A DNA stretch of 40,527 bases from Bacteroidales bacterium (GTDB taxonomy: Bacteria; Bacteroidota; Bacteroidia; Bacteroidales; UBA932): positions 1 through 40,527 of the forward strand of contig JAFZKT010000078.1 of NCBI GenBank assembly GCA_017553545.1. Direction: 5' to 3'. Each line of letters opens with the position of its first letter. The stretch's first letter is position 1. The notes under the pieces are model-generated. The model was not told the DNA's origin and did not search any database. It was given only the letters and a program-made list of their open reading frames with translations. A program made the position numbers and the translations under genes. This document shows positions 1 through 40,527 of the stretch, piece after piece.

Positions 1-369
1 AAGGAAATCGCCTTCATCATCGCCGGCCGCAACGCCTTCAAGGAGGCCTTCCGCAACGCCGGTCCCAAGATCCTGGAACCCATCTACAACGTGGACATCA
101 TCACCCCCAACGAGTATGTGGGCCCCTGCATGAGTGACCTCAACACCCGCCGCGGTATGATCATGAACCAGGATATGGACAAGGGCTTCACCGTGCTGCA
201 CGCCCGTGTGCCGCTGGCAGAGCTCTACCGCTACTCCACCATCCTGAGCTCCCTCACCGGTGGTTCCGCCACCTTCCAGATGAAGTTCGCGGAATACGTC
301 CAGGTGCCGGCCGAAGTCCAGACCAAGCTGCTGGCCGAATACGCCGCCCAGGAGCAGGAAGAGGACTAA
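1..369 (+). CDS. EF-G-family translation factor, C-terminal part (5' end outside window)
   Basis: The window opens inside an open frame that ends at the TAA at 367-369. The 122 visible residues correspond to the end of domain IV and domain V of an EF-G-like translational GTPase: AGRNAFKEAFRNAGPKILEP, then NEYVGPCMSDLNTRRGMI, and a closing STILSSLTGGSATFQMKF segment. In canonical EF-G the last motif usually reads like RSxTQGRGxFxMxF, so the SSLTGGSATF version points to the divergent EF-G paralogue of about 718 residues that Bacteroides species carry besides normal FusA (family resemblance recalled, not searched). The GTPase domain is not visible, so whether it still hydrolyses GTP cannot be judged. 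An acidic tail (QEQEED) ends the protein. A terminator hairpin follows directly. Confidence 0.85.
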   Translation, partial: KEIAFIIAGRNAFKEAFRNAGPKILEPIYNVDIITPNEYVGPCMSDLNTRRGMIMNQDMDKGFTVLHARVPLAELYRYSTILSSLTGGSATFQMKFAEYVQVPAEVQTKLLAEYAAQEQEED

Positions 370-407
370 GCGTTGCACACAAGTCGCTGATAATCAGCGA
401 ATAATAA

Positions 408-446
408 AAAATCGGTTATGCAATCCGCATAACCGATTTTCTTTTA
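408..446. terminator. Intrinsic (bidirectional) terminator between EF-G paralogue and nagB
   Basis: A perfect 14-bp stem, AAAATCGGTTATGC (408-421) with GCATAACCGATTTT (427-440), encloses a 5-base loop and is followed by a T-rich stretch. Because the stem is flanked by A-runs on the left and T-runs on the right it can work for both converging transcripts, the EF-G-like gene from the left and the nagB operon from the right. Confidence 0.85.
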
Positions 447-480
447 CTTATTGATTTACAGCTTTTTAGCTGCTGCAACC

Positions 481-1275
481 TTACAGTTTCTCCGCAGCCT
501 CCACCGCCTTGAAGTAGCGGTAGCTGGAGACCTTCACCTCGCTGATGGAATTTTCGTCGCAGACGATGGTACCGGCGGGGTGGTTCTGCAGGCCGCTCAG
601 GGTGCAGTAGTGGCTCATGGGGCCTTCGATGGCGTCCTTCAGGGCGCGGGCTTTCTTGGAGCCGAAGGCCAGGATGACCACTTCCTTGGAGCTGAGCACG
701 GTGGCTACCCCAACGGTGAGGGCCTGGGCCGGAACGGCCGACGGATCCCCGCCGAAGAAGCGGGCGTTCACCTCACGCGTGTCCTGGGTGAGGGTGACCA
801 CGCGGGTGCGGGAAGACAGCGACGAGAAGGGCTCGTTGAAGGCGATGTGACCGTCTTCGCCCACGCCGCCCAGGAACAGGTCGAAGCCGCCTGCATCCAC
901 GATGGCTTTCTCATAGGCGGCGCATTCGGCCACCACGTCCGGGGCGTTGCCGTTGAGGATGTGGATGTTCTCCGGTTTTTCGTCAATCTGGTCGAACAGG
1001 TACTTGTGCATGAAGCTGTGGTAGCTCTCCGGGTGGTTTTCCGGCAGGCCCACATATTCGTCCATATTGAAGGAAATCACGTTCTTGAAGGAGAGTTCCC
1101 CGGCCTTCACCATGCGGATGAGCTCCGCATAGGTCTCGATGGGGGTGGAGCCGGTGCAAAGGCCGATGACAAAAGGTTTGTCCGTAACGGCGGCCTTTTC
1201 CTTAATGCGCCGGGCGATATAATGGGCGGCCCACAGGGAGCCTTCCGCAGCATTGTCGCGAATGATGATTTTCAT
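481..1275 (-). CDS. nagB: Glucosamine-6-phosphate deaminase NagB
   Basis: This 264-residue cytosolic enzyme converts glucosamine 6-phosphate to fructose 6-phosphate and ammonia, the step that channels amino sugars into glycolysis. The length matches E. coli NagB (266), and the catalytic residues fall at the same numbers: Asp72 in NMDEYVGLP, Asp141 and His143 in GVGEDGHIAFNEP, and Glu148. The phosphate-binding loop CTGSTP is present at 40-45. It is the last gene of a three-gene minus-strand operon, beginning 3 bases after the stop of the NagB-like/PIG-L fusion. Its complete active site contrasts with that neighbour, whose NagB-like domain has lost two catalytic residues. The pair suggests uptake and use of N-acetylated amino sugars. 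The start ATG at 1273-1275 is the only reasonable one. Confidence 0.95.
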   Translation of the reverse strand: MKIIIRDNAAEGSLWAAHYIARRIKEKAAVTDKPFVIGLCTGSTPIETYAELIRMVKAGELSFKNVISFNMDEYVGLPENHPESYHSFMHKYLFDQIDEKPENIHILNGNAPDVVAECAAYEKAIVDAGGFDLFLGGVGEDGHIAFNEPFSSLSSRTRVVTLTQDTREVNARFFGGDPSAVPAQALTVGVATVLSSKEVVILAFGSKKARALKDAIEGPMSHYCTLSGLQNHPAGTIVCDENSISEVKVSSYRYFKAVEAAEKL

Positions 1276-1278
1276 ATA

Positions 1279-3204
1279 CTAGTACAGTTTTAAGAATACT
1301 TCCATTGCCTGATATTCCGCCATGCCCAGTTGGTCGTAGAGCTTGGCGGTGTTGGAGGTGCGTTCCTCCGCCCGCTGCCAGAATTCGCGCGGATCTTCGC
1401 CCGGGAACGGGACGATGTCCTTCTGCGAGAGGTGGCGGAAGATGGCGTGACGCTTCTTCACTACTTCATCCGGAGACAGCGGAACGGCCATATCCACGCG
1501 GCCCAGCTCCCACTCCATCCAGGCGCCGCGGTACAGCCACACGTGCGTCTTGGCGGTCCAGGCCACCTTTTCTTCCTTCAGCTGCTCCAGGGCTTCCAGG
1601 GCGGCTTCCGTGCACACGCGGTGAGTGCCGTGCGGGTCCGCCAGGTCACCGGCCATGAAGATCATATCCGGCTTCAGCTCATTCATCAGTTTCTTGATGA
1701 TGTCTACATCGGCCTGGGTGCGCGGATTCTTCTTGATGCCGCCGCTCTCATAGAACGGGAGGTTCAGGAAGTGCACGTTGGTATTGTCGTTCAGGCCGAA
1801 GGAACGCACGGCGCCGCGGGCTTCGCTGCGGCGGATGGCGCCCTTCATTTCCAGCAGGGCGCGGGGTTCCGGCTGACCGGGAACCTTGCTCTCCACGATC
1901 TTCTTCACTTCCTCGAATTTATCCGCAAAGCCCAGCTGGAAGGCGCAGTCCATGTGCTGGAGCACTACGTCGTCGTGCACGGCCACGTTGCCGGAGGTCT
2001 CATAGGCCACGTGGACGTCGTGTCCCTGGGTGGCCAGGCGGATGAAGGTGCCGCCCATCGAGATTACGTCGTCGTCCGGGTGCGGGGAGAAGATGAGCAC
2101 GGTCTTCGGGAAGGGTTTGGCCGCGACGGGGCGCGTGCTGTCGTCGGCGTTGGGCTTGCCGCCCGGCCAGCCGGTGATGGTATGCTGGAGGTCGTTGAAG
2201 ACTTCGATGTTGATCTTGTCGAACTTGCCGACCTTCTCCAGAAGCTCGCCCAGACCGTTGTTCAGATAGTCCTTTTCCGTGAGTTTAAGGATGGGTTTGC
2301 CGGTCACCTGGCACAGCCACACCACGGCCTTGCGGACGAACTTGCGCGTCCAGTCGCAGGGGCCGACAAGCCAGGGAGCTTCGCTGCGGGTGAGGAGGCT
2401 TGCGGCGCCCTCGTCCACGAAGAAGGAAATATGGTCGTGCGCCTGCAGCAGGGAGGCGGGGCAGTCCTGCGTGGCGGGACCTTCGGCGATGGCCTTTACG
2501 GCCGATGCCTTATCCTCGCCCCAGGCCATCAGGATAATCTTCTTGGCGCTGAGCATGGTGCTGATGCCCAGGGTGATGGCTTTGTCCGGGGTGGCGGCTA
2601 TGTCGTGGCCGAAGTTGCCGGACTGGCGCTTGCGGGAAGCGTAGGAGAGGCGTACCACGCGGGTGCGGGTCTTCTCATTGGAGCCGGCCTCGTTGAAGCC
2701 AACCTGTCCCTGTTCGCCGATGCCGATGACCAGCAGGTCCAGCCCGCGGGCCAGGGCGTCGAACTTGGCGCAGTAGTCGCCCAGGTTTTCCGGAGCCACC
2801 GAGCCGTCCGGGATGTGGACGTTCTCTTTCTTGATGTCCACCTTGTCCAGCAGGGCCTTGTGCAGGCGGTTGTTGCGGCTCTGGGCTTCCTCCTTGGAGC
2901 AGGGGTAGTATTCGTCGATGGAAACCACCTCCACATTGGCGAAGGACACCTTGCCGGCTTCGCAGCGCCGGGCCAGTTCATTGTACAGGGAGATGGGCGT
3001 GGAGCCCGTGGTGAGTCCCAGGCGGAACAGCCCGTCCTTCTTGGCGGCGATGGCGTCCACGATCACGTCCGCGATGGCATAGGATGCCGGACGGGATTCT
3101 TCATAGACGTGCGTCCAGATCTTTTCATAGGTGTGGAGAATTCCGGCAGGCAGGTTCTTGTCGATGAGTCCTCCTTCATAGGGAAGCGTAAAGTGTTTAC
3201 TCAT
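1279..3204 (-). CDS. NagB-like domain fused to PIG-L/LmbE-type deacetylase
   Basis: The 641-residue product has two parts. Residues ~20-290 resemble glucosamine-6-phosphate deaminase, with the sugar-phosphate loop LTTGSTPIS (64-72) and SIDEYY (Asp97, matching NagB Asp72). Residues ~365-640 form a PIG-L/LmbE-type zinc-dependent de-N-acetylase domain with SPHPDDD at 373-379 and the second metal site DPHGTHR at 523-529. In the NagB part the catalytic loop reads GIGEQGQVGFNEAGS: the Asp and His of the usual EDGH are both Gln (165 and 167), so deaminase activity is doubtful and the domain may bind sugar phosphate as a sensor or substrate holder. Long NagB-like proteins with this architecture occur in Bacteroides (known in general terms). 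It is the middle gene of an operon, 2 bases after the phosphodiesterase gene and 3 bases before nagB. A role in de-N-acetylating an amino-sugar compound feeding NagB is inferred. Confidence 0.85.
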   Translation of the reverse strand: MSKHFTLPYEGGLIDKNLPAGILHTYEKIWTHVYEESRPASYAIADVIVDAIAAKKDGLFRLGLTTGSTPISLYNELARRCEAGKVSFANVEVVSIDEYYPCSKEEAQSRNNRLHKALLDKVDIKKENVHIPDGSVAPENLGDYCAKFDALARGLDLLVIGIGEQGQVGFNEAGSNEKTRTRVVRLSYASRKRQSGNFGHDIAATPDKAITLGISTMLSAKKIILMAWGEDKASAVKAIAEGPATQDCPASLLQAHDHISFFVDEGAASLLTRSEAPWLVGPCDWTRKFVRKAVVWLCQVTGKPILKLTEKDYLNNGLGELLEKVGKFDKINIEVFNDLQHTITGWPGGKPNADDSTRPVAAKPFPKTVLIFSPHPDDDVISMGGTFIRLATQGHDVHVAYETSGNVAVHDDVVLQHMDCAFQLGFADKFEEVKKIVESKVPGQPEPRALLEMKGAIRRSEARGAVRSFGLNDNTNVHFLNLPFYESGGIKKNPRTQADVDIIKKLMNELKPDMIFMAGDLADPHGTHRVCTEAALEALEQLKEEKVAWTAKTHVWLYRGAWMEWELGRVDMAVPLSPDEVVKKRHAIFRHLSQKDIVPFPGEDPREFWQRAEERTSNTAKLYDQLGMAEYQAMEVFLKLY

Positions 3205-3206
3205 AA

Positions 3207-4424
3207 TTATTTAAGTATTTTGTCGATGCGTTTTAAGTCCCCGTCCGTCGGTTCGGGCTTCACGCCCAGCAGGCGGCACAGCAGGGGATAGATGTCCACG
3301 TTGCGGAAGGCGCTCCGCTCCCCTTCCGTAAACGGGGCTTCGTATCCTTCCTTGAAATCCGGCCCCAGCGCCCGAAAGATGACCATCATATCCAGTTCCT
3401 TGGGGCTGAATCCGTGGGCGCCGCCGGGTTTGCGGAGGGGATAGCGGTGGAACTGCCAGCCCAGGTCCGGGGCCACGATGATGTCTCCCAGCCGGTCCGA
3501 CGTTCCGTAATTGAGTTCCGCCGGCACCTCTCCATGTTTCCACACGCTGATGTGCTCCACCTTGGAAAGCCGGTTGTACAGGCTGTCCACATAGCCCTCC
3601 TTGACGAAGATGCTGGTGGGGGTGCTGCCCACGGTGCGGATAATCCACTGGTCCGGGACATGGTCCGTCATACAGACGAAGCGCTCCGGGGAAACGTCTT
3701 CCATCCCGTGGTCCGACAGCACGATGAAATTGATTCTATCGGCATAAGGCAGGGCCATCAGGCGAAGGTACAGCCCATGGACGATGGCGTCCATCTTTTC
3801 CGCGGCCTCCTTGGTTTCGGCCGATATGGGGCCGTAGCCGTGCCCGGTATGGTCTGGTTCGTCGAAATAACCCATTACCAGCCGCGGCCGCTTTTTCTCC
3901 GGCAGGCTCATCAGGCGGACAATTTCATCCACCCGTTCCTCGAAGTTCCAGTGGGGTTGCCGGTCCCAGGGCCGATAATAGGTTGGATAGGTGCCCTTGA
4001 TGGCGATGTCCGACCCCACCCAGTACACGTTGCCGGTTTTTACGCCCTGCTTCTGGGCCGTCACCCAGATGGGTTCGCCCAGGTAATAATAAGGGTCATA
4101 GCGGCAGGAGATATCCCCCATGCTGTAGGTGTACTGCTTGCCCGGATCCCAGAACTTGTTGTTCACGATGCCGTGATGGTCCGGTACCAGGCCGGTTGCC
4201 AGCGTATAGTGGTTGGGGAAGGTGGAGGCGGGATAGGAAGGCTCCATCCGGGCCGATACCCCCACGCGGGCGAGGGAATCCAGAAAGGGTGTTTCGTAGT
4301 ATTCGGGGTAATCCCAGCGGAAGCCGTCCAGCGACAAAACGACGGTATAGTTTTGTCCCCTTGCCTGGCGGGATGCGGCGAGCAGAATCGCCAGCAGCAG
4401 GATAATTCGTAAGGACTTCCGCAT
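3207..4424 (-). CDS. Secreted type I phosphodiesterase / nucleotide pyrophosphatase (ENPP-like, alkaline phosphatase superfamily)
   Basis: The protein (405 residues from the start chosen here) begins with the signal peptide MRKSLRIILLLAILLAASRQ and continues with the ENPP core. Visible sites are LSLDGFRWD (first metal Asp), the nucleophile Thr in PASTFPNHYTLATG, YFDEPDHTGHGYGP (Asp and His), LSDHGME (Asp and His) and a late GGAHGFSP His. All metal-binding positions expected of the family appear present, so it should hydrolyse phosphodiester or pyrophosphate bonds in the periplasm or outside the cell; the substrate is unknown. An in-frame ATG upstream at 4442 would lie on top of the promoter box at 4444-4451, so 4424 is preferred. 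It is the first gene of the operon with the NagB-like/PIG-L fusion and nagB, which suggests it releases phosphorylated amino-sugar material. Confidence 0.88.
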   Translation of the reverse strand: MRKSLRIILLLAILLAASRQARGQNYTVVLSLDGFRWDYPEYYETPFLDSLARVGVSARMEPSYPASTFPNHYTLATGLVPDHHGIVNNKFWDPGKQYTYSMGDISCRYDPYYYLGEPIWVTAQKQGVKTGNVYWVGSDIAIKGTYPTYYRPWDRQPHWNFEERVDEIVRLMSLPEKKRPRLVMGYFDEPDHTGHGYGPISAETKEAAEKMDAIVHGLYLRLMALPYADRINFIVLSDHGMEDVSPERFVCMTDHVPDQWIIRTVGSTPTSIFVKEGYVDSLYNRLSKVEHISVWKHGEVPAELNYGTSDRLGDIIVAPDLGWQFHRYPLRKPGGAHGFSPKELDMMVIFRALGPDFKEGYEAPFTEGERSAFRNVDIYPLLCRLLGVKPEPTDGDLKRIDKILK

Positions 4425-4443
4425 AGCAGACTGTAAAATCATA

Positions 4444-4451
4444 CAAATATA
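4444..4451 (-). promoter_or_regulatory. -7 box of the nagB operon
   Basis: On the minus strand this reads TATATTTG, a perfect fit to TAnnTTTG. It leaves 19 bases before the ATG at 4424 and rules out the upstream in-frame ATG at 4442. No TTTG element at the proper distance is seen upstream. Confidence 0.6.
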
Positions 4452-4463
4452 ATAAAAAAATGG

Positions 4464-4471
4464 TACTTTTG
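4464..4471 (+). promoter_or_regulatory. -7 box of the esterase-rhamnosidase operon, 5 bases from the ATG
   Basis: TACTTTTG fits TAnnTTTG and ends only 5 bases before the ATG at 4477, so transcription would start at or next to the start codon. It sits back to back with the minus-strand box at 4444-4451, 12 bases apart. Confidence 0.55.
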
Positions 4472-4476
4472 TAAGT

Positions 4477-6189
4477 ATGAAAAGAATCCTCACCCTCCTG
4501 TTTCTTCTCGTCTGCATCCAGGCGGGAGCCCAAAAAGTTTATCTCTGGCCAGACGGCAAGATGCCGGATGCGCAGACGCACCAGATCGCCGCGATGACCG
4601 ATGTCTCCAAGGCAGAAGGCTTCCAGGCCGATGCCTGGCGCCGTCCCTACATCGAGTGGATGCCTGCACCGGCAAAAGGTTGCGGCGCCTGTATGATCCT
4701 CATCTCCGGCGGCTCCTACAAAGAAACCTGCGACGTGAATCTGGTGAAAATGTGGAACGAGGAACTCACCTCCCTGGGCGTCCAATGCGTGAACCTGGTG
4801 TACCGCACGCCCCGCCCGGTGGGACTCCCCATCTACCAGTCGGCCTGGGAAGACGGACAGCGGGCCGTGCGCCTGGTTCGGAAGGAAGCGAAAAAACGGG
4901 GCTTCGACCCTGAGAAGATCGGCGTCATCGCCATGTCGGCCGGCGGCCACCTGGGCCTGCTGCTGGGGGCGAATTCCCAGACGCCCGCCTATAAACGCAT
5001 CGATGCCGTGGACGACATTCCCTGCCATATCAATTGGGCTGTCCTGAATGCGCCCGCCTATGTGACCACGGACGGTGAAGCCGGCTCCCGGGCCGTCTAT
5101 CAGGGCTACGGACCGGACGTGAAGCTCAGCGAGGTGTTCAAGTTCGATGTAAAAACCTGCCCGATGAGCCTGCATCACGGGCAGAACGACCCTTATTCCC
5201 CCAACGGTTCCACGCTGGTGTACCGGCAGCTCCGCCGGATGGGCATTCCGGCCGAGGTTCACCTTTATCCCGGCAAGCGGCACGGGGCCTTCGGCTTCGA
5301 GCGGGCCGTGGAGTTTATGACGCAGATGGGCTATCTGGGTCCCGTGGCTCCGGAAGAGAAACTGATGGACCGCTTCGCCTCCAATGATGCCAGGGAAAAG
5401 CTTGTTCGTGAAAATGTATGGCCGGACGGAAAGACGCCGGATTTCCGGGAGAACCAGTGCGTGCCCTACATCGAGTGGCATTTTCCCAAGGAGCTGAAGA
5501 CCACCGCCATCCAGATTGTCTATAGCGGCGGCGGATACCGGGAGAATAACCCTGACAGTTTCGAGGCCGCTCCCGTGAGGCGTTATCTGAACGAAAAAGG
5601 AATGACCGTGGTCACGCTGAAGTACCGCACGCCGCGCCCGGAGGGGCTTTCCAAGCACCTCACTGCCTGGCAGGACCTGCAGCGGACCGTCCGCATCGTC
5701 CGCTCCAAGGCGGCCTCCTACGGCCTGGATCCGGACCGCATCGGCATTATGGGCGGATCGGCCGGCGGTCACCTGACCCTGCTGGGAACCACTTCTTCGC
5801 GGCACAGCGTTTATGTGGGCGTGGACGATCTTGACAAAGTCTCCTGCAAGGTGCAGTGGGGCATCGGCCTTTATCCCGCCTACATCCTCTCCGACGGCCT
5901 GGATTGGCATAATACCAGCGGCGGCAACGACGAAGGTCTTGCCTTTGCGCCTGAATTCAGCTTCGACAAAGATACCGCTCCGCTACTGCTCATCCACGGT
6001 GACGCGGATCCCTGGGCGGCCGGAAACTCCGTGGCCATCTGGGAAAAGATGCGCGCGATGGGCGTGGACTGCGAGGTGCACACCCTGGCCACCCGGAAAC
6101 ACTGCTTCCAGAAGACGGCGTCGCCCGGAACCGGCTCCTACACCTTCATGGACCGCATCGCCGAATTCCTGCAGGGAAAAGCCTTCTAA
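4477..6189 (+). CDS. Secreted protein of two tandem alpha/beta-hydrolase (BD-FAE/acetylesterase-like) domains
   Basis: The 570-residue product has a signal peptide (to about AGAQ at residue 19) and two homologous alpha/beta-hydrolase domains, about 20-300 and 310-570. Each has its own apparent Ser-Asp-His set: MSAGGH, HGQNDPYSP and KRHGAFGF in the first, and GGSAGGH, IHGDADPW and RKHCFQ in the second. Both also share the phrases VWPDGK/LWPDGK, YIEW, YRTPRP and a W(E/Q)D(G/L)QR helix, which shows internal duplication. Domains of this type (BD-FAE or acetyl-xylan-esterase-like) remove acetyl or feruloyl groups from plant polysaccharides. Linkage to the GH78 rhamnosidase 6 bases downstream supports a role in pectin or rhamnose-containing glycan breakdown, which is inference. 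The first domain has Ala instead of Gly at the first position of the GxSxG elbow but is otherwise intact. Confidence 0.82.
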   Translation: MKRILTLLFLLVCIQAGAQKVYLWPDGKMPDAQTHQIAAMTDVSKAEGFQADAWRRPYIEWMPAPAKGCGACMILISGGSYKETCDVNLVKMWNEELTSLGVQCVNLVYRTPRPVGLPIYQSAWEDGQRAVRLVRKEAKKRGFDPEKIGVIAMSAGGHLGLLLGANSQTPAYKRIDAVDDIPCHINWAVLNAPAYVTTDGEAGSRAVYQGYGPDVKLSEVFKFDVKTCPMSLHHGQNDPYSPNGSTLVYRQLRRMGIPAEVHLYPGKRHGAFGFERAVEFMTQMGYLGPVAPEEKLMDRFASNDAREKLVRENVWPDGKTPDFRENQCVPYIEWHFPKELKTTAIQIVYSGGGYRENNPDSFEAAPVRRYLNEKGMTVVTLKYRTPRPEGLSKHLTAWQDLQRTVRIVRSKAASYGLDPDRIGIMGGSAGGHLTLLGTTSSRHSVYVGVDDLDKVSCKVQWGIGLYPAYILSDGLDWHNTSGGNDEGLAFAPEFSFDKDTAPLLLIHGDADPWAAGNSVAIWEKMRAMGVDCEVHTLATRKHCFQKTASPGTGSYTFMDRIAEFLQGKAF

Positions 6190-6195
6190 CCCAAT

Positions 6196-8760
6196 ATGAA
6201 AAAACTGATAACCTTTCTGCTGGGACTGAGCGTCCTTTGCTTCAGCGTCAACGGATCCCCTGTGTTTACGCGGGTGGAGGCTCTTCCTGCCAGGGCCTGG
6301 GAGGCCTCCGAGTGGATTTCGGCGGCCGATATGCCCGTGGTGACGGGGACGGTCCGTTCGGCGGAGAACTGCCGGGCGGCCGACGGTGCCAGCTGGTTCG
6401 TCCTCAGACAGGCCAATTCCGCCCAGGTAGTGCGTGCCCGCTGGATGACCACCGCCCTGGGCGTATATGAACTCTATGTGAATGGAAAACCCGTTGGCCG
6501 GGAGTTCCTGAAACCGGGATTCACGCACGTCGCCAAAACCCGTAACAGTTTCACCTATGACATCACGGACGCATTCCAGAAACAGAAGGGGTGGGGAAAT
6601 GTCCTTGCCGCGGAGGTTACGCCCGGCTGGTGGGCCGACAAAGTGGTCACCCCCAGCGGTCACGAAGGAATGATCGGCCGTAAACCCGCCTTCCGCAGCG
6701 TACTGGAACTGACGTACGCCGACGGAAGCACGGAATACATCGGCACGGATACCCTGCGCTGGACGGCCGGCGTGGCCGGTCCCGTGACGCACGCGGCCAT
6801 TTACGACGGCGAGGAATACGACGCCCGCCTGCGCCCAGGTTATGAATCGCCGCTTGGTACGCCGGAGATCAACCGGGAATTCTCCGGAGAAATCATTCCG
6901 GCCGCCGGCGCGGAAGTATATCTTCGCGAAGACATCAGTTTGAAACCCGTCCTTGCCTATGTTTGGGAAAAAGTGGAGGGGCAGGATAGCCTGGCTTACG
7001 GAAAAGTGGTTGTCAAGCGAAGGTATCCGAAGGGGCGTGACATCAAGTTGAATGCGGGTGAAACCCTCATCGTGGACTTCGGCCAGAACGCCTCCGCTGT
7101 TCCCTTCTTCGTATTCAAGGCCCAGGAGGGCGTTACCCTTACCTGCCTCCCTGCAGAACTGCTGAACGACGGGAATGGCGCGAAAAGCCGCGGGATGGAC
7201 GGCCCCGAGGGCAGCGTCCACCGCACCAATCTCCGCACGCCGGATGAGGGGATGCGCCTGGTTTACACTTTCGGCCCCGGCGGGAAATGGGCCACCTATC
7301 ATCCGCATTTCACTTTCTTCGGTTACCGTTTCATCTCCGTTACGGCCACGGGACCGGTGCGCATCCGCAGCGTGGAATCCATCCCTGTCACATCCATAAC
7401 AAAGCCCATGGAAACAGGGAAGATGGAGACGGGCTTCAAGCCCATTAATCAGTTAATTTCCAATACGGTCTGGGGTCAGCTGTCCAACTATCTTTCCGTC
7501 CCCACGGATTGTCCGCAGCGAAACGAGAGGGCCGGCTGGACGGCGGATACGCAGGTGTTCACCCAGACGGGCGCCTTCTTCGCCAACACGGACGCTTTCT
7601 TCCGCAAATGGATGCGGGACATGCGGGATACGCAAGGCCCGAATGGGGCATTCATGGCTGTGGCGCCACCTGCCGGCTTTGGCAGCAATCCCATGCGTTT
7701 CGGCTGGTCGGATGCCGGAATCATCGTCCCCTGGACTGTGTGGAAGCAGTTTGCCGACAAGGAGATCGTTGAAGAGAACTGGGAAGCGATGGTGCGCTAT
7801 ATGAACCACGTGGCCGAAACCCGCTACGACCATCGTTTCATCGGTCCCGAAACCGGGAACCAGCAGTATGCGGACTGGCTCAGTTATGAGCCCCTGGAAA
7901 CCAGCGGCCGCGCAGCCTTTATCCCCGGCTCCAAGCCCCGCACTCCGCTGCCGGAGGCCGAAGAATACTGGAGCTACCTGGGCGCCTGCTACTGGGCCCT
8001 GGACGCCGGGATGATGCGGGATATGGCCGCCGCCATCGGCCGGGAAACCGCCCCTTGGGAGTCCATGGCCGCTGAGGCGAAATCTTATCTGAAAGAGCGT
8101 TTCCTCACCCCGGAAGGACTGTTCAAGGTAGATGTCCTGAACACGATGCAGACCCCTGCGCTCTTCGCCCTGAAGACTGGTCTGGTGGAAGGAGAAGCCC
8201 GTCAGGCCATGCTGAAACGCCTGCGGGAGAACTTCGCCGCCCACGGGAATTGCCTGCAGACGGGCTTCCTGGGCACATCCATCCTCCTCCAGACGCTCAC
8301 CGAAAACGGGATGGCCGATGTCGCCTGGGAGCTGGTCTTCCAGCGGAAGTGCCCCAGCTGGCTCTACTCCGTGGATAACGGCGCCACCACCATCTGGGAG
8401 CGCTGGAACAGCTATACGCTGGAGGAAGGAATGGGGCCCAAGGGGATGAACAGCTTCAACCACTATGCCTATGGCTGCGTGTGCCAGTGGCTCTGGGAAA
8501 CCGCCGCCGGCATAGCCAGCGACGCTTCCGCTCCGGGATTCAAGCATATCCTGATGCGTCCTGTCCCGGACAAAAGGCTGGGTTCCATGGAGGCAACCTA
8601 TAACAGCGTGGCGGGCCTCATTAAAAGCGAATGGCACTATGAAGGAGATACCTGGGTATGGACTTTCACCATGCCGGAAGGTTCAACGGCCAGTGTCACC
8701 CTGCCCGGTTCATGTGAGACGAAAAGCTATTCCGCCGGCACCTTCGAAATCCGCCTGTAG
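6196..8760 (+). CDS. Alpha-L-rhamnosidase, glycoside hydrolase family 78
   Basis: This 854-residue exported enzyme (signal peptide about 1-20) has the GH78 plan: an N-terminal beta-sandwich region with ELYVNGKPVG and LAAEVTPGWWADK, a further sandwich containing IVDFGQNASA near residue 300, then the alpha/alpha-barrel catalytic domain. The barrel carries the family signature PTDCPQRNERAGWTADTQ near residue 440, with the conserved Glu expected to be the general acid, and TTIWERWNSY near 735, where the family has its second catalytic Glu. A C-terminal beta domain follows. It should release terminal L-rhamnose from pectin, flavonoid or bacterial glycans. It follows the double esterase gene by 6 bases, so the two are one transcription unit. 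Its last 34 bases overlap the 3' end of the convergent gene at 8727-9419. Confidence 0.92.
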   Translation: MKKLITFLLGLSVLCFSVNGSPVFTRVEALPARAWEASEWISAADMPVVTGTVRSAENCRAADGASWFVLRQANSAQVVRARWMTTALGVYELYVNGKPVGREFLKPGFTHVAKTRNSFTYDITDAFQKQKGWGNVLAAEVTPGWWADKVVTPSGHEGMIGRKPAFRSVLELTYADGSTEYIGTDTLRWTAGVAGPVTHAAIYDGEEYDARLRPGYESPLGTPEINREFSGEIIPAAGAEVYLREDISLKPVLAYVWEKVEGQDSLAYGKVVVKRRYPKGRDIKLNAGETLIVDFGQNASAVPFFVFKAQEGVTLTCLPAELLNDGNGAKSRGMDGPEGSVHRTNLRTPDEGMRLVYTFGPGGKWATYHPHFTFFGYRFISVTATGPVRIRSVESIPVTSITKPMETGKMETGFKPINQLISNTVWGQLSNYLSVPTDCPQRNERAGWTADTQVFTQTGAFFANTDAFFRKWMRDMRDTQGPNGAFMAVAPPAGFGSNPMRFGWSDAGIIVPWTVWKQFADKEIVEENWEAMVRYMNHVAETRYDHRFIGPETGNQQYADWLSYEPLETSGRAAFIPGSKPRTPLPEAEEYWSYLGACYWALDAGMMRDMAAAIGRETAPWESMAAEAKSYLKERFLTPEGLFKVDVLNTMQTPALFALKTGLVEGEARQAMLKRLRENFAAHGNCLQTGFLGTSILLQTLTENGMADVAWELVFQRKCPSWLYSVDNGATTIWERWNSYTLEEGMGPKGMNSFNHYAYGCVCQWLWETAAGIASDASAPGFKHILMRPVPDKRLGSMEATYNSVAGLIKSEWHYEGDTWVWTFTMPEGSTASVTLPGSCETKSYSAGTFEIRL

Positions 8761-9419
8761 CGATTCCACGCCAAGGTGGCGTAGCAGTAGCGCCGGGTGT
8801 TTTTCCCCGGAATGAGGTCATAGTGGAAATGCTTCTCTTCGGAGTGTTTCCGTAAAGTATCCAGATCTCCGTAACCGGGCGCGGCCCATACCACACCCCG
8901 GTTGTAGGCGGTGGCCGCCAGGCGCACCTGCTCTTCTATCGGAAGCGTTTCCAGCCCATCCTGTGTCCATTCCCCGGCTTTGTTATAGGAGCCGTAAGTG
9001 GAATAGAGCAGCCGCAGGAAAACCCCCACATAGATATCCTGCCACTCCTCTTTCTGCAGCCGGGAAATGCGGATGCGGCGCGCGGTGGCGTTGTCGGCCG
9101 TGTCGAACCAGAGTTCATACTGCCGTGCCAGGCCGCTTCGCATCCACGCTTTCTCCAGCGCCTCCACGAAGGATGGTTTCATCTGGTACAGGCCGATGGA
9201 AAAGTCCGGTCCGCCCCCGGTGGTGATATAAGTGCCGTAATTGACGGCCGTCTCCAGCACGTCCTGCAGCCCGGAATAGCGCTCCGTTTCCGGATACACG
9301 ACGGCATCGGCCATCAGCGGATCCACGTCGAAGCTGCGCCAGACATCATAACGGTCAGCGCCCCCTTCCGAGGGCACTGACAGCAGAATCAAGGCCGATA
9401 TTAAAGCATGTAGGTGCAA
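8727..9419 (-). CDS. Secreted protein with possible lysozyme-like fold, unknown function
   Basis: I do not recognise this 230-residue protein with certainty. It starts with a hydrophobic segment (LHALISALILLSVPSEGG) that could be a short signal peptide. A segment FSIGLYQMKPSF around residues 74-85, preceded by acidic residues (VVYPETERYSG) and followed by LAATAYNRG, recalls lysozyme or lytic-transglycosylase proteins, where a catalytic Glu is followed by G(L/A)xQ. That is a weak resemblance only. The start appears to be TTG (9417-9419), lying inside the end of the upstream gene (19-base overlap), so translation is probably coupled. It is the third gene of the minus-strand set 12638-8727. Its 3' end overlaps the rhamnosidase gene by 34 bases tail to tail. 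Confidence 0.6.
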   Translation of the reverse strand: MHLHALISALILLSVPSEGGADRYDVWRSFDVDPLMADAVVYPETERYSGLQDVLETAVNYGTYITTGGGPDFSIGLYQMKPSFVEALEKAWMRSGLARQYELWFDTADNATARRIRISRLQKEEWQDIYVGVFLRLLYSTYGSYNKAGEWTQDGLETLPIEEQVRLAATAYNRGVVWAAPGYGDLDTLRKHSEEKHFHYDLIPGKNTRRYCYATLAWNRYRRISKVPAE

Positions 9420-11260
9420 AGAATCACCTGATACTTGGCGTCGTCATCGCTCGTCCGGGTAATGAGCCATTTGAGCAGGTTGCCGTCTTTCTTCCAGGCG
9501 GTAGGGAACACCTGGTCGCCTTCCGGCATCTGAAGATAACCGCCGTCGGCGTTGTAGAAGACCTTGCGCTGGCCGTCGGAGGAAGTCCAGGTGGTGCTCA
9601 CGGGCGCGCCGGCGTCCTTCTTCTTGCCATTGAGTTTCTTGAATTCGTCGTTCGTCACGGGGATCCAACTGCCGTTCACATAGTGCGTGACTACGCCGTC
9701 CTCATCCATCGAGTAGATGTGCTTTCCGGAGACGATGGCGTCGAAGTCCGCCTGTCCGAAGACGGAGAATTCCGGCCACCAGATGCCGTGCCCTGCGGGC
9801 AGGTTCACCTCATTGACAATCTCTTCCTTCCACATCGGGGGATAGTCCGAAGGGAACTCGCTGTAGGCATCGGCCAGGATGTCGCCGGCGATGATGACCA
9901 TATTCAGCGGCTCCCGGTAGAGGGCGCACTCCGGGATTACGCCGTCGGCAATGGCCTGGCGGTTCACCTTGATAATCTTCGGAAGGGCTTCCTTCTGGGC
10001 GTTGAAACGTTTCTGGACGTCGGCCACCCAAACCTTCGCGGCCCGTTCGCGGTAGCTCATGATGAGCTTGAGGGCCTGAAGGTACAGGGGATTATAGACG
10101 GAGGGATCCGTGGTCTTGTAAATTTTCTCCTTGATGGCCAGCACTTTCTTGCGCTCGCCGGCCGCGAAGGAATAATCCGCATCCTCTTTCACCTGCGGGA
10201 AGCAGGCGATGATGTTTTCCTCATACTGGCGCAGTTTGTTCTGCATTTCCATAATGGGGGCCATCTTCTTGTTCGCATTTTCCTGCACTTCCATCACGGC
10301 GCCCATGCTGCCCATCATGCTGCGGGATGCCTTCATATTGGCGTCGCGAAGCTCGCCTTGCAGTTTGTTCTGGAAAGCGGCGGCTTCCTTCTTGAAGGCA
10401 GGATCCCCAGCCGCCTGTGCTTTCTGATAGGCTTCGCTCTTCTTCTGCAGGGCGACGCTCTTCGGACTGGGCTTGTCCGGGTTCTTCTGGCTCATCTGCT
10501 CGCGGGCGGCGTCTTTCACTTCGGCGACGGTGACACCCATGTACTTGTTGATCCCGGCGGCGTTGCGGTCATAGACGGAGAACTGGGCCTGCAGCGTCTT
10601 GGCACTCATTTGGGCCATCAGCTCATCTTCGCTCATATTCTCGTATTTGGCTGCATCGGCCTCCATGGCGTTCACGTCCACTCCACCCAGCATGGCGGCG
10701 GCAATTTTGTCCGAAACGCGTTGCTGGTCCGCCTCGGAGGCATTTTCATCCTGGAGGATGGCCAGTTCCGCGTCCGTAAGGCCGAAGGCGCTCTTGAGGG
10801 CGTCGTTGACCTTGTTACGCCATAGTTCGGTTTCCTCTTTTTCGCAGGTGCTGTCCTGGTTCAGTTCTTCCGCCCGCAGCGTGACGGCCTTGAGGGCTTT
10901 GTAGTATTCTATCTGCTTGGATTCCACCGGGTTGATGAGGTCCGCGGCCGACGGAACGGCGGGGAATTCGTTCATCAGGGGGATGGGGAATTTGGCCGAT
11001 GACGGCGTCACGGGCCCGTCCCAGCCGAAGGTGCTGGCGCGCCGCTTGGGAAGCGCCTGCTCGCCGGTGACCACGGCGTTGGGGTCATCGCTGCGCACGG
11101 CCTCGTCATCCCCGACTTGTTCAGGGGTCTCCTCACTGATACCTATGGCGCTGCCCATGGCCTGGGCGGCTTGTTCCTTCAATCTGCCCAATAAACCCTG
11201 GGCATCCGCCTGGCTGCCTGCCAGCGCCAGAACGGATAATGCAATAAGAAATCTTTTCAT
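9401..11260 (-). CDS. Exported protein of unknown function (619 aa)
   Basis: No family is recognised. A clear signal peptide (MKRFLIALSVLALAGSQADA) is followed by QGLLGRLKEQAAQAMGSAIG, a segment resembling the one after the signal peptide of the gene just upstream (QSLLERLGEKAKSAAENN). Residues ~120-400 are rich in Ala, Glu, Lys and Gln, are probably helical with coiled-coil character, and hold many Met residues (for example SRSMMGSMGAVMEVQENANK). The C-terminal ~150 residues look beta-rich, with FGQADFDAIVSGKHIYSMDE and WTSSDGQRKVFYNADGGYLQ. It starts 1 base after the OmpA-domain gene ends, so both are cotranscribed, and it overlaps the following gene by 19 bases. The shared post-signal segment suggests the first two products act in the same envelope process. 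Confidence 0.8.
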   Translation of the reverse strand: MKRFLIALSVLALAGSQADAQGLLGRLKEQAAQAMGSAIGISEETPEQVGDDEAVRSDDPNAVVTGEQALPKRRASTFGWDGPVTPSSAKFPIPLMNEFPAVPSAADLINPVESKQIEYYKALKAVTLRAEELNQDSTCEKEETELWRNKVNDALKSAFGLTDAELAILQDENASEADQQRVSDKIAAAMLGGVDVNAMEADAAKYENMSEDELMAQMSAKTLQAQFSVYDRNAAGINKYMGVTVAEVKDAAREQMSQKNPDKPSPKSVALQKKSEAYQKAQAAGDPAFKKEAAAFQNKLQGELRDANMKASRSMMGSMGAVMEVQENANKKMAPIMEMQNKLRQYEENIIACFPQVKEDADYSFAAGERKKVLAIKEKIYKTTDPSVYNPLYLQALKLIMSYRERAAKVWVADVQKRFNAQKEALPKIIKVNRQAIADGVIPECALYREPLNMVIIAGDILADAYSEFPSDYPPMWKEEIVNEVNLPAGHGIWWPEFSVFGQADFDAIVSGKHIYSMDEDGVVTHYVNGSWIPVTNDEFKKLNGKKKDAGAPVSTTWTSSDGQRKVFYNADGGYLQMPEGDQVFPTAWKKDGNLLKWLITRTSDDDAKYQVILCTYML

Positions 11261-11261
11261 A

Positions 11262-12638
11262 CTACTTTTTTACAAATTCCACTCTGCGGTTCTTCGCGCG
11301 GCCTTCGTCGGTGGCGTTGCTGGCGATGGGGGCGTGCGAGCCCTTGCCCACGGGGGTGAGGCGGGCGGCGGCGATTCCCTGGTCCACCAGGGCGGCCACA
11401 ATGGCCTCCGCCCGTTTCTGGCTCAGCGGATCGTTCACTTTATCGCTGCCGGTGGCGTCGCAGTGACCCTGCACTTCGAATTCCAGCGCGGGATTCTCCT
11501 GCATCAGTTTGGCGATACGGTTGATCTCCACCATGGATTCCGGTTTAAGGTCGGCCTTGCCGGTCTCGAAGGTGATGGCATAGGTGATGATCTTACCGTC
11601 GTTCATCAGGCGGTCATACAGCGGAACGGCGCCCTTGGCGATGCGGACGTTGGTGATGATGCCATATTTGTAGTTGCCCTGATGGTGGAACCAGAAATGG
11701 GTGGGGACCTTGGTGTTGGGGATGTTGACCACACGCACGCCGTTGACATAACCCTTCAACGCACGTTTGTTGAAGGACCAGGCGAAGTGGTTCCAGCCTT
11801 CTTTTTGCGGGGAGTCCGCCGTGTCCATATGGAGTGCTTTCTCTCCGCGGACATTGTCCCCGCCATTGGGTTTCTCGAAATCCCAGGTAAGGTTGGAGCC
11901 CAGGTCGCCCGAGCGATACCAGTAGGTGCTCCATCCGGTATAACCGTTCCAACATTCAATATCCGGATTGCCCAAGCAGAATTCCAGGGTATGTTCACCG
12001 ATGTCTCCGGAGGAAACATCCGTATAAAGATCATATTCGATGGTGAAGACATCCGGCAGGAAATGGGTCGGGTCCTTCATCAGGGGCTTGACTTCCCCGT
12101 AACCGTCGTCCGTAAAGCAGATGCCTTTCCGGCCGTCCACTTCGCCTACTTCGGCGTAACCGTCCATCAGATCCCACTGGGACGGGAATTCGCCCATTTT
12201 CTCATTCTCGAACGTATCCTCGAAGATGATTTCATCACCGGGAACGAAGTCGCACTTGGCGTAACTGGTTGCAGTCTGCTTCTTGGGCTTTGCCGGTTGC
12301 GCACCGGGCTTCTTGGCGCCGCATTCGTCGCAGAAATTGCCGGTATTGCCTTCCTTGCCGCATTCCTCGCAGGTCCAGCCGGCCACTGCGGGTGCCGCCG
12401 CCTCTTCTTCAACCATTTCCACCGGGGCCTCTTCCTCTGCTTTTTTCGACTTTTTGTCTTTCTTCTTTCCCCACTTGCCGTCCAGGATGTTGTTCACACC
12501 CTGTTCCACTTTGCCGCTCAGATTGTTTTCCGCGGCGCTTTTGGCTTTTTCACCCAGCCGTTCTAAAAGGCTCTGGGCACTGGCCGTCCCGGCCATAAGA
12601 GCCAGAACAGCGATAATTGCAATGGTTCGTTTCATCAT
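11262..12638 (-). CDS. OmpA-domain envelope protein with N-terminal zinc ribbon
   Basis: The 458-residue protein has a signal peptide (cut near SAQ, residue 22), a helical start, a Lys/Glu-rich linker (KWGKKKDKKSKKAEEEAP), and a compact zinc ribbon at 88-110 with Cys90, Cys93, Cys103 and Cys106 (CEEC then CDEC). A middle part of about 200 residues looks like a beta-sandwich (FPSQWDLMDGYAEVG, WFHHQGNYKYGIITNVRIAK), possibly concanavalin-like. The C-terminal OmpA domain includes EVQGHCDATGSDKVNDPLSQ and GRAKNRRVEF and should bind peptidoglycan. A cysteine zinc ribbon in an exported protein is unusual because it must fold outside the reducing cytoplasm. The gene heads the 12638-8727 operon; a perfect 16-base palindrome lies just upstream. 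Start may be either of two adjacent ATGs. Confidence 0.85.
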   Translation of the reverse strand: MMKRTIAIIAVLALMAGTASAQSLLERLGEKAKSAAENNLSGKVEQGVNNILDGKWGKKKDKKSKKAEEEAPVEMVEEEAAAPAVAGWTCEECGKEGNTGNFCDECGAKKPGAQPAKPKKQTATSYAKCDFVPGDEIIFEDTFENEKMGEFPSQWDLMDGYAEVGEVDGRKGICFTDDGYGEVKPLMKDPTHFLPDVFTIEYDLYTDVSSGDIGEHTLEFCLGNPDIECWNGYTGWSTYWYRSGDLGSNLTWDFEKPNGGDNVRGEKALHMDTADSPQKEGWNHFAWSFNKRALKGYVNGVRVVNIPNTKVPTHFWFHHQGNYKYGIITNVRIAKGAVPLYDRLMNDGKIITYAITFETGKADLKPESMVEINRIAKLMQENPALEFEVQGHCDATGSDKVNDPLSQKRAEAIVAALVDQGIAAARLTPVGKGSHAPIASNATDEGRAKNRRVEFVKK

Positions 12639-12651
12639 TTTTTTCGTGGTT

Positions 12652-12667
12652 TACCTTACGTAAGGTA
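12652..12667. promoter_or_regulatory. Perfect 16-bp palindrome, possible operator
   Basis: TACCTTACGTAAGGTA is fully self-complementary. It lies in the 86-base gap between the divergent OmpA-domain operon and the phosphoesterase gene, 13 bases before the OmpA gene start and just downstream of a weak minus-strand -7-like box (AGTTTTTG, 12668-12675). This is where an operator or leader element of that operon would be. Confidence 0.45.
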
Positions 12668-12699
12668 CAAAAACTTCGTTTAAATACATAAATAATATG

Positions 12700-12707
12700 T
12701 ATTTTTG
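12700..12707 (+). promoter_or_regulatory. -7 box of the phosphoesterase gene
   Basis: TATTTTTG matches TAnnTTTG and ends 17 bases before the ATG at 12725. It overlaps the right arm of an AT-rich inverted repeat (AAATACAT at 12682-12689, ATGTATTT at 12697-12704). Confidence 0.55.
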
Positions 12708-12724
12708 TGCAAAAGATAGATAAA

Positions 12725-13885
12725 ATGAAACGTTTTCGCATTATTTTGCTGTGCCTGCTGGTTTCCCTGCCGGCCCTTGCAGCTTCTCCTTCCAATCTGA
12801 TTTACGGTCCATGGGTGAGCAACGTCTCCGAGACGGGCTTCACCGTGCTCTGGGTGACGGAAAAACCCTCGCTGGACTTTGTGGTCGTGGCTCCCGATGA
12901 CGGATCGGCCTTTGAGAAACAGAACCGTCCGAAGTATTATCAGGAGGCCTATGGAAGGCGGGTGAGCGGGCGTTTCCACAGTGTCCGTATCGACGGCCTG
13001 GAACCCGGGACCAGCTACCGCTACCGCGTGGTGGGGCAGGTGATCAAGGACGACAGCAGCCCCTACCGCATCTCCTACGGACCCACGCGGCAGATTTCAC
13101 CCAAGCAGGACGCCAGCGTGCGCACCCTGTCCTCATCGGCCGCCGTCTGCCGTTTTTCGGTGCTGAACGACATCCATTACAATGACGCCCGCTATATGGC
13201 GCTGGCTTCGGGAATCGATGTGCCGGCCACGGACTTTCTCATCCTGAACGGAGACATCGTCTCCTATTGCCAGGAAATTGATACGGTAGCCAAACACTGC
13301 ATTGTCCCCATTGCCGCCCAGGCCGCCCGTCTGCCGCTCATCTATGCCCGCGGCAACCACGAGGGCCGCGGCCGGGACTTTGACAAATTCTACGGCCTGT
13401 TCCCCACTTCCACCGGCGAATTCTGGTACAGCTTCCGGCAGGGCCCGGCGGCTTTCATCGTGCTGGACGCCGGCGAGGACAAGCCGGACAGCAGCCACGA
13501 ATACGCAGGCCAGGCCGACTATGACCCTTGGCGTCTGCGCCAGACCGAGTGGCTGAAAGAGGCCGTGAAGGATCCCGCGTTCGCGTCGGCCCCCGTGAAA
13601 ATCTGCATCATGCATGTTCCCACGGTGAAATTCAGGGACAGCTGGTATTCAGAGGTGTGGATTACGGAAAACTGGACGCCCATCCTGGAAGAGGCCGGAA
13701 TAGACCTCATGCTCAGCGCCCATCACCACAAATGGATCTGCAGTCCCGCCGGGGCCGACGGCAAGGCTTATCCCGTGCTGGTGAACAGCAACCTGGAGCG
13801 GATGGACGTTGAGGTGACACTCGGCAATATCTTCGTGAAGACCTACGACGAAGCCGGGGCCCTGGTTCATCAGTGGGAGAAATAG
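12725..13885 (+). CDS. Secreted metallophosphoesterase with N-terminal purple-acid-phosphatase-like domain
   Basis: The 386-residue product (signal peptide to about LAA at residue 20) has an N-terminal fibronectin-like domain of the purple acid phosphatase type (WVSNVSETGFTVLWVTE, IDGLEPGTSYRYRVVG) and a calcineurin-like phosphoesterase domain. The metal motifs are all visible in order: LNDIHY (Asp, His), LNGDIVS, RGNHEG, IMHVP and SAHHHKW. It should hydrolyse phosphomonoesters or diesters in the periplasm; the substrate is unknown. The ATG at 12725 is favoured over an upstream GTG at 12707 because the GTG lies inside the promoter box and the ATG starts a normal signal peptide. It stands alone, with its stop 1 base from the convergent M23 gene. 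Confidence 0.9.
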   Translation: MKRFRIILLCLLVSLPALAASPSNLIYGPWVSNVSETGFTVLWVTEKPSLDFVVVAPDDGSAFEKQNRPKYYQEAYGRRVSGRFHSVRIDGLEPGTSYRYRVVGQVIKDDSSPYRISYGPTRQISPKQDASVRTLSSSAAVCRFSVLNDIHYNDARYMALASGIDVPATDFLILNGDIVSYCQEIDTVAKHCIVPIAAQAARLPLIYARGNHEGRGRDFDKFYGLFPTSTGEFWYSFRQGPAAFIVLDAGEDKPDSSHEYAGQADYDPWRLRQTEWLKEAVKDPAFASAPVKICIMHVPTVKFRDSWYSEVWITENWTPILEEAGIDLMLSAHHHKWICSPAGADGKAYPVLVNSNLERMDVEVTLGNIFVKTYDEAGALVHQWEK

Positions 13886-13886
13886 C

Positions 13887-14753
13887 CTAGTCCATGGACT
13901 GCTCCGTACGCCCCGACAGGAAAAGCATCCTGGCGTATTCTTCGGGCGTGACGGAAGCGAAGAAGTAGTTCACGGGGTTGCAGAACCGGCCGTCGTGGAG
14001 AACTTCGAAGTGCAGGTGCGGGGACGGGAGAGAGGGTGACGTGCCCACGGTGCCAATCCGCTGTCCCTGTTTCACGCGGCTTCCCTGTTCCACCAGCACA
14101 TCCCCCAGCAGGCAGTAGCGTGTGACGTAACCGTTGCCGTGATTGATTTCCACGGTGTTTCCGAAACCCTTCCGGGACATATTTACACTGGTGACGGTAC
14201 CCCGTGCCGCCGCAAGGACGTCGGACCCTTCCGGCGCAATCATGTCCAGTCCGTTGTGCTGGACGGACAGCTTATAGACGGGATTGTATTTGAGCCCTAC
14301 CGAAGCGCCCGTCTGCACATAGGAGTAGTCGTGCAGGGGCAGTGACAGGGGCGGAATGCTGTCCTTGCTGCGGGCGGCGAGGGCGAATACTTCCTCGAAG
14401 GCGGCGTCTATCCCGCGGGCCTTCTCCATCAGGCGGGCCGATGAAACAGCGTCCCCTTTTTCCGGATGGGCGCCGTCGTCGGCCGAGGGGACATCGGCCT
14501 TGAAAAGACACCGGTAGATGTCATTGTCCTTGACCTGGAGGTTTGCAATGACGTCCTCGATGAGGGCGGTCTTTTCCACCATGGCATTATAGCGTTCCTC
14601 GTAGAGACGGTTTTCTTTCTGAAGCCGTTTTTCCTCCGGAGTGGAGAAGACCAGCGAGAAAAGAATGTAGAACAGCACGGCCGCCGAGACCGAAAGGGCC
14701 ACGTAGCGGAAAATCCACATCAGGATGCGGTATATGAGGCTGTCTTTTTTCAT
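13887..14753 (-). CDS. Membrane-anchored M23 (LytM) peptidase-like protein lacking the YxHL histidine
   Basis: The 288-residue protein has a short cytoplasmic start, one membrane helix (about 15-37), a coiled-coil-like stretch (38-80) and a C-terminal LytM domain (about 150-275). The zinc ligands of M23 peptidases are kept: His166 and Asp170 in HNGLD, and His248 in HLHFE together with His246. The second conserved His, normally in a (R)YAHL motif, is replaced: the segment reads RYCLLG with Leu215. In LytM-type enzymes this His helps catalysis, so peptidoglycan cleavage may be weak or absent and the protein may act as a partner or regulator (inference). It overlaps the upstream M23 gene by 4 bases (ATGA type), so the two are made together. 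Confidence 0.85.
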   Translation of the reverse strand: MKKDSLIYRILMWIFRYVALSVSAAVLFYILFSLVFSTPEEKRLQKENRLYEERYNAMVEKTALIEDVIANLQVKDNDIYRCLFKADVPSADDGAHPEKGDAVSSARLMEKARGIDAAFEEVFALAARSKDSIPPLSLPLHDYSYVQTGASVGLKYNPVYKLSVQHNGLDMIAPEGSDVLAAARGTVTSVNMSRKGFGNTVEINHGNGYVTRYCLLGDVLVEQGSRVKQGQRIGTVGTSPSLPSPHLHFEVLHDGRFCNPVNYFFASVTPEEYARMLFLSGRTEQSMD

Positions 14754-15688
14754 TTCTCGGGTTTGCGGACCAGGGTGAAATAGTCTTCCGGCGAAAGACT
14801 CATGTCAAAGTAGTGCGCCGGATTCACGAAATCCTTGCGATATAGCACTTCGTAGTGCAGGTGCGGGCCGGAGGAGCGACCGGAATTGCCGGATGCGCCG
14901 ATACAGTCTCCGCGGTTGACTTTCTGCCCCTGTACAACATCGATTCGGGACAGATGGGCGTAGCGGGTCTGATAACCGAAACCATGGTCCAGGATGACGT
15001 TCAGGCCGTAGCCCTTCTGGGGGTCCGCCTCCACTTTGGCCACTACGCCGTCGCCGGTTGCGTAAACGGGATTCCCGGGGTGGCAGGCGAGGTCCATCCC
15101 GGTGTGCATCTTGCTGTAACCGCCGAAAGGGTCCGACCGGTAGCCGAAGGGGCTGGAGAAGTGATAGGTGCCGGGTTCCGTGCTGATGGGCGGAATGGCG
15201 GGGATGTGGGCGGCCCGGTCACCGGCCGTCCGCTGCAGATGCTCCACCTCATCGAAGGATTCCGACTGGATGCTCACCCGTTTTTCCAGCACGTCCACCC
15301 GCCGGACGATGTCCAGTACGCCGGTTCCCAGCAGTTCGTCGTAACGGTTCTCTCCGCCCAGGCCTGCCAGGCGTACGCCCTGCGGCACCTCGTCCATGCC
15401 GTAAACGGACCGGTAAATCCGGTCATCCCGCTCTTCCAGCTGGGCCAGCTGGTCTTCACAGCGGTCCAGCTGACGGCCGATTTCGTCGAAACGTTCACGC
15501 CAGACGATGTTGCGGGATTTCAAAAGATTGGTTTTCGGCGGTGTTCCGCCCATCACAGGGACATAATAGACCATGTAGAGGATAAACAGCGCCAGCCCCG
15601 TTCCAAAGATGAGACTCATTTCCCACCAGGGGGCCCTGCGGGTCTCCCGGATTTCAATGTCCTGAACTGCGTGTTTCTCCTCTTTCAT
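14750..15688 (-). CDS. Membrane-anchored M23 (LytM) peptidoglycan endopeptidase
   Basis: This 312-residue protein resembles its downstream neighbour but has a full active site: HTGMD (His195, Asp199), RYAHLS (His245) and HLHYE (His276, His278). It has a short cytoplasmic segment, one membrane helix at about 24-46, a coiled-coil linker (about 60-150) and the LytM domain near 172-295, preceded by the usual FSSPFGYRSDPF loop. It should cut peptide cross-links in the periplasmic murein. The pair of M23 genes is divergent from the lipoprotein-ABC-permease operon starting at 15838. A near-copy of its promoter and parts of its 5' coding sequence recur at 19735-19785 and 22129-22160, which points to a past duplication. 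Confidence 0.92.
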   Translation of the reverse strand: MKEEKHAVQDIEIRETRRAPWWEMSLIFGTGLALFILYMVYYVPVMGGTPPKTNLLKSRNIVWRERFDEIGRQLDRCEDQLAQLEERDDRIYRSVYGMDEVPQGVRLAGLGGENRYDELLGTGVLDIVRRVDVLEKRVSIQSESFDEVEHLQRTAGDRAAHIPAIPPISTEPGTYHFSSPFGYRSDPFGGYSKMHTGMDLACHPGNPVYATGDGVVAKVEADPQKGYGLNVILDHGFGYQTRYAHLSRIDVVQGQKVNRGDCIGASGNSGRSSGPHLHYEVLYRKDFVNPAHYFDMSLSPEDYFTLVRKPEK

Positions 15689-15730
15689 TATTTATGGCAG
15701 GTCACGTTCCCTTGTGCAGGGTGTTTTCCG

Positions 15731-15762
15731 CAATATTAGCAATTATTTGCCTAACATACAAA
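15731..15762 (-). promoter_or_regulatory. Promoter of the M23 pair (TTTG - 20 bp - TAATATTG)
   Basis: On the minus strand TTTG (15759-15762) is followed after exactly 20 bases by TAATATTG (15731-15738), one mismatch from TAnnTTTG. The start codon is 42 bases downstream. The same promoter with the same spacing occurs in front of the WG-repeat gene at 22129-22160, nearly base for base. Confidence 0.65.
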
Positions 15763-15806
15763 TCCACGGCCGGTTCCTCCGGATTGGATTATTACAGAAA
15801 ATAACC

Positions 15807-15814
15807 TATATTTG
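15807..15814 (+). promoter_or_regulatory. -7 box of the lipoprotein-ABC operon
   Basis: TATATTTG matches TAnnTTTG and ends 23 bases before the ATG at 15838. ATTG at 15783-15786 sits 20 bases upstream, a partial match to the TTTG element. Confidence 0.6.
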
Positions 15815-15837
15815 TGGACGTTATTAATAAAACTGCT

Positions 15838-17355
15838 ATGAAAAGATTCTTTATCTCGGCGCTTATCGTAATTTCGGCGATAATCGCGCTGTCTGCCTGC
15901 GGAAGGTCTGCCAGTGTCAAAGCTATTCCGGACGACACCTTCTTCGCAGTGAAAATCGCTCCGGGAAAACTGATTGACCAGGCAGGTATTCAGGGGAACA
16001 AGGATTTGCTGAAGATTCTTGACCAGAGTTTAGGCAAGGAAGAATACGCTATGGTCAAGAAGATCGTCGAGGATCCGTCCAGCACCGGCGTGAAGGTAAA
16101 GGATGAGATAGTCCTTGCCGTCACTCCGGATTATCCGCTCCTGATCATTCCGCTTTCCTCGGCGGACGATTTCGCTAATTTCCTAAAAAAGACAGAAGTG
16201 ACCGTCCATAACGGGAAGGACGAAATCCTGTATTATGTCGGCGGGGATGACCCCGACTATGTCCAGGGAATCCTGATGAAAAATCTGGCGGTAATGTCCC
16301 TTGATCGTTACGCGGAGGCTACCGAACTCAAGGAAGCCGTCAGCGGTGAGGTGAACATTAAAGATGACGCCTTTGACAAGTTTGCTTCTACAAGCGATCC
16401 TTTTGCATTCTGGTTCAGCATGGATGCGCTTGCCAATATGCCCAAGAAGAGCAGAATGTACGATTCTGATTTTCGGGAGCTCAAGGCTCTTGGAAATTCC
16501 AGCGTTTTTGGCGGTATCAAGTCTGAAAAGGGAGAGGCTACGCTCTATGTGAGACCCTACCTCGACAAGGACCTCATGGATGATATGATGGCCGATGTTT
16601 CCTTAAAGGATCTCATTGTCAGCGGCTCCGACAAGTATTTCAAATATATGCCGGAGAATCCGCTTTTCGTCATCAATGGCGCAATGCCCGATTTAAAGAA
16701 AATCCTGGAGAACCCGCAATTCGGCTATCAATTTGAAGAGGCCCTTGATGAACTCGGCCTGTCAAAAAACGACGTGAAAAAGATGGGGGGAGGCACATTT
16801 ACACTGGCGGGCAATGCCAAGGACGTGGAGATACGTTCGTCCTATTATTCCGATACGCCCGATTTTCATGCCGATCCGTCCTTTGCGATGGCCATCGAGT
16901 GTGATGAAAAGGTTTTCCGCACAATTGCCAACAAAGTGGATTTGCCGAAACAAAATGGCGCTTATTACATTGAGGTCGATCCGTCCGGTTATTTTTTCTA
17001 TGAAGACGGTGCTATAATCTTCATGACCGAGGATCTCTACAGGAAGAGCAGGGGGAGTGAACTTCCCGATAATCTTGCCGGCAATTCCCTTCGGAAGAAA
17101 GTCGCCGATTACGGCATGCTCCTTAATTTCCAGGCGCCGGAAGTAAAGAAACTTGTAAAAGCCTTACTTGAAAGAGAGTATCTCCCGTCCGCGGTAGTGA
17201 AGCTGGTCTCCAATTTCTTCGCCGATCTGGATGTCGCGACGCTCGAAGTCACGTCCAAGCCTGAAATCCGCGTGACAATCAAGTCCAACTCCCGGGAATA
17301 TTTCCCCAAGCTGATAGTGGACATGATTCTTGCCGCGGGTAAGGCAATGAATTAA
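15838..17355 (+). CDS. Lipoprotein, DUF4836-like
   Basis: The 505-residue product carries a lipoprotein signal (lipobox LSAC, Cys21) and the layout of the Bacteroidetes DUF4836 family: an N-terminal IPDDTFFAVKIAPGKLIDQAG segment, a middle with FAFWFSMDALANMPKK, and a C-terminal half with repeated beta-alpha units. That family assignment is from memory of its features, and its function is not known. It would be anchored in the inner or outer membrane facing the periplasm. It heads an operon whose next gene (ABC ATPase) starts 3 bases after its stop, so it is probably a partner of that transporter. The codon use is somewhat richer in AT than that of the neighbours. The ATG at 15838 is favoured because an upstream in-frame GTG (15814) is the last base of the promoter box. 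Confidence 0.8.
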   Translation: MKRFFISALIVISAIIALSACGRSASVKAIPDDTFFAVKIAPGKLIDQAGIQGNKDLLKILDQSLGKEEYAMVKKIVEDPSSTGVKVKDEIVLAVTPDYPLLIIPLSSADDFANFLKKTEVTVHNGKDEILYYVGGDDPDYVQGILMKNLAVMSLDRYAEATELKEAVSGEVNIKDDAFDKFASTSDPFAFWFSMDALANMPKKSRMYDSDFRELKALGNSSVFGGIKSEKGEATLYVRPYLDKDLMDDMMADVSLKDLIVSGSDKYFKYMPENPLFVINGAMPDLKKILENPQFGYQFEEALDELGLSKNDVKKMGGGTFTLAGNAKDVEIRSSYYSDTPDFHADPSFAMAIECDEKVFRTIANKVDLPKQNGAYYIEVDPSGYFFYEDGAIIFMTEDLYRKSRGSELPDNLAGNSLRKKVADYGMLLNFQAPEVKKLVKALLEREYLPSAVVKLVSNFFADLDVATLEVTSKPEIRVTIKSNSREYFPKLIVDMILAAGKAMN

Positions 17356-17358
17356 CCC

Positions 17359-18006
17359 ATGCGGGAAATATCCCTCAAGAAGGTCATTCCCTCCTTTTTG
17401 GAGGAGCTCAATCCCCTGGACTTCCACAGTGAAGTCTGGGGGAATGAGATTTCTTTCCGGAAGGGCGGGTCCTATCTGATCAAAGCGGCCTCGGGGCGTG
17501 GCAAGACGACGCTTCTGGGTGAGCTGATAGGGTTAAGGACAGACTATACGGGCGATATTCTCTTCGATGGAGAAAAGGTTTTCGGCTTTTCGCACAACAG
17601 GTGGGCGGCCGTCCGGAGTGCGTCTTTCTCCACCATGTTTCAGGATCTGCTTCTCTTCGACGAGCTTACCCCCCTGGAGAATGTCCGTATCAAGCCCATG
17701 GCCCGCGCCGTTTCCGATACGGAGGTCCGGGAGATGCTCGGGCGTCTTGGGATTGGCAATAAGGCCAATGTAAAGGTGCGTCGGCTCTCCTTCGGGCAGA
17801 AGCAACGGGTGGCGTTTGTCCGGATGCTCTGCCAGGATGCGGATTTTCTTCTGATGGATGAGCCTGTGAGCCATCTGGATGCGGCCAATTGTGAGATTAT
17901 GGCCGCGATGCTGGCCGAACGGGTGGGGAAGGACGGAGCCGGGGTGATAATCACCTCCATCGGCCGGGATCTTCCTTACAATTATGACAAGGAGATTCAT
18001 CTATGA
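17359..18006 (+). CDS. ABC transporter ATP-binding protein (FtsE/LolD-type) with altered motifs
   Basis: The 215-residue protein has the layout of a short MacB/FtsE/LolD-type ATPase: Walker A AASGRGKTT (43-51), Q-loop Gln95 in TMFQD, signature LSFGQKQR (143-150), Walker B FLLMDE (163-168) and D-loop SHLD. Three positions differ from consensus: the first Gly of Walker A is Ala, the second Gly of LSGGQ is Phe, and the H-loop His is Ser200 (ITSIGRDL in place of xTHxxxL). The Lys-Thr of Walker A and the Walker B Glu remain, so ATP binding is likely while hydrolysis may be slow. It lies between the lipoprotein gene (3-base gap) and the permease gene (4-base overlap). Confidence 0.85.
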   Translation: MREISLKKVIPSFLEELNPLDFHSEVWGNEISFRKGGSYLIKAASGRGKTTLLGELIGLRTDYTGDILFDGEKVFGFSHNRWAAVRSASFSTMFQDLLLFDELTPLENVRIKPMARAVSDTEVREMLGRLGIGNKANVKVRRLSFGQKQRVAFVRMLCQDADFLLMDEPVSHLDAANCEIMAAMLAERVGKDGAGVIITSIGRDLPYNYDKEIHL

Positions 18007-19217
18007 AACGGCTGTTATACAAGGTACTCCTTGCGAAATTGAGCCCGCTGCAATTTGCGGGATTCGTCCTGGCCAATATCATAGGGGCCACGATTATCTT
18101 GCTCGGTGTCCGGGCCTATGCGGATTTTTCGGCCACCATGGAGGACCCCGAGGGTGCCATTGCCAATAATTATCTTGTCATCGCCCCTTCGGTGACGGCC
18201 GTAACTACCGCCCTGCAGGCCACCGGCATGCAGTCTCATCCCAATACCATCTCCCAAGAAGAGGTGGAAGCCATTTCCGCCCATCCCGGAGTGGAATCGG
18301 CCGGCGTATTCCGCAGCGCCAATTTCCAGGTGAACGCATCCTTTGTCCTGGGCGGGAATGCCTGGGAAACGGTGATGTTCGTGGAATCCGTCCCCGACGA
18401 ATTCCTGGACCTCAATCTGGAGGACTGGACGGCCGACCTGGACGGCTCCGTTGTCCCCATCGTCCTTCCCCGGCCTTACCTGAACGTGCTCAATTATGCG
18501 GTGTCGGCCTCACGCGGGGATATCCCGCAGATTGGGGAGTCCCTGGTCACGGCCGTTCCCATGACCCTGGAATTCAGGGGGAACCATCACACCGGGTACT
18601 ACAGGGCCAGGGTGGTGGGTTTCACCGACAGAATCAACACAATCCTGGTTCCGGACGATTTCCTGGCCGCCGCCACCGAAGTGTATTCCGAGCCAGGGAC
18701 GGTGCCGCCGGTCAACAGGATGATCATCAAGCCGAACGGCAAGGATGACGACGGCCTTCTGCGTTACCTGGCGGACAACGGCTACAAGTTCGACGGGGCC
18801 GACACAGATTCGTTCAAGGTGGTCACCCTGGCAAAGGGGATAGCTGTATTCGCCATCATCCAGGGCCTTCTGATTTCGCTGCTCGCCTTCTTCCTGCTGG
18901 TGGTCAGCATCCACCTCCTGATTGAAAAGAACCGTGAAAAGAACGCCACGCTGCTCACCCTCGGCTATACCCGCAAGGCCATAAGCCGTCCGTACATCGT
19001 GGCCTCCATGACCCTGAATGCCGTGTCGCTCGCGCTGGCGACGGTGCTCTCAGTGTGGCTGTACCGTTATTTCGAGGGAATCCTCGTCAGTTATAATCCG
19101 GACTTCGAGGGCATCGGCCCGGGCGTCACCCTCTCCGTTGCCGCCGTCCTGTTTTTTGTCTTCTCCGGAATCCATTATCTTCTGGTCAGAAGTCAAGTCA
19201 AGGACGTTGCGTCGTAA
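18003..19217 (+). CDS. FtsX/MacB-type ABC permease
   Basis: The 404-residue protein has one membrane helix near the N-terminus (about 17-41), a large extracytoplasmic domain (about 42-275) and three C-terminal helices (about 280-305, 328-352, 376-397), which is the topology of MacB/LolC/FtsX permeases. The sequence IHLLIEKNREKNATLLTLGYTRKAI at the second helix resembles the cytoplasmic coupling segment of the FtsX domain. It overlaps the ATPase gene by 4 bases. Such transporters move signals or lipoproteins rather than small solutes: FtsEX controls M23 hydrolases, LolCDE extracts lipoproteins, and MacAB exports peptides. Two M23 peptidase genes are transcribed divergently 1.9 kb upstream, so an FtsEX-like role is an attractive inference. 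Confidence 0.88.
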   Translation: MKRLLYKVLLAKLSPLQFAGFVLANIIGATIILLGVRAYADFSATMEDPEGAIANNYLVIAPSVTAVTTALQATGMQSHPNTISQEEVEAISAHPGVESAGVFRSANFQVNASFVLGGNAWETVMFVESVPDEFLDLNLEDWTADLDGSVVPIVLPRPYLNVLNYAVSASRGDIPQIGESLVTAVPMTLEFRGNHHTGYYRARVVGFTDRINTILVPDDFLAAATEVYSEPGTVPPVNRMIIKPNGKDDDGLLRYLADNGYKFDGADTDSFKVVTLAKGIAVFAIIQGLLISLLAFFLLVVSIHLLIEKNREKNATLLTLGYTRKAISRPYIVASMTLNAVSLALATVLSVWLYRYFEGILVSYNPDFEGIGPGVTLSVAAVLFFVFSGIHYLLVRSQVKDVAS

Positions 19218-19727
19218 TTGTATCTTTTCATAAATATCGTGACCTTTGCTGTGGCCGGTGCCCAGGTGCGCTATCGCGGCAGCATCGAGTTGGATCTTGG
19301 CAGCGGGATTGCCCGTGATTATGAAGGAGAACCCTATGGTGAGCAGCACGCCATAATGCCAGTAACCGTCCACGGTATCGAGATCAACGAAAGATGGACG
19401 GTGGGACTCGGCGTGGGAATAGGCCCCTCAATGCTATATACGCAGGAGATTGGTGATATAACGTTTTCCCCCGTCATCAGTTATTTTCTTCACGTGGATT
19501 ATGCTTTCTTGAAAGAGCATAAATGGCGTCCCTATGTGGCCGCAAGGCTTGGTTCGCTGGTTTCCGATGCCGGGTCTTCCGTTACCTTTTTAATCCCTGC
19601 GTTCGGCGCCGGCGTAAGGCTCAGCAATCGCTGGAATTTCGGTATGATGTACCGCAATTGCCGGGTGTTAGAGTTGGCCGCCAATAACTGGCACATCGTC
19701 TCCCTCCAGTTCGCCTGGCGCTTTTAA
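19218..19727 (+). CDS. Outer-membrane beta-barrel-like protein with uncertain 5' end
   Basis: About 165 residues follow from a TTG directly after the permease stop. The body looks like a small outer-membrane beta-barrel: alternating residues (WTVGLGVGIGPSMLYTQEIG, WRPYVAARLGSLVSDAG) and a C-terminal Phe (SLQFAWRF). The front does not fit a normal gene: the only possible starts are TTG or internal GTG codons, and the presumed signal peptide (INIVTFAVAGAQV) lacks a positive N-region. A near-identical 34-base stretch coding IVTFAVASAQV occurs at 22161-22194 with nothing behind it. Three of the four base differences are silent, showing both once coded for the same kind of signal peptide. I read this gene as possibly 5'-truncated by rearrangement, kept or decaying. 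No family name is offered. Confidence 0.5.
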   Translation: MYLFINIVTFAVAGAQVRYRGSIELDLGSGIARDYEGEPYGEQHAIMPVTVHGIEINERWTVGLGVGIGPSMLYTQEIGDITFSPVISYFLHVDYAFLKEHKWRPYVAARLGSLVSDAGSSVTFLIPAFGAGVRLSNRWNFGMMYRNCRVLELAANNWHIVSLQFAWRF

Positions 19728-19734
19728 AAAGAAG

Positions 19735-19785
19735 AAACAGCGCCAGTCCCGTCCCGAAGATGAGCGCCCTGGACTGTGTGTTCTA
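19735..19785 (-). pseudogene. Remnant of a second M23 gene (5' coding fragment)
   Basis: AAACAGCGCCAG followed by (C/T)CCCGT(T/C)CC(A/G)AAGATGAG matches 15584-15613 of the intact M23 gene; all three base differences are silent in the frame LIFGTGLALF. Further right, CCTGGACTGTGTGTT resembles 15661-15675, the codons for HAVQ near the M23 start. The ~45 bases between are missing, which breaks the frame. So this is a dead 5' end of an M23 paralogue, squeezed between the barrel gene and the end of the WG-repeat gene. Confidence 0.6.
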
Positions 19786-19788
19786 TTT

Positions 19789-22110
19789 CTATTTATTGAA
19801 CGTCATATCCCAGTCGGTCTGCAGACCGGCCATGGAATTGAGCAGTTCTTTCACCAGGGAGTCATAGTTGTCCTTGTCCCAGCTCTTCGGCGGGGCCCAC
19901 TGCATCTGACGCTTGGGGCCGGGTTTGAAATGCAGTCCCCTGAAGAGTTCGCCGGGGATGCTGGTATCCTCGTTTACAGACATAAAACCGTCGCTCTGTT
20001 TTGTGGCGGGATAGTTGTCGGAGAGGATCCAACCCCTCTGCGGATGGAAGCGCTCCAGGTCCCCGAAGACGCATTCGCCGGTGGCGGGGTCAAACGACGT
20101 GAGTTCCACGCGGTATCGGCCCCGGGAGAGGCTGCCCCAGGTCCGGTATCCCATCATCAGTTCGATGAAGAGGGCCGCCATCGGGTCTTCCTTGCCCAGA
20201 GAGATGCCGCTCACGAGCCACTGGCCGCCGTCCATCACCAGGTACTGCCTGTCGCCGTCTTTGATGATGCCGGAAACCCTCATGGGCACGAAGAACATCT
20301 TGCAGGAAAGGGTGGACTGCTTGCCGTTCACCTTCTGCTTGACGGTAATTACTTCTTCGCCGTCCAACATACAGGAGAAGATGCCGGAGGTGTTCTTTCC
20401 ATAAGGGGAATCGATATCTTTCCCGGCGCTCAGTTCCATATAGGCATCATAGACCAGGTGGTATTCGCCGTTGTTTACGGAAATATCCTGATGAGCGCTG
20501 AACGTGCCGGTGTTTTTCACTTCCTCAATCTCATCCTGCTTCACGAAATATCCCACCACCGACACATCCTTGCCCCCGATGGTAAACTCGCCGGCTTCGC
20601 TCATTTCCACGCCCTGGGTTTCGCACTGGAAGCCCGTGAAGGCCCATTTTTCGTTCGGGGTGGCGTTCAGTTTCACATTGTCCCCCTTGTAATACTGTCC
20701 GCCGCCTTTCACGCTGCCGCCTTCTGCCGGTTCTGCCCGAACGGTCACGGTGTAGGCCTGCCTGGCGGTATTTTTGGGGCCGATGGGGGGGTCCTTTATG
20801 GGGTCGATGGGGAAGGGAGGGCCGGGTTGGGGGTCCCGGGGTTTTATGGGCTGGGGATTGTTCGGATCTTTTCCGACTTCCTTCAAATCGCGGTTCCAGC
20901 CGAACACAATCACGAATTCCCCGTCCAGATTGATAAAGCCCTCATATTTGTCGCCGTTATGCCGGAGCGAGGCCTTGGCATAGCCGCTGTTGGAGAAATC
21001 CTCGATTTCATAATCGTTGGGCCGATTGCCGTCCACGCCATAATGCCGGATGAGGACGGTGCCGTCCGGCTTGATTACCTTCTTGCCGCTGGAGGTGGCT
21101 ACGCCCAGGTCGTTGAAGTCCGGCTTGTGGCCGTTGTAGTCCCATTCCACGAAGATGGCATCGGCCTTTCCTACCTGCTTAAGGGATTTGTCCATCACCC
21201 AGGTGGTGCCGGAATAATAGTCCGAACTCACGTTGTAGAACGCATAGCCTCCGTAGAACGAGCTGCCGTCTTCAATCTCTCCCAGTTTTTCCCCCTTGGT
21301 ATTGTAATAGGTCATTGAGCTGTAGCCGCTCACACCGATGATGCCGTCGTGCACATCGCTCACGGACTGGGTGTTGGACGCGCTCCAGTTGGGCTCAAAA
21401 GCTTTGTTTCCCTTTTTGTCGATGAAATAGACCGAGCCGCTTTCCTTCACGATGGCATATCCCTCGCTGAACGAGCGGCATTCGTCGAACTTTGCGGGAA
21501 TCACCAGTTTGCCATTCGCATCGATGAAGCCCCATTTCCCGCCCCACGACGATGCGGGGTCGCACCAGGCGCGAAGACCCTCCTTCAGCGGCGGAACCGT
21601 GTAGTTCTCTCCGCAGAAAGTCATGGGCTTGGAGGTGAGATCTCCGTAAACCCTTTCGCCTTTGGTGTTGATGTAAACGAACTCTTTCTTGAATCCGGCA
21701 TTCCGGCCGATAAGAGCCACGCCATCCACGAAATTCGTGGCGGGGGCGGTCCATTCCGCGGCCAGTTCCTTCACGGAACCGTCCTGGTACAGGATGTATT
21801 GCTGGGGATTGTCGTAGGTGCTGCCCTTGGCGTACATAATCACCGCGCCTTCCCGCATCTGGGGCCAGCGGCTGCCCTGAACGGTATAGTCATAGCCGAA
21901 GATGCATCGGCCTTCCACATTGTAGAACGCATAGTTCTGGCCGGACTTCACGGTCCAGGCGTCGTCGATCAGATTGCCTACAGTGGCATATTCCGGCAGG
22001 GGGACAAACTTCGTCCTCTGTGTGAGCACCAGCGGTTTGGGCTCTTGCGGTGCCGCCATGGCCGACAGCGAAGCGCAGACAAACAGAATGGGGAGGAGTT
22101 TTGTTCTCAT
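19789..22110 (-). CDS. Exported WG-repeat protein
   Basis: The 773-residue protein has a signal peptide (MRTKLLPILFVCASLSAMAA) and about 400 residues of WG-type repeats, best seen in KWGFIDANGKLVIPAKFDEC and GSVYFIDKKGNKAFEP, with looser copies such as KYEGFINLDGEFVIVF. A Pro-rich linker (PQPIKPRDPQPGPPFPIDPI and on) leads to a bacterial-repeat (InlB B-repeat-like) domain (TVTVRAEPAEGGSVKGGG, WAFTGFQCE) and a C-terminal beta-rich region of about 240 residues. WG-repeat proteins bind ligands or partners; the role here is unknown. The start is the ATG at 22110, because an in-frame ATG further up (22140) lies upstream of the promoter box. It uses a promoter almost identical to that of the M23 pair, with the M23 remnant at its 3' end, so it seems to have been inserted between an old M23 gene and its promoter. 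Confidence 0.85.
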   Translation of the reverse strand: MRTKLLPILFVCASLSAMAAPQEPKPLVLTQRTKFVPLPEYATVGNLIDDAWTVKSGQNYAFYNVEGRCIFGYDYTVQGSRWPQMREGAVIMYAKGSTYDNPQQYILYQDGSVKELAAEWTAPATNFVDGVALIGRNAGFKKEFVYINTKGERVYGDLTSKPMTFCGENYTVPPLKEGLRAWCDPASSWGGKWGFIDANGKLVIPAKFDECRSFSEGYAIVKESGSVYFIDKKGNKAFEPNWSASNTQSVSDVHDGIIGVSGYSSMTYYNTKGEKLGEIEDGSSFYGGYAFYNVSSDYYSGTTWVMDKSLKQVGKADAIFVEWDYNGHKPDFNDLGVATSSGKKVIKPDGTVLIRHYGVDGNRPNDYEIEDFSNSGYAKASLRHNGDKYEGFINLDGEFVIVFGWNRDLKEVGKDPNNPQPIKPRDPQPGPPFPIDPIKDPPIGPKNTARQAYTVTVRAEPAEGGSVKGGGQYYKGDNVKLNATPNEKWAFTGFQCETQGVEMSEAGEFTIGGKDVSVVGYFVKQDEIEEVKNTGTFSAHQDISVNNGEYHLVYDAYMELSAGKDIDSPYGKNTSGIFSCMLDGEEVITVKQKVNGKQSTLSCKMFFVPMRVSGIIKDGDRQYLVMDGGQWLVSGISLGKEDPMAALFIELMMGYRTWGSLSRGRYRVELTSFDPATGECVFGDLERFHPQRGWILSDNYPATKQSDGFMSVNEDTSIPGELFRGLHFKPGPKRQMQWAPPKSWDKDNYDSLVKELLNSMAGLQTDWDMTFNK

Positions 22111-22128
22111 AATGCGCAGTGTTTTTCG

Positions 22129-22160
22129 CAATATTAGCAATTATTTGCTAAACATACAAA
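22129..22160 (-). promoter_or_regulatory. Duplicate of the M23 promoter in front of the WG-repeat gene
   Basis: Minus-strand TTTG (22157-22160), 20 bases, TAATATTG (22129-22136). The block from about 22119 to 22160 matches 15720-15762 with only a few differences. The start codon at 22110 is 18 bases downstream of the box. Confidence 0.65.
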
Positions 22161-22250
22161 TCGTGACATTCGCCGTGGCCAGTGCCCAGGTGCAAGAACA
22201 GGCTCCAGCGCACCCGGGCCCTCCGGCGAGGAGTACGGAAGCAGATTAAT
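22161..22250 (+). pseudogene. Remnant of a barrel-protein signal peptide
   Basis: Bases 22161-22194 code IVTFAVASAQV and align with the beginning of the barrel-like gene (from about 19239) with four differences, three of them silent. The sequence that follows (QEQAPAHPGPPARSTEAD then stop) shows no likeness to the barrel. There is no start codon in a suitable place. The rest of the gap to 22330 shows only the promoter of the next gene. Confidence 0.4.
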
Positions 22251-22299
22251 AAACATCGGAAATATTCACATCGGACGGTTCAGTGTATCAAATAATGAG

Positions 22300-22307
22300 T
22301 ATCTTTG
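22300..22307 (+). promoter_or_regulatory. -7 box of the FISUMP gene
   Basis: TATCTTTG, a perfect TAnnTTTG, ends 23 bases before the ATG at 22331. No TTTG element is seen at the expected distance. Confidence 0.5.
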
Positions 22308-22330
22308 AAAGCAAAAGACAATTACGACAT

Positions 22331-23581
22331 ATGAAACGACTAATCACTTTCCTTTCGACCCTTTCCATTCTTGCCGCGGTGTCGGCCGCCGCCGCAAATG
22401 AAAAAGTTGCTGCAGTTGATTTGGGCCTTTCCGTAAAATGGGCCAATTGTAACCTGGGCGCAACAGCGCCGGAAAAATATGGAGATTATTACGCCTGGGG
22501 CGAGACGGCGCCCAAACAGGAATATAACTGGGAGACCTATAAATGGTGCAATGGATCGTATGACTCTTTGACCAAATATAACACAAACAGGTCATACGGA
22601 AGAGTGGATTATAAAACGGTATTGGATCCGAAGGATGATGCCGCCCGTGTCAGACTCGGCGGCAGATGGCGCATTCCTACCGATGATGAGTGGAAGGAAC
22701 TGATAGAGAATTGCACCTGGACGTTGACAACACAGGGAGCTAGTTACGGGTACAAGGTAACTAGTGAGATTAATGGCAAAAGTATCTTCCTTCCTGCCGC
22801 GTTCTTCCTGCTCTCCACCGACCTCGACTTTGGTTACTACGGTTGCGACGGTAACTACTGGTCTTCTTCCCTCAATACGGACGATCCGAGCTACGCGTGG
22901 GGCGTAAGTTTCGATTCCGACCATGTCTACATGGCCAGCTTCGTCCGTTACCACGGGTTCTCAGTCCGTCCCGTTTTAGATCCTGATCCTGCCCCAGTTG
23001 AAAAATTAACTGCAGTTGATTTGGGTCTTTCTGTAAAATGGGCCAATTGTAACTTGGGTGCAACAACGCCAAAAGAATACGGAGATTACTATGCGTGGGG
23101 CGAGACGGCGCCTAAACAGGAATATAGCTTTAAGACCTATAAATGGTGTGATGGATCGTATGAATCTTTAACCAGATATAATACAAAAAGCACATATGGG
23201 ACCGCAGACAACAAAACGGTGCTTGATTTGGAAGACGATGTTGTCCGGGTTGAACTCGGTGGCAAATGGCGAATGCCCACAGATGAGGAATGGACAGAGT
23301 TGCGGACCAATTGTACATGGACTTGGACAAGCCAAAGCGGCATAAACGGGTATATGGTGACTAGTCGGATTAATGGGAAAAGCATATTCCTTCCCGCCGC
23401 TGGCAACATTTGTGATACCATGCTCCTCGGTGGTGCGGGTTACAGCGGCTGCTACTGGTCTTCTTCCCTCTATACGGACGTCCCGTACTGCGCGTGGTAC
23501 GTAAGATTCGATTCCGACGATGTCGGCAGGAGCCACAACGGCCGTTCCCTTGGGCAATCTGTCCGTCCCGTCACAGAATAA
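22331..23581 (+). CDS. Secreted protein of two FISUMP (Fib_succ_major-type) domains with hypervariable ends
   Basis: The 416-residue product has a signal peptide (MKRLITFLSTLSILAAVSAA) and two near-identical domains of ~190 residues, offset by 600 bases. Each begins AVDLGLSVKWANCNLGAT, continues with YGDYYAWGETAPKQEY, RWRIPTDDEW or KWRMPTDEEW, and INGKSIFLPAA, and ends with YWSSSL ... SVRPV. This is the Fibrobacter-succinogenes-major-paralogue type common in Bacteroidales surface proteins, thought to have a C-type-lectin or formylglycine-enzyme-like fold. The domains match closely, with mainly silent changes, up to the LPAA motif. After that (22800-22974 and 23400-23572) they differ at many codons in the first two bases while the third base stays the same. 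That is the pattern left by adenine-directed mutagenic reverse transcription of AAC codons. No template repeat or reverse transcriptase gene was found in the window. The ATG at 22331 starts the signal peptide; an earlier in-frame ATG lies before the promoter box. Confidence 0.88.
   Translation: MKRLITFLSTLSILAAVSAAAANEKVAAVDLGLSVKWANCNLGATAPEKYGDYYAWGETAPKQEYNWETYKWCNGSYDSLTKYNTNRSYGRVDYKTVLDPKDDAARVRLGGRWRIPTDDEWKELIENCTWTLTTQGASYGYKVTSEINGKSIFLPAAFFLLSTDLDFGYYGCDGNYWSSSLNTDDPSYAWGVSFDSDHVYMASFVRYHGFSVRPVLDPDPAPVEKLTAVDLGLSVKWANCNLGATTPKEYGDYYAWGETAPKQEYSFKTYKWCDGSYESLTRYNTKSTYGTADNKTVLDLEDDVVRVELGGKWRMPTDEEWTELRTNCTWTWTSQSGINGYMVTSRINGKSIFLPAAGNICDTMLLGGAGYSGCYWSSSLYTDVPYCAWYVRFDSDDVGRSHNGRSLGQSVRPVTE
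22411..23574 (+). repeat. Tandem duplication of ~600 bp inside the FISUMP gene
   Basis: Unit 1 begins at 22411 and unit 2 at 23011, both with TGCAGTTGATTTGGG. They stay collinear (a single 3-base length difference) to the SVRPV codons. Identity is high in the first ~390 bases and drops in the last ~175. Confidence 0.9.
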
Positions 23582-23626
23582 AGATTTGCCAGGGCTTTGC
23601 CCAGCAAGCCTGCGGATTACGCGTAA

Positions 23627-23754
23627 GGCATTTCCCGCTCTGGGGAACATTGTAAGGCCGAAGGCCGTGGGAGGGGGTTTGGGGGATTCCTCCCCCAATG
23701 AATACGGCCCCGTAGGGCACAAAAAGGACGCAACCGCGTCCTTTTTGTGTGCCC
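23627..23754. repeat. Direct repeat copy 1 (~130 bp, terminator-bearing)
   Basis: From GGCATTTCCCGC to GTGTGCCC this aligns with 24782-24913. Shared landmarks are GTAAGGCCGAAGGCCGTGGG, a G-run/C-run stem (GGGGGATTCCTCCCCC), GGCCCCGTAGGGCAC and the terminator. Differences are only a few single-base changes and small indels. Confidence 0.9.
23721..23746. terminator. Terminator hairpin in repeat copy 1
   Basis: AAAAAGGACGC (23721-23731), loop AACC, GCGTCCTTTTT (23736-23746): an 11-bp perfect stem bordered by A-runs and T-runs, suited to stop transcription of the FISUMP gene and anything coming from the right. Confidence 0.8.
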
Positions 23755-23842
23755 GTAACTGTGGTATTCTCGAACCTTTTAATGGAGGATGGGGCGTTAG
23801 AATATTAATCGACAATTCCTAACGATTTCAAGCTTGTTTTTG

Positions 23843-23874
23843 TTTGGATATGCTGGTTTTCTCGTTTATCTTTG
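23843..23874 (+). promoter_or_regulatory. Promoter of the BRO-N gene (TTTG - 20 bp - TATCTTTG)
   Basis: TTTG at 23843-23846 and TATCTTTG at 23867-23874 with a 20-base spacer: the best full match to the Bacteroidetes promoter in the window. The ATG follows 16 bases later. Confidence 0.75.
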
Positions 23875-23890
23875 TGGAAAACGTTGAGGT

Positions 23891-24745
23891 ATGTCAGATA
23901 TTGAGAAAATACAGTTGTTCCAGGACCGAAAAGTCAGAACGGCATGGGACGAGGAGAAACAAGATTGGTTTTTCTCCATAGTGGATGTATGCGGGATTCT
24001 AACCGAACAGCCGGATTACGATGGCGCCAGAAAGTATTGGAAAGTACTGAAAGGAAGGCTTAAAGAAGAAGGTTTTGAGTTGGTATCAAATTGTTACCAA
24101 CTGCCCATGGTTTCACCCAAAGATGGGAAACGCTATAAAACCGATGTCGGTAATTTGGCCTGGATACTGCGTGCGATAGAATCTATTCCATCAAAGAAGG
24201 CCGAGCCATTCAAGCAATGGATGGCAAAGGTGGCAAGCGAAAGAATAGATGAAATGCAAGATCCGGAATTGGCTATTGACCGGGGTTATGAATACTATCG
24301 CCGTCTGGGTTATTCCGAAGCTTGGATTAATGAGCGAATGAAGGGCAAGGATGCCCGCAAGGCGCTCACGGATGAATGGAAACGCACGGGGGTCTCTGGC
24401 CAGCAATACGCAACCTTGACAGATATCATCACTCAGGAGTGGTCCGGGATGACCACGGGCCAGTATAAAAGCTTCAAGGGATTGAAGAAAGAGAATCTCC
24501 GCGACCATATGACAAGAACGGAAAGCGCTTTGAATACCCTTGCGGAAGTGGCGGCAACGGAATTGTCACAGAAGGTCGATCCAAAAGGCTTTACAGAACA
24601 AAAGTCCGTGGCTAAGCGAGGTGGAAAGGTCGCGGCAACCGCCCGAAGGGAACTTGAAAAGCAACTCGGCCAAAGTGTAGTCACCAGGCAGAATGCCAAG
24701 TCCCTTCAATCTCCGGAAGCTCCAGAAGAAATTGAAGATCAGTAA
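23891..24745 (+). CDS. BRO-N domain protein (DinD/antirepressor-like)
   Basis: The 284-residue protein starts with a BRO-N-type domain (residues ~5-110: IQLFQDRKVRTAWDEEKQDW, FFSIVDVCGILTEQPDY, KYWKVLKGRLKEEG, LPMVSPKDGKRYKTDVG) as in phage antirepressors and baculovirus BRO proteins. The second half (about 150-284) resembles DNA-damage-inducible protein D, with YATLTDIITQEWSGMTTGQY and KGLKKENLRDHMTRTESALN. A DNA-binding or regulatory role is likely. The gene is more AT-rich than its surroundings and is framed by two copies of a ~130-bp repeat, the right copy ending in a tRNA gene, so it looks acquired. No integrase or other phage gene is nearby. It has its own promoter and terminators on both sides. 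Confidence 0.82.
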   Translation: MSDIEKIQLFQDRKVRTAWDEEKQDWFFSIVDVCGILTEQPDYDGARKYWKVLKGRLKEEGFELVSNCYQLPMVSPKDGKRYKTDVGNLAWILRAIESIPSKKAEPFKQWMAKVASERIDEMQDPELAIDRGYEYYRRLGYSEAWINERMKGKDARKALTDEWKRTGVSGQQYATLTDIITQEWSGMTTGQYKSFKGLKKENLRDHMTRTESALNTLAEVAATELSQKVDPKGFTEQKSVAKRGGKVAATARRELEKQLGQSVVTRQNAKSLQSPEAPEEIEDQ

Positions 24746-24781
24746 AATCGTGAGAAAGAAACCCACTGTCATAGACAGCCA

Positions 24782-24913
24782 GGCATATTCCCGCCCTGTG
24801 GAACGTTGTAAGGCCGAAGGCCGTGGGAGGGGGTTTGGGGGATTCCTCCCCCAATGAATAAGGCCCCGTAGGGCACCAAAAAAGGACGCAACCGCGTCCT
24901 TTTTTGTGTGCCC
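24782..24913. repeat. Direct repeat copy 2, entering the tRNA-Leu 3' end
   Basis: Same unit as 23627-23754, here ending in TTGTGTGCCC, of which GCCC (24910-24913) is the last part of the tRNA acceptor stem. The two copies enclose ~1.03 kb containing only the BRO-N gene. Confidence 0.9.
24878..24905. terminator. Terminator hairpin in repeat copy 2
   Basis: AAAAAAGGACGC (24878-24889), loop AACC, GCGTCCTTTTTT (24894-24905), a 12-bp perfect stem. On the minus strand it lies just past the tRNA 3' end and should terminate that transcript; on the plus strand it would stop the BRO-N transcript. Confidence 0.85.
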
Positions 24914-24992
24914 AGAGCGGGAATCGAACCCGCACGGTATTGCTACCACAGGATTTTGAGTCCAGCGCGTCTACCAATTCCGCCATCCGGGC
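24909..24992 (-). tRNA. tRNA-Leu (anticodon CAA)
   Basis: The minus strand folds as a class II tRNA of 84 bases. The acceptor stem is GCCCGGA with TCTGGGC (one G-U pair); the D-arm has GGAATTGGTAGACGC. The anticodon loop is CTCAAAA with CAA at 24956-24958. A long variable arm (GGTAGCAATACC) is typical of leucine tRNAs, and the T-arm reads GCGGGTTCGAATCCCGC. The anticodon stem contains one U-U mismatch. CCA is not encoded. The 3' end touches the repeat and terminator on its right in transcription order. Confidence 0.93.
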
Positions 24993-25062
24993 AGGATGGG
25001 GCCGTAAAGGCCGGAGATGGACCGCAAAGATAAGCCAAATTCGCCAAACCGCCAAAAATACT

Positions 25063-25070
25063 TATCTTTG
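25063..25070 (+). promoter_or_regulatory. -7 box of the aro operon, 7 bases from the ATG
   Basis: TATCTTTG ends 7 bases before the ATG of aroB at 25078, leaving a leader of about three or four bases at most. Confidence 0.6.
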
Positions 25071-25077
25071 CATTAAT

Positions 25078-26064
25078 ATGGTAAAGGAACTGAACAGTGT
25101 GGCCGATGTCTTGGTTTTCCTGAAAGGAGAGCCGGAGGTGTTCGTGGTCTGCGACAAGAATGTGGAGTGGGTTTTCCAGGCCCTTAACCCGGATCTGCCG
25201 CACCTGTTCCTGGAGGCGACGGAGGGGAATAAGACCCTGGAGACCGCGGAGAGTATCGGCCGATGGCTCCTTCAGCAAAAGGCCTCCCGTGGTGCCCTAC
25301 TCCTTGCCATCGGCGGCGGCATCACCACGGATATTGCCGGATTCGCCGCCGGCATTTACAAGCGGGGTATCCGCTACGTGAACCTTCCCACCACCGTCCT
25401 GGCACAGGTGGACGCTGCCATCGGCGGAAAGACCGGCGTAAACCTGGACGGCTACAAGAATATCCTGGGCCTCTTCCACCAGCCGGAATATACCTTCATC
25501 TGCCCGGAGGTACTGAAAACCCTGCCGGAGCGGGAATACAAAGCCGGTCTTGCGGAGCTGCTCAAGACCCTGCTTCTTGAAAACGGTAACGCTTACGAGG
25601 CTGCGCTGTCAGACATCCAAGCCCAGAAATCCCTGGGCCGATGGATTGTTTTGGCCGCCTCCGTCAAGGAGGCCATCGTAGCCGAAGACCCGTATGAACA
25701 CGGCGTCCGGGCCAAGCTGAATCTGGGGCACACCTTTGCCCACGCCATCGAACACGAAGCCCATAAGCGGGGAGAAGATATCCATCACGGGGAGGCCGTT
25801 GCCATGGGCATCATCCTGGCCGCACGGCTGAGTGAAGCACGGGGGATTGCAGAATCTGGACTCGCGAAGAAGTTGGCGGCGGATTTTGCATCCATCGGCC
25901 TGCCGACCACATCCCCCTATGCCCTGGAGGAGCTGAAAGAGGCCATGGCAAAGGACAAGAAAGCCCTCGGCGGCGGGAAGGTGAAGTTCGTGATCCCCGT
26001 AAAGCCCGGTGAAGTGGTATTTGCAGAATTGAACCCCAATGATTTGCACTTCCCTACAGAATAA
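25078..26064 (+). CDS. aroB: 3-dehydroquinate synthase AroB
   Basis: AroB makes 3-dehydroquinate from DAHP, the second step of the shikimate pathway, using NAD and a metal ion. The 328-residue sequence has the NAD loop AIGGGITTDIAGFAA, the NLPTTVLAQVDAAIGGKTGV block, the metal ligands Glu in GLAELLKTLL, His in LGHTFAHAIEH and His in HHGEAVAMG, and KDKKALGGGKVKFVIP near the end. It is slightly shorter than the common ~350. A longer upstream reading would cross the tRNA gene and the promoter and is rejected. It heads the operon aroB - aroD/aroA - aroC; the next gene starts 26 bases before its stop, so translation is coupled. Confidence 0.95.
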   Translation: MVKELNSVADVLVFLKGEPEVFVVCDKNVEWVFQALNPDLPHLFLEATEGNKTLETAESIGRWLLQQKASRGALLLAIGGGITTDIAGFAAGIYKRGIRYVNLPTTVLAQVDAAIGGKTGVNLDGYKNILGLFHQPEYTFICPEVLKTLPEREYKAGLAELLKTLLLENGNAYEAALSDIQAQKSLGRWIVLAASVKEAIVAEDPYEHGVRAKLNLGHTFAHAIEHEAHKRGEDIHHGEAVAMGIILAARLSEARGIAESGLAKKLAADFASIGLPTTSPYALEELKEAMAKDKKALGGGKVKFVIPVKPGEVVFAELNPNDLHFPTE

Positions 26065-28012
26065 GGACCTGGCGCAGATTCAAGCCCTGCTGGAAGGGCT
26101 GGAGATGGCCGAAATCCGCCTGGACCGCTGCGCCCTGGAGGATGAGGAAATCGACGCCCTCTTCTCCGACACGGACGTGCCGCTCATCGCCACCTGCCGC
26201 CTGGAAGAAGAGTCCCAGGCTCCGGAGCTGCTGGAGCGGGCCATCCGGGCCGGTGCCAAGTACGTGGACCTGGAGATGGAGGCGCCCGCCGCCATCGGCC
26301 GACGCATCCGTCAGGCCTGCCAGGAATGGGGCACGGTGCTCATCCGCTCGTATCACAATTTCGAAAATACACCCTCACGGGAAGTGCTGCTGTCCCTTTT
26401 TGACCGCGCCCGCTCCTTCGGCGGGGAAGTGGTAAAAATCGTCACCACGGCACATTCCAAGGCCGATAATGACGTGGTGCTCTCCCTCTACGATGCCGCA
26501 GAGCCCGGCACCCTCGTCGCCTTCTGTATGGGCGAAGAAGGTCGGCCTTCCCGGCTGGAAGCCCTGCGCCGCGGCGCACCTTTTACCTATGCGTGCCTCT
26601 CCCCGGAGGACGCCACGGCCGCCGGCCAGTGGACTGTTTCCGAAATGCAAAAGGCCGTATACGGGGACTACCGCTTCATCCGCAGCGGAGAACTCCCCAT
26701 GCCTTCCTCCAAGAGTTTTGCCCAGCGCGCCATCGTGGCCGCCGCCCTGGCTGATGGCGTCTCCGTGCTGGAAGGTTATTCCCCCTGCGGGGACAATGAA
26801 TCGGCCCTTGCCGTGGCCCGGGCGTTGGGCGCGGAAGTGTCGCTGGAGGGCAGTCGCCTGACCATCAAGGGCATTGCCGCCGCGCCCGCTTGCCTGCAAC
26901 TGGAGGAACTCCACTGCGGTGAATCGGGTCTTCTTACGCGGCTGATGATTCCGCTTCTGTCCACCCTCTCGGACGGCCGCGGAGTGCGGGTCACCGGCGA
27001 AAAAACCCTGCTGGACAGGCCCCTGTCACAGGCACACGATATTATGGCGTCCTTCGGCGTGCGGCTGTATCCGGACGATTCGAATGCCCGGAAAGTTGAC
27101 TGCTATCTTCCGCTGAAAGTATCGGCCCCCCTCATTCCCGGCAGGGCCGATGTCTCCGGAAAAGGCGGCTCCCAGCTCATCTCCGGTCTGCTGGCTACGC
27201 TGCCGCTTGCGGATGGTAAGTCCACCGTCTATGTGCACGAGCCCCGCAGCATCCCTTACCTCTTCATTACGGTGGATGTGCTGAAGAAGTTCGGCGTCCG
27301 CATCGGCTCGGAGATGGAAGGTGACGACGATTTCCTGGAGAATCAGGATTGGAGCCGATGCACGGCCGTCAACTTCCACATAAAAGGCGGTCAGCGCTAT
27401 CAGGCGGCCCATTTCGCCATTGAGGCGGACTGGTCGGCCGCCGCGCCTTTCCTCGTCGCCGGTGCCCTCTTCGGAGAGGTGGAGGTGACAGGACTGGATA
27501 CCACCAGCCTTCAGGCCGATATCTCCATCCTGGACATCCTGATGCAGGCCGGTGCCAGCATGTCGCAGCTGGAAGAGCCCACGGGCAGCATCCGCGTTCG
27601 GCGAGCGCCGCTCAGTGCTTTTGACGCAGACCTGAACAACTGCCCGGACCTGTTCCCGGTGGTGGCGGTCCTGGCGGCCTTCTGCCCCGGCGAAAGCCAC
27701 ATCCTGGGCGTCCAGCGCCTCCGTCACAAGGAAACGGACCGTGCCGCGGCCATCGAGGAAATGCTCACGCAGATGGGCGTCCCGGTGCGCACGGACGACG
27801 ATGAAATGACCATTACGGGAATGGGCCTCACCCAGCGGCTCGCTACGGGTAAACTCTTGAAAGGCGGCTCCTACGCCTCCTACGCGGACCATCGGATGGT
27901 GATGGCACTTCGCCTGGCGTCCCTGGGGGCATCGGCCCCGATAGAAATCGACGACACTGCCTGTGTGGCGAAGTCCTTCCCTGCTTTTAATGAAATGTTT
28001 TCCGCCCTATGA
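26039..28012 (+). CDS. aroDA: Fusion of type I 3-dehydroquinate dehydratase (AroD) and EPSP synthase (AroA)
   Basis: The 657-residue protein joins two shikimate enzymes. Residues 1-~207 are a short type I dehydroquinase with the ExR motif (AEIRLDR), His106 in SYHNFENTP and the Schiff-base Lys133 in VVKIVTTAHSKADN. Residues ~212-657 are EPSP synthase with PSSKSFAQR (Lys/Ser for PEP and shikimate-3-phosphate binding, 222-230), HCGESGLLTR at 292-301 in place of NAGTAMR as in other Bacteroidetes forms, and RLRHKETDR near 570. It therefore performs steps 3 and 6; shikimate dehydrogenase and kinase are not in the window. The fusion has no obvious linker. It overlaps aroB by 26 bases and aroC by 4. 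The catalytic residues that I could check are intact, so both halves are likely active. Confidence 0.93.
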   Translation: MICTSLQNKDLAQIQALLEGLEMAEIRLDRCALEDEEIDALFSDTDVPLIATCRLEEESQAPELLERAIRAGAKYVDLEMEAPAAIGRRIRQACQEWGTVLIRSYHNFENTPSREVLLSLFDRARSFGGEVVKIVTTAHSKADNDVVLSLYDAAEPGTLVAFCMGEEGRPSRLEALRRGAPFTYACLSPEDATAAGQWTVSEMQKAVYGDYRFIRSGELPMPSSKSFAQRAIVAAALADGVSVLEGYSPCGDNESALAVARALGAEVSLEGSRLTIKGIAAAPACLQLEELHCGESGLLTRLMIPLLSTLSDGRGVRVTGEKTLLDRPLSQAHDIMASFGVRLYPDDSNARKVDCYLPLKVSAPLIPGRADVSGKGGSQLISGLLATLPLADGKSTVYVHEPRSIPYLFITVDVLKKFGVRIGSEMEGDDDFLENQDWSRCTAVNFHIKGGQRYQAAHFAIEADWSAAAPFLVAGALFGEVEVTGLDTTSLQADISILDILMQAGASMSQLEEPTGSIRVRRAPLSAFDADLNNCPDLFPVVAVLAAFCPGESHILGVQRLRHKETDRAAAIEEMLTQMGVPVRTDDDEMTITGMGLTQRLATGKLLKGGSYASYADHRMVMALRLASLGASAPIEIDDTACVAKSFPAFNEMFSAL

Positions 28013-29052
28013 ATACTTTTGGCAACAGATTCCGTGTAAGCATTTTCGGTGAATCCCATGGCCCGCGCATCGGCGTGACCCTGGACGGCGTCCTTCCCGG
28101 CATTCCCCTCGGCGAGGAGGATTTCGCGGAGGATTTGGGCCGACGGAAAGCCGGCGCTCTGGGCACCACACCCCGCGTGGAGGACGATTTCCCGCAGATT
28201 GTCTCCGGCGTCTTCGACGGGCACACCACCGGCGCGCCGCTCACCATCCTTTTCCGCAATGAGAATACCAGGAGCGAGGATTATGAGCAGTTCAGAAAGC
28301 ATCCCCGGCCCGGTCATGCAGACTTTACCGCCAATCTCAAGTTCGGCGGATTCAACGATATCCGCGGCGGCGGCCATTTCAGCGGCCGGCTCACGCTGGG
28401 CATCGTGGCGGCGGGCGTCGTCGCCAAGAAAATGATGCATTTCGCGAAGTTCAACGCGGCTCTCACGGAAGTGGGGGGTATTCGTGAGTCCGACAAATGG
28501 CCGGACGCCCTGAAAGCCGCCGCAGCCGAGGGTGACTCCCTGGGCGGCGTGGTGGAATGCTCTGTGGAAGGTCTTCCCATCGGCCTTGGCGAACCCTTCT
28601 GGGACAGTGTGGAATCCTATATCTCCCATGCCATTTTCGCCATTCCGGGCGTACGGGGTATCGAATTCGGCGACGGTTTCGCCGCCTCCCGCATGAAGGG
28701 TTCGGAGCACATCGACCTCTTCCCGGAGCACGAGTGCTGCCACGGGGAAAGCGAGAAGTGCCACCACGACGAACCAGATCATGAATGCTGCCACGGGAAA
28801 CACGAAGAGGGTGGTGAGCACCACTGCTGCGGCCGCCATAAACACATCCAGCCGCCCGTTACGAACCACGCCGGCGGCGTGAACGGCGGCATCACCAACG
28901 GCAATCCCGTGGTATTCCGCGTGGCCTTCAAGCCCACCGCCAGTATCGCTAAAGCCGGCGTCCCCGGCCGCCACGACGTCTGCTTCGCCCTCCGCACCCC
29001 CGTCATCGTGGAGGCCATGGCCGCCATCGCCCTGGTGGATCTGGCGCTTTAG
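28009..29052 (+). CDS. aroC: Chorismate synthase AroC with His/Cys-rich insert
   Basis: AroC makes chorismate from EPSP using reduced FMN. Family motifs are clear: GNRFRVSIFGESHG at the start, GRRKAGALGTTPRVEDD, RPGHADFTANLKFGGFNDIR, RGGGHFSGRLT, TNHAGGVNGGITNG and GRHDVC. Between GSEHIDLF (231-238) and TNHAGG (285-290), where the family has ~15-20 residues ending in RTxTNHAGG, there is a ~45-residue block with 11 His and 7 Cys among residues 241-279, including HECCHG twice and HHCCG. It looks like a metal-binding insert. The C-terminus stops early (IALVDLAL), so the total is 347 although the family norm is ~355 without such an insert. It is the last gene of the operon and overlaps the convergent pnuC by 4 bases. 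Confidence 0.93.
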   Translation: MNTFGNRFRVSIFGESHGPRIGVTLDGVLPGIPLGEEDFAEDLGRRKAGALGTTPRVEDDFPQIVSGVFDGHTTGAPLTILFRNENTRSEDYEQFRKHPRPGHADFTANLKFGGFNDIRGGGHFSGRLTLGIVAAGVVAKKMMHFAKFNAALTEVGGIRESDKWPDALKAAAAEGDSLGGVVECSVEGLPIGLGEPFWDSVESYISHAIFAIPGVRGIEFGDGFAASRMKGSEHIDLFPEHECCHGESEKCHHDEPDHECCHGKHEEGGEHHCCGRHKHIQPPVTNHAGGVNGGITNGNPVVFRVAFKPTASIAKAGVPGRHDVCFALRTPVIVEAMAAIALVDLAL

Positions 29053-29636
29053 GCTTTGTTCTTATACAGTTTCATCCAGGAGGCGAGCGACCACAGGCCG
29101 TTCACCAGGTAGAGGCCGTACGCGATGGACATGAAGATGTTGTCCATGCTGATGTGCAGCGCCATATTCGTGATATTTACCAGCAGCCAGACCACCCAGC
29201 AGTCCCATTTCTTGAGGGCCGACAGCAACTGCGCCAGCAGGATGAGCACCGTTACGCAGGGATCCAGATAGGGGAGAGGGTCGGCGGGGAACTGACGGTC
29301 CAGTGTCCAGCCCCAGACGCCCGCAATCACAACGACCGATGCCAGGCAGAGGATGCGCTCAGGCCAGGATAACATGCTAACTTTTAAGGCTTTGGCATCC
29401 TGTGAACTCTCTTCTCCCTGATGGGGATGTGTCCAGCGGTAATGCCCCAGCACATTGATGCCCAGCGAAATGGGCTGCAGCAGCAGACTCGCATACAGGT
29501 TCTCGCTCAGGAACAGGAAAAAGAGCGCCACCGTATACAGGTAGCCCACCCAGAAGTTATACTTCGAGTTCCGGCCGGCCAGGACCACGGTGGTCAGGCC
29601 CAGCACGGAAGCCACTATGTCAATCCAACTTGTCAT
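29049..29636 (-). CDS. pnuC: PnuC-type nicotinamide mononucleotide/vitamin transporter
   Basis: The 195-residue membrane protein has about seven helices and PnuC hallmarks: YNFWVGYLYTVALFFLF and LSALKKWDCWVVWLLVN near the last helices. PnuC proteins facilitate uptake of nicotinamide riboside or related vitamins, which an intracellular kinase traps. No such kinase (nadR or nrtR-linked gene) or thiamin riboswitch is adjacent, so the substrate cannot be set. It converges on aroC with a 4-base overlap. A promoter box TATATTTG sits 11 bases before the start. Confidence 0.88.
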   Translation of the reverse strand: MTSWIDIVASVLGLTTVVLAGRNSKYNFWVGYLYTVALFFLFLSENLYASLLLQPISLGINVLGHYRWTHPHQGEESSQDAKALKVSMLSWPERILCLASVVVIAGVWGWTLDRQFPADPLPYLDPCVTVLILLAQLLSALKKWDCWVVWLLVNITNMALHISMDNIFMSIAYGLYLVNGLWSLASWMKLYKNKA

Positions 29637-29647
29637 CGTCAGGAAAA

Positions 29648-29655
29648 CAAATATA
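29648..29655 (-). promoter_or_regulatory. -7 box of pnuC
   Basis: TATATTTG on the minus strand, 11 bases before the ATG at 29636. Confidence 0.55.
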
Positions 29656-29667
29656 CAAATTAATACT

Positions 29668-29675
29668 TATCTTTG
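29668..29675 (+). promoter_or_regulatory. -7 box of the lipoprotein gene at 29698
   Basis: TATCTTTG, ending 22 bases before the ATG. The two divergent boxes of this region are 12 bases apart, as at 4444-4471. Confidence 0.55.
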
Positions 29676-29697
29676 CGAAGTATTAAACATTGACACT

Positions 29698-30414
29698 ATG
29701 AAATTCTTCAAAGTTTTCTTCATCGGTGCGGCCCTGACGGCGCTCACCACCTCTTGCGAGGGACTGCTTGACACCCTCTCCAAAAACCCTGTTTTCGAAT
29801 TCACCGGAACCACGGTTTATGATGGCCAAAGCGCCTTCCTGGGCACAACGGCCACCTGCAAAATCGGCTGGACCAACCACAATCCGCAGATTGTCACCTT
29901 AGACCATAATGATCAGGGAAAAGAGTGTGTCGCCACCTTTAAACTTCCCACCACGGCGAAGAGTGTGACCAAGGTCAGCCTTACGGCCACCAATTTGGAC
30001 GACGAAAGCGTTGAACCCTACACGGGTGAAATCACCGTCGCCCCCTGGAGACTTTCCCTGTACAAACAGAACGGCAGCAACTGGGAGCGCATCTCAAACC
30101 AGACATACAACGAAGTCTCCGGTGTCGTAACAACCACCTGCAGCTATGCCAAGATTGGCAACGGTACCTATAAGGTCCAGATGGAGTCGAAGGACTCCGA
30201 AGGTTCATACAAAGCCATCAGCAGCATTCCCTACCGCCTGGGCAGACTGCAGAATCACGATATTGACTGGGTGGGACAACTGGTCGGCGCCAATGGTCAC
30301 GACGTCTGCAAAGACACTGGCAAACAGTTTACACTCACCGAGTCCCCGACCACCTCTCAGATTGTCGGCGTTACGCTGGGCAGTGTTTCCCACATATTCC
30401 AGTTGACAAAGTAA
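29698..30414 (+). CDS. Lipoprotein of unknown function (238 aa)
   Basis: A lipoprotein signal is visible: MKFFKVFFIGAALTALTTSC with the lipobox TTSC at 17-20. The rest is predicted to be mostly beta, with Thr/Ser-rich strands (FEFTGTTVYDGQSAFLGTTA, CKIGWTNHNPQIVTLDHNDQ) that suggest one or two Ig-like sandwich domains. No family is recognised. It is transcribed alone, divergent from pnuC, and its end lies 5 bases from the convergent sufB stop. A longer reading from 29590 lacks a signal sequence and crosses the promoter, so 29698 is preferred. Confidence 0.8.
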   Translation: MKFFKVFFIGAALTALTTSCEGLLDTLSKNPVFEFTGTTVYDGQSAFLGTTATCKIGWTNHNPQIVTLDHNDQGKECVATFKLPTTAKSVTKVSLTATNLDDESVEPYTGEITVAPWRLSLYKQNGSNWERISNQTYNEVSGVVTTTCSYAKIGNGTYKVQMESKDSEGSYKAISSIPYRLGRLQNHDIDWVGQLVGANGHDVCKDTGKQFTLTESPTTSQIVGVTLGSVSHIFQLTK

Positions 30415-30419
30415 ATAAA

Positions 30420-31859
30420 CTATCCGACCGACCCCTCGAGCGAAACCGCAAGGAGTTTACGCGCTTCCACGGCAAACTCCATCGGGAGCCGGGACAGGAC
30501 TTCACGGGCATAGCCTCCGACGATCAGGGAAACCGCATCTTCGGGGGCTATGCCTCTTTGATTGCAGTAATAGAGCTGGTCCTCCGAAATCTTGCTGGTG
30601 GTGGCTTCGTGCTCCACGGTGGCCGACGGCTGCTGACTTTCAATTACCGGGAAGGTATGCGCTCCGCAACGGGAGCCGATGAGGAGGCTGTCGCACTGGG
30701 AGAAGTTCCGGGCGTTCACTGCGCCGCGTCCCATCCGCACCAGACCGCGGTAGCTGTTCTGGCTCACGCCGGCCGATATGCCCTTGGAGACGATGCGGCT
30801 CTTGGTACCCCGTCCCAAATGAATCATCTTGGTGCCTGTGTCGGCCTGCTGATGGTTATTGGTAACGGCGACGGAATAGAACTCCGAAGAGGAATAATCC
30901 CCTTTTAATATAGTAGAGGGGTATTTCCAGGTGATGGCGCTGCCGGTTTCCACCTGCGTCCAGCTCAAATGACTGCCGGAACCCTTACAGATGCCACGCT
31001 TGGTGACCAGGTTCAGGATACCGCCTTTTCCGTCCGCGTCGCCGGGATACCAGTTCTGGACGGTGGAGTATTTTACATCGGCATCCTTCTCCACCACAAT
31101 CTCCACCACGGCGGCGTGCAGCTGACGCTCGTCGCGCATCGGGGCGGTGCACCCTTCCATATAGCTCACGTAGGAGCCTTCATCGGCCACAATGAGCGTC
31201 CGCTCGAATTGGCCGGTGCCGCGCGCGTTGATGCGGAAATAGGAGGAGAGTTCCATGGGGCAGCGGACGCCCTTGGGAATGTAGCAGAAGGAGCCGTCCG
31301 AGAAGACGGCCGAATTCAGCGCGGCAAAGAAGTTGTCCGATGCGGGCACCACGCTGGCAAGGTATTTCCGCACCAGGTCCGGATGCTCTCTCACGGCCTC
31401 CGAGAAGGAACAGAAGATGATGCCCTTCTCCTGCAGGGTCTGGCGGAAGGTGGTTTTCACCGACACCGAGTCGAAGACGGCATCCACGGCCACCACGCCC
31501 GCGAGGGCTTCGCGTTCCCTCAGCGGAATGCCCAGCTTGTCGAAGGTTTCGGCTAATTTAGGGTCGATTTCCTTAGGCCGATCTTTATCTTTTTTGGGCG
31601 CCGCGAAGTAGATAATATCCTGAAAATCAATAGCGGGCATATCCAGATGCGCCCAGTCCGGCTGCGGCATCTTCTGCCATTTGCGGAAGGCGTCCAGACG
31701 GAACTCCAGCAGCCAATCGGGCTCCTCTTTCCGAGCCGATATCTGCCGGATGATGTCTTCGCTGAGGCCCTTGGGCAGGAACTCCTGCTCAACGTCCGTC
31801 ACGAAACCTTCCTTGTATTCGGAGGAAGTGACCTGCTGTATGAGGTTCTTGTCCGTCAT
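30420..31859 (-). CDS. sufB: Fe-S cluster assembly scaffold protein SufB
   Basis: The 479-residue protein is the SufB subunit of the SufBC2D iron-sulfur scaffold. The usual landmarks are seen: [20 protein letters not shown] at the start, [60 protein letters not shown], and [20 protein letters not shown], which holds the Cys that in E. coli receives sulfur-derived cluster material, then [19 protein letters not shown]. Length is normal. It is the last gene of a sufC-sufD-sufB operon and overlaps sufD by 4 bases. The order C-D-B differs from the more common B-C-D, and no sufS or sufE gene follows. Confidence 0.96.
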
Positions 31860-32440
31860 AGACTCCTTACCGCCTTTTCAATCTCTTCCTCCTGACCGGC
31901 GGGAATCACCGGGGACAGGAAGGAGAGCATCTGGAGGGTTTTCGCTTCTGCCTCGGGAATACCGCGGGAGCGCATATAGAACAGTTCGTCCTCGTTCAGG
32001 CTGCCTACGGTGGCGCCGTGGGAGCATTTTACGTCGTCGGCATAAATCTCCAGCTGCGGCTTGGTTTCCACCCGGGCCGTGTCCGTGAGGACGATGTTGT
32101 GATTCTCCTGATAGGCCTCGGTCTTCTGGGCGTCGGGGGCCACGATGATGGTGCCGTCGAAGCGCACCTGCGCAGTGCCGCCGGCGATGCCGTTGAAGAG
32201 CTGGGTGCTCCTGCATCCGGGCGCGCGGTGATGCATTACGATGTGGAAGTTTACCTTTTCGTCGGCCTTGCAAAGGTACAGGCCCTTCAGGTGGGCTTCC
32301 GCGCCGGGTCCGTTCAGGTCTATCCGAACATCGACGTCACGCGACTCTCCGGGGAGTACGGTGAACTGCAGGTTCAGGACCTGCCCCGCCGCCACCTGGT
32401 ACTGCCCCTCCGGGGGTGCTATGTACTTGCCGTGACCCAT
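31856..32440 (-). CDS. sufD: SufD, half-length form
   Basis: The gene encodes 194 residues from the ATG at 32440, 1 base after the sufC stop. It matches only the C-terminal half of SufD: a beta-helix stretch ([60 protein letters not shown]) and the terminal motif [20 protein letters not shown], where His141 corresponds to the conserved His of E. coli SufD (His360) that faces the SufB cysteine. Ordinary SufD is about 420-450 residues, so the N-terminal domain and part of the helix are missing, and there is no room for them because sufC abuts. The reading frame is clean and the operon is intact, so this is probably a functional minimal SufD rather than a recent truncation. Confidence 0.88.
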
Positions 32441-32441
32441 A

Positions 32442-33182
32442 TCAGAATTGGTCGAATCCCTTCGCTTCGATGGCTTCAATCAGCTCCCGTCCGCCGGTTT
32501 TTACAATCCGGCCGGCCTTCAGCACGTGCACATAGTCCGGCTGGACATACTCCAGCAGCTTATGGTAATGGGTGACGATGATGGCCGATTTCGAAGGGCT
32601 CCGTAGGGCATTCACGCCGTCGGCCACAATCTTGAGGGCATCTACGTCCAGACCGCTGTCTGTCTCGTCCAGGATGGAGAGGGTGGGATCCAGCAGGGCC
32701 ATCTGGAAGATTTCGTTGCGTTTTTTCTCGCCGCCGGAGAAGCCCACGTTCACTTCGCGCTTGGCGAATTCCGGTTTCATCTGCACCAGGGCCATCTTTT
32801 CCTTCATCAGCTGGAGGAATTCCGCCGCTTTCAGTTCCGGCAGTCCGGCCGCCTTGCGTTTGGCGTTCACCGCGGCCTTCATAAAGGAAGTGATGGTGAC
32901 GCCGGGAATCTCCACAGGATACTGGAAACTGAGGAAGAGGCCCGCCCAGGCCCTTTCTTCGGGGGCCATCGCCAGCAGGTCCTGTCCGCCGAACAGCACG
33001 CTCCCTTCCGTCACTTCGTACCCGGGACGGCCGGTGAGGACGGCGGCCAGGGTGCTTTTCCCGGCTCCGTTCGGCCCCATCACGGCGTGGACTTCTCCTG
33101 CGCCGATGGAAAGGTTGATTCCCTTCAATATCTCTTTGTCGCCAACGGTGGCGTGCAGATTCTTAATCTCCAGTAACATCAT
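32442..33182 (-). CDS. sufC: Fe-S assembly ATPase SufC
   Basis: The 246-residue SufC is the ATPase of the SufBC2D scaffold. It has Walker A GPNGAGKST, the Q-loop in LSFQYP with the SufC-typical PVEIPGVT, the signature GFSGGEKKRNEI, Walker B SILDETDSGLD and the H-loop VTHYHKLL. All are intact. It is the first gene of the suf operon. A -7 box lies only 4 bases before the ATG. Either of two adjacent ATGs could be the start. It lies 16 bases after the ispE stop in the same direction, and the box lies in that short gap, so the operon has its own promoter. Confidence 0.97.
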   Translation of the reverse strand: MMLLEIKNLHATVGDKEILKGINLSIGAGEVHAVMGPNGAGKSTLAAVLTGRPGYEVTEGSVLFGGQDLLAMAPEERAWAGLFLSFQYPVEIPGVTITSFMKAAVNAKRKAAGLPELKAAEFLQLMKEKMALVQMKPEFAKREVNVGFSGGEKKRNEIFQMALLDPTLSILDETDSGLDVDALKIVADGVNALRSPSKSAIIVTHYHKLLEYVQPDYVHVLKAGRIVKTGGRELIEAIEAKGFDQF

Positions 33183-33186
33183 ACTC

Positions 33187-33194
33187 CAAAGTTA
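33187..33194 (-). promoter_or_regulatory. -7 box of the suf operon, 4 bases from the ATG
   Basis: On the minus strand TAACTTTG is followed by GAGT and the sufC ATG. The spacing implies a leaderless or nearly leaderless transcript. If it is not a promoter, suf would depend on read-through from ispE. Confidence 0.5.
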
Positions 33195-33198
33195 CGAA

Positions 33199-34032
33199 TT
33201 ATTGGCGAAATAACCCGAACAGCGCACTTCCGCTGCCGGACATGGCGGCATAGACGGCGCCGCGGTCGTACAAATCCCGCTTGTAGCCCGCCAATGCCGG
33301 GTGCGCAGCGAACACGGTGGCCTCGAAGTCGTTCACCAGGTCCTCTTTCCAGGTGGCAATATCCTGCCGCAGCACCTCCCGGAGGGCTTTTTCGGGCCGA
33401 TGCGGCACAATCCCGCGGTAAGCCTCCGCCGTTCGGACGGCGATGTCCGGCGGAACAACCACTTCCAGCCGGTAAGCGCTCAAATCCAGGCCGAAGGGCT
33501 CCAGGATCTCGCCCCGTCCGCTGCCGAACATGGGCTTATTATATATGAAGAAGGGGCAGTCGCTGCCTAGGCGCCCGGCGTAAGAAGCCAGCGCTGCATC
33601 GTCCAAATCCAGCCCGACGATTTCAGCGACCATCCGCAGCGCAAAGGCGCCATCGGCCGATCCTCCGCCCAGTCCGGCGCCTACCGGAGCCTTCTTTTCC
33701 AGGAAGATTTTCATGGGGGGGAGGTCAAAATCGGCCCCCAGCAATCCGTAGGCCCGAGCGGTGAGGTCTTCCAGCGGGTTCCAATCCACTCCTTCCGCCC
33801 GCGCGATGGTAATCATCAGCTTCCCGTCCGGGGAGACCGCCTGCACCAGGGACGAATACCGTTCCCTGAGCCCGGCGAGCGTCCGCGACCAGTCGTCGCC
33901 GGTGACGATTTCCAGCGTATCCGCTAAGCCTGGGTACGGCACGAAGAGGGTTTCCAACTCGTGGAAACCGTCCGGCCGACGGCTCAGGACGTTCAGTCCC
34001 AGGTTGATTTTGACGTTCGGATGCACAATCAT
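33199..34032 (-). CDS. ispE: 4-diphosphocytidyl-2-C-methyl-D-erythritol kinase IspE
   Basis: IspE phosphorylates CDP-methylerythritol in the non-mevalonate isoprenoid pathway. The 277-residue GHMP kinase starts MIVHPNVKINLGLNVLSRRP, has the LETLFVPYP segment, the ATP loop KKAPVGAGLGGGSADGAFAL, and late MSGSGSALFGLF. The start at 34032 is chosen because the promoter box at 34038-34045 is just upstream and the protein then begins as in the family; a longer reading adds 34 residues that resemble nothing. Confidence 0.95.
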   Translation of the reverse strand: MIVHPNVKINLGLNVLSRRPDGFHELETLFVPYPGLADTLEIVTGDDWSRTLAGLRERYSSLVQAVSPDGKLMITIARAEGVDWNPLEDLTARAYGLLGADFDLPPMKIFLEKKAPVGAGLGGGSADGAFALRMVAEIVGLDLDDAALASYAGRLGSDCPFFIYNKPMFGSGRGEILEPFGLDLSAYRLEVVVPPDIAVRTAEAYRGIVPHRPEKALREVLRQDIATWKEDLVNDFEATVFAAHPALAGYKRDLYDRGAVYAAMSGSGSALFGLFRQ

Positions 34033-34037
34033 ATTCG

Positions 34038-34045
34038 CAAAGATA
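34038..34045 (-). promoter_or_regulatory. -7 box of ispE, 5 bases from the ATG
   Basis: TATCTTTG on the minus strand, ending 5 bases before the ATG at 34032. It excludes the upstream start at 34134 and implies almost no 5' leader. Confidence 0.6.
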
Positions 34046-34158
34046 CTGCACAAATCCGTCAAAACACAACAAAAAGCAGCTAAAACAACACATTTTATCA
34101 ACAGCCTATAGGATTTGCCGTCCGCAATAACCACCTTGCCGCCTCAAACTGAACGCGT

Positions 34159-35358
34159 ATGAAACTGCGAAAGACCGTCCTCATCCTGCTGCTGGCCCTT
34201 GCCGCCGCAGCCTGCGAAAAGCCCCTCTTCTACACGTCCTTCCGTCCCAGAACGGGCAGGCCGCCGAAACAGGCTCCAGAACCCGAGGCCCTGCCGGAGG
34301 GGGTGGCGGTCTGGGCCACCGCCGTCGCCTTTCACGACACCACTAACTGGCGCGCAGGTTCCGTAGGCGGGGCGGGCCTGCTGCTCTTCAAAAACGGCGA
34401 AAAGGTGGATTCCCTGCCGTCCAAAAACAGTATCAAGCCCGAACAGCATCGCTTCCGGGACGGGCATCTCTGGACCAACGCCACCGACGGATTCCACACC
34501 TTCCTGCAGCGGGACGGCGAGCCTTATCTGACCTACGAAGGAGAGGAGGGGTTGGTGGGATTTCTCCTGCTGAACGGGCACGTCCACACGCTGGGGCAGA
34601 ATCCCGGCGGCGGCTTCACCTATCGCGTGGACGGGGAGGTAAAGTATGCATCGGCCAGCGGTCTGCTCCTGGGTTCCGGGGCCGATGAAGACTGGCCGGG
34701 CGGCGCTTTCTGCTACGATGGCGGGGGCGTTTACTACACTTACGGCATCGCCCAGCAGTCGGCCGACGCCCCCGTCTGGGAATACCGCCTGATGCGCGGG
34801 AACGACATCTGGAAGGTGATCACCCCGCCCACCGGCGGACAGCTTTTCGACGTACGGGTAGGCGGCGGCAATTGCTATCGCCTGGAGCACCGCTACGACC
34901 GTTACTGCCTGATAACGGGCGAGGAAGTGCGCGTCCTCGCGGCCCGCGGCAACCAGGATGAACTGAAACTGGTCCCCTGCGACGACGGCATCGCGGCCAT
35001 CGGCAATTCCCTCCTGGGTCCGGCGCGGATGGGCTGGCTGGAAACGGCCGATGGCAACTATTACCAGTACCTGCACCACGGGGGCGGAAGGCTTCGGCTC
35101 TGGCTCCACGGCGAAGAACTGACGAAACTGCTGATGGACCCGCAGGACTGTCTCTCCGGCGTACAGGCGGGCTCCTGGAGCGGAGACTTCCCCGCGGGCG
35201 CCTATCGGCTGCAGCATCCCCGCTGCGCCGCCTTCCAGGGCGGCATCCTCGCCCTGGCGCTCACGGCCTCTGAGGGCAGCGAACACCTGCTCTGGGTGGG
35301 CGGAAAGGAAACGCCCGTCTCCTTCAACGGCTATTTTACAGGAATCTATATCGAATAA
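34159..35358 (+). CDS. Lipoprotein of unknown function (399 aa), possibly beta-propeller
   Basis: MKLRKTVLILLLALAAAAC gives a lipoprotein signal with the lipobox AAAC (Cys19). The rest is Gly- and Tyr-rich with short repeated beta phrases such as GAGLLLFKNGEKVDSL, HTFLQRDGEPYLTYEG, FTYRVDGEVKYASASG and YYTYGIAQQSADAPVWEYRL, in the manner of a beta-propeller or a WG-like repeat protein. No family name is supported. It is divergent from ispE with 126 bases between; a weak box TAGGATTTG (about 34110) may be its promoter. The yifB gene starts 3 bases after its stop, so the two may form an operon, though no functional link is apparent. Confidence 0.75.
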   Translation: MKLRKTVLILLLALAAAACEKPLFYTSFRPRTGRPPKQAPEPEALPEGVAVWATAVAFHDTTNWRAGSVGGAGLLLFKNGEKVDSLPSKNSIKPEQHRFRDGHLWTNATDGFHTFLQRDGEPYLTYEGEEGLVGFLLLNGHVHTLGQNPGGGFTYRVDGEVKYASASGLLLGSGADEDWPGGAFCYDGGGVYYTYGIAQQSADAPVWEYRLMRGNDIWKVITPPTGGQLFDVRVGGGNCYRLEHRYDRYCLITGEEVRVLAARGNQDELKLVPCDDGIAAIGNSLLGPARMGWLETADGNYYQYLHHGGGRLRLWLHGEELTKLLMDPQDCLSGVQAGSWSGDFPAGAYRLQHPRCAAFQGGILALALTASEGSEHLLWVGGKETPVSFNGYFTGIYIE

Positions 35359-35361
35359 ACC

Positions 35362-36921
35362 ATGATTGTCTATGTACACGGTGCCAAATGTCTGGGCATC
35401 GACGCCGTCCCCGTGACGGTGGAAGTGAACATCACCCTGGGCGTGGGAATCCATCTGGTAGGACTGGCCGATGCCGCCGTCAAAGAGAGTCTTCTGAGGA
35501 CGGTGACGGCCCTCCAGGCCAAGGGATTCCATGTGCCTGGAATGAAAATTGTCATCAATCTGGCTCCCGCCGATCAGCACAAGCAGGGGAGCGGCTACGA
35601 CCTTCCCATCGCCCTGGGCGTCATCGCCGCTTCAGGTCAACGTGACCTCCCGGCGCTGGAGCAGTACCTCATTATGGGCGAACTGGGGCTGGATGGAAGC
35701 ATCCGCCCGGTGAGCGGCACGCTGCCCATGGTGGAACTGGCCCGCCGGCAGGGCTTCCGGGGTTGCATCCTGCCGGAAGAATCCGCCCTGGAGGCCGTGG
35801 ACTGCCAGGGGGTGGACGTCTTCGGTGTGCGGACGCTGGAGGATGTGCTCCTGATTCTGGAGGGCGTGGAGGATCCGTCGGCCCTGCTCATCTGGAACAC
35901 CGAACGCTACCGACGGGCGCTGGAAGAGGCCGCCCATCCGCATCGGGCCTACATGGATTTTGCCGATATCATCGGCCAGGAAGGCGCCAAACGCGGGGTG
36001 GAAATCGCTTGCGCCGGAGGGCATAACCTGCTTTTGGTGGGAGCTCCCGGAAGCGGAAAAAGCTCCATTGCGAAGGGGCTGGCGGGCATTCTGCCGCCGA
36101 TGACGCTGGAAGAGAGCGCCGTCACCTCGAAGGTTTACTCTGTGGCGGGCCGCTCCTCCGGTACACTGGGCTTCATTCGCTCGCGGCCCTTCCGCAGTCC
36201 GCACATCACGGCCTCCAAAGCGGCCCTTCTGGGCGGCGGCAGCGGGGATAACATCCTTCCCGGGGAGGTTTCATTGGCCACAAACGGGGTGCTCTTCCTG
36301 GATGAATTCTGTGAAGCCCCGAAATCCGTTCTGGAAGCACTCCGGGGGCCGCTGGAAGACAGAAAGGTTACCATCTCCCGCCTCAAGGCCAAGGTGGAAT
36401 ACCCCGCTTCCTTTATGCTGGTGGCAGCCTCCAATCCCTGTCCCTGCGGCTACTGGGGCGAAGGAGACCGCTGCACCTGCACGGCGGGTCAGCGGATGCA
36501 ATACCTCTCCAAACTCTCCGGCCCCATCATGGACCGCATCGACATCCAGCTTTGGATGCACCCCGTGGAGACATCGGCCCTGGTCCGCGGCGGAAAGGCC
36601 GAACCCTCCGCCGCCATTGCCGCCCGTGTGCTGAAGGCCCGAAAAGTTCAACTGCAGCGCTTTGAAGGCAGCGGCATTTTCTGCAACGCGGAAATGTCGT
36701 CCAGGCAGCTGGAGAAGTTCTGTCCGCTTTCGGACGCGTGCAAGGACCTGCTGGAAAACCTCATTGACAAAATGGGCCTGAGCGCCCGCGCCTTCACCCG
36801 CATCATCAAAATCGCCCGCACCATCGCAGACCTCGCCGACAGTCCCCAAATCCTCCCCGAACACCTCAGCGAAGCCGCCCTCTACCGCTTCCTGGACCGG
36901 AGGAATATCATGGATTTGTAG
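35362..36921 (+). CDS. comM: YifB/ComM-family AAA+ ATPase (Mg-chelatase-like)
   Basis: The 519-residue protein has the ComM order: an N-terminal Lon-protease-like fold (1-~165, HLVGLADAAVKESLLRTVTA and NLAPADQHKQGSGYDLPIAL), then an AAA+ Mg-chelatase domain with Walker A GAPGSGKSS (227-235), Walker B VLFLDEF and the NPCPCGYWGEGDRCTCTAGQ cysteine motif, and a C-terminal lid with ISARAFTRI-like LSARAFTRIIKIARTIADL. In other bacteria ComM is a hexameric branch-migration helicase needed for natural transformation. The family is widespread in non-competent bacteria too. It follows the lipoprotein gene by 3 bases and precedes tsaE by 12. Confidence 0.94.
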   Translation: MIVYVHGAKCLGIDAVPVTVEVNITLGVGIHLVGLADAAVKESLLRTVTALQAKGFHVPGMKIVINLAPADQHKQGSGYDLPIALGVIAASGQRDLPALEQYLIMGELGLDGSIRPVSGTLPMVELARRQGFRGCILPEESALEAVDCQGVDVFGVRTLEDVLLILEGVEDPSALLIWNTERYRRALEEAAHPHRAYMDFADIIGQEGAKRGVEIACAGGHNLLLVGAPGSGKSSIAKGLAGILPPMTLEESAVTSKVYSVAGRSSGTLGFIRSRPFRSPHITASKAALLGGGSGDNILPGEVSLATNGVLFLDEFCEAPKSVLEALRGPLEDRKVTISRLKAKVEYPASFMLVAASNPCPCGYWGEGDRCTCTAGQRMQYLSKLSGPIMDRIDIQLWMHPVETSALVRGGKAEPSAAIAARVLKARKVQLQRFEGSGIFCNAEMSSRQLEKFCPLSDACKDLLENLIDKMGLSARAFTRIIKIARTIADLADSPQILPEHLSEAALYRFLDRRNIMDL

Positions 36922-36929
36922 TAACTTTG
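36922..36929 (+). promoter_or_regulatory. -7 box of tsaE, 4 bases from the ATG
   Basis: TAACTTTG straddles the comM stop codon and ends 4 bases before the tsaE ATG at 36934, the shortest such spacing in the window on the plus strand. Confidence 0.5.
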
Positions 36930-36933
36930 CAGT

Positions 36934-37356
36934 ATGAAAGAAATCACCATCGCTTCCCTGCAGGACCTGCCCCGGGCGGCAGAGGAGTTCCTGAAAGCCA
37001 TCGGGGACCATCGGCTCATTGCTTTTTACGCGCCGATGGGAGCTGGCAAGACCACCTTCACTACGGCCCTCTGCAAGGCCCTGGGTGTGCAGGAAGATGC
37101 CGTGAGCTCCCCCACTTTCGCCATTGTGAACGAATACCGGGCGGCCTCCGGAGAACCCGTCTTCCATTTTGATTTCTACCGTATCGAGCGGCCGGAGGAG
37201 GCGCTGGACATCGGCCTGTATGATTATCTGGACTGCGGCGCCCTGTGTCTGATGGAGTGGCCGGAAAACATTGAAGGTCTCCTTCCGGAAGAGACCCTCA
37301 AAGTATCCATTGGCGTGAACCCCGACGGCTCACGCTTGATCAGCTGGGAAGATTAA
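36934..37356 (+). CDS. tsaE: tRNA threonylcarbamoyladenosine biosynthesis ATPase TsaE
   Basis: TsaE works with TsaB, TsaC and TsaD to make t6A37 in ANN-decoding tRNAs. The 140-residue protein has Walker A APMGAGKTTF, the switch-like SSPTFAIVNEY, the family motif HFDFYRIERPEEALDIGL and the LMEWPEN motif. Length is as expected. Its end is 3 bases from the convergent nrdG stop. Confidence 0.95.
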   Translation: MKEITIASLQDLPRAAEEFLKAIGDHRLIAFYAPMGAGKTTFTTALCKALGVQEDAVSSPTFAIVNEYRAASGEPVFHFDFYRIERPEEALDIGLYDYLDCGALCLMEWPENIEGLLPEETLKVSIGVNPDGSRLISWED

Positions 37357-37359
37357 TCC

Positions 37360-37869
37360 CTATACATACGCGTAGGCGGTCTGCACGGTCCCCGGGATGT
37401 AATCCACGGGCGGGGCGCTGTGCAGGTACAGGATGCGCTGGTTGGCGCTTCCGCGGAACTGCAGGTCCGTATCCCGCTGCGAAAGGATGAAGGGGCCGTC
37501 CACCAGTACGTCCAGATACGGGAGCATCTTGGCCAGACGGGGCGACGCCTCAATCTGTTCGATGGTGAAGCCGGTCCAGCACCAAATGGTCTTGTCGGTT
37601 TCTTCCTTGATACGCCGGGCCAGTTCCGTGAAGCCCTCTACCTGGAAGAAGGGGTCTCCGCCGGAGAAAGTCACGTTGGACATTTCATCGGCCTTGATGA
37701 TTTCCAGGAGTTCCTCCACGTCCAACCACTCCCCGGCCTGGAAACTCCAGCTCTGGGGATTGTGACAGCCCGGGCACTTGTGGGAGCATCCCGCGCAGTA
37801 AATGGCTGTCCTGAAACCAGGCCCGTCGGCCATTGTCTGCGGGATGATGTCTAAAACTCTGATTTTCAT
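37360..37869 (-). CDS. nrdG: Anaerobic ribonucleotide reductase activase NrdG
   Basis: NrdG is a radical-SAM enzyme that installs the glycyl radical on NrdD. The 169-residue protein has the CxxxCxxC cluster motif in CAGCSHKCPGCHNPQ, the GFRTAIYCAGC start and VTFSGGDPFFQ for SAM binding. It overlaps the nrdD stop by 4 bases and is cotranscribed with it, as is usual for the class III pair. Confidence 0.95.
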   Translation of the reverse strand: MKIRVLDIIPQTMADGPGFRTAIYCAGCSHKCPGCHNPQSWSFQAGEWLDVEELLEIIKADEMSNVTFSGGDPFFQVEGFTELARRIKEETDKTIWCWTGFTIEQIEASPRLAKMLPYLDVLVDGPFILSQRDTDLQFRGSANQRILYLHSAPPVDYIPGTVQTAYAYV

Positions 37870-40076
37870 TCGTGAACCACCCTATCCTTTAATTCAGCCA
37901 GTTTTCCGGCATTCCAACGCTCCGTAGTCCCCACCAGATAGCCGGTGATACGCTGCAGGGTGTCAATGTGGTGACCGTGGCAGTGCGGGCATTCGCGGAG
38001 GTCTTTTTCGGCGTTCTCATAGCCGCAGTCCATGCAGCGGTTGCGGTTATGGTTCACGCTGCCGTAGCCGATGTCATACTTGTCCATCAGGTCCACGATG
38101 CGCATGATGGCCTCCGGGTTGTGGGTGGCGTCACCGTCCACCTCCACATAGAAGATGTGGCCCGCGTTCTCATATTTATGGTAAGGTCCTTCGATCTTGG
38201 CCTTGTGCTCCGGGGTGCACTTGTAGTACACGGGCACGTGGCTGGAGTTGGTATAATAGTCCTTGTCCGTGATGCCGGGCAACACGCCGAAGGTCTTCTT
38301 GTCCCGCTTGGTGAACTTGCCGGACAGACCTTCCGCAGGCGTGGCCAGGAAGGTAAAGTTGTGCTGATAGGTCTCTGCATAGCCGTTGATCTTCTCCGCC
38401 ATGTGGGAGACGATGCGAAGACCCAGATCCTGCGCCTCCTCGCTCTCGCCGTGGTGTTTGCCAACCAGCGCGATGAGGCATTCGGCCAGGCCGATGAAGC
38501 CGATGGAGAGCGTCCCCTGGTTGATGACGGACTCGATGGAATCTTCGTCGTCCAGCTTTTCGCTGCCCAGCCACAGGCCGGCCATCAGCAGCGGGAACTG
38601 CTTCTTCAGGGCGGTCTTCTGGAAGTCGAAACGCTCGTTCAGCTGACGCGCGGCGATGTCCAGCGCCCAGTCCAGCTTCTGGAAGAAGACCTGGATGCGC
38701 TTTTCCTTATCCGGGGACTCGTTGGCGGCCTCGATGGCCAGTTTCACGATATTGATGGTGGTGAAGCTCAGGTTGCCGCGGCCGATGGAGGTCTTGGGAC
38801 CGAACTTGTTGCCATACACACGCGTGCGGCAGCCCATGGTGGCCACTTCGTGTTCGTACCGCTTGGGATCATCGGCCTTCCAGGCATCGTCCTGGTTGTA
38901 ACTGGCATCCAGATTCAGGAAGTTGGGGAAGAAACGGCGGGCGCTCACCTTGCAGGCAAACTTGTACAGGTCGTAGTTCGGATCTTCCGGCAGGTAGCTC
39001 ACGCCCCGCTTCTTCTTCCAGATCTGGATGGGGAAGATGGCGGTGGAGCCGTTGCCCACACCCTCATAGGTGGTATTCAGGATCTCGCGGATGATGCAGC
39101 GGCCCTCGGCCGATGTGTCGGTACCGTAGTTGATGGAGGAGAACACCACCTGGTTGCCGCCACGGCTGTGGATGGTGTTCATGTTGTGCACAAAGGCTTC
39201 CATGGCCTGGTGCACGCGGCCCACCGTCTGGTTGATGGCATGCTGCCGGGCGCGCTCCTTGCCCTGGAGACCGGTGAGCTCATGCTTCAGATAATCGTCG
39301 ATGTCGGCCGACTTCAGTTCACTGTAATCCTCGTTTGCCAGTTCGCTCAGCTTGTCAATCTCTTCTTCGTAGGTCTTGCGCACGAAGGGAGCCAGATAGA
39401 AGTCGAAGGCGGGGATGGCCTGGCCGCCGTGCATCTCGTTCTGCACGGTTTCCATGGAGATGCAGGCCAGCACGCTGGCGGTCTCGATGCGCTTGGCGGG
39501 ACGGGACTCCCCGTGACCGGCCTTGAGACCGTGCTCCAGGATGAGGTCCAGCGGGTGCTGGATGCAGGTGAGCGACTTGGTGGGATAGTAGTCCTTGTCG
39601 TGGATGTGGATGTAGTTGCCGGCCACGGCCTCGCGTACGGGGTCGCTCAGGAGGCATTCGTCCACATAGCTCTTGGTGGCCTCGGAGGCGAACTTCATCA
39701 TCATGCCGGCGGGGGTGTCCGCGTTCATATTGGCGTTCTCACGGGTGATGTCGTTGGACTGCGCCTGGATGATGGTTTCGAAAATTTCGTTGCTCTTGGC
39801 CTTACGGGCAATGTTACGCTTGTTGCGGTAACGGATATATTCCTTGGCAACCTCCTGGCGGGGGCTGTTCATCAGGTGATTCTCTACTACTTCCTGGATT
39901 TCTTCCACCGTCATGACGTCCTTGTCCAGTTCGGAGATGGCCTGGGCAATCTGGGCGGCAAGTACGATATCCTCTCCGCCATCGGTCACATTCATGGCTT
40001 TCAGGATGGCAGCAACAATCTTCTGGTTGTTGAAATCGACTCGACGGCCGTCACGTTTTAGTACACTCTTAACCAT
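37866..40076 (-). CDS. nrdD: Anaerobic (class III) ribonucleoside-triphosphate reductase NrdD
   Basis: NrdD reduces ribonucleotides to deoxyribonucleotides with a glycyl radical and works only without oxygen. The 736-residue protein has an N-terminal ATP-cone (SVLKRDGRRVDFNNQKIVAA, about 1-100), a 10-stranded barrel with HIHDKDYYPTKSLTCIQHP, GGQAIPAFDFYLAPFV and GCRTRVYGNKFGPKTSIGRG, a C-terminal four-Cys zinc site (CMDCGYENAEKDLRECPHCH) and a glycyl radical loop ITGYLVG (Gly near 715). All expected features are present. It heads the nrdD-nrdG operon with a -7 box at 40132-40139, about 55 bases upstream. Confidence 0.97.
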   Translation of the reverse strand: MVKSVLKRDGRRVDFNNQKIVAAILKAMNVTDGGEDIVLAAQIAQAISELDKDVMTVEEIQEVVENHLMNSPRQEVAKEYIRYRNKRNIARKAKSNEIFETIIQAQSNDITRENANMNADTPAGMMMKFASEATKSYVDECLLSDPVREAVAGNYIHIHDKDYYPTKSLTCIQHPLDLILEHGLKAGHGESRPAKRIETASVLACISMETVQNEMHGGQAIPAFDFYLAPFVRKTYEEEIDKLSELANEDYSELKSADIDDYLKHELTGLQGKERARQHAINQTVGRVHQAMEAFVHNMNTIHSRGGNQVVFSSINYGTDTSAEGRCIIREILNTTYEGVGNGSTAIFPIQIWKKKRGVSYLPEDPNYDLYKFACKVSARRFFPNFLNLDASYNQDDAWKADDPKRYEHEVATMGCRTRVYGNKFGPKTSIGRGNLSFTTINIVKLAIEAANESPDKEKRIQVFFQKLDWALDIAARQLNERFDFQKTALKKQFPLLMAGLWLGSEKLDDEDSIESVINQGTLSIGFIGLAECLIALVGKHHGESEEAQDLGLRIVSHMAEKINGYAETYQHNFTFLATPAEGLSGKFTKRDKKTFGVLPGITDKDYYTNSSHVPVYYKCTPEHKAKIEGPYHKYENAGHIFYVEVDGDATHNPEAIMRIVDLMDKYDIGYGSVNHNRNRCMDCGYENAEKDLRECPHCHGHHIDTLQRITGYLVGTTERWNAGKLAELKDRVVHE

Positions 40077-40131
40077 AGGTCTAGTTCTAGTTTTTCTAGT
40101 TGGTAATCATAGGGGCCTTTACCCACGGGAA

Positions 40132-40139
40132 CAAAATTA
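40132..40139 (-). promoter_or_regulatory. -7 box of the nrdDG operon
   Basis: TAATTTTG on the minus strand matches TAnnTTTG, with a leader of about 52 bases to the nrdD ATG, longer than at the neighbouring housekeeping genes. Confidence 0.5.
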
Positions 40140-40180
40140 TATGATTCTATCCAACTTTCCCACGATTTTGCAAGAAAAAG

Positions 40181-40231
40181 TTATCAACAGCCAAAAGAAA
40201 AAGCTGTTAATTCGTTATGAATCAACAGCTT
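40181..40231. repeat. Overlapping inverted repeats upstream of nrdD
   Basis: AAGCTGTT (40201-40208) pairs with AACAGCTT (40224-40231), enclosing a 15-base loop that itself contains ATTC/GAAT. A third arm, AACAGC (40186-40191), could instead pair with GCTGTT, giving alternative hairpins. The sequence TTATCAACAGCC at 40181-40192 also occurs at 34095-34106 and is one mismatch from a DnaA box (TTATCCACA). It may be an operator, a terminator for the phosphopantetheinyl transferase gene, or neither. Confidence 0.35.
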
Positions 40232-40305
40232 ATAAAAATTCTAAAATATAACCTTCGTGTTTCTTTTTGGCCGAAAGTTTTCAACAAGCGGCCGGCGGAC
40301 GCCTT

Positions 40306-40527
40306 TTAGTCGCCCACCTCCCTCACCAGGACGTGGCGGTCGAAGGTCATGTATTCGAGGTCGAACTCCTGCTCGTCCTCGTTCTTGTCAATAAAGGTAG
40401 CCTCCAGCTCTCCTTCCCCGCGGGGACGGAAACGCTCGATCTCGATCTGTTCGGCAAAGTCAACGTTGTAGCGGCTCAGCAGCTTGAAGATGGCTTCCTT
40501 GGCGCACCAGTAGATGGCCAGCTGCTC
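40306..40527 (-). CDS. 4'-phosphopantetheinyl transferase superfamily protein, C-terminal part (5' end outside window)
   Basis: The last 73 codons of a minus-strand gene are visible, ending in TAA at 40306-40308. They begin EQLAIYWCAKEAIFKLLS, which carries the W(S/C)xKEAxxK motif of Sfp/AcpS-type phosphopantetheinyl transferases; the Glu and Lys there bind magnesium and the CoA phosphate. Further residues (EFDLEYMTFDRHVLVREVGD) fit the C-terminal strand of the fold. Such enzymes attach the 4'-phosphopantetheine arm to acyl carrier proteins or peptide synthetases. It is upstream of nrdD in the same direction with a 229-base gap that includes the nrdD promoter. Confidence 0.75.
   Translation of the reverse strand, partial: EQLAIYWCAKEAIFKLLSRYNVDFAEQIEIERFRPRGEGELEATFIDKNEDEQEFDLEYMTFDRHVLVREVGD

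Follow-up and report, generated by a model that had tools for sequence, protein, structure and literature searches.

The His/Cys-rich tails of SlyD and similar proteins are usually treated as parts of those proteins. The C-terminal tail of SlyD is described as lacking structure, with many His, Cys, Asp and Glu residues. The E. coli protein can bind as many as seven Ni(II) ions and the Helicobacter pylori protein binds Ni(II) or Zn(II), the isomerase activity is inhibited by nickel, and a role of SlyD in nickel storage has been proposed (PMC7055735, PMC7840056). In one case the tail is reported to be required for the maturation of hydrogenase (PMC7055735, PMC7840056), and in H. pylori it is reported to be dispensable for the effect of SlyD on nickel (PMC7840056). 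HspA, the GroES of H. pylori, is likewise a housekeeping protein that bears a metal-binding appendage in a single lineage, and its His/Cys-rich extension serves to sequester nickel (PMC7840056). HspA carries its extension at the C-terminus of a chaperonin and is a single host, whereas the segment described here lies in an internal loop of an enzyme and has several alternative hosts within one genus.

The stretch of DNA analyzed (the window, 40,527 nucleotides) is one contig (G000:C84) of a MAG that is 80.5% complete. Relatives of this genome are mostly gut Bacteroidales MAGs from ruminants and horses, three of them Candidatus Cryptobacteroides, and its genus appears to be Cryptobacteroides-like. 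On the forward strand, aroB (3-dehydroquinate synthase, 24904..26064) and a 657-aa ORF encoding a fused type I 3-dehydroquinase and EPSP synthase (aroD-aroA, 26039..28012) lead into aroC (28009..29052), the start of which is overlapped by the fused gene. The surroundings also include pnuC and suf genes, and Pfam identifies no metal importer among the ten ORFs near aroC. The aroC ORF starts with ATG and is open over 347 aa. The protein matches PF01264 along its length (323.4 bits, cut-off 27) and TIGR00033 (276.1 bits, above the cut-off of 212.2), and scores below the cut-off of the stricter NF003793 (300.8 against 321 bits). In an alignment of 55 AroC sequences, the family residues H17, R45, R46, R321, H322, and D323 are invariant and H103 is conserved in at least 90%; two of the histidines are presumably catalytic. 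By its match to curated models, the protein is a chorismate synthase, and its FMN-dependent activity is predicted.

Residues 241-279 of this AroC (28729..28845, forward strand; HECCHGESEKCHHDEPDHECCHGKHEEGGEHHCCGRHKH) contain 11 His and 7 Cys. A sequence-only reading of the window had described this composition for 28723-28851 (residues 239-281), together with a clean reading frame, two HECCHG units, KCHHD and HHCCG, and all of these are present. The other 308 residues contain only 10 His and 2 Cys (binomial p ~1e-15 for enrichment), and among other 39-residue stretches with at least 4 His and at least 4 Cys in the six frames of the window, none has more than 10 His plus Cys. The insert is preceded by GSEHIDLF (28699..28722, forward strand) and followed by TNHAGG (28861..28878, forward strand), motifs that the same reading had called conserved and in which G231, S232, G289, and G290 are invariant across the 55 aligned sequences. 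Elsewhere the loop is short: the aligned flanks are separated by 11 residues in one solved chorismate synthase (PDB 7rca) and by 6 in another (5z9a), and in 34 SlyD-positive relatives that were examined the loop has at most 24 residues with at most two His/Cys. These short-loop proteins share the family and the flanking motifs with the window AroC.

The insert resembles the C-terminal tail of SlyD from E. coli, H. pylori, and the genus itself in being rich in His, Cys, Asp/Glu, and Gly and variable in length. In SlyD tails of the genus, hydrophobic residues are nearly absent, and composition and short peptides match those of the AroC inserts. AroC inserts are nevertheless richer in His (H 0.28, C 0.17, D+E 0.24) than SlyD tails (H 0.16, C 0.18, D+E 0.22), are internal rather than C-terminal, and occur in genomes without a SlyD match. 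The FKBP peptidyl-prolyl isomerase domain with its IF insertion is absent from the window AroC, which is matched by chorismate synthase models alone. Metallothionein models gave no match to the protein (Pfam at E 0.001, NCBIfam at E 0.01), a result to be read knowing that such models can miss short low-complexity stretches.

AroC was detected in 373 of 400 genomes sampled from the genus. The loop was classed at first in 111 distinct AroC genes; the later set of 116 AroC rows includes 20 fetched loci (10 new sequences) and excludes five long branches that were removed from the second tree (L112, recorded as Rikenellaceae, L114, recorded as Taibaiella, L118, L110, and L131). A His/Cys-rich loop is found in 52 of the 116 rows, and such a loop was read in 52 genomes of the genus, the window genome among them. 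These loops are 32 to 96 residues long, except for L062 (genome G393), with 22 residues, 4 His, and 2 Cys. Two further insert genomes have irregular sequences, an N run in G461 and a stop codon within the insert in G258, where the in-frame TAG (L048/L064) may be an assembly error or mark a broken copy. The remaining AroC loops are short, or are long but nearly free of His and Cys in four cases (L012, L021, L025, and L206; for example GAERSEASGGAEQSEASERP in L012). The inserts of this last type look like another captured repeat, and SlyD is present in the three of their genomes that the SlyD search covered (G072, G017, and G267). The insert is conserved in kind, and its length and exact Cys/His spacing vary. 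Conservation among Bacteroidales relatives, the check proposed for a functional segment, thus holds for composition and for purifying selection (below) and fails for spacing and length.

The link to SlyD emerged from a DNA pattern for CCHGEHEEG (at most two mismatches) scanned in 120 genomes. The pattern matched the aroC insert in three genomes; its one match elsewhere, in genome G060, was to the C-terminal tail encoded by a gene for an FKBP-type isomerase. This isomerase, here termed SlyD, matches PRK10737, which we take to be the E. coli SlyD model, over its full length; its score, 115.9 bits, falls short of the equivalog cut-off (174). Used as a single-sequence query, it detected SlyD in none of 49 insert genomes and in 71 of 80 genomes chosen as lacking the insert, a set selected by lower AroC scores and mostly at least 90% complete. 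A profile of 18 sequences (A1, E 0.001) detected SlyD in none of the 52 insert genomes. Gaps in the MAGs are unlikely to account for 52 misses, and the absence probably reflects true loss. SlyD-positive genomes number 79 in total (the 71, G060, and seven found by profile), and none of the 54 AroC loops examined among them (37 of 40 fetched, and 17 others) is His/Cys-rich. The SlyD tails were examined in 31 of 72 cases, those scoring best against the tailed query, and all 31 are His/Cys-rich. SlyD is also unmatched in 17 genomes in which no AroC insert was seen, so the rule runs one way: where there is an insert, no SlyD is found. This connection changes the explanation of the insert, and it was beyond sight from the window sequence alone.

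On an AroC tree computed without the loop, the insert trait changes three times, and two of these changes are forced by well-supported branches. The simplest history would be two gains and one loss, although one gain followed by more losses could also have given this pattern. A group with VYAP-type inserts is nested in a short-loop clade and retains a long second loop (AKAQETYDF...), whereas the second loop is shortened in the 45 other His/Cys-rich rows, which supports separate gains. SlyD was found in none of six VYAP-type genomes (G064, G003, G227, G473, G437, and G444) but in six of seven nearby short-loop sisters (G352, G373, G414, G295, G310, and G069); the seventh, G385, gave no match and is 73% complete. 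In the main clade, the absence of SlyD may be older than the insert. Within that clade, with weak support (77), are two AroC sequences (L014 and L081, from G057 and G331) in which the loop is almost deleted. The second AroC loop (KPTxSI...GRHD, residues 308-323, window 28930-28977) is shortened to AKAG type in the main insert clade as well as in the short-loop neighbors of that clade, and to RKGG in another group, of which two genomes tested (G294 and G319) have no SlyD match; this loop may be useful as a clade marker.

If the tail itself is important, SlyD-less genomes without an AroC insert are expected to carry it on another protein. The AroC loop was read in 13 of the 17 such genomes and is His/Cys-rich in none of them; of the other four genomes, G317 and G005 have the loop interrupted by the end of a contig, the remaining two being G213 and G229. 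A His/Cys tail was found on other proteins in seven of the 17. In G057 and G331, the two genomes with a nearly deleted AroC loop, it lies at the C-terminal end of a C-S lyase of the PatB family (TIGR04350, 405 bits against 340), and homologues or paralogues of this lyase at 25 other loci (31-78% identical) have no such tail. In G296 (two copies), G218, and G219, it forms the C-terminus of an uncharacterized protein of ~170 aa, which matches no family and, below E 0.4, no PDB entry, and which lacks the tail in nine other genomes. The two copies in G296 (L275 and L281, on contigs C156 and C185) are 98% identical with slightly different tails, and may represent a strain mixture or a duplication. 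The carrier in G034 is an ORF with sub-threshold matches only (COG6_N, 15.0 against 27.4; DUF4298, 14.4 against 27). Finally, the tail in G317 is on a YecH-family metal-binding protein (PF10678, 66.2 bits against 27; TIGR03853, 67.1 against 65.7), a family unrelated to AroC, which shows that such a tail can exist apart from AroC.

No tail was found in the other ten genomes (G226, G294, G319, G070, G113, G213, G229, G284, G385, and G005), which were covered by partial pattern scans. These scans gave 11 matches and one control match in 30 genomes, 11 matches and 18 control matches in 12 genomes, and 23 matches and nine control matches in six genomes. Because short patterns match by chance, only matches in His/Cys-rich reading frames were kept, and most of those from the 12-genome and 6-genome scans were discarded. 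A protein search with tail peptides failed to recover either the AroC insert of the window genome or the SlyD tail of G016. Negative results from this search are thus uninformative, and its match in G331 alone was used.

The tails of these other carriers are similar in composition to the AroC inserts. The longest peptide shared between an AroC insert and a SlyD tail is 12 residues, and that shared with another carrier is 20 residues (CCGGHHHEEGEEHHCCHGEG, in L035/G475 and G296), compared with at most eight residues for any cross pair of shuffled tails (two residue shuffles, which do not keep repeat structure). Over the shared 20-mer the DNA is 0.88 identical, and we looked for and saw no sign of recent DNA copying between carrier genes, which suggests that the tail may have re-formed instead of moved.

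Together, the features of the insert point, with somewhat better than even confidence, to a probably disordered, SlyD-tail-like metal-binding segment of His, Cys and acidic residues in the AroC loop, most likely acting as a low-specificity buffer of divalent metals. It would hold or buffer nickel, zinc, copper, or cobalt in the cytoplasm, with AroC as mainly a soluble scaffold, and would correspond to the tail otherwise found on SlyD, an interchangeable metal-buffering tail that is here housed in an AroC loop. The metal-binding or storage role suggested earlier thus stays the best reading, favored by conserved composition and purifying selection, and we still infer it, as we do the replacement of the SlyD tail by the AroC insert.

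It is also possible that the insert binds metal but that its link to SlyD is a coincidence of descent, SlyD having been lost for other reasons and His/Cys tails arising readily in the genus at any loop or C-terminus that can accommodate them. SlyD is missing too from genomes in which no tail was found, and tandem growth is common in these tails. The relatedness of the genomes limits the statistics of the association, as there are only two independent contrasts between insert and SlyD on well-supported branches and three on all branches, and a sign test is not significant. We nevertheless consider a coincidence unlikely, given the VYAP-type group without SlyD beside sisters that have it, the tails on other proteins in seven SlyD-less genomes, and the lack of any insert in the 54 SlyD-positive genomes with an AroC loop read.

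Chorismate synthase requires reduced FMN, and the insert is flanked by the highly conserved GSEH and TNHAGG segments, which we assume line the FMN/substrate site. This raises the possibility that the insert senses metal or redox conditions and thereby regulates the enzyme, as the sequence-only reading had proposed in tying chorismate formation to metal or redox state. That proposal has lost ground and now seems rather improbable: loop length ranges from 22 to 96 residues among relatives, similar tails occur on SlyD and four other proteins without a known link to chorismate, and in G057 and G331, whose AroC lacks the insert, the tail is on a PatB-type lyase. The change of carrier protein among genomes argues against a function specific to chorismate formation.

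The insert could instead have grown as a neutral or selfish low-complexity repeat without function in a tolerant loop. Tandem arrays with a period of at least 6 are present in the insert DNA of 25 of the 52 distinct AroC genes, and all listed periods are multiples of three, which supports in-frame duplication across the group and less so for the window copy. There, the repeat search returned a single imperfect 32-nt direct repeat (copy 1, PEHECCHGESE, 28723..28754; copy 2, PDHECCHGKHE, 28774..28805; both forward strand), 78% identical and 51 nt apart, and TRF found no tandem array; growth by short tandem duplication, as first suggested, therefore fits the group better than the copy from which it was deduced. 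A near-identical repeat, TGTCATTCTGAGCG[AC]AGCGAAGAATCT, is located outside aroC in several loci (e.g., L003 at 2589, L054 at 4960, L141 at 1835, and L209 at 1456) and in frame inside ten AroC inserts (L002, L037, L039, L040, L041, L043, L046, L055, L060, and L140), where it translates as CHSERSEES or near variants and thus adds Cys and His; it is not present in the window. Both this capture and the long loops nearly free of His and Cys would fit functionless growth.

The pattern of substitution speaks against it, as amino acids are conserved in the face of high synonymous change. Across the 60 closest of 83 eligible pairs, which are non-independent and in which the alignment of repeats biases pN low, the insert has pN 0.096, pS 0.574, and pN/pS 0.17, and the AroC core has pN 0.039, pS 0.358, and pN/pS 0.11. 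Gap-free VYAP-type pairs are free of the alignment bias, and one of them (L016/L204) has an insert pN of 0.000 and pS of 0.364. The low ratios, including that of the gap-free pair, indicate purifying selection on the insert peptide despite its fast change in length. Within the insert, conservation is not clearly higher at His/Cys positions (1152 of 1345 kept) than at the others (1366 of 1622). In the window copy, the coding frame specifies 18 His/Cys; the other two forward frames would give 0 and 1, and the three reverse frames 0, 7, and 4. We thus regard functionless growth as very improbable. Equally improbable is a zinc-stabilized element through which AroC would assemble or dock, such as one that links tetramers or binds a partner. 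The Cys-Cys-His clusters could form zinc sites, and HHCCGRHK is frequent at the insert end within the main clade, but the spacing and number of ligands are not fixed, the loop of L062/G393 is reduced to 4 His and 2 Cys, and similar tails are found on unrelated proteins.

For the genus as a whole, the metal-buffering reading extends to a broader proposal, in which we place about as much belief as doubt: a His/Cys metal-buffer tail is kept while its carrier is free to change, so that, once SlyD was gone, AroC (twice), a PatB-type lyase, YecH, or two uncharacterized proteins acquired the tail by rebuilding or by transfer, and one lineage may have lost it from AroC again. Among the matches listed in the open-access literature, we found neither a chorismate synthase insert of this kind nor a replacement of the tail after SlyD loss. 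A central metabolic enzyme is also seen to carry a large, putative metal-binding segment. If the proposal is true, the tail and not the SlyD foldase would be the selected metal function, and its carrier would be evolutionarily interchangeable. This natural series of species appears to split the tail from the foldase, making the idea of the tail alone as a reservoir testable, and it suggests a functional takeover by a disordered segment instead of by a gene.
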